In this document: positions 1-64,000 of the stretch, one piece after another
Numbering within the stretch: position 1 is the stretch's first letter
Layout: every line of letters begins with the position of its first letter
NCBI GenBank assembly: GCA_019448385.1
Contig: JAGTXO010000004.1
Location: forward strand, 1,302,001-1,366,000
Source of the DNA: Diacronema lutheri
Taxonomy: Eukaryota > Haptophyta > Pavlovophyceae > Pavlovales > Pavlovaceae
Length of the DNA stretch: 64,000 nt
Reading direction: 5' to 3'
The notes under the pieces: model-generated
Told to the model about the DNA's origin: nothing
Databases searched by the model: none
Seen by the model: only the letters and a program-made list of their open reading frames with translations
Program-made: the position numbers and the translations under genes

Positions 1-146
1 GATGGGCGTTGGCGTACTCTTCATGACGTGGCGTGGTGTCAATTGTCATGAGACATGACGTCATGACTGACGTCCGCGTCAGCCATGAGTGCCCATGACG
101 TCCGAATCCACGCGTCATGGCATCCGTACAGTCAGCAGACTGACGG
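1..146. promoter_or_regulatory. Cluster of TGACG/CGTCA (CRE-like) motifs
   Basis: Eight TGACG or CGTCA pentamers lie within 145 bases, at 24-28, 56-60, 59-63, 68-72, 77-81, 96-100, 113-117 and 141-145. The pair at 56-63 forms the perfect palindrome TGACGTCA. This is the consensus site of CREB/ATF-type bZIP factors in other eukaryotes. The cluster sits about 280-400 bases upstream of the golgin gene. Whether it regulates that gene, or a gene outside the window, is inference. Confidence 0.4.
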
Positions 147-308
147 TCGGCGCGCCGCAAGTCCGCTCTTACTTTGCGTGAGCTAGCCCTATGCTCAATG
201 TTATGAGCGCCCGTCCCTGTGTTTGACGCGACGAGCGGTCTCCCGTCTCCACCCCGCGCGCTGCCCCGATGACCGTCAACACGTTTCGCAAACTAAACGG
301 GGAAGACG

Positions 309-320
309 TAATTAAATATT
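309..320 (+). promoter_or_regulatory. AT-rich TATA-like patch upstream of golgin gene
   Basis: This is the only AT-rich stretch (AATTAAATATT) in the golgin upstream region. It lies about 100 bases before the chosen ATG at 420. It may be a core promoter element, but no transcription start is known. Bases 147-308 show nothing else recognisable. Confidence 0.25.
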
Positions 321-419
321 CGCTCAGATCATGAGTAGTACTTCAGCAATACCGTGTGCCCCCACCATGGGGGTATGCGGGTATGCGTATGGAAAAAGCC
401 AAAAGGGTCTTTTGGGGCC

Positions 420-1388
420 ATGTTCTCCGCGCTGCGGGAGCGCGCCGACGCCGCCAAGGCCGCCCTGGCCGAGACGGCGGCGGCGCGCGAGTCGCTCGGG
501 CGGCTCAGCGAGGGGGTGAGCAGTAGCATTGGCAGGGTGCGCGAGTCGATCGGCAAGGACATTGCCGTCCTCGCCGGCCGCGAGCCCGCCGACGACAATT
601 CAGGCGCAACCACCGCGAGCGGCATCGGCGCCAGCCGGCCGCTCGACGAGATGGGGCGCGACGAGCTGCTCGCGGCCGCGCACGCGCTCAGTCGACAGCA
701 TGCTGAGCTGCGCTCGCGCCACCTTCGCCTCCTCACCGGCGCGCGCGCGCACGTCGCGCGCGCGCGCGGCGCGCACGCGGCCGACGCGCTCACCGACTCA
801 GATTCCGTCGTGCGTGCGCTCGAGCTCGTGCCCCTACCGCCGGCGATGGAGGTGGCGGGCGCAACGGGCAGATTGGACGCTTTGGCCACCAACGGCGCCG
901 CCGGCGCAGCCGATGCGTGGGACGAGCTGCTGCACGCGACGCCGCGCGCCGCGGCGCACGCGCCCGACGCCGGCACGGCCTGGGACGCGCTCGCGCCAGC
1001 GACGCCGGCGACGCCGGCGCTCGCCGGGGCGGCGGCATCGGCACGCATCGATGAGCGCGTGCTCCTCCTCGACGAGGCCGAGCGTGAGCTTGACGCCGAG
1101 CGCCGCGCAATTGCGGCCGAGGCGGAGGCGGCTGCGGCCGCGCGGCGCGCGAACAAGGCGCGAGCCAAGGAGCTGCAGCAGATCGCCGCGATGGTCGCGC
1201 AGCAGGCGGCAGAGGCGCGCGCTGGCCATGGCAGCGGCAGTGGCGTTGGCGGCGGCGGCGCGCCCGCCGCTGAGCGCGCCGCCAACGCCAGACTTCCAAC
1301 CGGACTTCCAGCCGGACCCCCAGCCGGCGCGGCGAGCGCAGCCATCGCTCCGGCGGGCGACGACGGCGCGGCTGAGGCGACGGCGGCA

Positions 1389-1422
<34 letters not shown>

Positions 1423-4400
1423 AGGCGCGGATCGCGCAGCTCGAGGCGGCGGTGCAGGAGGCGCAGCGGGCGCGTGCCGACGCCGAGGCGCGCGCGGCGA
1501 GCGCGGCGAGCGCCGCGGCGGACGCGGACGCGGCCGCCGCCGCGGCGCGCGCGCAGCACGCGCTGCTCCTCGGCGAGAAGGCCTCGCGCGAGGGCGCGGC
1601 CAGCTCGGCGCTCGCGCGCGCGCAGGTGGCAGAGGAGGCCGCGCACGACGCTGCCGCGCAGCGCGACGCCGCACTCGCGCGCGCCGCGCAGGCGGAGGCG
1701 GCGGCGGCGTGCGCGGCGTCGGACGCGCGCACGGCCGTTGACGACGCAGCGCTCGCGCGCGAGCAGCAGCGCGCGAGCGCTGCGCGCTGCGCGGAGGCGG
1801 AGGCGCGCGACGCGCGCGCGAGCGAGCGCACCGCCGAGCTCACTGTCGCGCTCGCTGAGGCGCGCGACGCCGCGGGCTCGGCGGGCGGCGAGCTGCAGCG
1901 CGAGGCGGAGGCTGTGCGCGCGCGTGCCGACGCTGCGGCCGCGGAGGCGGCCGCGCTGCGTGCCGAGCTGGCGCTCGCGCGCGAGAACGCGGACGGCGCG
2001 TCGGCGGAGGCGGAGACGCAGCGCGCGCGCGCCGACGCGGCCGAGGCCGACACGGCGCGCGAGCGCGACGCGAGGCGGGGACTCGACGATGCGGCGCGAG
2101 CGGCGGCCGACGCGGCGGCGGCTGATGTGGCCGTGGCGGCCCAGAGGCACGAGGTCGCGCTGGCGGAGGCGCGCGCGCACGCGGAGCGCGTGATGGCCGA
2201 GCTCGCCGCCGCGCGCGAGCGCGCGACCGCCGCCGAGGCGGCGGTGGAGGAGGCGCTCGCGGCGGCGCGCGCGTCGAGCGCGCGCGCCGAGCGCTGCGCC
2301 GCGCTCGCCGAAGGCGAGCGCGTCGCGGCGGACGAGGCGCGGCGCACGGCGGAGGCGGCGGCCGGGCGCGCCGACGCGCACGCGGCCGAGCGCGACGCCG
2401 CGCAGCGCGCCGCCGCCGAGGCGCGCGCCGACGCGGCGGCCGCCGCCGTGACGGCCGCCGCGGCGGACGCCGCGGCGCACGCGGCCGCGGACTCGCTGCG
2501 CGCGCGCGACGCGAGTGACGCGCAGCTGCGCGCACGGCTCGCGGCCGAGGAGGCGGCGGCAGGCGACGCGCGCGCCGAGCTCGCAGCCGCGCAGCGCTCA
2601 CTCGCCGAGCGCGACGCGCGCGCGCGCGAGCTCGAGGCGGATGTGGCCGCCGCTGGCGCGGCGCTCGCCGCCGTGCAGGCGGCTGCCGCTGGCGCCGGCG
2701 ACGGCGCGGACGGCGCCGCCGCTGTGCTGCAGCGGCAGCTCGACGAGGTACGCGAGCGCGCGGCGCGCGCCGAGCGTGAGGGTTGCGCGCGCCTCGCCGC
2801 GCTGTGCGCCGAGCTCGACGGCGCCGAACGCGCGCACGCGGCGGCGCTCGTCGAGGCGGAACGTGTCGCCGCACGCGCCGACGAGTGCGCCGCCGCGGCC
2901 GACGCGCGTGCCGCGGCCGAGCTGGCGGCGGCGAGCGAGCGCGCGGCGCGCGCCGAGGCGATGCGCGACGAGCTTGCCGCCGAGCGCGACGCAGCGGCCG
3001 TACGCGCGCGCGCCGACGCGCAGAACGCAGACGTGCGCGCGGCGCGCGCGGAGGAGCGCGCGGCGGTCGCGGAGCGCGAGCGAGGCGAGGCGGAGGACAT
3101 GCGCGCCGCCGCGGCGGCCGAGGCGGACGGGCAGGCGGCGGACGCGCAGCGCGCGCTGCACGCGGCGGGTGAGGACGCGGCGAAGGCGCGCGCCGCGCTC
3201 GAGGCGGCGGAGGAGGCCGCCGCCACGGCCGTCGCCGCAGCGGAGCGGCGCGCGGGCGACGCCGAGGCGCGCGCGCGCGACGCGCACGACGGCGCGGACG
3301 CGCTGCGCGCCGAGCTCGACGGCGCGCGCCAAGCGGCGGACGCGAGCGCAGGCGCCGCGAGCGCAGAGCTCGCGAGCGCGCGCGCCGCGGCGGACGAGGC
3401 GCGCGCGCAGCGCGACGCGGCGGCCGCCGAGCTCGCGAGATCGCGCGCGGCAACGCACGAGGCGGCGGGCGCGCTGCGCGCGGCGGAGGAGCGCACGCTC
3501 GCATCCGAGTGCGAGCGCGACGCGGCGCTGACCGCGGCCAACGAGGCGCGCGCTGCGGCGGCCGACGCAGACGCGCGCGCGGCGGTTGGCGTGCAGCTGC
3601 CGCCGCCGCTCGCGCACGCGGATTCGCACGGCGCCGTGAGCGGCGAAGCGGCCGGCGGTGGCGGCAGCGAGGGTGACGCCTCCGCGAGCGCGACGATCGA
3701 CCGCCTGCGCGAGCAGGTCGCGTCGCTCAAGGCGCGCGGCCGCGCGGCGATGCAGGCGCTGCAGCTGCGCAACCAGGCGCTGCAAGCTGAGGTGGACGTC
3801 GCGCGCGGCGAGGCGGAGCGCGCCGCCGACGCGCTGCGCGAGCGCGCGCGGCAAGCGGACGCGCTGCGCGCCGAGCTCGACGGCGCGCGCCAAGCGGCGG
3901 ACGCGAGCGCAGGCGCCGCGAGCGCAGAGCTCGCGAGCGCGCGCGCCGCGGCCGACGAGGCGCGCGCGCAGCGCGACGCGGCGGCCGCCGAGCTTGACGG
4001 CGCGCGCGCGCGAGCCGACGAGGCGGTCGCGCAGCTCGCGGCGGCGCTCGCGAGCGCAGCGCCGGCGGCTGACGGCGGCGCGGCTGGCGCGACGCCAGGC
4101 GACGTGCGCGCTGCCGATGCGCGCGCGCGCGCCGAGCTCGACGCGCTGCACGCGGAACTTGGCGGCGCGAGAGCCGAGCTCGCGCGCGCGCGCGCCGAAC
4201 TCGACGCGACCGAGGCGGCGGCGGCGGCGGCGAGCTCGATACGTGCGTCGACGCCACTGGCGGCGGACGGCGGCGCGGCTGCGCCAAAGGTGGCGGCAGC
4301 GTCGGAGGCTGCGGCGCGCGCGGCGCAGCGCGCGGGCGCGTGGCTGGGGAAGGGTATCGGTGGGCTGGGCGAGAGGCTCAAGGACGTGGCAGATTCGGTG

Positions 4401-7400
4401 CGCCGCGCGCCCCGCGTGCCACCGTCCGCGCGGCGCGCGCGGCGCGCGCGCGCGCGCGGCGGCGGCGGATGGTCCGGCGCGCATCGTCCGGCGCGCATAG
4501 TCCGGCGCGCATAGTCCGGCGCGGCCGCCCGCCTACTCCGCCCGCCCGCGCGGGCGCGCAGGTACGCCTCGCAGACCTCGAAGCCGACCGTGCCGCGCTT
4601 GACGCGGAGCGCTCGGCGCTCGACCAACTGCGCGCCAGCCTCGACGCGGAGCGCGACGGCGTCGAGCGCAGCAAGCGCGTTGGCAAGAGGCGAGCGGCCG
4701 AGCTCGCCGCCATCGCCGCCATGCTGCGCGCGCAGGAGGCGGAGGTGGCGGCGGCGCGCGCGGACGCTGGGCTGCCGCCGATGGCGGCGGCAGCCGCCGC
4801 CGCCGCCGCCATGGACGATGCGGACGATGGCGGCTCGGCCGCGAGCGGCGGCGGCTGCGATGGCGGCGACGGCGGTGCGCCGACGGGTGCGCTCGATGCC
4901 GAGCGCGCGCGCGCCGACGTGGGAGCCAAGCTGCTCGGCCAGCTCGTATCGGAGCTGGAGGACGCGTTGCACGCGGCGGCGGCGGCGGCGGGTGCGGCCG
5001 CCAATTCGTCGAGCGCAGAGCTCGCCAGCGTGCGCGCCGAGCTTGCAGCGGCGCAGCACGCCGTGGGCGCGGCGGAGGCGAGCGCGCGCGCCGCGGCGGC
5101 GGCCGCGGCGGCGGCGAGTGGCGTGGACGGCGGCGCCGACGGCGACGCGACGCGCGCGCGCGCGGACGCCGACGCCGAGGCGGCGGCCGCCGCCGACGCG
5201 GCGAACGCCGCGCGCGCCGCGGCGGCCGCGGCCGCGGCCGCCGCCGTCGCCGAGCGCGCGAGCGTCGCCGCCGCGCAGCTCGACGCGCGCGCGCAGGCGG
5301 AGGCGGCGCAGGCGGCGCGCGTGGCGGAGCTCGAGGCGAAGCTCGCGGCGTGAGTTGCACCACCTCGCGCGCCGCCGCCCGCCCGCCGCGCCTTGGCCCG
5401 GCCGCTCGCGCTCGCGCGTGCCGCTCCGCGCGCACGGCCCCTGCTCACACGCCGGCTCGGCGCGCGCGCGCGCGCGTGCCGCGCTCCCGGCGGCGGCAGG
5501 TTTGACGCCGACCGCTCGGCGCTCGACGCTGCGCTCGCGCGCGCCGCGGCGATGGCGTCGGACGCGAGCGTCGAGCGAGCGGAGGCGGAGAGGCTCAAAG
5601 GCAAGGCGCAGAAGAAGGCCAAGGAGCTGCAGGCCATCGCAGCGACGCTCGCGGCGCGAGAGGCGGCGATCGGCGAGGCGGCGGACGAGGCGCGCCGCGC
5701 CGCCGCCGCCGCCGCCGCCGCCGCGCCGCCACCGCCAGCCAAGCTGGACGCACGCGCGACGCGCGAGCTCGAGCGCGAGCGCGCCGAGCACGCCGAGGCG
5801 CGCGCGCGCCTTGCCGCCGCGCAGCAGACAGTCGCCGCGCTGACCGCACGGCTCGGCTCAGTGTCGGATGTGCTCAGTGAGGCGGGCGCGCGCGGCCGCT
5901 CCTCCGATGGCCAGCATTACGTTGGCGCCTCGCTGCTCAAGCGCGAGCTTGCCGCGGCCGAGGCGCAGGCGAGCGGCGCGACCGACGCGCTCGCGGCCGC
6001 GCGCGTCGACGGCGAGCGGCTCCAGGCGCTGCTCGACGGCGCGCAGGGCGACCTCGACCGCGCGCACATGGAGCACACGACCGCGCTCGCGTTCCTCGAG
6101 CGCGAGGTCGAGGTCGGCAGACGCAGGCTCGAGGACGCGACGACGGGCGAGGCGGCCGACCGCCTTGACGCGCTGCGCGCCGCGCTCGACGCGGCGCACG
6201 ACGCGCGCGACGCGGCGATCGCGGCGGTGCGTGCGGGGCTGCGCGCGCGCGGCGCGGACGCCGCTGCGCTCGGCACGACGCTCGCCGAGCTCGAGCGCGC
6301 CGAGGCGAACGCCGCGCGCGACGAGGCCGCGCGGACGGACGAGGCGGTGCGCGCAACGACGTCCGAGCTGCGCCGCCAGCTCGCCGACGCGGGGGCGACC
6401 GCCGAGGCCCGCCGGAAGAAGGCGCTCGCGATGATCCTCGAGCGCGACACGCTCGTGCAGAGGCTGCACGCGCAGCTTCGGCAGGCGCGTCGCGCGGCCG
6501 AAGCTTCGTCCGGCGCGGCGCCTGCGGCACCAGCGGCGGGTGACGCGCCGCGCACGTGCGGCGCGGCGGCGGGCGGATCGTTCGCCTCGCCACGCGCGCG
6601 CGCGCGCGGCGGGAGCGGCTGCGGCGTGCGCGCGTCCGCCTCGACGCCCTCGCTATACGCCACCTCTGCGCTCTCGGCCGCGTCCAACGTCGACGGCGCG
6701 CTGCTCGACGCATTGGGCGACGGCTCGGCGGACGGCTGCCGCACCGCCGGCGTTGTGGTCGAGCCCGCGTCCGACGAGGAGCGACTCGTGCACGCGGCGC
6801 ACGAGCAGGCGCAGCGCGATGCGGAGCTTGTGCGTGCTCGCACGTACGCGCTCCAGTTGCGCGACCGCGCGCGCGAGTTTGCGAGGCGCGACGCCCAGTC
6901 GCGCGCGCAGCTGCTCGAGCTCACCGCGCGCGCGGCCGAGCTGCAGAGACAGGTCGAGCGCGCGGCAAACCACGCCGAGATCCACGACTACATCAAGAAC
7001 GTGACGGTGCGTGCCGCGCCGCGCGCCGCGCGTGCGCCGGCGGCTGCGCACGCGCGCGCCCACCTCATCGTGGCGCTCGCCGCGCCCGTCGCCACGCGCG
7101 TCGCCTTGCCGAACGCACCGGCGCGCGCAGCTCAAGCTCTTCACGATGGGCGACGAGGCACAGCCGCAGCTCTTACCCATGGTTGCGACGCTGATGCAGT
7201 TCTCGCCTGAGGAGACGAGAGCGGCAGAGGGCGCCATTCTGGTGCGCAGCGCAGTGCGCCCACGCGCGCACCGCGCCGCGCGGCCCGGGGACGAGGGCAT
7301 GGCCGGGGTGAAGCGTCCGCGCGTGCGCCACGTGCGCCACCCGGCGCCAACGCTGCTCGCGCGCGCCGCTGCGGCTCGCGTCGTGCGCCGTCGTGCGCTG

Positions 7401-8491
7401 GCCGCTGCCGCTCGAGCAGGAGAGGAAGAGCGTCGCGCGCGTGCTCGGCGTGTCGGGCAACGCGGCGTGGGCGCTCGAGGCGCTTGGCGTCGCTCCGCCG
7501 CCTCTGCACGGCGCGACGCTCATCGCGCCGCCATCGACGCAGCGCGCGCCGCGCCGCGCGCCGGCCGACGCCGCGGCGGGCGCGCCGGCGGCGGCGCGCG
7601 CCACGACGGGCGCGCCGGCTGTGGCGTCGGGCGCGGAGCGTGCCGAAGCGGCCGCGCAGCTGCCGCTGCCGCCGCGACCGCCGCTCACGCCCGCCGAGGC
7701 CGCGCTGCGTTCTGAGCTCAATGCTGCGTGCGGACGCGCTGAGCGGCTGAAACGGCTGTTGAGTGGCGCGCGCGATGCGCTCAGTGAGCAGCGCGCGCTC
7801 ATCGAGGAGCAGGAGGCGGACAAGGTGAAGGGCGGGCGGGTTGGCCGCGCCGCGGCTGCCCTCCCCTTTTCACACCGCCGCACGCGCTTGCCTTCCCCGT
7901 CCCACCGCGCCCGCCCGCCCGCCCGCCCGCCTGCCCGCCTGCCCGCTCCAGGCGTCGATGCTCAAGGAGCTGCGCACGATGCGCCGCCTGGGCGGGAGCG
8001 CGCACGACGCCTCGGCCGACGCTGCGCTCGACGCCGAGCTCGAGCTGCGCAAGGAGCTGCGCGCGATGCAGCACGCGCTCGACTTGCAGCGACAGGCGGC
8101 CGCTGCTGCCGAGCTCAACCTCGCCGAGTTGAGACAAGCCGCGCAGCGCGAGCGTGGCTCAGTCGCTAAGCTCAAAGCGCTCCTCCGTTCGGCGCGCGAT
8201 GCGCTGGGCGAGCAGCGCGCGGTGATCGAGGAGCAGATGCGGCTGCTCGTCGCGGGAGCGGCCGGCGCAGCCGGTGCGGAGACGCCGGCGCCGAGGCCGG
8301 CGCGCGCCGAGGACGCCGCCGCGACCGAAGCGCCGCGCGGAGGTCGGGCGGCGCGCGCGCCGCCGCCGTCGTCGCTGCACGCGTGGCAGCAGACGGCGAT
8401 GACGCCGATGACCGCGTCGCCCGCGCCGCGCCAGCGGGGGCGCGCCATGTCCATGACCGTTGAGTGGCGCGAATCGGCGGTCAGAGGCTGA
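420..8491 (+). CDS. GRIP-domain golgin (giant Golgi coiled-coil tether)
   Basis: Golgin-type vesicle tether expected on the trans-Golgi. The model has six exons, 420-4397, 4562-5349, 5500-7006, 7131-7241, 7420-7824 and 7952-8491, giving 2442 aa. All introns are GT-AG and phases match (0,2,0,0,0). Residues 1-2080 are almost continuous Ala/Glu/Arg-rich coiled coil. The GRIP domain spans about 2080-2125, assembled across exons 3 and 4: a DYIKNV motif followed by LLPMVATLMQFSPEE, matching the conserved GRIP pattern that binds Arl1-GTP in known golgins. The N-terminus (about 20-45) and a segment near 1305 are Gly/Ser-rich amphipathic stretches that resemble lipid-packing sensors (inference). Unusually, about 315 residues follow GRIP, with two similar short coils (SARDALxEQRAxIEEQ). 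The start at 420 is chosen because MFSALRER opens the coil. An in-frame ATG at 375 is possible. Confidence 0.85.
3294..3994 (+). repeat. Internal 140-bp near-identical duplication in golgin coil
   Basis: Bases 3294-3433 recur at 3855-3994 with about one substitution. The 561-base spacing is a multiple of three, so both copies encode the same coiled-coil segment in frame. It is a recent internal duplication within exon 1. Confidence 0.85.
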
Positions 8492-8524
8492 TCACTTGCG
8501 AGGCCCGTGAAGAGAGCTTGGTAG

Positions 8525-8612
8525 TCTTTCGCTCGCTCCGTACGTCACGCCTCGTCACGCCTCGGCCCCGTGCGCGCGCCCCCCCTGATGAGTGATGACC
8601 CGCCCGCGAGTA
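8525..8612. mobile_element. Degenerate relic of the 113-bp transposon terminal repeat
   Basis: The stretch TTTCGCTCGCTCCGT, then GCCTCGGCCCCGTGCGCGC, then GACCCGCC-x-GAGTAAG follows the same order and spacing as the right terminal repeat of the transposon at 20278-20390, with small indels. It lies in the 143-base gap between the golgin stop and the F-box start, so it could contribute to the F-box promoter. It is best read as a solo end or MITE-like relic. Confidence 0.45.
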
Positions 8613-8634
8613 AGTAATTTCGGCTCCGACCCGC

Positions 8635-9489
8635 ATGGACGGCGGCGGGGTCAAACTGCGCCCTGTGACGCTTCTCGACCTTGGAAACGACATCTTCATC
8701 GCGATCCTCGCACGCCTCTCCGACGCTGCGCTCGCCAATCTCCATGCTGTGGCGCGCGCGCTCCTCGCGCACCCGCTCATCGCTGAAGAGTGGCGCGCCC
8801 GCTGCGAGCGCGAGTGGCCGTCCACGCGGCTGCTCGCGGCGGTTGAAGCCGGACGCGCGCTGGACGCGCGCGCCCTTTTCGCGCGGCGCGCGCGCGCACG
8901 CCTGCCCGCATTGTGGGGCGCACACTCGCGCGGTCTCGCGCCGCCGCGCGGCTGCGCGAAGCCTGTACAGCTCGTCGCGCTCGTCGACGTGCACGTGCAG
9001 GGGCGCGCCGTGGCGTGCGCGCTCGTGCCCGGCGCGTGGGGCACAGTGCGCGCGGTGCAATGCGCGCCCTTTGAGCTCGCCCTCGAGCCCGAGAATGAGC
9101 CTACGCTCGCGGAGGCCATGATGGATGCGTGGGAGAGCGCGCAGCTCAACGGTGCGCACGCAGGCGCCGAGCCGAGCGCGGCGGACGCGCCCGCCGCGCG
9201 CGGGCTGCTGCTTGTCGAGCAGCGGCGCGCATGGGCGGCTGTGCAGGCGCTCTCGAGCCTGCGTATCACAGCCGACGCGCAGAAGGACCTCTACCCGATG
9301 CTGCCCGTGCTGCTGATCAAAGCGGCGACGCAAGACAAGCTCGACGGGCGCGACGTGTACGCCTGTCCCGTGTACAAGACGCAGTCGAGAGGGTCAACGT
9401 ACGTGTTCACCGTCGGGCTGCGCACAAAGGCGCCGTCGTCAAAGTGGATTCTCGCGGGCGTGTGCATGCTTCTCGACGTCGTCGAGTGA
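8635..9489 (+). CDS. F-box-like protein fused in frame to a dynein heavy-chain tail
   Basis: Open frame of 284 aa starting at ATG 8635. Residues about 12-60 (a leucine-rich stretch with DLGNDIFIAILARL, ending in REWP) look like an F-box, which in known proteins binds Skp1 in SCF ubiquitin ligases. Residues 61-216 are unrecognised. From K217 to the stop the protein is a near-identical copy of the final 68 residues of the axonemal dynein heavy chain encoded at 30566-46680 (its codons 46474-46680), in the same frame. Dynein homology starts abruptly at 9282/9283 and continues past the stop into dynein 3' flank, so it arrived by DNA insertion. The native C-terminus seems to lie at 10088-10600. The product may be a chimera or the remains of an inactivated gene. 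Expression cannot be judged from sequence. Confidence 0.65.
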   Translation: MDGGGVKLRPVTLLDLGNDIFIAILARLSDAALANLHAVARALLAHPLIAEEWRARCEREWPSTRLLAAVEAGRALDARALFARRARARLPALWGAHSRGLAPPRGCAKPVQLVALVDVHVQGRAVACALVPGAWGTVRAVQCAPFELALEPENEPTLAEAMMDAWESAQLNGAHAGAEPSAADAPAARGLLLVEQRRAWAAVQALSSLRITADAQKDLYPMLPVLLIKAATQDKLDGRDVYACPVYKTQSRGSTYVFTVGLRTKAPSSKWILAGVCMLLDVVE

Positions 9490-10087
9490 CCGGAAGTTCG
9501 CATGCCCGGGGGGTTGGCGTGCTCGGCCGGCGCTGGGCCGTGCCACGAGCAGTGTACGTACGGCTCACTCTCCAGTGTGGAGGGAACCAATGCGAGCCCC
9601 TCCGCCCCGCCCCCCCCCCCCAACACACACACACACACACAAGGTGTTTGGGACCGACCGCTCCCTCCCCCCAAGCTACCTTCAGGCGCTCCCTCCCTCC
9701 GGTTTTTTAGGCAGAGAGTTGTTTGGGGTCGCCCGCGACGAAGAAGGCTCGTGCGCTTGCCGCCTCGGGGCAAGTTGTTTGGGACCGACCGCTACGGATT
9801 TTATAGGCAGAGAGTTGTTTGGGGTCGCCCGCGACGACGCACGCCGAACGCACGCGCAGGCCCTGGCCGCGCCGACAACCACGCGCGCACGGCCTACGTT
9901 CGCCGCGTACACGGCCATGGGATCACGGGCGGCGACCTATTCGGGCATGGGAATTGCCCTGGCTAGCATTTGTTGCGTGCCGTGCTGTCCGACATCTGTG
10001 CGCAACGAAGCCTGCGCGCCTCGGCGGTACATTGGCACGAGCCGGCGAAGAAGCAAGAGGCGATAAGCACGCACCGCGTGCTGCTTG
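9283..10087 (+). mobile_element. Insertion carrying dynein tail, C/CA tract, tandem repeats and block X
   Basis: About 805 bases interrupt the F-box-like gene. In order: 9283-9605 duplicates dynein exon 15 and 3' flank (46474 onward); a C-run and (CA)n tract at 9606-9640; copies of the 103-bp repeat at about 9641-9835; then block X at 9836-10087, also found inverted at 48528-48785 and direct at 62107-62367. Removing 9283-10087 rejoins the F-box frame in phase with the downstream frame at 10088. No clear target-site duplication is visible. The stop codon of the chimera lies inside this segment. Confidence 0.8.
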
Positions 10088-10600
10088 TCGCTCGAGCTCT
10101 GCGCCGCGCCGCTCGAGGCGACCGGCGGGCAGGCGGACGGCTCGGGCTGTACGTGCCTCGTGCGCGTCTCGCAGCCGCGCGGCGCGCTGCGGCGCGCGAT
10201 CGGCGCGGCGGATGTGGCCGTGAGTGAGCACGTCGTCATTTCCGTCGCGCCCTTTGCCGCCGACGAGCCGGTGCCGTCGAGCGCAGGCGACGCGCACGCG
10301 CACCTGCCCGCGCACGCGCGCGCGCGGTTGCTGCCGACCTTGCGCGTGTGCATTGCGATCGAGCGGCGAGCGCTCTCGACGGCCGGGTGCAAGCGCGCGC
10401 GCGCGACCATCTCGTGGGTGCAGCTCGACTACGCCACGCTCGACGAGGCCACGTGCGCGTGCGACGGCGACCGGGCGCGTGACGACGCAACTCGGATGCG
10501 CCGGCGCGGCGCGCGTTGCGGCGGTGCGCCGACGGCGGAGCGCGCAAGGCTCGGGCGCGAGGCCGTCCGCGAGGCCCTTGGCGCGTGCATCTGGACGTGA
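10088..10600 (+). pseudogene. Displaced 3' part of the interrupted F-box-like gene
   Basis: Open frame of about 170 codons with no ATG at its start. It runs from SLELCAAPLEAT to an ACIWT end and stops at 10600. Its phase matches the codon phase at 9282 across the insertion, so I read it as the original C-terminal half of the F-box-like gene at 8635. The sequence is a plausible globular beta-rich domain (alternating hydrophobics such as VAVSEHVVISVAPF and LRVCIAIERR), but I do not recognise the family. It could still be expressed if the insertion is spliced out, for which I see no strong donor. Confidence 0.5.
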
Positions 10601-10764
10601 GAGGCCTCTCAGTGTGCAACTGGCGCGTGCAGTGCGCTCCCACTGTGGGACCCAGTCTTCAGTGAGAAGGATCGTTGGCCACGCGCGGGGGAATCGCAGG
10701 CGGGCCGCGTCCTCCTTCGCAGCAAGCTCCGGGGCACAGCCGCGCGCGCGAGGCCTCGCCAGCG

Positions 10765-11949
10765 ATGGGCCGAAAGGAGAAGATCGCCAAGGCCGCCGAG
10801 GCGGCGATGAACGCCGAACTCGACGCGAGCACGACGGAGCGGATCGCCGACGTTGCGGCCAAGGACGTGCGGCCGGCGGCGATGGGCAAGGGCGAGGAGC
10901 AGCTCTTCGAGAAGAAGATGAGCAAGGATGAGAAGAAGGCGCTGGCGGCGCAGAAGAAGGCCGAGCGCGAGGCCAAGAAGAAGGCCACCAAGGGTGACGC
11001 TTCGGAGGCCGGCGGCGAGGACGACGCGGACGCCGACGACGCCGCCGAGGGCGGCGCGGCCAAGGGCGCCAACGGCGCGGCCAAGGGCAGCGAGCCGTCA
11101 GCGCCGAGCGCGCCAGCCGCGCCCGGTGCGCTGGACACGTGCGTGTGCTCGGGCGTGCTCACCTCGCGCAAGGACTCGCGCGACGTGAAGCTTGAAAACT
11201 TCTCGATCTCCGTGCACGGCAAGCAGCTCTTCGACGACTGCACGTTTGAGCTCAACTACGGGCGGAGGTACGGGCTGATCGGGCTGAACGGTTCGGGCAA
11301 GTCGACGCTGCTCTCGGTGCTCGCTGCGCGGATGGTCGAGATCCCCGAGCACCTCGATATCTGGCATTTGCACGAGGAGGCGAAGCCATCCGATCGGACA
11401 GCGCTCGAGTCGGTGATCGACGTCGTGCGCGACGAGCAGACGCGGCTTGAGAAGCTCGAGGAGACGATCCTCGAGACGCAGGGCGGTGACTCGCCCGCGC
11501 TTGAGGAGATCTACGAGAAGCTTGAGAAGCTCGACCCTGCCACCTTTGAAAAGCGAGCGGGCGAGCTGCTGAATGGCCTCGGCTTCACGCAGACGCAGGC
11601 ATGCCGCCCCCCCCCCCCCCCCCCTCCCTCTCCCTGAGCCCACGTGCGCCTTTTCCTCCGCCCCCGCCGCGCGCGCACGCGGCCGGCTGCGGCCTTGTCG
11701 TGGCGCGCGCGCCCGTCCGCGAGGCAGCCATGGACCGACGCGGCCTCCCGAGCGGGAGCGCGCGCGCAGAAAGTTGAGCGCAGCCATGCTGCTGCCCCCC
11801 CCCCCCCCCCCCCCCCTCCCCTCCCCTCCCACCCTCCTTCCCTTGCACACCGGCTGCACAGATGCACAAGATGACCAAGGACATGTCGGGAGGCTGGCGG
11901 ATGCGCGTTGCGCTCGCGCAGGCGCTCTTCGTCTCGCCGTCCATCCTGT

Positions 11950-11982
<33 letters not shown>

Positions 11983-13900
11983 GCGCGTGCGTGTGGCTCG
12001 AGAACTACTTGTCCACGTACCCGCGCTGCCTGCTCGTCATCTCGCACTCGCAGGACTTCCTCAACGGCGTGTGCACGAACATGATGCACCTGACCGTGCA
12101 GGGCAAGCTGCAGTACTACGGCGGCAACTACGAGGCCTTCGTACGCGCACACGCTGCGCATGGCGGCGCGCACGTCCGACCCGCGTGCGCGGCGCCCGCC
12201 CCCGCTCGCGCGGCGCGGCTCGACCGACCGCCGCTCGCGCGCTCCGGCCGCGCGGTGCGCTCACCACGCCAGGTGCGCACGCGCGAGGAGCTCGAGATCA
12301 ACCAGATGAAGCGCTACGAGAAGGAGCAGGCGGACATCAAGCACATCAAGGAGTTCATCGCGTCGTGCGGCACCTACGCGAACATGCGCAAGCAGGCCGA
12401 GTCGAAGCAGAAGATCATCGACAAGATGGTCGAGGCGGGGCTCGTCGAGAAGGCGCGCGCGCGCCCATGCAACGCGCGTGCGTGCGCGCGCGGCCGCTGA
12501 GCGCGCGCGCGCCGTCCGCGCGCTCATGCCGCATGCACGCCGCGTGCGTGCCGCGTCAACAGGTGGTGCCCGACCCGGTCTACCGCTTCCGCTTCCCCGA
12601 GTGCGACTCGCTGCCCCCGCCCGTCCTCGGCTTTAAGGACGTGTCCTTCTCCTACTCGGGCAAGAAGGAGGACTACCTCTACCAAAATTTGAACTTTGGC
12701 ATCGACCTCGACTCGCGCATCGCACTGTGCGTCCGCCGCGCGGGCGCCGCCCGTTGGCTCGCGCCGCGCGCCGCGTGCTCTCCTCCGCGCAAGCACTTGC
12801 GCCACCGTCCTACCAGCTGCCTGCATGCACGCCCCGCCTCCCGCCTCGTGCGCTCACCCACCGTTGCGACGCTCCGACCCGCCTCGCGCCGGCCCCGATG
12901 CGCGCGCGCAGCGTCGGCCCAAACGGCGCGGGCAAGTCAACGCTGCTCAAGCTGATGCTCGGCTGGATCACGCCCGTCGAGGGCGAGGTGCAGAAGAACG
13001 GCCACCTGCGCATCGGTCAGTACAACCAGCACTCGGAAGACCAGCTCGACTTGCAAAAGTCGCCCTACGAGTTTTTGCGCGACCTCTACCCGAACGGGAT
13101 CGTAACGGCAAACGGGCTCGAGCGGCTGGATGTGGAGCAATGGCGGCAGAAGCTCGGCCAGTTTGGTGCGCGCCAATGGCGTGGGCGCCAATGGCGTGGG
13201 CGCCACCGCCGCGCGAGCGCCGCGCGCGCCCCGCGCCGCCCGAGCGCGCTCACGCGTTCGCGCGCCCCGCGCCGCCCGAGCGCGCTCACGCGTTCGCGCG
13301 CCCCGCGCCGCCCGAGCGCGCTCACGCGTTGGCGCGCCTCGCTGCCGCCGCCGCGCGCGCGCGCAGGCGTCACCGGCGAGCGGCAGCTGGAGCCCATGTT
13401 CAAGATGTCGCACGGCCTGCTCACGCGCGTCGTCTTCTGCCTCATCTCGCTGCGCAACCCGCACATCCTGCTGCTCGACGAGCCGACCAACCACTTGGAC
13501 ATGTCCTGCATTGACTCGCTCGCTGACGCGATCAATTGCTTCCCGGGAGGACTCGTGCTCGTCTCGCACGACTTCAGGCTGATCGGGCAGGTGGCCAAGG
13601 AGATCTGGGTCTGCGACAACAAGAACGTTGGGCCGTGGAAGGTGCGCACGCACGCCGCTGCGCCGCGCGCGCCCGCGCTCGCTTCTTCGCGCGCGTCGTT
13701 CGTTCATCAAGCGCGCCATCCGTCAGCGCCCGAGGGGGGGGGAGGGGGGGGGGGGGGGGGGGGCAGTGCGAGCAGCGATGGCCTCGCCCTCACTTCATTT
13801 TTCGTGCGCGCACCCTGCCTTCCAATTATTCGATGACCCGCGGCCGCAGGGCGACATCCAATCGTACAAGAAGCACCTGCGCAAGCAGATGGGCCTCTGA
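10765..13900 (+). CDS. ABCF2/GCN20-type ATP-binding protein (no membrane domain)
   Basis: Soluble twin-ATPase ABC protein of the ABCF2 class. The family acts on ribosomes. Seven exons, 10765-11598, 11862-12140, 12273-12452, 12563-12726, 12912-13165, 13367-13641 and 13850-13900, give 678 aa. Each junction aligns residue-for-residue with the human ABCF2 pattern. There is a Lys-rich N-terminal arm (1-110). ATPase 1 has [18 protein letters not shown] and [12 protein letters not shown] Lys/Glu-rich linker follows. ATPase 2 has GPNGAGKST and [11 protein letters not shown], but the signature motif reads MSHGLLTR instead of LSDGQKCR. Introns 1 (11599) and 3 (12453) use GC donors, with no GT alternative in phase. 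Introns 1 and 6 hold long C and G homopolymers. The start at 10765 opens the conserved MGRKEKIAK arm; upstream codons lack an in-frame ATG. Confidence 0.9.
13225..13332 (+). repeat. 36-bp tandem repeat (x3) in ABCF2 intron 5
   Basis: Three 36-bp copies start at 13225, 13261 and 13297, inside the intron 13166-13366. Both repeat and intron are multiples of three and free of stops, so intron retention would insert a repeated [12 protein letters not shown] peptide between the second Walker A and signature regions. Confidence 0.85.
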
Positions 13901-14263
13901 ACGTGCCGGCGTGAGAGACGGCGACAAGGCCGTCGCGGCCCGGCGCAGCGAGCCTTCACCGGCTGTCGGGCGGCAGCCGGCAGGGCGTGCAGGCGGCGCC
14001 GCGCCGGGCGCCGTGGCCAGCGTGGGCAGCGGCCGCGAGGCGATCGGAGCTGGGCCCCCGCGTGTACAACTTGCCTGAAAAGTGCATTGCCAGGCCGCGT
14101 CGGCGGAAGTGAGCGGGCTCTGGCCTCTGGGGGCCCGCTCGTCGTCGCGAACTTCACAACTTCCTTCGGGCTTCCCCAAGAAGGGAGCAAGACAGTGGGT
14201 TTCTAAAAAAAATTTTAAAAAGGATTACCCATACAAGAAACAAGGAGGAAACAAATCGCAGGA
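13901..14263. other. Intergenic, ABCF2 3' end to carrier start
   Basis: No gene seen. The last 60 bases (about 14204-14260) contain A/T runs (TAAAAAAAATTTTAAAAAGG) that stand out against the GC-rich background. They probably belong to the promoter or 5' leader of the mitochondrial carrier gene. Confidence 0.5.
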
Positions 14264-15076
14264 ATGGCGCCACGCGACGGAGACTCGAGGCCCGTCGTTG
14301 GGACGCATGTGCTTCGGCTGGTGAACGGCGCGGCGGCGGGCGCCGTCTCAAAGACCGTGGTCTCACCGCTCGAGCGCATCCGCCTCGTTTCCCAGACGAC
14401 CGGCCCCGGTCTGAGCAGTATGGCGACGATTCGCCAGGTGCTCCACACGGAGGGGTGGATCGGCATGTGGCGCGGCAACGGCCTCTCCGTCGCGCGCGCA
14501 GCCAGCTCAAAGGCCATTCTCTTCTCGACGCAGGACGCGTTCCGCGTGTACCTGGGCAACGACTTTATCGCCGGCTCGTTTGCCGGCGTCGTTGCCACGC
14601 TCCTCACCTATCCGCTCGACCTGTTGCGGACGCGCGCGGCGGGCGGGATCGGGCAGGAGAGCGTCACGGCCGTCACGCAGCGCGTGGTGCGCGAGGGCGG
14701 CGCGATCGCGCTGTACCGTGGCGTGAGCGCGACCATGCTCGGTGCCGTCGCCTTTGAGGGCACGCGCTTCGGCTCCTTTGGCTGGCTCCAGGGCCGCACG
14801 CCCGACCACTGGCTCATGCCCGCGCTCAACGGCACGCTCGCGAGCCTCTGCGCCGGCGTGCTGCTCTACCCAAACGATACGATTCGGCGGCGAATCCAGT
14901 ACGCGAGCGAGCCGATCACATACTTGCACGCGATGCGCGCCCTCGTCCGCGAGGGCGGCATCGCACGTCTGTACCGCGGCGGCACTCTGTACGCGATCAA
15001 GAGCGTGCCGAGCGCTGCTGCGCAGTTTGGCGTCTACCACGGGCTCAAGCGGCTCACGGGAGACGCAAGTAAATAG
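14264..15076 (+). CDS. Mitochondrial carrier family (SLC25-type) transporter
   Basis: Single-exon, 270-aa protein with the threefold repeat of the mitochondrial carrier family. The inner-membrane transporters of this family exchange nucleotides, cofactors or metabolites. The three signature Px[DE]xx[KR] motifs are clear: P35-L-E-R-I-R, P117-L-D-L-L-R and P203-N-D-T-I-R. The first two repeats are followed by helix-2 motifs EGWIGMWRGN and EGGAIALYRG, the third by EGGIARLYRGG. The length is slightly short of the usual 290-320 aa. Substrate cannot be assigned; the MWRGN motif is common in the nucleotide/CoA carrier branch. ATG 14264 follows an AT-rich leader and is the first codon that gives repeat 1. 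The neighbour 152 bases downstream is the ADCK kinase, also probably organellar. Confidence 0.9.
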   Translation: MAPRDGDSRPVVGTHVLRLVNGAAAGAVSKTVVSPLERIRLVSQTTGPGLSSMATIRQVLHTEGWIGMWRGNGLSVARAASSKAILFSTQDAFRVYLGNDFIAGSFAGVVATLLTYPLDLLRTRAAGGIGQESVTAVTQRVVREGGAIALYRGVSATMLGAVAFEGTRFGSFGWLQGRTPDHWLMPALNGTLASLCAGVLLYPNDTIRRRIQYASEPITYLHAMRALVREGGIARLYRGGTLYAIKSVPSAAAQFGVYHGLKRLTGDASK

Positions 15077-15228
15077 GAGGATCATCTCGAGGCTCCACCT
15101 GGTCTTGGCGCCGCGCCGCAGGGACCTGGTCCCGGCGACACGCCGCCGGGACCTTGAGACGTAGTCCTGCGGTGTTGTGGACGGCCCCGATCCGCGATCG
15201 TCGTCGGCCAACGGCGAAGGAAAAGCAA

Positions 15229-17060
15229 ATGGGCCGCGCCTGGGCGGTGCTGGTCATATCGGCCCTCGCGGTGCGCGCGTCGGGCGCGAGCGCGCCGCCG
15301 CAGCCGCGGCGTCGATTGGACGGTGCGCTCGTCGATGCGCAGCCGTCGCGTCCGGCGCTCAACCGCGCGGCCATCCACGCGATGGAGCGCCGGCTCGACC
15401 GCGACTTGGAGCACATCGCGCTCGACTCGCACGCACCGACGCGCGTCGAGCTTGCGCTGCGCGCGCTCGCGCTCGCGCTCGTGTTCGCGCCGGTGCTCTG
15501 CACGGCGCCATTCGCCGCCATGTCCGCTTGGTTCTGCCGCGTCTATTGGTACGGCCTGCTCGCGCGCACGCTCGGCGCGGCGGGCGTCGCGTTCATCAAG
15601 TGGGCGCAATGGGCGTCCACGCGCACCGACCTGCTGCCCGAGGCGCTGTGCCACGAGTTGGGCGCGCTGCGATACAGCGCGCCGCGCCATTCGGCCCGCC
15701 ATTCCCGTCGCCTCGTCGAGCGAGCCGTCGGCCTCGCCCTCGAGAGCTACTTTGAATCGTTCGAGCTGCGGCCGATTGCGTCCGGCTCTATCGCACAGGT
15801 GCACGCCGCAACGCTTCACGGCCTCGCGGTGGCGGTCAAGGTGCGCCACCCGCGCGTGGTGGAGCGGATCGCGACCGACTTTACGCTGATGGAGTGCTTC
15901 GCCGCGCTCGTCAGCTCGCTTGGCCTCCTGCGCTGGTTCGACCTCGAGGAGACCGTGCGGCAGTTCTCCGCCGTGATCGGCGCGCAGACGCAGCTGCAGA
16001 CGGAGGCGCTGCACCTACGGCTGTGCCGGCGCAATTTTGCGCGCTGGCCCGACTGCGTCTTCCCGCGCCCGCTTCTTGCAACCGCCGAGGTCCTCATTGA
16101 GACCTTCGAGCCAGGCCGGCACGTCTCTGACTGGACGGACCCACCGCGCGGCGCGCCGGCCTCCGCCGCACCCACGGCCGCCGCGCCGGCGACCGCCGCG
16201 CACGCAGCCGAGCGGCGGCTTCTGCTCGAGCCACCCGCGCAGGCGCAGCGCGGCGCGAGCGAGCGCGCGCTCGCCCCGGCCGCGCCTCCGCCCGGCGAGG
16301 CGTGTCTGTCGGTTTCTTCTGCGCATTTTGTCGTTACACGCGGCGAGGATGTCTACCTCAAGATGCTGCTGCAGGACAACCTGATGCACGCGGACTTGCA
16401 TCCGGGCAACATCTTGCTGCGCGAGGCGGAGCGCCGCGTGCGCGCCGACCGCCCGTCCGCCATCGTTTTTGTCGACCTGGGGTGCGCGCCGCGCCGCGGA
16501 GACGCGCCGTTGCGTCCGCGGCGCAGAGGCACGCGGCGAACGTTTGGGTGCTGATTGCGCCGCGCCTCGCGCCGCGCAGCATGGTCGCCATCCTGACCGT
16601 TGAGGAGCGCGAGCACTTCCTTGGCCTGCTCGTGGCGATGGGCCATGGCGACGGCCGTGCGGCTGCTGGGCACGTGCTCGCCTTCGCGGCCGAGCAGCCC
16701 AACGCGGACGCGGACGCGTTCACAGCCGAGATGGGCGCGCTCTTTGAGCGCGCGTGCCGCGGGTACGGCACCGCGCCCGACTTTGGCGAGGTCGTGCGCG
16801 GCATCCTCGCCGCCGTACGCACACACCGCGTGCGGCTCGGCTCAAACTACATGACGCTTATTATCAACGCGCTGTGCCTGGACGCGATGGCGCGCAAGCT
16901 GCAGCCGAGCTACAACGTGCTCGACGCGTCCAAGCCGCTGCTCGAGCTGCACGCGCGCACGCCCCGCCGGCTGTTCTCCCTCCTCCTGCCCGTCGCGCGA
17001 TTCGTCAAGGCGCGGATCGACGCGCGCCACCTGCGCAGGCTGGTGCGCTCGAGGCATTGA
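15229..17060 (+). CDS. ABC1/ADCK (UbiB-like) atypical kinase, ADCK2-like
   Basis: Two exons (15229-16481, 16580-17060; GT-AG intron, phase 2) encode 577 aa. UbiB-family atypical kinases support coenzyme Q or isoprenoid lipid metabolism in mitochondria or plastids. Visible family motifs: the KxGQ equivalent IKWAQWASTR (K124), the Ala/Ser-rich nucleotide loop IASGSIAQVH (about 183-191), VAVK (K204), catalytic loop HADLHPGN (H387), and DLG metal-binding (D416) reaching GMVAIL exactly across the intron. The N-terminus is a hydrophobic signal or transit sequence (residues 1-20), with another hydrophobic segment near 85-105. An Ala/Pro-rich insert (about 310-355) separates the lobes. KWAQW replaces the classical KLGQ, as in some ADCK2 relatives. 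The exact substrate is unknown. Confidence 0.85.
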
Positions 17061-17394
17061 CGAGGCGCTGACCGACGCTGCGGCCTCTCCGCTGGATCTC
17101 GCGGGCCCGGTGCAGGTCCTGTTTTAGCCGAGCGTCTTGAGCGCACGCCGCGCTCAGTTGTCCGCGCGGCGCGCGGCAGTCGCCACGCGCTGCGCGGTGA
17201 GCGCGCGCATCTTGCCGTCGAGCGGCGCGCGCGCGCGCTCGGCGGCACCTCCGCCCATGCTGCCGCCGCCCCCCCCAGCCGTGAGCCCACGCTCCTGCGC
17301 GGGCGGCGTCCACCCGAATGTTGGCGCGCGGGGTCGGAGCGCCGCCGCGCGCGGGCACGCACAGAACACATTGCCCCCTCTCGCGCGAGGGCGC
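17061..17394. other. Convergent 3' region; possible extra minus-strand exon
   Basis: This is the gap between two converging genes. On the minus strand, 17154-17294 is an open segment preceded by a good acceptor (GCCCGCGCAG). It ends in a stop and could be an alternative 3' exon of the gene at 17395-18489. I could not find a donor of matching phase that I trust. Confidence 0.25.
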
Positions 17395-18489
17395 CTACCC
17401 GCGGTCGAGGGGGCAGGTGCGCTCGCGAGACGCCACGTTCGCCGCGCGGCACGTGCGGCCGACGAGCGCGCCGGCGCCGAGCGTTGCGACCACCTTGCGC
17501 GGCACGCCGTCGTCGTCCGGGATGATGAAGACGTTTGCGGCCCGCGCGCACGCCGCACCGGCGATGGCAGGTGCGCCGATGGCCGAGGGCGCGCCGGCGA
17601 CAATGCCGGTCAGGTTGGCGCAAAGCACGGCGTCGGCGCGGCGCGTCGCGGCGCGCGAGAGCTCACCGATGAGCGCCGTGTCGTTGCGCAGCTGCTGCCG
17701 CCGGCGCGCGACGTCCGCCGCGCGCAGCAGCACCACACTGCGCGGGATCAGGTGGACGCTCACGTTCGCCGCGCGCAGCACGATGCCAAGCCGGCACTCG
17801 GGGCACCAGCTGGGCGAGCGCCACGAGCGTATGAGCCGCGCGAAGCCATTGTCCGCGTAGCTCCTCAAGAAGCCCTCGTAGTAGGTGGCTGCCGCGCCGC
17901 GCGTGAGAACAGCAAAAGTGTCCTTGACGCACAGCCGCGGCACGTTCGTGTCGTGGCAGCCGCCGAGCCAGTTTGAGTAAACGCGCTCGTCGCTTGGCGG
18001 CGGCAGGTTGAGCATGACCTGGAAGTGCACCACGTCGTCCGTGCGCATGCGCACGACCCAGTCAAAGCGCGCGCCGACTTCGTGCTCGCGCGCGACGACG
18101 CGCTCAAACGCGAGAGCGTTGCCCACGGCCAAATTGAGGCTGTTGCGCCGGTTCATCGGCGCGACGCGATAAGAAGCGTGCTCGACCCCCGAGTAGCGGC
18201 TCACATGCACGCCCGGCGGCAGCGCCGCGCGCACCGCGCCCACGTGCGAAACGTTTGGGCTGCCGAAGTGGAGGAACGTCTCGAGCACGTCGTCCGGCCG
18301 CGCGAGCAGCACAGCGGAGAGGACGGACGGCGAAGCAAAGCGCCAGGTGCGCAGCAGGCCCGTGACGCACGCTGCAATGCGCACCGGCCTGCGCGCACCT
18401 GGCGCTTTGCTTCCCCGTCCGTCCTCTCCGCTGTGCTGCTCGTCGCCCATCTCCTCCATAGTTGGTCCAAAAGATTGTTGATTACTCAT
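17395..18489 (-). CDS. Glycosyltransferase-like protein of unknown specificity
   Basis: Open frame of 364 codons from ATG 18489. The core (about residue 36 on) begins RIAACVTGLLRTWRF and carries WVVRMRTDDVVHF near 155, which looks like the DxD-type metal/sugar-nucleotide site of a GT-A fold. It is followed by WLGGCHDTN and WCPEC segments. I infer a Golgi-type glycosyltransferase, but no named family is certain and no membrane anchor is visible. The first about 35 residues come from one arm of an inverted repeat that copies the gene's own downstream sequence (18303-18442), so the native start may be lost or altered. The 3' end may also continue into a further exon at 17154-17294. A transposon lies about 95 bases upstream. 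Confidence 0.55.
   Translation of the reverse strand: MSNQQSFGPTMEEMGDEQHSGEDGRGSKAPGARRPVRIAACVTGLLRTWRFASPSVLSAVLLARPDDVLETFLHFGSPNVSHVGAVRAALPPGVHVSRYSGVEHASYRVAPMNRRNSLNLAVGNALAFERVVAREHEVGARFDWVVRMRTDDVVHFQVMLNLPPPSDERVYSNWLGGCHDTNVPRLCVKDTFAVLTRGAAATYYEGFLRSYADNGFARLIRSWRSPSWCPECRLGIVLRAANVSVHLIPRSVVLLRAADVARRRQQLRNDTALIGELSRAATRRADAVLCANLTGIVAGAPSAIGAPAIAGAACARAANVFIIPDDDGVPRKVVATLGAGALVGRTCRAANVASRERTCPLDRG
18303..18442. repeat. About 57-bp inverted repeat (hairpin) inside 5' part of the gene
   Basis: Bases 18303-18360 are almost exactly the reverse complement of 18386-18442, with a 25-base spacer. The right arm supplies the upstream N-terminal codons of the glycosyltransferase-like gene and the left arm its conserved core. 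The event therefore looks like a templated inverted duplication of coding sequence, close to a transposon. Confidence 0.85.
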
Positions 18490-18583
18490 ATACACATATC
18501 CTGGAGACCCCTCAGCTTTTTAAAACAGAGCTGAGGTGGACACCGAGCCCTGGGATGCTATAATCCGAACGATTTTTACTCAT

Positions 18584-20390
18584 ATACTAACGACGCTTAC
18601 AGGCGGGTCAGCAGGAGGGGCGCGCACGGGGCCGAGGCTGGACAAACGGAGCGAGCGAAAGGGCGCACGCAACATCAGGCCGAAATCAGGGCGTCGCCAA
18701 TTGGTCGTAGTCACCCGCCTCCCATGCGGCGAAGCGCGCGGCAAGCTGTTTGCCTACCCTCACTTTGTCGGCGCGGGTCGCGCGTAGGAGGAGCGCTGGC
18801 AGCAGGAGAAGCATCTTCAGCGCGCGTTCTGTCGCCGGCTGGCGTGCGCCGTGGCCGCCGGTGCCCTCGTCCGCCTCGGCGTCGCGAAGCTTGTGGATCA
18901 CCTGCACGAAAGCCGCGGCGAAGCGCTCCGAAAAGTCGTGCGGCACGCTGACCAGCATCGGGACGGCCGAGTCAGGCGCCAGACCCGCGGCCTGCATGAC
19001 GGTGAGGTGGTCCAGCGCCGCGTACGTGCCGCCCTGCATCGACCGGTGCGCCGTGGCCGGCGGCATGACGGGGTCTGCGCGGCTAGCCCCGGCACGGTGC
19101 CGCTGCCGCCGGCCGCGCGCGCCGGCATCATCGCCGCCGGCGTGCCCGTCGTCGACGACGTCGACGTCGTCGTCGCCGCCGGCGCCCCGCTCGTCCTCGT
19201 CTCCGTCCCGCGGTGGTGGCGGCGGCGGAGGGGGCGGCGGTGGCGGCGGGTAGGGCGGCGGAGGCGGCCCCTGCGGTGGCCCCTGCTGGCCCTGTGCCGG
19301 ACGCCGGAACGTGCGCGGGGCTGGCCGTGACGGCGGCGCGCTTGCGCGGGGGGAGGAGCCCGTCCCTTGTGATGGCCCGCCCGTGGCCGCACGGGTGCGC
19401 GCCGACGGGCGGTCCGCCCCGTCACGGCCGCGTCTGTCGCCGACCTGCGGTGACAGCCGGTGCGCTTCCTGCCGCAGCCTCTCGGCGGCGAGCATCGCAA
19501 CTCCCCGATGCCCGTGGAACGCCGCCTCACGTCCGTGGTGCGCGACGCGCAGACCCGTGCACACATCCGCCGCCATGTCGCAGGCGAAGACCTCGACGGG
19601 CGACGGCTCCGCGGCCCGCCGCCCGCCGCCCTGCGCGGGTCCGACGAGCTGCCAGCCCGTCACGCGCGGCGGAGCGAGAGGTGCCACGACGAGCTCGGGC
19701 GTGCCCCCGGTGAGGATCGCCAATGCGCGGAGCGCCAATTCGCGCAGGCGGGACGCCATGAACTCGTGCACAACCGTCGTCTGCGCGCACCAAAGCTTGT
19801 CCGGGTGCAGGCCGCGTGCGAGCGCGCGATGGAAGTTGGACTTGCCAATGCGTGCCCACTCTGCAGGCGTGGCGTCCGACCCAGGCCGCTCCGAATGGGG
19901 CAGGTTCGCGAGCACGTGCTTCGCCGTCGCCGTGTCGACAAAATCGGGGCCGAGCCGGTGCGAAACGAGGTAGTCGTAGATCCCCGTGTACGAGGTGACG
20001 ATGGCCTGCAGGTGGCGGAGCCGGGTGGCGACCATCGGCGCGATTGCGAAAGGCTGCGGCATCTCCGCCACCGGGGGCATGAGCGCCAGTGGCCTCCCTG
20101 CCATATCCGCGAGCCCGACAAGGCCGCGGCGAGCAGGGAGGCCGTTACTTTGACATCTTGATTACTCATGTATAGGGGCCGGCGAGGGGTGGCTAGGCGT
20201 GTGTGGGTGTCCGCCCATGACGCGTCCTGCCACGTCCTTGCCGTCCCGGCCGTTCCCGCTGCCGGCGTGCACAGGGTCGACGCCCTGATTTCGGCCTGAT
20301 GTTGCGTGCGCCCTTTCGCTCGCTCCGTTTGTCCAGCCTCGGCCCCGTGCGCGCCCCTCCTGCTGACCCGCCTGTAAGCGTCGTTAGTAT
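18584..20390. mobile_element. DNA transposon with 113-bp terminal inverted repeats
   Basis: The ends 18584-18696 and 20278-20390 are near-perfect inverted repeats starting ATACTAACGACGCTTAC. The 7-bp sequence TACTCAT flanks both sides (18577-18583 and 20391-20397), fitting a target-site duplication. The 1.8-kb element encodes one long minus-strand ORF (18686-20104) with no recognisable DDE transposase, so it may be non-autonomous or of an unfamiliar class. The motif TTGATTACTCAT also occurs just outside (about 18480) and inside (about 20157), which hints at nested or staggered insertions. Confidence 0.75.
18686..20104 (-). CDS. Transposon-borne ORF, unknown protein
   Basis: ATG at 20104 opens a 472-aa frame filling the transposon and ending inside its left terminal repeat. 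The N-terminal 160 residues look globular (MVATRLRHLQAIVTSYTG, DYLVSHRLGPDFVDTATAKH). The middle is Pro-rich with a polyproline run followed by an acidic Asp/Glu patch. The C-terminal segment (LLLLPALLLR, RADKVRVG, RFAAWEAGDYDQL) resembles the short linker that precedes reverse transcriptase domains in some retroelements, but no polymerase, endonuclease or transposase motif follows. I cannot name the family. It may be a structural (gag-like) or truncated protein. Confidence 0.5.
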   Translation of the reverse strand: MAGRPLALMPPVAEMPQPFAIAPMVATRLRHLQAIVTSYTGIYDYLVSHRLGPDFVDTATAKHVLANLPHSERPGSDATPAEWARIGKSNFHRALARGLHPDKLWCAQTTVVHEFMASRLRELALRALAILTGGTPELVVAPLAPPRVTGWQLVGPAQGGGRRAAEPSPVEVFACDMAADVCTGLRVAHHGREAAFHGHRGVAMLAAERLRQEAHRLSPQVGDRRGRDGADRPSARTRAATGGPSQGTGSSPRASAPPSRPAPRTFRRPAQGQQGPPQGPPPPPYPPPPPPPPPPPPPRDGDEDERGAGGDDDVDVVDDGHAGGDDAGARGRRQRHRAGASRADPVMPPATAHRSMQGGTYAALDHLTVMQAAGLAPDSAVPMLVSVPHDFSERFAAAFVQVIHKLRDAEADEGTGGHGARQPATERALKMLLLLPALLLRATRADKVRVGKQLAARFAAWEAGDYDQLATP

Positions 20391-20554
20391 TACTCATGTA
20401 TTGAATCATGCAATATATCCAACGTTTTAGTATGCATTTTTGAACAGCTGCGAGGCGCCGTGGTCCCCGTCGGCGCGGCGCGCGCCGGCGCGGCCGTGCC
20501 GGCCGGCAGCTTCGAAACGCCGGCTGCCTTGACGACGCCTGCCTTTGCCATCCA

Positions 20555-21440
20555 GGCTGCGCCCTCGCGCTCTGCTGGCAGCGCTCCGCGCGCCCCGCCG
20601 CCCCTGCCCATCGACTGCGCCGGCACCGCGAACAACGTACTCTTCGCCCCGGTCGGTGGGTTTGGGGGTGGCGGGGCGCGCGCGCACGGCCGCACGAGCG
20701 ACGGCGGCGTGGCCTTCTCTACGACGAAACCTTCGCTTGCGACGGCTGCGCCCTCGCGCTCTGATGGCCGCGCTCCGCGCGCCCCGCCGCCCCTGCCCAT
20801 CGACTGCGCCGGCACCGCGAACAACGTACTTTTCGCCCCGGTCGGTGGGTTTGGGGGCGGCGGGGCGCGCGCGCACGGCCGCACGAGCGACGGCGGCGTG
20901 GCCTTCTCTACGACGAAACCTTCGCTTGCGACGGCTGCGCCCTCGCGCTCTGATGGCCGCGCCCCGCGCGCCCCGCCGCCCCTGCCCATCGACTGCGCCG
21001 GCACCGCGAACAACGTACTTTTCGCCCCGGTCGGTGGGTTTGGGGGCGGCGGGGCGCGCGCGCACGGCCGCACGAGCGACGGCGGCGTGGCATTCTCTAC
21101 GACGAAACCTTCGCTTGCGACGGCTGCGCCCTCGCGCTCTGATGGCCGCGCTCCGCGCGCCCCGCCGCCCCTGCCCATCGACTGCGCCGGCACCGCGAAC
21201 AACGTACTTTTCGCCCCGGTCGGTGGGTTTGGGGGTGGCGGGGCGCGCGCGCACGGCCGCACGAGCGACGGCGGCGTGACCTTCTCTACGACGATACCTT
21301 CGCTTGCGACGGCTGCGCCCTCGCGCTCTGATGGCCGCGCTCCGCGCGCCCCGCCGCCCCTGCCCATCGACTGCGCCGGCACCACGAAACACACACATTT
21401 CGCCCCGGTCGGTGGGTTTGGGGGCGGCGGGGCGCGCGTG
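20555..21440. repeat. 189-bp tandem repeat array, about 4.7 copies
   Basis: Units begin at 20555, 20744, 20933, 21122 and 21311. The inner units differ by only a few bases; the outer units are more diverged. The unit is exactly 63 codons and is open in several frames. One minus-strand frame runs from ATG 21460 to a stop at 20390 and would give a 63-aa repeat protein (PPPPNPPTGAK, VPAQSMGRGGG). A plus frame is also open but lacks a clear ATG. I do not call a gene. Confidence 0.9.
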
Positions 21441-21756
21441 CGCGGCCACGCGGCCAGCATCGCGGCGCTTGCCACGCTGGCGGCGGGTGGCGGTGCGCTT
21501 CGCGGCGGTGGCAGGGGGCTGCGACGCGGCGGGGAGGGCGGCGGCTCGCTGGCGGCGGGCGTCGCGCTCTGCAGCGGCGGCGGGCGGCTTGGCGACGTGG
21601 CAGGCGGCGGCTCGGGGGTGGCGGTCGTCGTCGACGATCTTCGGGCCTCGGCGTGCGCGTGCGGGTCGGCCGGTGGTGTGGTTGACGGCGGCCACCGGTG
21701 CGGCGGCGCGCGGGCGGCGGCGCGCGGTGGCTAGGCGCGTGTGGGCCTTTGGGCCT

Positions 21757-21880
21757 GCTTCGCCTGGCGCCTCGCTGCGCACTTCCTGACCCCGCACTTC
21801 CTGACCCGTCGGAAGCGTCGTTAGTATATATCCAACGTTGACCCGTCGGAAAGCGTCGTTAGTATATAACCAACGTCATT
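21757..21880 (+). repeat. Short direct repeats resembling the transposon end
   Basis: A 13-bp unit (CACTTCCTGACCC) is repeated, followed by two copies of GACCCGTCGG(A)AAGCGTCGTTAGTATATA-CCAACG. The same GACCC-AAGCGTCGTTAGTAT core ends the transposon at 20364-20390, and the ATATATCCAACGTT tail recurs near 20412. So similar direct repeats bracket the 189-bp array, suggesting it is part of a second related element. Confidence 0.6.
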
Positions 21881-22580
21881 CCCACAATTCTCCGTTTCTT
21901 CTTGAGATGATAACAAAAACGACAGAGCACAGCTCAGCGGGCGCGCGGTGCGCCACACGCTGCCGCACGGGAGAGCGGCGGAGGCGCGGCCATCGGGTCA
22001 GACCCCAGCGCGGCAGCACCGAATCACACGAAGGAAGCGAGGACAGCCGCCGTGTCACTGTGGGCGCTGGAGGCATTTGCTGCGCCGCACGTCGCGCGGT
22101 TCGCTTTGCTCTTTTGCGCATGCGCGGCCACGCGACCGCGCCCTTGCGCGAGAGCGCGCCGAGCAGCGCGCGCAGCAGCTCGGCGTAAGCACCGTGCGGC
22201 GCGTGGCCCGCGGTGAGGTCGGCAGCGCTGGGAGTTGCGCGCGGCCCAGTGAGCACGCACGTTGGCGACGATGATGCGCTCTGCTGCGCGCAGATCAACG
22301 AGGCCCTCGTCATGGGTTGAGCTTGCGCTGCCCGGGCCGCCGCGGCTGGCGCGCGTCGTCGCCGGCGCGCTCGGCGTGCTCTGTGCCGAGCCCGGCGCGC
22401 GCGCGCGTTGGGCGCAGCTGGAGGGCGACGCAGCGAGCGCGGCGCTCCCCGCCGTGCTGCGCGCGCCGCGAGGCTGGGCGGCGTTACCGAGCGCCGACGA
22501 AGCCGGTGGTGGCGGCGCGGCCGGCGGCGGCGGCGGGGGCGCGGCCGGCGCGCGGCCGAGCGCAGGGCGCGGCCAGGTGT
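21881..22580. other. 700-base gap with no convincing gene
   Basis: This lies between the repeat block and the stop of the ABC transporter. Several short GC-rich open frames exist on both strands, but none shows a domain or a conserved start. A Gly/Ala-rich stretch (about 22500-22560) is low complexity. The AT-rich bases 21881-21930 follow the repeat end. Confidence 0.4.
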
Positions 22581-25500
22581 TCAAGAGCCAAGCACCGTGG
22601 CACTCGGGACCGCCGACTCGAGGAGCGACATGGGCCCTATGCGCCGCACGTCGTGCACGCGTGTCGAGCGCATCACGACGACGCGCTCGGCGAGCGCGGC
22701 GAGCTCGCGCCCCGAGTGCGTGGCGATGAGCATGGCGGCGCCACGTGCGGTTGCGGCGCCGAGCGCGCGCCACGCGATGACGGCAGCGCGCGCGTCCAGG
22801 CGCGACGTCGGCTCGTCGAGCACAAGGAGATCCGGCTCACCCACGAGGGCGGACGCGAGGGCAAGCAGCTGCCGACGGCCGGCCGACAGGTCGCGCGCGC
22901 GCGTCTCGGCGTGCTCGTCTAGAGCGAGCGCGGCGAGCGTGCCGCGCACGTCTCGCTGCACGGCGGTCGGATGGCGCGCCGGCGCCGAGCGCAGCTGCGC
23001 GGCAATTTCGACCGCCTCCCTCACGCGCAGCTCGTCGTCGCCGCTGGCGCCTTGCGGCACATAGCCGACGCGCGCCGCGCCCAGCGCCGCGAGCAGCCGT
23101 GCGCACGCACGCGCCGCGCCACGAGCCCACCGCGGCGCGCAGGGCGGCCCGGCCGCCGCGCCGTGCGCACCCGGGGCGCGCACCACAACCACGCCCGACC
23201 TCGGCTCGTGCGCACGCGCGGCGAGGACCAGCATCGTGCTCTTGCCCGCGCCGTTGGGGCCAATGAGCACCACGCACTCGCGCGCGCGCACGCACACGCT
23301 CGCCTCGCACACGCCGCCGCGTTCGCCCTTCTCGGCCCACGCATCGTCGGCACGCGCGCGCGCGCTCCACGCTGCGTCCGCCCGCGCCGTCGCACCGCAC
23401 AGCCGCCGCGTCGGCCAGAGCAACGTGCCGTCGACGATGGCGAGGACCACGGCCGGCGCGCCGCCAACGGCGCTGCCTTCCACGGCCTCGATGGCGTCGG
23501 CACGCTCCGCGCGGCAGCGCGCGAGCGCGGCCGTACGCGGCGCCGGCGGTGGCATTGCGCGATGCGCGTGCGCCATGCGCGTGCGCCACGGCGGTGGAGC
23601 CGCGCCGCACGCGTGCGCGCGCCGCCGCCGCCACAGCAGCGCGCGCCATGCGCATGGCGGCGCGACAAGGAGCGCGGCATACGCGCAGAGCGATGCGGCG
23701 AAGGACATGGCCGCCGCAGCGGCCGGCGTGGCCGGCGCATCTGACGCGACACGCGCGCCGCGGTCACCGCCGCCAGCGGGCGCGTGGGTGCAGCCAGCCT
23801 GCCCTGAGGCCACGCGCGCGGCCGCAGGTACGAGCTCAGCTTGAGGCGCGAGGAGCAGCTCGAGCATCGAAAGCTGCGGGAGCGCCACGCGCAGCGCGGC
23901 CGCGAGCGCATCCGCGAGGAATCGGCGGTCGGCGCGGTTGGCGGGCACCGCGGACGAGCCACCGCTGGCGCTCGGCACGGCGTCGTCCGGCGCCGTCGAC
24001 GGCGTGCCATCGCGCACGCCGAGCGCGACGATGGCCGCCGCCGGCGCGCCGAGCAGCGCCCAGCCCACGGCGAGCCCGGCTCGCCAGTGGGCGGCACGCG
24101 CGGCCGCCATCGCTTGGGTGCCGGCGGCCGCCGCGAAGAGCGCGCTCGGCACGGCCAGCTGAAGCACGGGCGCGCGCGTGGCGAGGGCGGCGAGCGCGGC
24201 GACGCCGAGCGCGGTCGGCGCGGCAAGGAGCGCACCATCCGCGACGACAAGAGCCGCGCCAAGCGCGCCGCGCCCCGCGCCATGCGCGCGCAGCATGCCG
24301 CGCGCGCCCGAGCGCGCGTCGGCGCACGCCACGTCCGCCGCGCGCGCGGCGGGCAGGCTGAGGGCGAGCAGCCAGTAGCTCGCGCCGCCCGCGCCGACGC
24401 CCACGCCACGCGCTCGCGTCGCGGCCGCTCGGCAGAGGCCGTGCGACGAGATTGCGGCGGGCGGCGGTGGGAGTGGAGGCGGGCCGGCGGCGGCGAGATC
24501 GATGCGCGCGCGCGGCGGCTGAGGAGGCGGCACGGGCGCAGCTGCGGTCGCCGACGCGCGCGCGCTCGCGGCGGCGAGCGCGGCGGCTACGGACGGCGCC
24601 GTCGCGGCGAGCGCGGCGAGAAGGGCAACGCGCTCCTCGGCTTGCGCGCCCGCTTCGAGAGACTGCGCGCCGGGCGCCTGCGCGACGGGCGCCTGTGCGC
24701 CGTCCGACGCGTCGCGCGCCGCGAGCGCAGGCAGCGCGACGCGCACTAGGCGCGGCACCCACCGCCTCGCGTCGCAGAGCGCACCGTGCGCACGAGTAAC
24801 CGTGCTGTTGCGCGCCGCGCCGGGCGCGTGCGCGGCGCACGGCGGCGGATCGTCAAGGCAAGGCGGGGGGCGAAGCGCGCCGTCGGCAGGCGGCGCGTCG
24901 AGGCCTGCAGCGGCGGCGCACGCGGCTGACGCAAAGAGCGCAGCAAGCACGGCGGGTGCAGCACGCTCGGCCGCGCACGCATCGCCGGCGAGCAGCAGCG
25001 TCGCGCGCGCGCGCAGCACGCCCCCGCCTGCCACGCGCGCGCCGTCGACGGCAAACGCCGCACCGAGCGGTGCGCGCTGGCACCGGGCACCGTCGACGAC
25101 GCCGGCCGCATCGGCGCCGTCGGCGCCCGGGCGGGCGCGCGCGCGACGTTCGGCGGCCGAGTCGCTGTGCGGCGCGCGTAGCCAGCGCAGCAGCTCGGCC
25201 GTGCGGCCGGGCACGCCGCCGCCCACGGGCGCGAGCGCGCCCGCAGTCCACGTGCCGCGCGCGCCGCCGCACGGCCCCGCGAGAGGGCCATCAAGTCCAA
25301 CGAGCGCGTCGTCTGCGGCTGAGCGCGCGATCAACGCGGCGAGCGCGCCGCCGTCGGAGGGCGCGGCGTGCGCGCGCTCGTCGGGCGGGACGGGCGCGAC
25401 TGCGTACGCCACGCGCAGCGCCTCGAGGGCGCACGCGTCGCCGTCCGCGCGATGGGCGCCCGCAACGTCGGCAACTCGCGGCGCGATGTCGGCGTGCGCC

Positions 25501-26233
25501 ACCGGCGTGCGCGTGGGCGCGATGGCATGGTCGGTGGGCAGCAAGCGCGCAAGCGCGAGCACGCCAAGCAGCAGCGGCAGCAACGTCGAGCTCAAGGTCG
25601 TCGGGTCGCGCGCCGCGAGGAGAAGGCGCCGACGGACGAGCGCACGGCCATGCGGGGCGGGCCATGTGCGCGCGGCGCGGCGCGGACTGCGCCTCTCGGC
25701 GCGGTCGGCGTGGTCAGTGAGTGTGGCAGTGTCCGTGGGCAGTCCGGTGCAGAGCACGAGGGCCGGATCCGCCCTACCGATCGCATGCGCGCCCTTCGGC
25801 CATGCCGCACCCGCGCGCGCTGAATCGCGCAAGTGCGCAAGCCCGTCGCCCTCGTCGCGGCACGCGCGCGCGGACGCGCTCAGCGCGAGAGGCGCGCGCC
25901 GCGCGAGCGGCACGCCGAACGCGCCAAGCAGCGCCGCGCGCGCGCGCCGGAGTGCTCGCGCCCCCTCGTCCGCAGTGCGCGCGCGCGCGCACACGTGCAG
26001 CGCGCCGCGGTGCACGCGCAGCCGCACCGCGCTGGCGAGCGCGGGCGAAAGCTGCATCAGCTCCCAACGGCAGGCCAGCTCGGCGGCGGCTGCCATCGCA
26101 CCGCGCGGCTCGAGCCGCCTTCGCTGCGCGGCGATCGGAAGTGAGCAGCTGTAGTCGACAGCAGCTGCGTGGCGGCCTGGCGCGGCACGCGCGCCGATCA
26201 ATCCATCACCATCGCCATTGTCGTCGTTGTCGC

Positions 26234-26285
<52 letters not shown>

Positions 26286-29279
26286 CGCGCAGCCATGCGC
26301 GCTGCGGCGCGCCATGCGCCCGCGCTCGGAGCGCGCGCTCGCGCCGCGGTGCGCGCTACCGTCGAGCGCGGCGAATGTCACCTCCCTCACGCACAGCGCC
26401 GTCACCAGCTCGTCGTCGCGCGTCAAGACGAGCACCGCGCGGCCGCACCCATCGCGGCCGACCCGCTCGGCGGCGAAACTCGGCGCGCGTGCACAGCTGT
26501 CGGCTGCCGCGTGCGCGCGCGTGCACGGGAATGCGCGCGCGGGGTCTGGTGTGCGCGGCGGCGCAAAGCGCTCGCCACGTGCCGCGCGCAGCAGCAGCGC
26601 GCGCAGCAGGGCGCGGCCGCGCGCGTCCAGCCCGACAGCGGGCTCCTCGATCACGAAGGCGGCGCAGCCAGCCTCGAGGCCGAGCAGTGCGCTCACGAGC
26701 GATAGGCGCGCGCGCTCGCCGCCGGACAGCGTGTCCGCGCACGCCTCGGAGCGCGCGGACAGGCCGACGACGGAGAGCGCGGCGAGCGCCTCGCGCGCGG
26801 CGCGCGCGCACACGGCCTGCAGGCCATCGCCTCCGGCGCGCGCCGCGCCGTCCGCTCGCCCGCGCGCGTCGTCGTCGCCGCGCGCGCGCGCGCGCGGCCT
26901 GGCCATATCGCCCGAATCGCCTGCGTCGCCCGCCAGCAGGGCCAACGCAGCTGCGAGCGCGCAGCCGATCGCGCCGTCGCGCCGCGCGGCGCGCGCAGGC
27001 GCGTTGCGCGCTTCGGCGGCACGCGCGAGCACGAGGGCGAGCGCGGCATGCTGCGCGCAGCTCAGCTCTGCCCACGGTTCGGTGTGCGCGCGCGCGATGA
27101 GGAACGGGCCGCGTTCCGCCCACGGCGTGGGATGCGGCGCCCCCTGGACGCCGGCGCGGTGCGCGTCGCTCTGTCGCTCAAGCGACCGCTCATTAGCGGG
27201 CGCCGGCGTGACGCGGGCCCCTTCGCGCGCGCTGTGCGCGAGCGCTTCGAGCAGCGCTTCGAGCTGCTCGCTGCTCCCGCCAGTGAGCGCAACAACCTCG
27301 CCCGTCGGGCAGAACTCAGCAACCGCCGCTCGCGCGCGCTCGCCCGCGCCGCTTGCGCGCGCGTTGCGTTTGTTGTCACCGCCGCCATCCGCCGCGATGG
27401 CGAGGCCGACGCCGAGCGCAGCCTCGGCGGCGAGCGCGACGAGCCACGCGCGCGACGACGCGCCGTCAGAGGCGCCGATCGCGCCGCTGCCGGGCGCAAA
27501 CGCCTCCTCGACGGCGAGGTGCAGAGCGCACGGCGGCAGCAGCGCCGCGAGCAGCCGTGCGCCGGCCGGCGCGTGCGGCGCGCGGCCGAGCGCGCCGGCG
27601 AGCAGGGCTAGAGCGAGGTAGCCTTGATAGGCGAATGTGGCGGCGGAAGCGTGCGCGCTGCCCGCGCGCGCCGCGCCGAGCGCCCCGAGCAGCGCCGCGG
27701 CCGAGACGGCGACGGAGCCGATGAGCAGCGTGGGCACGAGCGTGAGCGCTGCGCGCGCGCCGATGCCGCCAAATGCGCCGCCGAGCGCGACCAAGGGTAG
27801 CGCGCCGAGGAGCGAGCGAGCGGCGCCCGCAACGCACCACGCGCACACCCAATGCGCGCTGCGCACGCCGCGCGCTCGCAGCCAGCCGCGCCGCGACAGC
27901 GCGAGGCTAGGCGCGGGCGCGCGTAGCTCAGCCGCGAGCGCGGCAAACAGGGCGCGGGCGCGCAGCGCGACAAGCACGTCGACACACAGCGCGCCGAGCG
28001 TGCCGACGAGGCGCGCGCCGTCGACACTGCCCTCCCCGCCCGTGTCGTCCGCCACGCTGGCCTCCGCGCCCTGCCCACTCTCCATCGATGCTGTGCGCGC
28101 GCACCGGCTCTCTGCGCCGCCGCCGCGCCGCGCGCGCAAGTTGCCTACGCGCAGCTCGAGCTGCACAGCCGCCGCCGACGGCCGCGTGCTCGACGCGTTC
28201 GACGCGAGCGCACGCACGGCGCTGCGCGCGTCGCGCGCGCTGCCGCTCCGCCGGCCGCGCACGCTGGCGGCGTTGGCAAGACGCCGCCGGCCCATCGTGC
28301 CGCGCGGCGGCCCAGCGCCCGGCGGTGCTGACGCTGCGAGGGTGGCGAGGGAAGCGAGGGAAGCGAAGGAAGCGACATCTTCGTCTGCAAAGGCAGATGC
28401 CAGTGCTGACTGCAGCCAGAGCCGAGTGGCGAGTGGTGCGCGCGGAGACGCGGCCGAGGGCGGCGCGTGTGCCGGGAGGACGAGGTCGTACGACGACGAG
28501 AGCAGGCGCATAGCCGGGCGGCCGGCGCCCGCGCCTCGGAGCGCAGCGGCGTCGGGCGCTGGCTCTGTGCGGCGCGCGGCGCGCTCGACGCGAATAGCCG
28601 CACCAAGCGCGACACGCGCGCCGCCGACCAGCCGCGCAGACGCGACCGCATCGAGAAGCTCGGCCGTCGATTCGAAGCAGCGCGTGCGCAGCGCGAGCGG
28701 CTGCTCGCGAGCGGCGAGCGAGCCGACGGCGCGCGTGATTGCCTCGACGAACGGCGCGCCCGGCGCGCCAGCCTGCGGATCGGGCGCATAGACGCCCGCG
28801 TCAAGCAGCGCAGCGTTAAAATCAGCCCAATCGTGTGTGTTCGCACCTTCCACCATACCTGCCGCCGCGCGCTTGGCCCGGCACGGCGCGAAACCGATCG
28901 CCCAGCGCGGTGCGCTCGCACGCGTGCGCGCGCTGAGCGCGTCGCCACCTTTGCTCGCGAGCAAGTCGTGCAGCGGACTTTCAAGCACCCAGCCCGCCGA
29001 TGCGGCGACGCACGTGCTGGCAGCTGACGTCGGCGGGAGCGCGCCGCTCGACGCTGCGAGCGAGAGCGCGATGGAGAGCGCGATCGCGACGAGCAGCTCG
29101 CCCGCCGCGCGCGAGCGCGGGCGCGAGAGCACGAGCCACGCCTGCGCGCACACCGCGCCTGCGATCGCGGCAGACGCGGCTGCGGCCTGCGGATGGGCAG
29201 CCGACGCGACCGCTTGCTCGGCCTGCGCGGCGTCCGAGCGCGCCCCGCGCCAGAGCGGCACGCGGATGCCCGTCCACAT
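22581..29279 (-). CDS. Full-size ABCA-like transporter with degenerate first ATPase
   Basis: One uninterrupted 2232-aa frame from ATG 29279; the frame upstream has no ATG. The order is membrane domain, ATPase, membrane domain with a large extracellular loop, ATPase, which is the ABCA (lipid exporter) layout. Membrane helices are visible near residues 60-90 and clustered around 480-620 and 1700-1900. ATPase 2 is intact: GPNGAGKST (about 2008), YVPQ Q-loop (about 2073), LSAGRRQLLALASAL signature (about 2130), LLVLDEPTSRLD (about 2153) and switch His in IATHS (about 2181). In ATPase 1 the Walker A reads ALTGGSSEQL (about 661), lacking the Lys and Ser/Thr, while LSGGERARLSL (about 848) and FVIEEPAVGLD (about 875) remain. 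ATP hydrolysis is probably asymmetric. An Asp/Gly repeat and long Ala-rich inserts are lineage-specific. Substrate unknown. Confidence 0.8.
26216..26288 (-). repeat. GTCGCC hexamer microsatellite coding Asp-Gly repeat
   Basis: A hexanucleotide array inside the ABC transporter, read on the minus strand as alternating Asp-Gly. It sits in the linker after the first ATPase domain and is likely length-polymorphic. Confidence 0.85.
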
Positions 29280-29431
29280 GTCTTTGACCTGACGGCTCTT
29301 GCTCACCGCCGATCTCCCACCATCGTGTCCTGTCACAACTTCAGACTCCCGCCTTTTTTGGGAGGGCGGGGCGGCCCGTCAACTCCCGCGCCAGAGCGGC
29401 ACGTGGTTTTGGGATTCGGGGGTGTGACGCG

Positions 29432-30451
29432 TCAGCGACGCGGACTATCCGACGACGCGCCGGGCGAGAGGAACTCGCGCACGACCAGGTCGTCGTCCTC
29501 AACGGCCTCTCGCGCTGCACGCAACACCTGCAGAGAGAACGTGACCGCGAGGGGCAAGGCAAGGGAAGGTTGCGGGCGCACTTCGTGAGTGCAGCTGTCT
29601 GCGCGCGCCCCCGGCGAACCGGCGCGCGCGTACCACGCTCGCGGGCGGCAGGTCAATGTCGTCGTCGACCGACGGGACGGCGTAAATGCCCGAGCGCTGC
29701 GCTTGCGGCGAGAGCAGCCGGAGGCTTGCGATGTCCTCACAGCCCCACTGCACCTGCTTCCTGTGCGATGGCCGCCGCTTGGACGTCTTGGGCGCACCGG
29801 GCTGCTTGCCGTCGGGGCGACCCTTGCCGTTGCGCTGCGCGTCGGCAATTGGCGAGACGAAGACGCCCCCCGGCAGCTGGTTGGCACTCGACCCGATCGG
29901 GCCGAGCACCGCGCGCGCCGGCCGTGTCGGCTGCGCCTGCACGTCGCGTGCGCGCGCCAAACGCGGTGAGCGGGCACCCACAGGAGTGCCGTCGGTCGAT
30001 GCTGCGCAGAGCTGTGGCGCGTACGCGTGGCGGATGTGGCGAAACGATGCGCGCGCACCTTGAGCGGCGGGAGTGCGGCGCCCACCGGCAGTGCGACTAA
30101 CGGCTGCTGCTCCGCATCGTGACGTTGCTTAAGCTGCGCGCCGAACGAGCGGTCGCGGAGCAGCGCTTGCTCGTCGGAGCCCGCAAAGGGGCGCACGCCG
30201 GACGCGCTCGGCGGGCTCACAGCCGAGAACTCGAGCACTCCCGATGGCGACGGCACCTCGCACGCGGCGCGCGAGCCCGTGCGCGGCGCCGAGTTGCATT
30301 TGGACGCGCTCGCGGGCACCTCCACGCGGCTCGCCTCGCCCGTATGTCCGGACGTGCGCTGCGCCGGGCCCACGGGTGTTGGCGACAGCGGCATTGGGCC
30401 CGGGACGTGCACCGCCTCCGCCTTGCCGCGGCACAGGACGAAGCGTCGCAT
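29432..30451 (-). CDS. Unknown three-exon protein, divergent from dynein gene
   Basis: Three exons on the minus strand (30451-30059, 29936-29634, 29527-29432) give 263 aa. Each exon is a whole number of codons, with donors GTGCGC and GTACGC and acceptors ending in CAG. I do not recognise the family. The N-terminal half is Pro/Ser/Ala-rich and probably disordered (VEVPASASKCNSAP, SGVLEFSAVSPPSASG). The second half has a basic patch (KTSKRRPSHRKQ) followed by QWGCEDIASLRLLSP and an acidic stretch (VDDDIDLP). The C-terminus is EDDDLVVREFLSPGAS. Its ATG lies 114 bases from the ATG of the axonemal dynein heavy chain, transcribed the other way, so the two may share a promoter. A ciliary role is a guess from that arrangement only. 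Confidence 0.65.
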   Translation of the reverse strand: MRRFVLCRGKAEAVHVPGPMPLSPTPVGPAQRTSGHTGEASRVEVPASASKCNSAPRTGSRAACEVPSPSGVLEFSAVSPPSASGVRPFAGSDEQALLRDRSFGAQLKQRHDAEQQPLVALPVGAALPPLKVRAHRFATSATRTRHSSAQHRPTALLWVPAHRVWRAHATCRRSRHGRRARCSARSGRVPTSCRGASSSRQLPTRSATARVAPTASSPVRPRRPSGGHRTGSRCSGAVRTSQASGCSRRKRSARAFTPSRRSTTTLTCRPRAWYARAGSPGARADSCTHEVRPQPSLALPLAVTFSLQVLRAAREAVEDDDLVVREFLSPGASSDSPRR

Positions 30452-30565
30452 CCGGCTTGGTGGGCGTGGGTTGGAAGGCCCGAGCGGGGTGTTCAAAAGC
30501 CGACGCCGCCGTTTCACCGCGCTCGCCTTTTCAAAAGCCAAGGAAAGTGACGGTTATTGCGCAGG
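30452..30565. promoter_or_regulatory. Candidate bidirectional promoter, unknown gene / dynein
   Basis: Only 114 bases separate the two divergent start codons. The element TTCAAAAGCC occurs twice (about 30491-30502 and 30530-30540). A similar TTCAAAAAGC lies just upstream of the Patched-like gene (about 52926), so it may be a recurrent core-promoter or leader motif. Confidence 0.4.
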
Positions 30566-33500
30566 ATGGCCACCACCGGAGGTGGTGGCGAACCGCAGGA
30601 CGCGCGCCTGCAGTGGGTGGAGGACGTGGTCGTGCCGGCGCTAAAAGTGAAGGCGGAGCGCTTCCGCAAGCTCTGCGCCTCCGAGCCTGACCTCTATACC
30701 CTTCGCGACTTCCTGGACTCGACTGAGCGGCGCGCGATCTACTTCAGCGACGGCAGCAAGGAGCTTCAGGTCTTCGCCTCGCCGCCGGCCGGGCTGAAGA
30801 AGAAGCTGGTGTACCTGCTCAAGAGAGAGGGTGGGCCGCTGACCGCCGAATCGATCCGCACCGCTGTCCTCTTCGGCGACCTGCACCCGCGGCCGCTCGA
30901 GGGGCTGCTGCAGACGTGCGCGTCCGTCTACCTGCCGATCATCTCGAGCCCGGCCAACCAGCAGGGCTGGCCTGACGTGGTGGCGAACGAGGTGACGGAG
31001 CTCTTTCACACCACCATCTCCGCGATCGATATCGCGCTTGGCCACGCGCACGGCAAGACCATCTTGCCGCTCCCGCCCGCGAGCATGGTCTCGGCCGATC
31101 CGATCGGCGGCGCGCACGGCGCCAAGGACCGGATACACGTGCTTGAGACGGCCGTCGTCACGTGGACGACGCAGATCAAGAACGTGCTCAAGCTCGACCC
31201 GGAGCACGTGCTCGCGCAGGGCAACGCCGGCCCGCTCGCCGGCCTCGAGTTTTGGGCGGCCAAGGCGGCCAACCTCGACTCGATGATGCAGCAGCTCCAT
31301 GGCGACAAGATCAGGAAGGGTGCGCGCAGCATGGCCGCACGGCCGCCTGCCTTGACGCGCGCGAGCGCGAGCGCGTGCGGCCGGGCGAACGAGCAGGCGA
31401 ACGAGCGTTTTGGAGTGACGCGATACCCTGCCGCTCGTTCGCCACGTTGCGGCCGTGCGGCCACGCCCTCGCCACGTTGCGCGCTGGCGTGCGAGCGGCT
31501 GTCGCCAGCGCCGCGTGCCACGCGTGCAAAGCGCGCTTGGCCCGATCCCTTCTCGTCGCTCGCGTTGGGTCGAATGCGAGCGCGTTCCGTTCAACAACAT
31601 GACCTCCTCTCGCCCCCGCCACCCCCCCCCCCCCCCCCCCACCCCACCCCATGCTCTGCGCCCGCATAGTCACGCGCGTGCTCAGCCTGACCAAGTCGCC
31701 CTACTACGACGCCTTCTCGCTGCTCATCAAGGAGGTCGATCTCGCGGCCAACGAGGCGCTCGACAACTCAAAGTACCTCTCGACCCTTCGCCCTGTCCTC
31801 GAGCGGCTGCAAACTTCCGAAGATTTCCTCGACCTTCCCGGAATCTTCTCGCCGATTATGCATCTCACGCTGCTCGTCTGGCGCGACTCGAAGCACTACA
31901 ACTCGCCCGCCGCGCTCGCCGTCCTCCTGCGGCAGGTGCGCCGCGCCCACCAGGCAGGGTCCAGGACTCCGGCCGTGCGCGCGTGCGCAAGGCCGGTGCG
32001 AGTGGTGCGGGGGCCCAGAGTCGAGCAGCAGCCTCTCGCGCACTGAGCGCCCTAAGGGCGGGGCGCAGCGCCCACCGCAGCACATATGATCGCACGTGCC
32101 GTGATCTCGCCTCCCCTCGTCGCGCTCGCGGCGCGCTGCGGTCGTCTCGGGGCGTGCCGACGCAGACCGCGCTCACCACGCACAACGTGCGCACTGCGCC
32201 AATGTGCCCTGCAGGTATGCAACGCGTTGATCGAGCGCGCGCGCGCCTTCATCGAACCGAACGAGGTCTTCTCGATCGAGGCGAGCGAGGCCGTCGAGCG
32301 GCTCGTGATGGCGCTCAAGGTGCGGCCGTGCGCCAGCGCGCGAAAGGCTGCTCGGCGGCGGCGGGGTGCGGCGCGTGCACGCGCACACCCGTGTGCGCCG
32401 GTGCTTTTCCCGCTCCTCACGTTGCGCGCCGCGTGTCTGCGTGTGGCGACGCTCGCCGCGCCCCTTTTGCGCAGGTGCTCGGCCACTTCAAGTCGGTTTA
32501 CTTTACGTACAAGCTCAAGTCGGCAAAGGAGATCCCGCAGAACCCGTGGAAGGTGCAGAACGCGGCGCTTTTCCCGCGACTCGACGCATTCCTCGAGCGG
32601 TGCATGGACCTGCTCGACCTCTTCAAGACGGTCACGCAGTTCGAGAAGCTCGAGCGCGTCGAGGTGCGATGCGGCACCCGCGTGCGCGACGGCTTGCCCC
32701 GTCCTTCCCCCTCTCCTCTGCCTGGGCCACCGTTCCCGCCTCGCTCGGCGTGGCATGGCGCGGCACAATCGGCTGCACCGCCAGTTGGGAGCGCGAGAGC
32801 CAGCCCTTACCTCACGGCGCTGCGCCGCGCGTCACGCGCCGTCCTGCTCACCCCGCGCGCCCCCTCGCGCCCGCCGCTTGTGCACCGCGCCTGCCCTGCT
32901 CTCCCCGCGCAGGTGGGCGGCAACAAGGGTGCGCACCTCACGCTCGCCGTCGCGCAGAACTTCGCTGACTTCGCCGCGCTCTTCTCCGCCTTCAAGACGG
33001 TCGGCTACGACGTGCTCGATGTGGAGGTGACCCGCTTTGACGCCGACTTTTACGCATTCCGCCAGCGAATCCAGGTGCGCCTCTCCGCTCGCGCTGCTCC
33101 GCCACGCCATGCGCTCGCCGCGGCGGGCAGCCGGCGAAGACGCGCGTCGCGGCCCCCCGCGCCCCTCGCGCGGCGACTACTTGCCCGCGCCTTCGTACAT
33201 CTCACCCGCCGGCGCACCGACCGCGCGCCGCGTGGCCCTCGTGCTGCGCGCAGGAGCTCGAAATTCGACTGAGCAACGTGCTGAGCGACGGCTTCAACGA
33301 CTGCGCGTCCATCTACGACGCCTTCAAGCTGACGGACTCCTTTGGCGACCTGCTCGAGCGCGACTTTGTGCAGACCGACCTCGAGCTGCGCCACCTCGCG
33401 CTCATCCAGTCGTACGGCGAGGACGTGCAGGGCGTGCGCCAGCTCTTCACGCAGGAGCGCTACCGCTCGGCGGTGGGCAAGTACTACGAGCGGGACGGCG

Positions 33501-36500
33501 CCCCGCTCCACGTCAACATGCCGCCGGTCGCGGGCGCGCTCGCGTGGGTGCGCGGGCTGATTGAGCGCATCGAGGGGCCGATGAGTCACCTCGCAAAGGT
33601 GATGGATGCGTGTGCCGACTTTGACGAGACGCGCGACGTCGCCTCGCTGCACGAGGAGGTCCTCGACCAGCTGCGCGCTTTCGAGCGCACAACGTAAGCG
33701 CCGCGCGCCGCGGCGCGAGGCGCGCGAGGCCGCTGCTCGCTGGCGGCGCGCGCGCGCGCGCGTCGAGCGAAGCAAATGGCGGCCATGCTGCGCTGCGCGA
33801 CGCAACCTCGGCGGCGGAGGGCGCGTCGCTGTCAGCCCGCCCTCGCCCGCCCGCGCCTGCCGCCGATCCGCGCGGCGCGCGCTCGCGCACGCGCGCGCGA
33901 CTCCCCCTTGCGGCTCGTGCGCTCGTGCGCCCATCAGGTACGAGGAGTGGGCCGCTGCTGTCGAGGATGTGTCGTCGGAGAAGCTGCGGATGCCGCTGCT
34001 CATGCGAGGCGACGACTCGCCCGCTTTGTCGGTCAATTTCGACCCGGCGCTTGTCAGGCTGCTGCGCGAGGTCAAGTACGCACGCAGCAGCGGCGCGTGC
34101 GTCCGCGGCGGGTCCTCCCACGTGTGCTCTCGCGGTGCCCACGTGTGCACGTGCGGCCGCCGCCGACAATTTCGAGCCCTCGCCGCCACGGCCACGCCGT
34201 GCGCCGTGCGCGCGCCCCGCGCGTGCGCGCACCAGATACCTGAAGTACCTCGGGCTGACCACGCCTGACGCTGCCGAGGGCCTGTACGCGCAGAACGAGA
34301 TGCTCCGTGTGCAGATTGGCAAGCTCACGCAGATCACGCAGCGGTGCGCGCACGGCGCGGCGGTTGCGCTGCATGCAACGCGTCGACTCGGCCGGACCTG
34401 CCTCCGCCCGCCATGCCGCCGCTCCTCGCCCTGGCCGGCGCGCCTCTGCGCTCGCGCCCGCCGCGCTGCGCGATGCCGCCATGTACACCGCACCGCCGCG
34501 CCAAGCCGCACTCCGCGCGCGCGTCTCTGCTCAAGCCTGCGCGGCGAATCGACTGCCCGACAATCCCGGCAATCTCGATCACCCCGCAGGTACAACTCGA
34601 TGGTGCACACGATGCTCGACGTGGAGAAGCCGCTGCTCAAGGCGCAGATGAAGGCGATCGACAAGCTCGTTGAGAAGGGCCTACACGACATCTCCTGGTC
34701 CGCGTCCGGCATCGGCGAGTTCATCGAGCAGGCGTCCGCCCTCGTCTCAGATGCGCACGGCACGCTCTCCGAGATGAAGTCCAACATGGCGCAGATCGAC
34801 AAGGTCCTCGACGAGTGGGCGGCGGTACCGCTCATGCGGCGCAAGGAGGGCAAGACGTGCGTCGCACGCCTCCCCGGCGCTCCGCGCCGCCCTCGCCGCT
34901 CCCGTCGACCGGTCCGTGCGCGTTGCGAAACGGAGCGCGCCTCGGCTCACACCGCCGCCGCTCTGCACCGCCGCCGCGCGCTCCGTCCGTCCGCTGCCGT
35001 GACGCAGCTACTCGCCCGCCGCGTTCATCGAGGAGCACGAGGCGTACCTCGAGACTCGGTACAAGCAGATCACCGAGTCTGCCAAGCAGATTCACAAGCT
35101 GCTCGGCAACTCGAACGTTGTACTCAAGGCAAGCGGCGCGGCGCAGCGCGGCGTGACGCGCGCGGCCGCCTCTCTCGCGCGCGCTCGTTGCGCGCTCACG
35201 CACGGAGTGCGCTGTCGCGCGGCCGGACGGCCCTCGCACCGGCCTCGTCGCGCCAGGTCTCCAAGGGCGCGCCGTCGTGGCGCGCGTACGTCGACTTCAC
35301 CAACGACACGCTGCTCGGCGGCCTTATGAAAACGATCGTCGTCTCTCTCAACTATCTGCTCGCACAGGTCGACCCGAGCTCGGCTGGCGCGACGCCGATG
35401 CTCGAGGCGGAGCTCAACTTGACGGGCGGCGACGTGCGCTTCGCGCCCGAGCTCGGCCGTTCGACCACGGGTGAGGGCATCCTTGATCGCGTACACGGCC
35501 TGATCGCGGACTTTTACGAGAGCGCAAAGCTCATCGCTCGGCTCGAACGCGCGGATGGCGACTTTGGCAAGGAGGTGGAGGAGAACGAGGACGTGCGCTT
35601 TGCGGTGCATCGGATCATCACTGAGTGCGAGGCCAACGAGGCGCACTGCACCGCCTTCGCGCGCCCCTTCTACGAGCACAGGCACCTCTGGTCACGGGAT
35701 ATCCAGACGTCGCTCGCAAAGTTTGCGGCCGCGTCGCGCCGCTCGGCGGGCGACAACGCCTCCGAGCACGGCTCCGAGTTTGACGGCGCGGCGCTTGCGG
35801 AGCGCATGCGTGGTGACGCGCTCGCCGATCTCGACCTTGCAAAGTTTGACGCGCAGATCCGGCTGTACAAGGAGGCGCAGGCGGAGATCGAGCTGCTGCC
35901 GTCGAGCGGCTCCTCGCGCTTCATCCGGATCAACTCCAAGCCAGTCAAGAACGCGATCGCCGTGTGCGCGTCCAAGTGGGTGTACGCATACACGCACTTC
36001 CTCGAGGCGCGCATCACCGCGTCGCTCGACGACCTCATGTCCTTCATCGACAAGGTGCAGACTGGCCTGCACACCGAGTTTGACCCCGAGGACGCCGAGC
36101 AGCTCATCACCGCGATGACCTACATCCGCGACGTGCGCCGGCGCACCGACGAGGTCGACCACATGTGGGCGCCGCTGCGCGGGACGGTCACCGTGCTGCG
36201 CGAGTACGGCATCACCGTGCCTGAGGCGACGACCGAGCTGATCGAGGGCGCGCCGCAGCGATGGGAGAACGCGAAGAAGACGACCGTGCACGCGCGCGAG
36301 GCGCTCGGCCCGCTGCAGGCGCTGCAGGCGGAGAAGATCAAGGAGGAAGTCGAGGAATTTGGCGAGCGCGTCGAGCTCTTCGTCGCGGCCTTCCACGCGG
36401 AGGCGCCCTTCCGCCTCGACGCGGGCGTCGAGAAGGCGTACCAACGGCTGGACGAGTGCGCGCGCCGCGCGCCTGCGCGCGCGCGCCCGCCACCGACGCG

Positions 36501-39500
36501 CCGCTCACGCGCCTTCGCCTGCGCGCCGCGCGTCGCGAGCAACGCGCAGGTGGCACGAGAGGCTGCGCGAGATTGAGGCGGAGGCGGCGCTGATGGCCGA
36601 GTCGGAGGAGCTCTTCGAGGTGCACGTGCACGTGTTCAAGGAGATGCACGAGTGCCGCGCGGAGCTCGGGCTGCTCAAGCAGGCGTGGGACTTCGCCGCG
36701 CTCGTCTCGGAGACCTTTGCCGACTGGCGCGGGACGCTGTGGGCGTCCGTCGACGTGGACGAGATGCTCGAGGAGACGAAGCGGCTGATGCGCGAGGTCA
36801 AGTCGCTGCCAAAGGCGGCAAAGGCGTGGGGCGTGTCGATCGGGCTGCAGGCCCTCGTGCAGGACATGGCCATCTCGCTCCCGCTCATCCAGGACCTGCG
36901 CGACGAGGCGATGCGCGAGCGTCACTGGAGGAAGCTGATGCGCATCTGCGGCAAGACGTTTGTGATGGACCAGAAGTTCAAGCTCGACAACCTGCTCGCG
37001 CTGCAGCTGCACGCCTACCAGGACTCAGTCGGCGAGATCGTCGAGCAGGCGCGGCAGGAGCTCAAGATCGACAACCAGCTCGCGAAGATCATAAACGCGT
37101 GGGCGGGCCTCGAACTCGCGTACGAGCCTTTCAAGCAGACGGGCGTGCACGTGCTCAAGCCGCCCGACCTCGTGATCGAGGCGCTCGATGAGCACGAGAA
37201 CGCCTTGCAGGGTATGATGGGCAACCGGTTCATGGGCCACTTTGAGCAGCAGATCCACGAGTGGAAGACCAAGCTCGCAAAGGTGCGCTCGGTCCTCGAC
37301 ATTTGGGCGGAGGTGCAGCGCGCGTGGTGCTCGCTCGAGTCGATCTTCCTCGGCTCGGAGGACATCCGCGAGCAGCTGCCCGAGGACGCGAAGCGCTTCG
37401 ACACGATCGACGGCGACTTCCGCGAGCAGATGGCGGGCGCCAAGGAGACGAAGAACCCGATCGACGCGTGCATGGCGGACGGGCGCGAGGAGGCCTTCCT
37501 CAAGTGCCAGGCCAACCTCGACCTTTGCCAAAAGTCGCTGTCCGAGTACCTCGAGGTGAAGAAGAAGCGCTTTCCGCGCTTCTATTTTGTCTCGCCCGCA
37601 GACCTCGTCGACATCCTCTCCAAGGGGCGCAACCCGCCGCTCATCCAGGAGCACTTCTCAAAGTTCACGGACAATACGGCCAAGATCGATTGGGCGCCGC
37701 TCGACGAGACGGGCGCGCTCGGGCCCGTCGCGCGCGGCATGTTCTCGGGCGAGGGCGAGCACGTGCCCTACGCCGACGAGTACCGGTGCGAGGGGCAGGT
37801 CGAGGAGTGGCTGACGGGGCTGATGCGCCACTCGCAGCGCGAGATCAAGCAGGCGCTGCTCGAGTCGATTAACGCCTTCATGGAGGTGCCGCGCCACGAG
37901 TGGCTCTTCAAGTACTGCGCGCAGCTCTCGCTCACCACGTCGCAGGTCTGGTGGACGCTCGAGGTCTACTCGGCCTTCGAGCGGCTCGAGACGGGCAACG
38001 ACAATGCGCTCAAGGACTACCTGCTCGTCGCCGTGCAGGGGCTTGCGACGCTCACGCAGCTCGTTGCGACCAAGCTGTCGTCGGGCGACCGGATGAAGAT
38101 GATCACGATGATCACGATTGAGGTGCACGCGCGCGACATTGTGCAGCGGCTCATCTCGGCGCGCGTCGACTCGTCGTCTGACTTTGCGTGGCAGTCGCAA
38201 CTCAAGTACCGATGGGACGAGGAGACGCGCGACTGTCTGATCAACATCTGCGACGCCGAGCTCACCTACTCGTACGAGTACACGGGCAACACGGGCCGCC
38301 TTGTGATCACGGCTCTCACCGACCGCTGCTACGTGACGCTCACGCAGGCGCTGCGGCTCATCCTCGGCGGCGCGCCGGCGGGGCCTGCGGGCACGGGCAA
38401 GACGGAGACGACCAAGGACCTCGGGCGCGGCCTCGCCATCTGGGTGATCGTGCAGAACTGCTCCGACCAGATGAACAACAAGGTGATGGCAAACTTCTTC
38501 TCGGGCCTCGCGCAGACGGGCGCGTGGGGCTGCTTCGACGAGTTCAACCGCATCGCGGTCGAGGTGTTGTCGGTGGTGGCCGGGCAGTACATGTCGATCC
38601 TTGAGGCGATCCGCTCGCACAAGGCGCAGTTCCTCTTCGAGGAGGAGATGATCAACCTCGTGCCGACCGTCGGCGCTTTCATCACGATGAACCCGGGCTA
38701 CGCGGGCCGCACCGAGCTGCCCGAGAACCTCAAGGCGCTCTTCCGGCCGTGCGCGATGGTCGTGCCCGACTTTGAGAACATTGCCGAGATCTCGCTCGCC
38801 GCCGAGGGCTTCCTCGAGGCGAAGCCGCTCGCGCACAAATTTGTGACGCTCTTTGCGCTCAACAAGGAGCTCCTCTCCAAGCAGGACCACTACGACTGGG
38901 GCCTGCGCGCGATGAAGGGCATCCTGCGCATCGCGGGCGGGCTCAAGCGCTCCGAGCCGGACAAGACGGAGTACCAGATCCTGATGCGCGCGCTGCGCGA
39001 CACCAACCTGCCAAAGTTTGTCCTTGCCGACTTTGGCATCTTCCTTGGGCTCGTGAACGACCTCTTTCCAAAGGTGGAGGAGCGGCCCAAGACGGACCCG
39101 CAGCTTGTGCAGGCGTGCAAGGAGGTGATCGCAAAGCCCGACTCGGCGCTGCAGCCCGAGGAGCTCTTCATCAATAAGGTGTGCAACCTCGCCGAGATGC
39201 TTGGCGTGCGCCATTGCTGCTTTGTGCTCGGCGCCGCCGGCGCGGGCAAGAGCGTGCTGTGGGAGACGCTCGCGCACGCGCAGACGCACCTGCAGCTCGG
39301 CGGCGGCGCAACAATCTACCAGGCGCTCAACCCGAAGGCGGTGACGACGAACGAGCTGTACGGTTACGTCCACCCCGTCACCAAGGAGCCGTACGACGGG
39401 ATCATCTCCAAGATGATGCGCGACTACTCGCGGATGGAGAGCGGCCAGCCCAAGTGGATCGTGCTCGACGGCGACATCGACGCCGAGTGGATCGAGTCGA

Positions 39501-42500
39501 TGAACACGGTGATGGACGACAACAAGGTGCTCACGCTCGTCTCGAACGAGCGCATCCCGCTCACCTCCTCAATGCGCCTCCTCTTTGAGATCTCGCACCT
39601 GCGCAACGCGTCCCCCGCCACGGTCTCGCGCGCGGGCGTCATCTTCCTCAACGAGTCCGACATCGGCTGGCGGCCGTACGTGACGACTTGGGTCGAGACG
39701 ATGGGCGACCAGAAGGTGGCAACGACGCTTGAGCAGCTCTTCGATCAGTACGTCGCGCCGACGCTCGACCACATCCGGCGCGAGAAGTGGCGGCACGTGA
39801 CGCCGCAGATGGACTTTGCGATGGTCCAGACGGTCTGCAAGCTGCTCGAGGGGCTGCTCACCAAGGAGAACGCGCCGCCGGGCTCGGACAAGGAGGTGTA
39901 CGAGACGTACTTCCAGTTCGCCGCCATCTGGGCGCTCGGCGGCGGCTTTAACGTCGAGAAGGGCTCGGACATGCGCAAGGCCTTCTCCGACTACTGGCGC
40001 GCCGAGTTTGCAAAGTCGTCGCTCAAGTTCCCCGAGGAAGGCCTCGTCTTCGACTACTTCATCGACTCGGAGACGAAGAAGTGCGCGCACTGGAATGAGC
40101 AGATTCCCCAGTACCACCACTCGCAGGCCGTCGCCTTCTCCGAGATCCTCGTGCCAACGCTCGACACGACGCGGCTCGGCTTCCTGTGCGAGATGCTCGC
40201 GATGCACCTCTCCAAGCCGGTCATGCTCGTCGGCGGCGCGGGCACGGCGAAGACGTGCCTGCTCGCCAAGCTGCTCAAGGAGATGCCCGACGACAAGGCC
40301 ATGTACTTCAACATCAACTTCAACTCGTACACGGGCGCCGAGTCGCTGCAGCCGATGCTCGAGCAGCCGCTCGAGAAGAAGACCGGCTCGTCCTTTGGCC
40401 CGCCGGGCACGCGCAAGCTTGTCTACTTCATTGACGACTTCAACATGCCCGCGCCCGACGCGTACGGCACTCAGTCCGCCATCGAGCTCGCGCGCCAGCA
40501 GATTGACTACGGCGGCTTCTACGATCTGAAGAAGCTCACGTTCAAGTCGATCGTGAGCACCATGTTCATAGGCGCGATGAACCCGACGTCGGGCTCCTTC
40601 TCGATCATCGACCGGATGCAGCGGCACTTTGCGACGTTCGCCTGCCCCTTTCCTGACGCCGACGTCTGCCGCAAGATCTACGGCCAGATCTTCGCCGGCC
40701 ACCTTGAAGGCTTCCCGTCGTCGGTGCGCGCGGCCGGGCCGGTCGTGACGGATGCGGCCGTCGCGCTGCATGCGGCCGTCGCGGACATCTTTTTGCCAAA
40801 CGCGATCAAGTTCCACTACCAGTGGAACCTGCGCGAGCTCTCCAACATCTTCCAGGGGCTGCTGCAGACCACGCCGCTCTCCTTCGCCGACGGGCGCAGC
40901 CTTGCGCGGCTGTGGGTGCACGAGGCGTACCGCGTGTACAACGACCGGCTCGTCTCCGAGGCGGACTGCGACAAGTTTGCCGAGCTCGCGAGGAAGGTGG
41001 TACGCGAGAAGACGGCGGCAATCGACCGTGAGGAAGCTATCCTCGCCGAGCCGCTCATCTTTGCGGTCTTTGCGGGCGACGCGGACGACAAGGTCGTCGG
41101 CCAGATCGCGACGACCGACGAGCTCTCGGCGGTGCTCAACAGGAAGCTGCACGAGTACAACGACAACTTTGCACGGATGGACCTGGTACTCTTCGGCGAC
41201 GCGATGTCCCATGTTTGCCGCATCTCGCGCATCATTAACCGGCCGCGCGGCAATGCGCTGCTGATCGGCGTTGGCGGCTCGGGCAAGCAGTCGCTCACGC
41301 GGCTCGCGACCTTCATCTCATCGTACGACGCCTTCCAGATCAAGCTGACGCCAACGTACGGGATGGCCGACTTCAAGGAGGACCTGTTCAACCTTTACTT
41401 CAAGGTCGGCCTCAAGTCGGCGCAGATGACCTTCCTCTTCACCGACCAGCACATTTTTGATGAGCGGATGCTCGTCTACTTTAACAACCTGCTCTCGACG
41501 GGTGTCATTCCCGACCTGCACTCGGAGGAGGACAAGGACGGGATCATCAACGGGATCCGGTCGGAGGTCAAGGCCGCCGGCCTCCTCGACTCGCGCGACA
41601 ACTGCTGGGACTTCTTCGTCAACAAGGTGCGCGACAACCTGCACGTCGTGCTCTGCATGTCGCCCGTCGGCGATGCGTTCCGCGTGCGCTGCCGAAAGTT
41701 CCCCGCGCTGTGCGGCTGCTCGGCGATCAACTACTTCCACCCGTGGCCGCGTGACGCGCTCGTCTCCGTCGCCGAACGCTTCCTCGCCGACGTGGACATG
41801 AGCACGGACGAGGTGCGCGCGTCGTGCGCGCAGCACATGGCATACGTGCATGCGAGCGTCGGCGAGATGGCGCAGCGGTACAAGGCGGCGGAGAGACGGA
41901 ATGTGTACACGACGCCAAAGTCCTTCCTCGAGCTCATCGCGCTCTATAAGTCGCTTCTCGGCAGCAACCGCGCGACGCTCGACACGCTGCAGGTGCGGCT
42001 TGAGTCGGGGCTCGTCAAGCTCAAGGAGTCGTCCGCGCAGGTCGCGGACATGCAGGAGCTGCTGCAGAGCGAGAGCGTGGTTGTCGAGAAGAAAAAGGTC
42101 GAGGTCGACGCGCTCCTCGAGGAGGTGGGCAAGGAGTCCAACATTGCCGAGGAGGAATCGGCCAAGGCGGCGATTGAGGCCGAGAAGGTCGCCGTCATCC
42201 AGTCGGAGGTCGCCGAGTTCAAGGCGCAGTGCGAAAAGGACCTGCAGGCGGCGGAGCCGGCGCTCGTCGCCGCGGAGGAGGCGCTCAACCTGCTCAACAA
42301 AGCGGCGCTCACCGAGCTGAAGTCGCTCACGACGCCGCCGAGCGAGGTGCTCAACGTGACCGCCGCCGTCGCGTACATGCTCGCGCCGCAGGGGACCAAC
42401 CTCAGGACCAAGGTGGACGTGACATGGAACGGCGCGAAGAAGATGATGTCGTCGGTCGAGGGCTTCCTCCAGCAGCTCCTCAACTTTGACAAGGACAATT

Positions 42501-45500
42501 TTGCCCCCGCCGCCAAGGAGTACGTGCGCAAGTACACGGGGCCGGCCGATTCGCCAGACCCGACGTTCAACTACGACTACATGAAGTCAAAGTCGTTCGC
42601 CGCAGCAGGGCTGTGCGCGTGGGTGGTGAACATCTGCATTTACAATGACATCTTCCTCGAGGTCGCGCCAAAGCGCGCCAAGCTCGCCGAGGCCGAGACC
42701 AAGCTCGCCGAGGCAAACGCGACGCTGCACGAGGTGCACGCAAAGGTGCAGGAGCTGACGGACAAATGCGCCGCGCTGCAGCGGCAGCTCGTCGAGGCGA
42801 CGGACGAGAAGAACGGGTTGATCGAGAAGGCCGAGCGCACCGCCAAACGCCTCGACCTCGCCAAGCGGCTCGTGAACGGCCTCAAGGACGAGGGCGTGCG
42901 TTGGGGCGAGGGCGTCGAGTCGCTCAAGGCGCAGAAGCAGCTACTCATCGGCGACATCCTCGTCTCCGCCTCATTCATCGCGTACATCGGCCCGTTCAAC
43001 ATGGACTACCGCCGCGACCTCATCCACGCGCAGTGGCTGCCCGACGTGCTCGCGCGCCAGATTCCGATGTCGGCCGAGCTCAACCCGCAGAAGAAGCTGA
43101 GCGACGATGCGACCGTCGCGCAGTGGAACTCGGAGGGGCTGCCGTCGGACGAGCTCTCGATCGAGAACGGCACGATCATTACGACATGCACGCGCTGGCC
43201 GCTCATCATCGACCCGCAGCTGCAGGGCGTCGCGTGGATCCGGCGCAAGGAGGAGCCGCACGGCCTCGTGCCGCTGCAGCTCTCGCAAAAGGGCTACATC
43301 GACAAGCTTGTCCGCGGCGTCGAGGAAGGCGCGCCGATCCTGATCGAGAACATTGGCGAGAGCATCGACGCGGTGCTCGAACCCGTCATCGCGCGCGGCT
43401 TCATCTCCAAGGGGCGGCGCCTCGTCCTCAAGCTCGGCGATAAGGAGGTCGACGTTGCGTGCGCCAAGGACGGCGACGGCGCGACGACCGACGCGCCGCT
43501 CTTCCGGCTCTACCTGCAGACGAAGCTGCCCAACCCGAGCTACATCCCGGAGATCCAGGCGCAGACGACGCTGATCAACTTCACTGTCACGGAGGCCGGC
43601 CTCGAGGAGCAGCTCCTCGCCGTCGTCGTGAAGAAGGAGCGGCCCGATCTCGAGGAGCAGCGTCTCTTCCTCGTCGAGCAGCAGAACCAGTTCACGATCA
43701 AGCTCAAGGAGCTCGAGGACGACCTGCTGCAGCGGCTCGCGACGGCGGAGGGGGACATCTTGGGCGACGAGGCGCTCATCCTTTCGCTCGAGAACACGAA
43801 GATCACCGTCACCGAGATCAACGAGAAGGTCGCGCTCGCCAAGACGACGGCGGTCGAGATTGGGCACGCGCGCGAGGCGTACCGGCCAACCGCCGCGCGC
43901 GGCTCGCTCATCTACTTTTTGATCAACCTGCTCAACGTGATCGACCACATGTACCAGTACTCTCTCGGCGCCTTCAATTACGTCTTCTCCAAGGCGCTCG
44001 AGAAGGCGAGCCCGTCCGAGTCGCTCGGCGAGCGGTGCGAGTTTCTGCTCGACTCGGTCACGTACACGTGCTTCTCGTTCGTCACGCGCGGCCTCTTCGA
44101 GAAGCACCGGCTCATCTTCTCGACAATGCTCGCGATCAAGGTGCTGCAGGCGAGGGACGAGCTGAGCGCCGAGCACGTCGACTACTTGATCAAGATGCCC
44201 AAGGCGTTCGACAAGGAGAACCCGCTCGGTGGGTGGCTGCCCGACTCGAGCTGGTACGCGGTCCTCGCGCTCGCGCAGCTCGAGCCGTTCGTCAACCTGC
44301 CGCAGGACATGGAGGGCTCGTGGAAGCGGTGGAAGGAGTGGTGCGAGCACGAGCAGCCCGAGCTCGCGCCGCTGCCGCAGGAGTGGAAGCGGCTGCCCGC
44401 CTTCCAGATTCTGCAGGTCGTGCGCGTGCTCCGGCCCGACCGCACGTCGCAGGCCGTGAGCGTCTGGGTGCGCACAGTGCTCTCGGCGCGGTACACGGAG
44501 GCGATTCCGTTCTCGCTCGAGGTGTCGTACGAGGATTCGGGCCCCGCCGTGCCCATCTTCTTCCTCCTCTCGCCCGGCGTCGACCCGGTCGTGTCGGTCA
44601 AGGCGCTCGGCGCGCGCCTTGGCAAGACGGAGGAGGAGTCGCTCTTTGTGGGCGTCTCGCTCGGCCAGGGGCAGGAGCCCGTGGCGGAGAAGGCGCTCGA
44701 CCGGATGTACATTGACGGTGGCTGGGTAATGCTCCAGAACATCGAGCTCGTCGCGCGCTGGCTGCCTAAGCTCGAGAAGAAGCTCGAAGCGCTCGCCGAG
44801 GGCGCGCATCCCGACTTCCGCGTCTTCCTCTCCGCGCTGCCGCAAAAGGTGGTGCCCGTGCCCATCCTGCAAAACTCGATCAAGCTGACGAACGAGCCGC
44901 CGTCGGGGCTCAAGGCCAACATGCTGCGCGCGTACATGCTCTTCGACAACACTGTTTGGGACAACTCGTCCAAGCAGACGGAGCTCAAGGCGATCGTGTT
45001 CGCGCTCTGCTTCTTCCACTCGGTCGTGTGCGAGCGGCGCAAGTTTGGCGCGATCGGCTGGAACCGCGCCTACCCATTCAACGAGGGCGACCTGACCGTG
45101 TGCATCAAGGTCGCGTCCAACTACCTTGAGTCCAACGCGAAGGTGCCGTGGGACGACGTGCGGTACATCTTTGGCGAGATCATGTACGGAGGGCACATCA
45201 CCGACAACTGGGACAGGAGGCTGTGCATGACCTACCTCGCCGTCTACCTCAAGGAGGACCTGCTCGAGGGGCAGACGCTGTTCCCGGGGTTTGCCACGCC
45301 ACCGTCGATGACGCACAAGCAGTACATGGAGTACGTAGAAGAGGGGCTCGAGCGCGAGGTGCGGCCGCGCGCCGCGCCGAGCCACGTCGCGCGTCTAGGC
45401 CACGTTAACCACCCGTTCGCCGCGCGCCATCCTTGCACGCGGCAGGTGCCGATCGCGTACGGACTGCACCCGAATTCGGAAATCAACTTCATGACCAAGC

Positions 45501-46680
45501 AGGCGGACGACTTGTGCCGCGCGATCCTCGAGCTGCAGCCGCGCGGCGGTGGCTCGGCGTCGGGCCTCACGCTGCAGGAGAAGGTGAAGCGGATGCTGGA
45601 CGACATCGTGGAGAAGCTGCCCGAGCAATTGTCGAACGCCGAGCTCGAGGACCGCGTCACGATGGAGGATCGCACGCCGTACACAAACGTCTTCCTGCAG
45701 GAGGTGGACCGGATGAGCAAGCTCCTCTACGAGATGCGGCGCTCGCTGCACGAGCTCGACATGGGCTTGCGCGGCGACTTGTCCATGTCCGAGGCGATGG
45801 AGGTGCTCATGGACTCGCTCTTCGATGATCGCGTCCCCTCGCGCTGGGACACGCTCGCGTGGCCCTCGCTTCGGCCGCTCGGCAGCTGGCTGGCCAACAT
45901 GCTCGACCGCTACAAGCAGCTCCTCGAGTGGACGGCCGATATGAGCACGCCCAAGGTGCGCCGACCGGGCGCGCGCCCGCCTGCAAGGCGCGCGTGCTTC
46001 GCGCTCCGCGCGCGGCTTGCCTTTTCGCGCGTGAGCGCGGAGACGGCCTCACCCCGATTTCCTGCTCACCCTCCCTATCCTCCCCCCCTTCCCCCCCTTG
46101 CCTCGTGGCGCGCGCGCGCCACGCGGCGCGTGTAAGCAGGTCACGTGGATCTCCGGGCTGTTCAACCCGCAGGCGTTCCTCACAGCGGTGATGCAGGTTA
46201 CCGCGCGCAAAAACGAGTGGCCGCTCGACAAGCTCGCGATCGTCGCCGACGTGACGAAGCGTCTGCCCGAGGAGATCGAGGGAGCGACGCGCGACGGCGC
46301 GCACGTGCACGGTGTGTGCGGGTGCAGCTGCACGCATTGCGAGCGCGCGCGAGCGCGCGCAGCCCGCGTCGCGAGAGCTCACTCCATGCGCGCGCTCCTC
46401 CCCGCAAGCAGGCCTCTACATGGAGGGTGCGCGCTGGGACACGGGTACGGGTGCGCTCGAAGAGTCCTTCATGAAGGACCTCTACCCAATGCTGCCCGTG
46501 CTGCTGATCAAAGCGGCGACGCAAGACAAGCTCGACGGGCGCGACGTGTACGCCTGTCCCGTGTACAAGACGCAGTCGAGAGGGCCAACGTACGTGTTCA
46601 CCGTCGGGCTGCGCACAAAGGCGCCGTCGTCAAAGTGGATTCTCGCGGGCGTGTGCATGCTACTCGACGTCGTCGAGTGA
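30566..46680 (+). CDS. Axonemal dynein heavy chain, outer-arm beta-like
   Basis: Motor subunit of ciliary dynein. Fifteen exons: 30566-31319, 31670-31935, 32215-32319, 32475-32663, 32913-33074, 33254-33693, 33938-34075, 34236-34343, 34590-34856, 35008-35128, 35257-36455, 36550-45358, 45446-45955, 46140-46311 and 46412-46680. Total 4502 aa, the normal length; all phases match. The tail and linker occupy 1-1800. P-loops: AAA1 GPAGTGKT (about 1861), AAA2 GAAGAGKS (about 2144), AAA3 GGAGTAKT (about 2478) and AAA4 GVGGSGKQ (about 2823). The stalk coiled coil starts near 3084 with the microtubule-binding region after about 3160, and the C-terminal domain ends PSSKWILAGVCMLLDVVE. Intron 10 has a GC donor (AAG then GCAAGC). 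Intron 12 (87 nt) is in frame without stops. Intron 1 holds a C-run. The AAA core is one 8.8-kb exon. Beta-type (DNAH9/11/17-like) assignment rests on the tail and C-terminal motifs and is less certain. Confidence 0.95.
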
Positions 46681-46795
46681 CCAGGAGTTCGCATGCCCGG
46701 GGGGTTGGCGTGCTCGGCCGGCGCTGGGCCGTGCCACGAGCAGTGTACGTACGGCTCACTCCCCAGTGTGGAGGGAACCGATGCGAGCCCCCCCG

Positions 46796-46840
<45 letters not shown>

Positions 46841-46860
46841 ACACAAGGTGTTTGGGACCG
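46474..46860 (+). repeat. Dynein tail and 3' flank, source copy of the F-box insertion
   Basis: The last 69 codons of dynein exon 15, its stop, about 110 bases of 3' flank, a C-run (about 46791-46826) and a (CA)n tract are near-identical to 9283-9655. Here the coding part continues the functional dynein gene, so this is the original and 9283 the copy. Confidence 0.9.
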
Positions 46861-47195
46861 AGCTCCCTCCCTCCGGTTTTTTTAGGCAGAGAGTTGTTTG
46901 GGGTCGCCCGCGACGAAGAAGGCTCGTGCGCTTGCCGCCTACGGGGCAAGTTGTTTGGGACCGACCTCCCTCCCTCCGGATTTTATAGGCAGAGAGTTGT
47001 TTGGGGTCGCCCGCGACGAAGAAGGCTCGTGCGCTTGCCGCCTACGGGGCAAGGTGTTTGGGACCGACCTCCCTCCCGCCCGTCGTGCACAGAGATAATC
47101 TCCTGGGGAGACTATCTCCCGGGGAGACTATCTCCAGCCGCCATAAGCTGGATCCCTCCCTCCGGATTTTATAGGCAGAGAGTTGTTCGGCGCGT
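46860..47195 (+). repeat. 103-bp tandem repeats, forward
   Basis: Units start AGGCAGAGAGTTGTTTGGGG at 46884 and 46987, with a partial third near 47173 after a short insert. Each unit has two related halves (GAGTTGTTTGGGG and CAAGTTGTTTGGGACC) and a TTTTATAGG junction. On the other strand this reads CCTATAAAA, which looks like a TATA box. Confidence 0.85.
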
Positions 47196-47207
47196 CTAGA
47201 TTCCGGA

Positions 47208-47370
47208 GAGCAGAAGCGTCGCCGTGATCCTCGCGAGTGAGCGCAATGGCGCGCGTGCCGCGCCCGCCACGCATGTCCTAAACACCATCACATCCGCCCG
47301 TGCCCGCGCGACGCACGCCGAACGCACGCGCAGGCCCTGGCCGCGCCGACGACCACGCGCGCGCGGGGCG
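47208..47370 (+). repeat. Repeat-family arm and partial block X, forward
   Basis: The stretch GAGCAGAAGCGTCGCCGTG onward matches 62012-62165 in the same orientation with few differences. It includes the start of block X (GACGCACGCCGAACGCACGC), then diverges at about 47370 into a captured gene fragment. Confidence 0.8.
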
Positions 47371-47437
47371 ACCGCTCGCGTTCCCGGCCGCGCAGCCGGC
47401 TGCGACGCTGATGATGACGCACACGACACGGACGGCG

Positions 47438-47870
47438 CAGACGAAGCTCACCTGCCGGCCGGGGACTTTGATGGCATTGATCTCGCCGAGCGCCTGGCGA
47501 CGAGCCTCCAAGGTGAGGTCGACGGCGCGTACGTACGCTTTGAACCGGGCACCATCCGCTTGGCCGACCTGAACCTCTTGCCAGACGAGCCGCTCGTCTG
47601 CCGGCAAACGACCCTCGTGAGCTGCTCATGCCAATACTTCATCTCGCGCGGGTGAGCAGCCGTGCGCAGCCGCGCGCAGGTGCGCAGGCGCAGCGCTGCA
47701 GCGCTCGCACTTCTGATCCACCGCCTGCCCGGCATCCGCGCGCGCCCAGCCGCTTCATGCGCAGGGCTCCGCGCAGGCACATGCTCGCCGTGCGCTTCAA
47801 GTACCAGCTCGACAACCGCATCATCGACCCGCTCATGGCAGAGGACTTCGCTCTAAGCTGGCGTGTGCGG
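47438..47870 (+). pseudogene. Gene fragment with two exon-like pieces, unidentified
   Basis: An exon-like open segment (about 47438-47651, containing GDFDGIDLAERLATSLQGE and RLADLNLLPDEPLVC) ends at a canonical GTGAGC donor. About 115 bases later an acceptor (GCTTCATGCGCAG) opens a second piece in matching phase 2 (HMLAVRFKYQLDNRIIDPLM). Neither has an ATG start or a proper end, and both are flanked by mobile repeats. It appears to be a fragment of a host gene captured by the repeat family. I do not recognise the parent. Confidence 0.45.
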
Positions 47871-47942
47871 CTGGATCAACGGGCGCGTCGCCGATCTGCG
47901 CTTCCGGCCTCGCCAGCAGGCGCCTGGCAGCGGCAGTTCGAT

Positions 47943-48470
47943 CCCGCTCACCGCGGCTGAGCGCGAGCAGGCGATCATGAGCCAGCTGCGCCCATTGGCG
48001 CGGCTGTGCGCGAAGTCGGAGAAGCACACGACTGGCCTCATCACCGTCAGCCGCACCACGTCGACACGTCGTGCTCGCGACCGGCATCACTACGCTGAAC
48101 CCGCGCAAGCGGCCGGCCTCTGCAGCTGTGGAGGGCATCCCTAACGCCCCCCCCCCCCCCCCCCCTCGACGAGCTCGCTAAGCGCACCACTGGGGCCCAG
48201 CAGAAGAAGCGCAAGCCAAACGTTGGCGCGCCGCGCAAGGCCAAGGGAGAGAGCGAGCGCGGTCGCAGGTCGAGCGCGGGCGCGGGCGCTGGATCGAGCG
48301 CGGGGGGGGGTCGAGCGCGGGCGCGGGTTCGAGCGCGGGCGCGGATTCCAACGCGGGTGCGGGGTCGCGGCGCGGGCGCGGGCGCGAGCGTGGGGCGGGC
48401 GCGGATGCGGGCGCGGACGCGGAGGCAGAGGCGCGACTACTGGCACGGCGTAAACACCAATGCAGGCTCT
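47943..48470 (+). pseudogene. Degenerate, inverted copy of the repeat-family ORF
   Basis: From CCGCTCACCGCGGCTGAGCG this matches the minus-strand ORF at 62444-62938, but is frameshifted and holds a C-run (about 48147-48168) replacing several codons. The Arg/Gly/Ala-Ser C-terminal low-complexity tail is still visible. It cannot encode the full protein. Confidence 0.75.
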
Positions 48471-48479
48471 TGTATATGA

Positions 48480-48785
48480 ACGTTCAATCATGCATCGCGG
48501 AAGTGGAGGGCATCTGAACTTCCCCACCAACAAGCAGCACGCGGTGTGTGCTTGTCGCCTCTTGCTTCTTCGCCGGCTCGTGCCAATGTACCGCCGAGGC
48601 GCGCAGGCTTCGTTGCGCACAGATGTCGGACAGCACGGCACGCAACAAATGCTAGCCAGGGCAATTCCCATGCCCGAATAGGTCGCCGCCCGTGATCCCA
48701 TGGCCGTGTACGCGGCGAACGTGCGCCGTGCGCGCGTGGTCATCGGCGCGGCCAGGGCCTGCGCGTGCCTTCGGCGTGCGTCGTC
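48480..48785 (-). repeat. Block X, inverted copy
   Basis: Reverse-complement copy of 62107-62430 and, for its outer 258 bases, of 9836-10087. It lies between the degenerate ORF and the inverted 103-bp repeats. Confidence 0.85.
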
Positions 48786-49008
48786 GCGGGCGACCCCAAA
48801 CAACTCTCTGCCTATAAAATCCGTAGCGGTCGGTCCCAAACAACTTGCCCCGTAGGCGGCAAGCGCACGAGCCTTCTTCGTCGCGGGCGACCCCAAACAA
48901 CTCTCTGCCTATAAAATCCGGAGGGAGGGAGGTCGGTCCCAAACAACTTGCCCCGTAGGCGGCAAGCGCACGAGCCTTCTTCGTCGCGGGCGACGCCAAA
49001 CAACTCTG
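48786..49008 (-). repeat. 103-bp tandem repeats, inverted
   Basis: About two units on the minus strand (CCCCAAACAACTCTCTGCC, CCTATAAAATCCG), running into the foldback end. Same family as 46860-47195. Confidence 0.85.
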
Positions 49009-49107
49009 TGCGTGCGTGCGATCCGAAATTCGGACCGCAAGTATTGCGCAGTCTTGCGATCCGAATTTCGGGACGCAGCGAAGTTCCGGAGTTCGGACTT
49101 CAATTCA
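49009..49107 (+). repeat. About 100-bp foldback end, copy 1
   Basis: Contains an internal hairpin: 49023-49041 pairs with 49053-49071 (CCGAAATTCGGACCGCAAG against CTTGCGATCCGAATTTCGG). The whole block is repeated in inverted orientation at 61898-62000, and its first bases reappear at the window end (about 63985-64000). Confidence 0.85.
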
Positions 49108-49114
49108 ACTGGGC

Positions 49115-49300
49115 AGCGAGTTATTCGCGGTCGCCCGCGACGAAGAAGGCTCGTGCGCTTGCCGCCTACGGGGCAAGTTGTTTGGGACCGACCGCTCCCT
49201 CCCTCCGGTTTTTATAGGCAGAGAGTTGTTTGGGGTCGCCCGCGACGAAGAAGGCTCGTGTGCTTGCCGCTTTACGGGGAAAGTGGATTTGGCCAGCGAA
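49115..49300 (+). repeat. 103-bp tandem repeats, forward, upstream of coiled-coil gene
   Basis: Nearly two units in forward orientation. They abut the unexplained 5' region of the next gene and could supply its promoter. Confidence 0.8.
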
Positions 49301-49424
49301 TCGCGAGGACCGGTCGGGCAAAGAAGGCCCGGGGAACTCTCCATCAATTCCCTCCCAGACGCGGGTGAAACGGCTGCGGGACGTGAAACGCGTTCGCGCC
49401 GTCTCCGGCGCGTCTCATCATCAG

Positions 49425-52400
49425 GCACAACGGTGTCGCGCGGCCTCCGCCTGCTCGCCCTCACCGCCGCGCTTCCCGTGGCCGCGCGGCCCGGCGCGGA
49501 GCGTAGCGGGGTGATCGCTGCCTTGCGCAAGTGCTCGGCGCCGCCGCTCGTTGCCGACGGCCGGCCGTGTTGGGACGCGACGTGCTGTGCGCGCGCGCTC
49601 GGACGCGCGCCGCCATGGCCATGGTCGGCGGGGAGCGACACGCGCGTGCGCGCGTTGCTGCGGGCGGAAGCGTCGCACGATGTATCTGCCAAGCGTGCGA
49701 TCTTTGAGCGCGGCGGCCGGATGTGCGCGCCGCCGTGCTCGCGCGGACGCGCGAGGCGCGGTGCACCCGCCTCGGCTCGGAGGATGCGCGCACGCCCCGC
49801 GCCTGACGCGCCCCCTCGACCCTCACGCCACATGCGGCCGCGTCCGTTCGCCCTTCTACTTCGCCCCCGCCCGCTACTTGGCGCAGCTTCGTCTCCGTCT
49901 CGGCTCTCGTTCAACTCGCGAGCGCGTGGCCTCTGCCCGCGTGCGGCAAGTTGCTCCAGCTGCTTGAATCGACTGTCTCGTACGCCGAGCTCGGCGCGCT
50001 CCTTTCGCCGGCGCGCGCGCTCGCGCTCGCCGCGCATCCGCTGCCGCCGGCGGTGGCCGAGCCAGTGCGGGCGCCGCTGCCGCCGCTGCCCCTGTCGCTC
50101 GCCGCAGCGGCGGCGAGCGACGGCAGCGACGGCGGCGTCGACGGCGATGACGACGGGCTGTCCGCTCGCGATGCGCCGACCAAAATCGAAACGCGCCTTG
50201 TGCGCACGGTGATGGCATCGGAGCGTGCGCTCGAGGCTGCACGCCGCGCGCGCGACGCGCTCGTCGAAGGCGCCGCGCGCTTCGAGCGCCCAGGGCGGTT
50301 GAGTCAGCTACTCGTGCGCGCGCTCTGGGCGGCGCGGCTTGTCGTCGGCGCGTGCGCGCTCGGCGCGCTCGCAATTGTCGGCGCGATCGTCGCGTGCGCA
50401 CGCCGCGCCGCGCGCGGCGCTGAGCCGCGCGCGCGCGGCGCAGAGGCGCACGCCGTGGACGCTGACGAGCGAGTGGCGTGCGATGGCCGGAATGCGACGG
50501 AGGCCGCGGCGCTCGCCGCGCGCTCGGAGGTCGCGCTACGCGAGGCGCGACTGCGCGCGCTCGCCGCCGAGCGCGCTGTCGCGTGCGCGGCCAACGCGGC
50601 CGCCGCCGAAAGTGCCACCGTCGAGCAAGCCACGGTGGACGGCGGAGGTGCGCTCGAGGCCGAGCGCGCGCGCCTCGCCGACGCGCTCGCATCGGAGCGC
50701 GACGCGGCGCGCGCCGCGCGCGCCGCAGCCGCGCGCGCGGCGGCCGCGCTCGACGTGGCGCGCGCCGACGCGCGCGCCGCGCGCAAGGACGCGGCGCGCG
50801 CCAGCGCGCACGCGGCTCGCCTTTTCTCAGCCGACTCGGGCAGCATGGCCGCCATCTCAGCCGACTCGGGCAGCATGGCCGCCATCTCAGCCGACTCGGG
50901 CAGCATGGCCGCCGTGGCTGCCTACAGCGCCGCAGAGGCACCAAGCGGCAGCGACGACGAGGGCGGCGCGCGCGCGCGCGCGCCGAGCGCGGCGCTGCTC
51001 GCGCAGCATGAAGACGCGCGGCGCGACGCGCTCAGCCGCGCGCACGCCTCCGAGGCGCGCGCCGCCGAGGCGCACCGCACCGCGCGGGCGGCGGCGGAAG
51101 CGGCCGCGCACGCCGACGCCGCGCGCCTCGTCGCCGACGCGCGGTTTGACGAGGCGGGCGCGCGTGCGGCAGCGCTCGCCGCACGCGTCGGCGTGGAGCG
51201 TCGACTTCTCTGCTCGGAGCTCGCCGCGGCGGATGCGTCCGCCGCGCGCGCGGCCGCCGACGCCGCGGCGGCGGGCGCGCGCGCGCGCGCAGGCGGCCGG
51301 GCGTCGTCGAGCGGCGGCTCGAGCGCGCACGCGCGCGCCGCGGCCAGCGCGAGCGCGGCCCTACGCGCGGCGCGCGCGACGCACGCGGCGGAGTGTGCGG
51401 CGCTCGAGGCGGCCGTCGCGTCGGCGTGCCGGCGTGCCGACGCGGCCGAGGCTGCTGCCGACCGCGCGGACGCGGCGCGTGACAGCGCGGAGCGCGCGCT
51501 GCGCGACGCGCGCGCCACGCAGCTTGCGAGCGGTGCGCGCTCGGCAGAGGCGATTGGCCTGGCGCGGCGGCAGCACGAGCGCGCAGCCGCAGAGGCCAAC
51601 GCACTGCGCGCCGAGCTCGGTCGTGCACGCGCGCAGGCCGATGCGGATGTGCGCGCGTTGCGCGCGCAGCTCGACGAGGCGATGGCGGCCGCGGCGAGCG
51701 CGCTGGCGGCCGCGCGCACGCGCGCGGCTGACGCGGAGGCAACGCTGCGCACGGCGGAGGCGCAGCGCGCTGAGCTCGGCGCGGCACTTGCCATCGCGCG
51801 CGCCGAGGCCGAGCGCGCGCTCGCGCGCGCCAGGCGCGCGGAGGCGCGCGCGGGCGCGAGCGAGGCCGTCGCCGGCGCCGACGCGGCGGCGGTGCGCGCG
51901 CTCGGCGCCGAGCTGCGCGCAGCCGAGGTGGCGATGGCGGCGGAGGTCGCGCGCGCGGCTCGCTCTACGCACGCGGCGCTCGCCGCCGCAGCGCGCAACG
52001 AGCAGTCGCGCGACCGCGCCGCTCAGCTCGAGACGCAGCTTGGCGCGGCGCGCGCGGCGCTCGCTGGGGCGGAGACGCGCGCCGGCGCGGCGGCGCCGCT
52101 TGCGCGCAGCGCCGCGCCCGCGCCCGCGCCGCCGGGCGGCGGCGCGGTCACTTTTGAGTCGCCGCCCACGTCCATGGTGGCGAGCGCGGCAACGTCGCCG
52201 TCCACAGTGGCGGGCGTGGCGCGCGGCGCGGCGGCGCGCGCGACCGACATGTCGCGGTCGGTCGGTGCGGTCTGGTCGCCGCGCGCGGCGCAGAGCGCGC
52301 CGCGGCCGCCTGACGCGGCGTGCGGCGGCGCGCACGGTGGCGTGGTCGGGCTCGACATCGCGTTCGACGTAGGCACGGATGGCACGGGCGGCGAGCGCGG

Positions 52401-52911
52401 CGAAGCGCGCGTCGCGCGCGGCGGCGCTGAGGACGGCGTGGAGGACGGGGCGCTGGACGCGGAGGACAATGCGGGCGGGGCGGCGGTGGAGCATGGCGCG
52501 CGCCGCATCCGCCGGAAGATGCGCGCGCTGCCCGCCGAGCTGGAGGACGTGAGCGGGCACGCCGGTCACGTCGCGCTCGCCGCGCTGCCCACGGCGGGCT
52601 CGGCAGGCTCGGAAGGCGCGGCGAGGTCGGCGGAAGAATCGGAAGAATCGATGCTCGGGTTTATGGGCACCGCGCGCGAGGGCGAACAGTTCTCGCCTTT
52701 CTTGCACCCGGGCCGTCGGCCCAACTTTGCGCGCGGCGGCCGCTCGCAGCGTCACGGCGCGAGCACGGCGCGCGCGGCGCGCGTGGCGGGCGGCGTGCGC
52801 GGCAAAAGCGAACCAATTGGCGCGGCCGCGGAGCCGGGCGGCGGCGCACGCGAGGTCGGCCCAGTCCCGTGCCCCAGCTCGGGGTGCCACGAATTGACTG
52901 GCGCGCGCTGA
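49425..52911 (+). CDS. Single-pass membrane coiled-coil protein, 5' end unresolved
   Basis: The main exon 49887-52911 is certain as an open frame and ends at TGA 52911. A probable upstream exon (49425-49722) joins with matching phase 2 through a GTGCGC donor and a GCGCAG acceptor. It carries a signal-like stretch (RGLRLLALTAALPVAA) and a Cys cluster (GRPCWDATCCARALG). No in-frame ATG exists there, so a first exon probably lies in or before the mobile repeats. A strong transmembrane segment (WAARLVVGACALGALAIVGA, near 50330-50390) is followed by about 600 residues of Ala-rich coiled coil, a 10-residue repeat (SADSGSMAAI) and a disordered C-terminus. The topology suggests a membrane-anchored tether or scaffold, perhaps golgin-like, but no family is recognised. 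Confidence 0.55.
50825..50914 (+). repeat. 30-bp tandem repeat (x3) coding SADSGSMAAI
   Basis: Three 30-bp copies, the first two identical, inside the coiled-coil membrane protein. They encode a ten-residue Ser-rich repeat interrupting the coil. Confidence 0.9.
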
Positions 52912-53051
52912 GCGGAGGTGCCCACTTTCAAAAAGCGCGCCACACGTCGATCGAATCTGTCACCGGGCTGTGAACGGTGGAAAATCGGCGGGGCATAGCG
53001 CCCGGACGTGCGCGCCTCCGTGCTGGGCAGGCAGGCGCTCGCGGCGCGTGG

Positions 53052-56000
53052 ATGGATCTACCGTACGCCAAGCTGGCGAGCGCGCGGCGCTCGCCCGCGC
53101 GTGCCGGCTTTGCCGACGCCGCGGTAGGCGCAGTGCCCGGCGGCGTTAAGATTGTGACGCACGGCATCATCGAGCGGCAGCTCGCCGAGCTCTTCCGACG
53201 GGTCGGCCTGTGGGTGGGGCGGCACCCGCGCCGCGCGATCGGCGCCTCGCTCCTCGCCGCGATCAGCTGCGCGCTCCTCATCCCCGCGTTCCTCACGTTT
53301 GAGGCCGACCCGGTCGCGCTCTACATCCCGCAGCGGTCGGCGCTCGCGCAGCAGCGCCGCTACATCGAGCGCACGTTTGGCATCTGGGACGAGCCGGGGA
53401 TCCTCGTGGTGAAGCACAAGACGCCGGGCACGTCGATCATGCAGCCCGACTTCCTCCTCGCCGCGATGGATTTGCACGAGCGCGTGCAGCGCGTCGTCGC
53501 GCCCGCGCCGGGCGCAGGGGGCGGCGAGCTCGCGATGGCCGACGTGTGCGCGCGCCGGTTCGTCACGCTGACGGGCGACTACGTGTGCGCGGTGCTCTCG
53601 GCGCTCGAGCAGTGGGGCTATTCGAAGGACAAGCTCGCGTCCGACACGGACATTGTCGGCACGCTCGCAAAGGCGCACGCGCACTCCGAGGTCGACCTGG
53701 GCGGGATGGTCGTGACGCCAGCCGGCCAGATGGTCAAGGCGGAGGCGCTGCAGATCAAGTACTTCTTCAACGTGAGCGTCGCGCACTACCACGACGGTGG
53801 CACGCTCGCGTGGGACCGCGCGCTCCGCGCGCTCCTCGACGACGTCAACGCGCACGAGCCGCTGCTCTCGGTGTCGTACTGGTCGGCGCTCTTCATCGAG
53901 GAGGAGGCGCAGTCCTTCGTCGCTAAGGACTCGTATTTGATGGCGCTCTCGATGGTCTTCATCATGTTCTACGTGTGCATCGCCCTCGGCGGCGTCACGT
54001 ACGATATCCGCACGAGCCGCATGCTGTTGGGCACCACATCGGCCGTCTGCGTGTCGCTCGCGATGGCGGCGGGCTTTGGCCTCGGTGCGCTGTGCGGCTA
54101 CCCGTTCCAGCCAATCAACCCGATCATCGTCTTCACGCTTCTCGGCGTGTCGGTGGACGACATGATCATCATCGTCGACGCGTTCGAGCGCACGCGTCCC
54201 GCCGATCCGGTCGCGCTCCGGCTCTCCGAGAGCATGGCGGTGTCCGGTTCGACGATCACCGTCACGTCGTTCACGTCGGCCTTCGTGTTCTTCACGGCGA
54301 TCTGGGTGGACTTCCCCGCGCTCACCAACTTTTGCGTGCCGGCGGGCTTCTGCGTGCTGAGCGTCTACGTGCTCCAACTCTTCTTCTTCGCCGGCTGCCT
54401 CGTCCTCGACACGCTGCGGCAGGAGGCTGGCCGCGCGGACGTCGTACCGTGCTTCGTGCCCGAATCGGACGAGGCGGCGGCGTGCTGCGCGCAGTACCGG
54501 CCGCCGCCGCTCGCGGCCGGCGGCAAGCCGACGCGCGCCGAGCGGCCAATCCAGCTCTGGTTCCGCACGCGCTACCCACGACTGCTCCTCCAGCCGCGCA
54601 CGCGCGTCGCCGTCGTCGTCGGCTTTCTCGCGCCGGTGCTCCTCGCCGCGCGGCAGATCCCAGACATTACCGTCGGGTTGCCGCTGCGGCAGACGCTCGC
54701 CGAGTCGTCGCCGGTGCTGCGCTACGTCGACGACCTCGAGACCTACTGGCGCGGCGCGCAGACGCAGGAGGCGTGGCTTGTCTACATGCACACCAACGTG
54801 ACAGACGCGAGGGCGCTGCGCGCCGCGAACCGGGCGATGAGCGCGCTCACGGACCTCGACTCGGTGCTCCGGATCCACGTCAATTGGCTCGCGGGCTTCC
54901 GCGACTGGTACGAGTGCAAGGGCGACCGCGAGTGGCCGCCCACCTCCTCCGCGCCCGTCGGCGAGTTCATCCACGACGAGGGTGTGTACACGTGCGTGCA
55001 CGACGAGGCGGGCGCGACGGCCCACCGCGCGCGCCGCGGCTCGGACGACGGAGCCAACGCGCGCGGGTCGGTGGGCGGCCTCGCGCTCGGGGCGACGGGC
55101 GCGCGGCGCGGCGCGCACGCGCACGCGCACGGCGCGCGCGCGCGCGCCGACGCCGGCGGGGGCGGGGGCGGGGGCGCGTCCGGTGCGTCCGGTGCGCACG
55201 CCGCGCCCGCCGCGCGCCTCGGTGCCGGCCTCGAGCGCGCGGAGGGCGCGGCCGCGCAGCTCGGGCGGGCGGGCGCGCGGCGCGCGCACCGCCGGCTCAG
55301 CGGCGCCGAGCTGCGCCGGCGCCTCGCGCTCCTCGACGAGGCCGTGGCCGACGCGCCGCAGGCCGCGTCCGCGCTCGCGCACGCCGAGGCCGCGCCCGCG
55401 CCGCGCCGCGCGCTCGCGGCGGTGGGGCCGCCGACGGCGGACGAGCGGCAACATGCGGCCGCAATGGCTCGCGCGCAGGCCGTGAGCGCGCACGAGGCGG
55501 CGGTCAAGGCGCGCGTGGAGGCCGCGCAGGCGCGCGCGGCCATAGGTGCGTCCGCCGCCGCCGCGCGCCGAGCCGCGCACGTGCAGGGCGCGGGCGCGGC
55601 GGTGGGCAGCGGCGGGCCGAGCGGCGCGGCGCGCGCGCGCCCCGCGCACGGCAGCGCCGTGCCGCGATCGGCGCTTCCGCTCGCCGCGCCCCCTGCGCTC
55701 GCGACCGCGGAGGAGGCGCCCGCGGCCGCCGCTGACGGCGCGGTCTCGTCGGGCGCGCCGGCGCCGTCGCCGTCGACGTCGCCCGCGCCCGCGACGACGG
55801 GCGGGTCGCGGTGCGCGCCGATGGCGACGCGGCTCGCGCGCACGCCCGACGAGGCGCGCGAGTTCCTTCCCGCCGCGACCGAGACGGGCCACTGCTCCTA
55901 CGAGCGGCCGGCGGGCGCGGGCGCGACCGCTCCGCACGAGGCGTGCTCGTCCAAATATTTTTGCAACGGGCTGCACGGCGGCTGCTGGCAATGCCGCGAC

Positions 56001-58228
56001 CCGCCGAGCGCGACAAGCAGGTGCGTGGGCGAGAGCGCGCGCGTGCCGCGCGCGCAGGCGGCCGCGCACTTCGCCGCCGACGGCACGAGCGAGGTCTCGC
56101 ATTGTGCCCTCGTCAGCGCGGACAGCGGCTGCGCGAAACGGTTCCAGTGCCTTGGCGCGCATGGCGCCTGCTTCCGCTGCGCCGAGCCGGGCCACGCGGC
56201 ACGGCTGACGCACCGCGCGCACTCGACGGTCAACGCAGACGGCGGTACGAGCGCGTGGGACCCCGACGTGCCATGCTTCGACGCGAACGCGCAGTTCGCC
56301 CGACTGTCGGGCAAGTACACGTGCGCCGAGGCCGCGTCGCACTGCACGCAGGGCGAGACGGGCTGGCGGATTGTCCGAGCCTACTGCCCGCTCTCGTGCG
56401 GTCTGTGCACGCCTTCGGCCAACGCGACGAGCGTCGCCGCCGGCGCGGACGTGGCGAGCGGGTACGAAGTGGCGGTGGGTGGCCGCGACTATGAGTCGGA
56501 TGTCCTCGTCGGCGCGTCGAGCGGCGAGGTGGCCGCGTCGCGCATCGTCTTCTCAACGTCGATGCCGCCGACCTTTGTCGACGTGTACGGTACCTACCTC
56601 AAGCAGCGCGCCGCGCTCGAGAAGCTCGCTGCCGCCGAGCTCTCCGAGTCTGGCGTGGCACTCGACGCGTTCGTGTACCACATCCAGTACGAGTTTGCCT
56701 ACGCCGATTGGGTGATGCCGTCCTTTGGCGCGCAGAACCTCGCGATGGCCGCCGCCGCCGTCCTCGTCTGCGTCGCCGCCTTCTTGCCCGTCAGGTACGC
56801 GCGCCGCGTGCGCGCGCGCCGCCGCCGCCGCGCGCGCGCGCCTTACACGCCGCGCGCGCGCGCCGGCTCGCCGCGCGCGCCGCGCGCGCACGAACAGCAT
56901 CGCTCTCTTGTGCACGTTTGCGGTCGTGTGCATCGACGTGCTGCTGCTCGGCGGGATGGCGCTTCTGCATACGCCGCTCAACACGATCACGCTCGTGTCG
57001 CTCCTCCTCGCCATGGCTCTCGCCATCGATTACAGCTGCCACATCGGTAAGCGGGCAGCGGCGCGGCCCCGGCGTGTGGGTGGGCGATGGCGCCCGACCG
57101 TGCGCCTGCCTCGCCGCAGCCCAGCCTCGTCCGCCTCTTGCCCATCGGCACGCGCGCGCGCCCCGCGTCGGCCGCGCGCCTTGCCCCGTTCCGCGCGCGC
57201 AGGCCATGCGTACGTCATCGCGCCGGGCACCACCCGCCTCGAGAAGACGCACCACGCGCTCGAGTACATGGGCTTCTCGGTGCTCAACGCGGGCCTCTCC
57301 ACTCTGCTCGGCACGCTCTTCCTCGCTGGTCTGCGCGCTGCGCGGCCTGGCGCTGCGCGGCCTGGCGATGCGCGGCCTGGCGATGCGCGGCCTGGCGATG
57401 CGCGGCCTGGCGATGCGCGGCCTGGCGTTGCGCGGCCTGGCGATGTGCGCCGCACTGCGTGCCGAGCGCCGATGGCTCGAGGCGCGGACGCCGAGCGCCG
57501 CGAGCGCGGTCTTCACTTCCCTCCGAAGCGCCTCTCTTTCCCCCTTCGCTTCACCCCGCCCCTCTGAAACCGCCCCCGACCCCATGCCGCCCGCCCGCAC
57601 GACGCCACGCGCCCGCGCAGCTTCTCAGTCGCCCGTCTTTCGAATCTTCTTTGTCGCGGTCTGGTCGACCATCCTGCTCGGGCTGATCGCCGGCCTCGCC
57701 TTTGTCCCCGTGATGCTCTCGTACATTGGCCCACTCGACGACGTGCCCGCTCCGTCGCGCGTTGGTAGCAGATCCGATCTGCGGCCTCTCGGCGCATCAC
57801 GCACGCCGTCACGCTCTCCGTTCTCGGCCAAGGCGGCGACGCGCGTGAGCAGCCGGCACGAGCTCAGCTTCAAGCCGTCGTTCTCGGGCGTGGAGCAGTT
57901 GTCGCCGCCGCACGCGCTCGCGCATGGCGGCGCGCCGTGCCATGCGCTTGGCGCGGCCGACATCGCGCGCACGCCGGGAGGCGGCACGGGCGCGCCGCTG
58001 CCGTCGGTCGACCGCGCAGACCCGACGCACGGCACGTTTGGTGTCGCCCACCCGCCAGTGCTCAGCATGAGCGCGGGCGCCGAGCCGTCCGTCGGCTACC
58101 CGACGAGCATCGCGCGCTGCGAGCCCCTCGCGCGCACGACCGTTGTCGACGGCGCGCCCGGCGCAGACGGCTTCCGCCGGCCCTTGCCCCATGCGGCGAG
58201 CGCGCCCAGACTGCACTTGCCCCAGTAG
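53052..58228 (+). CDS. Patched/NPC1-like RND-family protein with ShKT-like module
   Basis: Polytopic membrane protein of the Patched/NPC1 (sterol-sensing, RND) family, which moves sterols or lipids. Four exons, 53052-56794, 56898-57046, 57203-57328 and 57621-58228 (GT-AG, phases 2,1,1), give 1541 aa. Helix 1 (about 62-82) is followed by the family motif FEADPVALYIP. The sterol-sensing domain starts near 291 and contains GVSVDDMIIIVDAFERT (about 365). The second membrane half has DVLLLGGMALLHTPLNTITL and the LAIDYSCHI motif spanning exons 2-3. The second extracellular loop is greatly enlarged: an Ala-rich helix, two Cys-rich repeats (C-x3-FxC-x2-xHG-x-C-x-x-C type, about 946-1048) and a six-Cys ShKT-like segment (about 1075-1120, YCPLSCGLC). 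The C-tail is disordered. Start chosen at the first in-frame ATG, 53052. Confidence 0.85.
57339..57446 (+). repeat. 15-bp tandem repeat (x7) in intron 3 of Patched-like gene
   Basis: CGCGGCCTGG recurs every 15 bases from 57341 to 57431, inside the 292-nt intron 57329-57620. There are no unique spacers, so this is a minisatellite. Confidence 0.9.
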
Positions 58229-58279
58229 CCTTCAGCGGCACGTAGCATTCAGACTTACTGCGGGGGGAACCTCGTCGTC

Positions 58280-60013
58280 TCACAGCGCCACGGGCAGGGC
58301 GAGCGCGGCGCACGCAACTCCGCCGTGCAGCCCGCAGTCTACGCGCCACTCGGAGCGCGCGGGCACGTTTGTCGGAAACGTGTCTGCGTCGGCGGCCGCC
58401 AGGCCGAGCTGGAGGCGCCAGCCAACGGGCGCGGTAAATGCCGTCGGCAAGAAGGCGAGGACGAGCTCGCACGGCGCGCCCGCGTCTTGCGCCGCAACGC
58501 CGATCGCCTCCGCCGCGTACCAGACGCCGCCCGACGGGTCGACGAGCTCGAGGTACGCGAAGACGGGCGCGCGTGCGTACGATGCGACGAGCCGCAGGCG
58601 GAGCACGGGCTCGCCCACGACCGTCAGCGCGCTGCGCAGCGCCACGCCCGTCCAGACGAGCATCCGCCTCGCCGCGCGCGCGCGGCCGTCGAGCGCGACC
58701 GGCTTTGCGTTCTGCGTGTGCCACCGATTCGCCCGCCCGGTCGTCGCGCGCGCATCGGGCGTCCACCGCCGCCATTGCTCGTCAGCGCTCGCGGGCGGCA
58801 GCGACGCGCCCAAGTCTCCGCGAGCCGACGCGAGCGCGCCGTCGAGCGCGCCGTCGGCGCGGAGCGCGAGCGTGGACGGCGCGACGCGCGCAGGCGGCCA
58901 TTGCTCCGTCTCGCGCCACGAGCCACCGCGCGGCTCGCGCGGTGCCATCATAAAGTAACGGACGCGGCGCGGGCGCGGGCGCGTGCGCGCGCCATTGCTC
59001 GCCACGCACTCGCGCAGGAAGGCGAGCTGCATCTCTACCTGCTGCGCGAGCGGCGGGTCGGGCGCGCCGCGCCGGCCAAAGCTGCAGCCGTCGTCGCCCG
59101 TGTGCGACCACGCGCCGATGACGACCTCGCACAGCGCGGGCACGTGCTCCCACATGCGCAGCGCAGCGCGCGCGGACGCGCCGTCGAACCAGCTCGCCCA
59201 CACCTGCAGCGGCGCGCACGCGCTCGCCGAGCGCAGCGCGGGCCGCGCGCAGAGCGAGATGGCCGCAAGCGACTCGCCCGATCGTCCAAACGGCTCGTCC
59301 GCGCTTGACAGCGCCAACGCGCTCGCCCAGATGTCGGCGAGACCAGCAACGACGCGCGCGCGCACGAGCCGCTCGAGCGCCTCGCCGCGCGGATCCTCGT
59401 CCAGCGGGCGCACGCCGCGTACGAAGAGCGCCGTGCCGAAGCCAAAAAGCTGCGGCACGCGCCCGCGGTCGAGCGCGAGCACAGACTCGGACCAGTCCTT
59501 GAGGAAGCCGCGGTTGAGCATGCCACCCGGCGCGACGATGTCGGCGTAGAGGTCCCACTCGAAGCCGCGCGCGACGGCGCCGCGCATCGCAGCGCGTCCG
59601 CACGAGCCCGCGAGCACCGACGTCGTGCCCTCGTAGCTCAGACCGGCCGACACGACCGCGCCCGTACTCCACGGCTGCCGCTCTGCCCACGCGACAAGGT
59701 CGTGCGCGTCGGACGCCTCGGCGCTCGAGAAGGGGATCTGCCACGTACCGTGCGACGCGCCCGTGCCTCGCACGTCGGCGCACACCACGGCGAAGCCGGC
59801 GTCGAGCAGCTGCTGCACCGACGGGTGGTGCGTGCTGATCGGCAGCGCGCGCGCGCGCGGGTCCTGCCCGCGCACCCAGTAGGAGCGCCAGTAGCGCGTC
59901 TGGTTGAGCGCAACGGGGAAGGACCCGACAGCCGACGGGAGCGTCACGTCCACGGCTAGGCGCGTGCCGTCGCGCATCGGCACGGCGACCGAGGTGACCG
60001 TCGGGCGGGCCAT
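58280..60013 (-). CDS. CocE/NonD-type (X-Pro dipeptidyl-peptidase-like) hydrolase
   Basis: Intronless 577-aa alpha/beta-hydrolase of the CocE/NonD family, which cleaves esters or X-Pro peptides. The start MRDGTRLAVDVTLP is the typical first strand. VCADVRGTGASHG is the family oxyanion/strand segment. The nucleophile elbow is GLSYEG (S126), with D277 in WASWFDG and H304 in GAWSHTG completing the triad. The C-terminal third is the jelly-roll X-Pro domain (EPVLRLRLVAS, AYLELVDPSGGV, WRLQLGLAAADAD). No signal peptide or membrane segment is obvious, so cytosolic is likely. ATG 60013 is the only in-frame ATG near the conserved start. It converges with the Patched-like gene, 51 bases between stops. 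The intronless state among intron-rich neighbours could reflect bacterial origin or retroposition, but base composition matches the window. Confidence 0.88.
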   Translation of the reverse strand: MARPTVTSVAVPMRDGTRLAVDVTLPSAVGSFPVALNQTRYWRSYWVRGQDPRARALPISTHHPSVQQLLDAGFAVVCADVRGTGASHGTWQIPFSSAEASDAHDLVAWAERQPWSTGAVVSAGLSYEGTTSVLAGSCGRAAMRGAVARGFEWDLYADIVAPGGMLNRGFLKDWSESVLALDRGRVPQLFGFGTALFVRGVRPLDEDPRGEALERLVRARVVAGLADIWASALALSSADEPFGRSGESLAAISLCARPALRSASACAPLQVWASWFDGASARAALRMWEHVPALCEVVIGAWSHTGDDGCSFGRRGAPDPPLAQQVEMQLAFLRECVASNGARTRPRPRRVRYFMMAPREPRGGSWRETEQWPPARVAPSTLALRADGALDGALASARGDLGASLPPASADEQWRRWTPDARATTGRANRWHTQNAKPVALDGRARAARRMLVWTGVALRSALTVVGEPVLRLRLVASYARAPVFAYLELVDPSGGVWYAAEAIGVAAQDAGAPCELVLAFLPTAFTAPVGWRLQLGLAAADADTFPTNVPARSEWRVDCGLHGGVACAALALPVAL

Positions 60014-60154
60014 CCTCGCCAAAAAGTGAGCGCTCGTTCATCACTCAAGGTTCGACAGTCGCCCGATGGCCAAACGCGCGACGAGCGCACTACACCTTCA
60101 TCCGAGGCACGGGCGGGACGGCAAACGCCTTCATGCGCGCGACGCAACGCGCGC
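60014..60154. other. Short spacer, CocE start to NDUFV2 stop
   Basis: 140 bases between two tandem minus-strand genes. No additional feature seen. Confidence 0.4.
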
Positions 60155-60876
60155 CTAATTGGCTGGGATCTGGGAGAGGTCACGGCAGTACGGCCCCTTT
60201 GGCGGGCTCTTGAGGCTCGTCCTGCCGAGCGGGCCGAGCGAGTGCACGCGCGCGTTCTGCGGCCCAATCTTGACGGGGTTGCCCGCCTTGAGGTCGTCGA
60301 GTAGCTTGACAACCGACTGCGGCGTGAGGTCCTCGAAGAAGTAATCGTTGATCTGCGCGAGCGACACGCGCGTGCAGTATCGCCGCAGCCGGTGGCAAAG
60401 GTGGGCGCACAGCGCGCACGCAGCGCAGGCGCGGAAGGGGGGCAGACCGATGCGGCTCGGCTGCGGCCGCCAGCGCCCCGCAGAGCAGGGCACGCAGCGA
60501 CGGCTTGCCAGGCACGGCACGCGCACGCCGGGCCCAGCCGCACCGTCGACTGCCAGTGCCAGTTCGGCAGCGACGCCGACTCTGGCAGCCCGGCGCGCGC
60601 GCGCTCGCGGTCAACTGCTCACCTGCACCATTGGCGCATTGACGCACGCGCCGAGGCACTCGACCTCTGTGAGCGTGAAGGTGCCGTCCGCCGTCGTCTC
60701 GCCACACTTGATCCCAAGGTGCTTCTCGATCGACGCGAGAATGTCATACGCGCCGCACACCATGCACGGCGTCGTCGCGCAGAGCTGGATGTGGAACTTG
60801 CCCTGCGCGGCGCGGCGCGACGCAGTGCGCGCACGCGCGTGAGCTGTGCGCGCCGCTGCGCTCGGCTGTTGGGGGG

Positions 60877-60908
<32 letters not shown>

Positions 60909-61853
60909 AGGCGGTGGGGGGGGGGGGGGGGGGGGGGTAGCGTCGCGCTAGGCGAGCGCCGAGGCGAGCGCGTGCGCGTGCCTGCTGATTGCGGTTGTAC
61001 ATGGTGAAGAAGGTGGCGACCTCGTACACCGCCATCCGCGGGCATCCTGAGACACAGCCGCGCGGGCGGCAGGCGCGCGCGCGACGCAGGTTGGCGCGAC
61101 GTGTCGTAGCGGGGCCATATGATGTCGCGCGGGCAGCGACGCACGGCTGCACGCGGAGCGAAGAGCGCGCGCGCCGCCGCGATGGCGAGCGAGGTGGGGC
61201 ACGGCAGACCGTGTGCGACGCTGGTCGCCCGCTTGACCGCAGCATGGGGAGCGCCCGCACTGTACGCTCGGGGCGCCTCGACGCGCGCGACGCGCCACGA
61301 GCGCACACCGAGCAGGTCGGCAATGGCGTGCATGGCGGCAAGCGGCACCCAGCCGCCCGAGCCCTGCGGCGAGTCGAAGGCAAAGGCGCCGTCGTAACTC
61401 GGCTTGGCCTTGATCGTCGCGTGCGCCTCGTCCGTCTGCTGCTGCGCGACCCAGAGCAGCGGCATGATGGCGGACATCTTCCCCTGCGGCGTGTCCGGGT
61501 AGCGCGCAAGGTACATGTCGATCTTCTTGAGCGATTCGGGAGTCCACTCCCATGGCGTCGACTCGGAATTGCCCGCCGAATCGCGATGCTGCGCTCCGCG
61601 CGCGTGCGCGCGCCACAAGGGGGAGCAGACGCGCGGCCATCGGACGCGAGGACGCTGGGCGCGGGCGCGCGGGTCGCACGCGCGAGCGCTGCACGGCGCA
61701 GCCGGGCGCGAGGCGCACAATGTGCGTGCCCTGGCCCGCGGAGAGCGCGGCGGATGTGCGGAAAAGTCGGCTGGCTGGCCGTTGCACGCTCGCAGCGCGC
61801 ATCAGCCCGGCCCGCCCCCCGCGGAGGAAGCCGCTCGCTCGGCACAGCAGCAT
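60155..61853 (-). CDS. NDUFV2: NADH dehydrogenase (complex I) 24-kDa 2Fe-2S subunit
   Basis: Mitochondrial complex I N-module subunit holding the N1a-type 2Fe-2S cluster. Five exons on the minus strand (61853-61719, 61588-61309, 61046-60982, 60802-60623, 60352-60155) give 285 aa with consistent phases. Residues 1-40 form an Arg/Ser/Ala transit peptide with [11 protein letters not shown]. The core starts HRDS[13 protein letters not shown]. Cluster ligands are C168-x4-C173 and C209-x3-C213 (CATTPC, CLGAC). The end is [16 protein letters not shown]. Compared with animal and bacterial homologues there is an extra segment of about 28 residues (about 96-123) before GGWVPLAAM. Intron 3 uses a GC donor (CAG then GCACGC) and contains very long G tracts on the plus strand. 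The ATG is only 44 bases from the end of a mobile repeat, which must form its promoter region. Confidence 0.95.
60871..60938. repeat. Long poly-G tracts in NDUFV2 intron 3
   Basis: Runs of G of 21 bases or more, separated by short spacers (TAGGCGGT), on the plus strand; poly-C in the transcript, upstream of the acceptor. They may act as a polypyrimidine tract. The lengths are likely unreliable in any assembly. Confidence 0.85.
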
Positions 61854-61897
61854 GGCCGACGCCGAGGAGACGAGAGAAGCTGCTCCTGTCGAGCAGA

Positions 61898-62000
61898 TGA
61901 ATTGAAGTCCGAACTCCGGAACTTCGCTGCGTCCCGAAATTCGGATCGCAAGACTGCGCAATATTTGCGGTCCGAATTTCGGATCGCACGCACGCACACG
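61898..62000 (-). repeat. About 100-bp foldback end, copy 2 (inverted)
   Basis: Reverse complement of 49009-49107 with few differences. The internal hairpin arms (61934-61952 and about 61964-61982) are conserved. It lies directly upstream of NDUFV2. Confidence 0.85.
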
Positions 62001-62011
62001 CGCAGCGAGTC

Positions 62012-62430
62012 TTAGAGCAGAAGCGTCGCCGTGATCCTCGCGAGTGAGCGCAATGGCGCGCGTGCCGCGCCCGCCACGCATGCCCTGAACACCCTCACAC
62101 CCGCCCACGCCCGCGCGACGCACGCCGAACGCACGCGCAGGCCCTGGCCGTGCCGACGACTGCGCGCGCGCGGCCTACATTCGCCGCGTACACGGCCATG
62201 GGATCACGGGCGGCGACCTATTCGGGCATGGGCATTGCCCTGGCTAGCTTTTGTTGCGTGCCGTGCTGTCCGACATCTGTGCGCAACGAAGCCTGCGCGC
62301 CTCGGCGGTACATTGGCACGAGCCGGCGAAGAAGCAAGAGGCGACAAGCACACACCGCGTGCTGCTTGTTGGTGGGGAAGTTCAGATGCCCTCCACTTCC
62401 GCGACGCATGATTGAACGTTCATACAAGAG
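62012..62430 (+). repeat. Repeat-family arm and block X, forward
   Basis: 62012-62165 matches 47208-47370. 62107-62367 matches 9836-10087. The whole to 62430 matches the inverted copy at 48480-48785. This is the longest intact version and probably the 3' region of the element ORF. Confidence 0.85.
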
Positions 62431-62443
62431 CCTGCATTCGTGT

Positions 62444-63667
62444 TTACGCCGTGCCAGTCGTCACGCCTCTGCCTCCGCGTCCGCGCCCGCATCCGCGCCC
62501 GCCCCCACGCTCGCGCCCGCGCCCGCGCCGCGACCCCGCACCCGCGTTGGAATCCGCGCCCGCGCTCGAACCCGCGCCCGCGCTCGACCCCCCCCCCGCG
62601 CTCGATCCAGCGCCCGCGCCCGCGCTCGACCTGCGTCCGCGCTCGCTCTCTCCCTTGGCCTTGCGCGGCGCGCCAACGTTTGGCTTGCGCTTCTTCTGCT
62701 GGGCCCCAGTGGTGCGCTTAGCGAGCTCGTCGATGTGAGGGATGCCCTCCACAGCTGCAGAGGCCGGCCGCTTGCGCGGGTTCAGCGTAGTGATGCCGGT
62801 CGCAAGGTGGACGTGGTTGCGGATGACGGTGATGAGGCCAGTCGTGTGCTTCTCCGACTTCGCGCACAGCCGCGCCAATGGGCGCAGCTGGCTCATGATC
62901 GCCTGCTCGCGCTCAGCCGCGGTGAGCGGGGTCACCTGCTGCAGCGCCTCCGTCGGGTGACGCGGGTTGTGGTGGAGCGCGCCGTGGATGATCACCCAGC
63001 CGTCGGTCGACTCCTCCAGGAGCAAGAACATGCCGCACTTGGTCTCGGACGTGATCTCGAACTTGATCCTCGTCGCGCGCTTCCCTGTGCTCTTGGCCTC
63101 GCGCACCGAGGCGTTGTACGAGCAGTAAAGACCCTGGCGCGCGCCACGCGCCTCGGTCGGCTTTTGCGAGCTCGACAGGTAGGTGTCGTGGCCCTGCTGC
63201 CTGAAAAACGTGCGGAGCGCGGCCGTAGCGCCGGCGAGAGCAGGCCACGGCCCCTGCGGCACGTCGTTCCACCGCGGATCTGTCACGGAGGTCCAATGTC
63301 GCTTGGCCCGCCGATTGTCGAGCGCGATCGCCTCGCGCGTGCGGCGCGTGTCCAGCGAGCTGCTAGCGTCGCCCTGCTCACGCGGCGGGCAATCAGCGGG
63401 CGCCGTACGCGGCGCTGCGCCTGCCCGAACGCCCGGCGCAGCGAAGTCGGGCGCCGAGGCGCCTGCCGCAGGCGCACGAGACGCAGCCGCACCTTCGGCC
63501 CCTCCCACGCAGCCGGTCGTGACCCCGCCCACACGGCCGAGCTGCGCCCCTGACTTGGAACCAAAGTTGCCCGGCAGTCTGCTCGGCGGCGCGTCGTCTT
63601 CGCCATCCTGCCCATCGAGCCCGCCGTCGACGTGTCTGCCGCCGCCACGTGTGAACTCGTCACGCAT
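62444..63667 (-). CDS. Repeat-element ORF, zinc-finger-like with Arg/Gly-rich tail
   Basis: Open frame of 407 aa from ATG 63667. The N-terminal 150 residues are disordered. The middle (about 165-245) holds GLYCSYNASVREAK, then TSETKCGMFLLLEES, then WVIIHGALHHNPRHP. This C..C..HH-x3-H arrangement after a Trp-containing strand resembles the WRKY/GCM1-like zinc finger of FAR1/MULE-type transposase proteins. The match is by pattern only. A helical segment (TAAEREQAIMSQLRPLARL) and a basic, Ser/Gly/Arg-rich tail follow. No catalytic DDE domain is present, so the protein may be an accessory DNA-binding factor of the element or a truncated transposase. It is the intact copy of the degenerate ORF at 47943-48470. 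Confidence 0.5.
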   Translation of the reverse strand: MRDEFTRGGGRHVDGGLDGQDGEDDAPPSRLPGNFGSKSGAQLGRVGGVTTGCVGGAEGAAASRAPAAGASAPDFAAPGVRAGAAPRTAPADCPPREQGDASSSLDTRRTREAIALDNRRAKRHWTSVTDPRWNDVPQGPWPALAGATAALRTFFRQQGHDTYLSSSQKPTEARGARQGLYCSYNASVREAKSTGKRATRIKFEITSETKCGMFLLLEESTDGWVIIHGALHHNPRHPTEALQQVTPLTAAEREQAIMSQLRPLARLCAKSEKHTTGLITVIRNHVHLATGITTLNPRKRPASAAVEGIPHIDELAKRTTGAQQKKRKPNVGAPRKAKGESERGRRSSAGAGAGSSAGGGSSAGAGSSAGADSNAGAGSRRGRGRERGGGRGCGRGRGGRGVTTGTA

Positions 63668-63689
63668 GTCTGCCGCCGCCAAGTGTGAG

Positions 63690-64000
63690 CTCGGTCCAAC
63701 TCTGCCTATAAAAAGCGCCGTTAGTATTCATATATAAAAACCGGAGGGAGGGAGCGGTCGGTCCCAAACATCTTTCCCCGTAGGCGGCAAGCGCACGAGC
63801 CTTCTTAGTCGCGGGCGACCTTGCGGTCGGTCGCAAACAACTCGTAGGCGGCAAGCGCACGAGCCTTCTTCGTCGCGGGCGACCCCAAACAAGTCCTCTC
63901 TCTGCCTATAAAAACTGGAGAAATGGAGCGGTCGGTCTCAAACAATTTGCCCCGGCGACCCCAAACAACTCCTGCGTGTGCGTGGTGCGATCCGAAATTC
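63690..64000 (-). repeat. 103-bp tandem repeats, inverted, at window end
   Basis: About three units with CCTATAAAA motifs. A separate AAGCGCCGTTAGTATT (about 63715-63730) matches the end of the 18584-20390 transposon with one change. The final bases begin another foldback end, so the element continues beyond the window. Confidence 0.8.

Follow-up and report, generated by a model that had tools for sequence, protein, structure and literature searches.

An in-frame duplication of a dynein exon tail beside a Mutator-like element in the haptophyte Diacronema lutheri

Templated insertion at double-strand breaks fills the break with a short stretch whose template lies at a distant site, with slight or absent microhomology at the patch ends. 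Template switching of the FoSTeS type is among the processes named in PMC8277862. The structure of Mutator-like transposons (MULEs) and of Pack-MULEs is treated in PMC4858842. Here we describe a patch of 805 bp (9283-10087) in Diacronema lutheri, in which the end of a dynein exon, a tandem repeat and a piece of a MULE stand together inside an unrelated open reading frame (ORF), and its donor lies 37 kb downstream on the same chromosome. All positions refer to the window, the whole stretch of 64,000 nucleotides that was analysed, which lies on contig 75. The genome-wide searches covered an assembly of 43,492,796 bases in 103 contigs.

The dynein tail, its copy and the receiving reading frame

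An earlier note on this DNA had claimed that a dynein exon tail and about 110 bases of its 3' flank recur 37 kb away, and this recurrence is real. The alignment of 9283-9489 with 46474-46680 is free of gaps and shows 3 differences in 207 bases, at 9297 (silent), 9394 (proline in the donor, serine in the copy) and 9471 (silent). The copied coding part comprises the last 207 bases of the exon, that is, 68 codons plus a TGA that ends both the donor and the copy (9487-9489 in the latter). The flank after the stop differs at 4 of its first 101 bases (5/116 when the alignment reaches the C run). Beyond this flank the insert passes into a C/CA run that differs in length from that of the donor, then into 103-bp repeats, and then into a segment that the note had termed block X. 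That both copies run on into the same 103-bp repeats was also confirmed. BLAST recovered the insert in two pieces, 46473-47019 against 9282-9837 (89% over 577 columns, 51 of them gap columns) and 48931-48530, reversed, against 9689-10088 (97.5% over 402 columns). The whole-genome E-values of the insert to these two donor stretches were 1.1e-224 and 1.8e-192, so that chance resemblance is excluded. It was noted that a 30-base stretch of the insert, at about 9658-9687, is missing from the present donor.

Table 1. Features of the recipient locus, the insert, the donor locus and the neighbouring element copy (positions in the window)
Feature	Position	Strand	Evidence
Recipient ORF, 5' part, 216 codons	8635..9282	+	Open frame; GC3-GC2 periodicity in frame 0
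Copy of the dynein C-terminal tail, fused in frame	9283..9489	+	204/207 bases identical to 46474-46680
Copy of the dynein 3' flank and C/CA run	9490..9639	+	4 differences in the first 101 bases, then differences in run length
About two 103-bp repeat units; template change within about 9710-9791	9640..9837	+	Left- and right-array markers
MULE-end piece (block X), 263 bp, cut off within the element	9826..10088	+	7 substitutions against the donor right end
Probable former 3' end of the recipient ORF, now cut off (170 codons and stop), in phase with 8635-9282	10088..10600	+	No earlier stop; GC3-GC2 periodicity
Donor exon, the last of a dynein heavy chain of axonemal type	46412..46680	+	Dynein_C, E 7.1e-24; axonemal chains to E 4.3e-28
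103-bp repeat array downstream of dynein	46844..47079	+	Tandem Repeats Finder 46844-47077, 2.3 copies, 96% matches
End fragment (73 bp) of another inverted-repeat element, within the 103-bp array	47080..47152		Inverted pairs elsewhere
Donor MULE body, without left terminus	47188..48792	+	94% to the 1,904-bp copies L035-L038
Inverted 103-bp repeats within the MULE right end	48781..49011	-	48828-49011 98.4% alike to 46886-47069 inverted
Donor MULE right terminal piece	49010..49111	-	95% alike to the end of L035; one mismatch in the terminal motif
103-bp repeat outside the MULE	49112..49292	+	Sequence match in the window
Second MULE copy, 61894 to 64081 (end beyond the window; coordinate in locus L046)	61894..64000		Both ends and 9-base flanks

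The direction of copying was examined through the dynein homology. The donor exon remains open to its stop and matched 60 distinct sequences among the solved structures (E up to 1), and the best of these, 9e5c_7b, spans all 88 residues of the exon and reaches its own last residue. At the single amino-acid difference, the donor and the two solved chains displayed read RGP, whereas the copy reads RGS. Since solved axonemal dyneins share this C-terminus, dynein is the source. For the reverse reading, in which the ORF always possessed this end and dynein acquired it, no support was found, and the homology contradicts it: axonemal dyneins of other organisms have the same C-terminus, and the donor exon resembles Dynein_C upstream of the copied part as well. 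We consider it almost certainly wrong. Searching the genome with the exon and its flank returned at least five matches, namely the donor, the insert and three others on contig 36 that are 73-80% alike, two of which likewise include sequence upstream of the copied part. The further captured dynein copies for which a genome search had been proposed were thus not seen among the matches listed.

The fused product had been described as an F-box-like frame that continues unshifted to the dynein stop. The frame and the stop hold, with 216 recipient codons leading through the dynein codons to the TGA, and the prior for an in-frame fusion is 1 in 3. The F-box identity did not hold up, being without support from Pfam, from solved structures or from a genome-wide search for F-box-like sequences. 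Three overlapping recipient stretches gave no match to the Pfam F-box family at E up to 10, and the recipient gene is absent among the at least 89 F-box-like (PF12937) places listed across the genome. Of those places, 45 were marked as over the cut-off; as a control, the same search gave a signal in 3 of 14 genomes, none over the cut-off. A structure of the chimera predicted from a single sequence has three N-terminal helices, but at a mean pLDDT of 42.9 it is too poor to be relied on. Paralogues of the recipient were sought in the genome without a convincing result, the best match other than the ORF itself having E 1.52 with the 5' part and E 0.083 with the 3' part. Against Pfam, the chimera matched Dynein_C (E 7.6e-15) over residues 211-280, corresponding to positions 230-309 of 309, the last part of the profile. 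The ORF/dynein-tail chimera may give a new protein end.

The sequence on the far side of the insert carries a coding signal in the same phase. The GC3-GC2 periodicity of frame 0 was reached by 0 of 5000 base shuffles for 8635-9282 and likewise for 10088-10597; when the halves of the latter were taken separately, the counts were 0/5000 and, for the second half, 3/5000. Of the six frames, frame 0 reached the highest codon score, with 0.105 per codon in the left part and 0.113 in the right part, values far under the 0.598 of a dynein exon, which was itself part of the training set. The other forward frames scored between -0.42 and -0.96, and one reverse frame of the left part came close (-0.077). 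Codon-score windows fell below zero at 8875 (-0.21) and in the last stretch from 10435 (-0.17 and -0.27). The coding signal for continuity of the recipient is moderate. The two flanking parts agree in phase once the insert is left out, so that the patch probably interrupted an ORF of about 386 codons; it would have cut off the last 170 of these, for which 68 dynein codons now substitute. We infer both the insertion and the phase from homology and coding signal, and a coding phase that appears to continue from 9282 to 10088 is as a clean insertion predicts. It was also noted that nine GT/AG pairs could splice the insert out in frame, which is proof of nothing.

Block X and the 103-bp repeats

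Block X belongs to a Mutator-like transposon, of which it forms one end. The most complete copies fetched are 1,904 bp long (L035-L038), and in L035 the inverted repeats measure 292 bp and are 98.6% identical. Eight copies (L035-L042) were inspected for target duplications, and perfect 9-bp duplications were found at L035, L036 and L037, the copies with both termini exact; L038-L042 each showed one terminus by the exact pattern. Two longer relatives of the same layout, L041 and L042, lie on contigs 78 and 53. For L041, 30 ORFs are listed, and five were checked against Pfam; one contains the MULE transposase domain PF10551 (E 8.2e-17) while the other four had no match; the family may thus include autonomous members. 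A literature search found no earlier report of Mutator-like elements in Pavlovales, which is weak evidence, and the family is described here for this haptophyte genome.

The copies in the window are internally deleted and carry the local 103-bp tandem repeat. Block X had been placed at the far end of the insert and also at 48.5 kb and 62.1 kb. Its presence at these sites was borne out, with an orientation and setting that differ between them. At 48.5 kb it lies in reverse orientation relative to the insert, and its outer side borders on the same 103-bp repeat, whereas at 62.1 kb it has the orientation of the insert and its outer side is an ordinary MULE end without the repeat. The flanks of the 62-kb copy, CCTGTCGAG and CCTATCGAG, are alike at 8 of 9 positions, and 103-bp repeats occur inside its right end at 63733-63954. 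It shares the 103-bp repeats and the right terminal piece with the donor MULE, although the two bodies represent different forms of deletion. The MULE body relative to the right-end repeats stands in opposite orientation at 62 kb compared with the donor. Sequence comparison suggests that neighbouring MULEs exchanged ends.

The 103-bp repeat was not seen as a genome-wide family: at least 13 matches were recorded, all on one contig and within about 54 kb. Other repeats were encountered in the window. The element whose end matches 47080-47152 has inverted end pairs 3-4 kb apart on contigs C77, C76, C33, C13, C9 and C79, and its inverted repeats measure 352 bp and are 98% alike at two of its loci (L043 and L044). 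A further tandem repeat occupies 20555-21447, with a unit of 189 bp, 4.7 copies and 97% matches.

Templates and ends of the insert

The order of parts differs between the donor and the insert. The donor locus reads dynein, forward 103-bp repeats, MULE and inverted 103-bp repeats, while in the insert dynein and the forward repeats are followed by the far MULE end, which is reversed in the donor. Accordingly, two donor stretches can be distinguished, the first running forward from 46474 to 46.89-46.96 kb and the second running reversed from 48.90-48.83 kb to 48530, joined to each other inside a 103-bp unit. Markers separate the two arrays: CCGG(T)nAGGCAG, at 9699 in the insert, recurs nowhere in the window but in the left donor array (46873), and GACCGCTACGG..., at 9787, nowhere but in the right one (48811, minus strand). 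The change of template lies inside a 103-bp repeat unit.

The variants of the MULE part point to the same donor end. The block X piece has 7 substitutions against the donor right end and 10 against the 62-kb copy. Nine loci were tried in a variant alignment, and L040, L041, L042 and L045 were left out of it because none of them matched over 200 bases. Three variants, including one additional base, are exclusive to the insert and the donor right end and absent from the other six aligned copies. The junction of repeat and MULE is also common only to these two. At two adjacent bases of the MULE part the insert agrees with the 62-kb copy and not with the donor, and the source may therefore be an older or gene-converted form.

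The insert ends inside the dynein exon on the left and inside the MULE on the right, about 260 bases inward of the donor junction between MULE end and repeat. A 20-base MULE terminal motif, searched across the whole window with up to 3 mismatches, matched at 49092 and 61894 and nowhere near 8-11 kb. Against the 1,904-bp MULE, the recipient locus matched at 9826-10088 with a short inverted-repeat echo at 9893-9826; the other matches outside the donor and the 62-kb copy were weak (E 1.6e-5 or worse), none of them within 8-11 kb. No target duplication was found at the insert; the longest word common to its two flanks of 20 bases has 4 bases and lies away from the junctions.

These ends bear on the claim that a composite repeat family had transduplicated the exon. 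A mobile element does participate, in that the insert includes a MULE end; transduplication is not supported, given breakpoints in mid-exon and mid-MULE, a repeat that appears to be local, and the failure to find a terminus, a target duplication or, among the matches listed, a second insert. Classic MULE transduplication, in which the dynein tail was captured between MULE termini as in a Pack-MULE, inserted into the ORF and then deprived of both ends, could draw on the facts that the block X family consists of genuine MULEs with target duplications of 9 bp, that MULEs are known to capture gene pieces (among the cases in PMC4858842) and that, at the 62-kb copy, 103-bp repeats can sit inside a MULE. 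However, a gene fragment between both MULE termini, as in a Pack-MULE, was not found at the insert, the dynein tail of the donor sits outside the MULE, only one insert is present among the matches listed, and the coding phase across the insert allows little later loss of ends. We therefore regard this route as quite unlikely. A retrocopy was also considered and rejected; repeat and MULE DNA from beyond the gene is present in the insert, which indicates a DNA copy.

Origin of the patch and comparison with known systems

We consider it likely that the patch was copied into the unrelated ORF by repair of a break, or at a stalled replication fork, with template switching and not by transposition. 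The repair pathway and the break itself are inferred. Synthesis across a break in the ORF between 9282 and 10088 would have started within the last exon of dynein and proceeded through its 3' flank into the 103-bp repeats. Synthesis would then have resumed on the inverted 103-bp array beyond the resident MULE, run into the MULE end and halted inside the element, after which the end would have been rejoined. Visible microhomology does not exceed 1 bp at either side, a value that is no measure of the actual microhomology as target bases may have been lost. For the second half an equally possible course is that the donor MULE was then inverted and the patch is a straight copy; the donor MULE stands between inverted 103-bp arrays and so may have stood inverted.

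The same anatomy would be expected from the integration of a released DNA fragment. Such a fragment, produced by aberrant excision or breakage of the MULE, would have been ligated into the break in the ORF and the donor restored from the sister. The same near-blunt junctions are expected, and the donor MULE is indeed rearranged and without its left terminus. This course, for which no positive evidence was found, requires an inverted donor form and its later restoration, and we judge it unlikely. A broader and more speculative proposal is that the MULE flips between its arrays and acts as an invertible, break-prone module that spreads exon ends without transposing them, the chimera being expressed and retained; this we hold to be a decidedly long shot.

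Insert and donor diverge by about 2.5% (3/207, 4/101 and 7/~262, with runs and 103-bp repeats left out). The event had been called recent, which holds only in a relative sense: with the repeats and runs set aside, about 570 bases contain 14 substitutions. In Emiliania huxleyi, a mutation rate of 5.55e-10 per site is given in PMC7486954; if this rate is transferable and no gene conversion took place, an age on the order of 2e7 cell generations would follow. The duplication thus appears fairly young. The same divergence bears on an assembly artefact that joined the two loci, for which the repeats and long C runs present here could speak: the copies differ at about 2.5% of compared sites, and the D. 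lutheri NIVA-4/92 assembly was built, according to PMC8379373, from PacBio subreads with an N50 of 23 kb at about 315-fold coverage with Illumina polishing, a read length that would span 805 bp. An artefact is very improbable.

The locus may be set beside three described systems. With Pack-MULEs and Pack-TIR elements it shares a MULE-family element, a host gene copied at the DNA level, a chimera with a host ORF and a donor on the same chromosome. It differs from those of plants, and from the animal cases presented in PMC8277862, in that the copied piece of the gene is situated outside the MULE end and that neither termini nor a target duplication were found. The transposition-independent gap filling that PMC8277862 describes for animal Pack-TIR elements likewise has a donor on the same chromosome, a single copy and little microhomology. 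As with Mutator-like elements in general (Pfam PF10551), the family has 292-bp inverted repeats, 9-bp target duplications and a transposase in a longer relative, whereas the copies in the window have internal deletions and contain the local tandem repeat of 103 bp. The resemblance to templated insertion and FoSTeS lies in two inverted donor stretches joined at a repeat, a distant source and a donor that is still present; the difference is that here the end product alone is seen, and that it involves a coding frame and a possible new protein end. The in-frame exon-tail duplication beside a MULE is a true and clean example of a kind already known. It documents the shuffling of an exon tail clearly, in the compact genome of a haptophyte, and it distinguishes between two routes that tend to be conflated, namely transposons that carry genes and the copying of genes that adjoin transposons.
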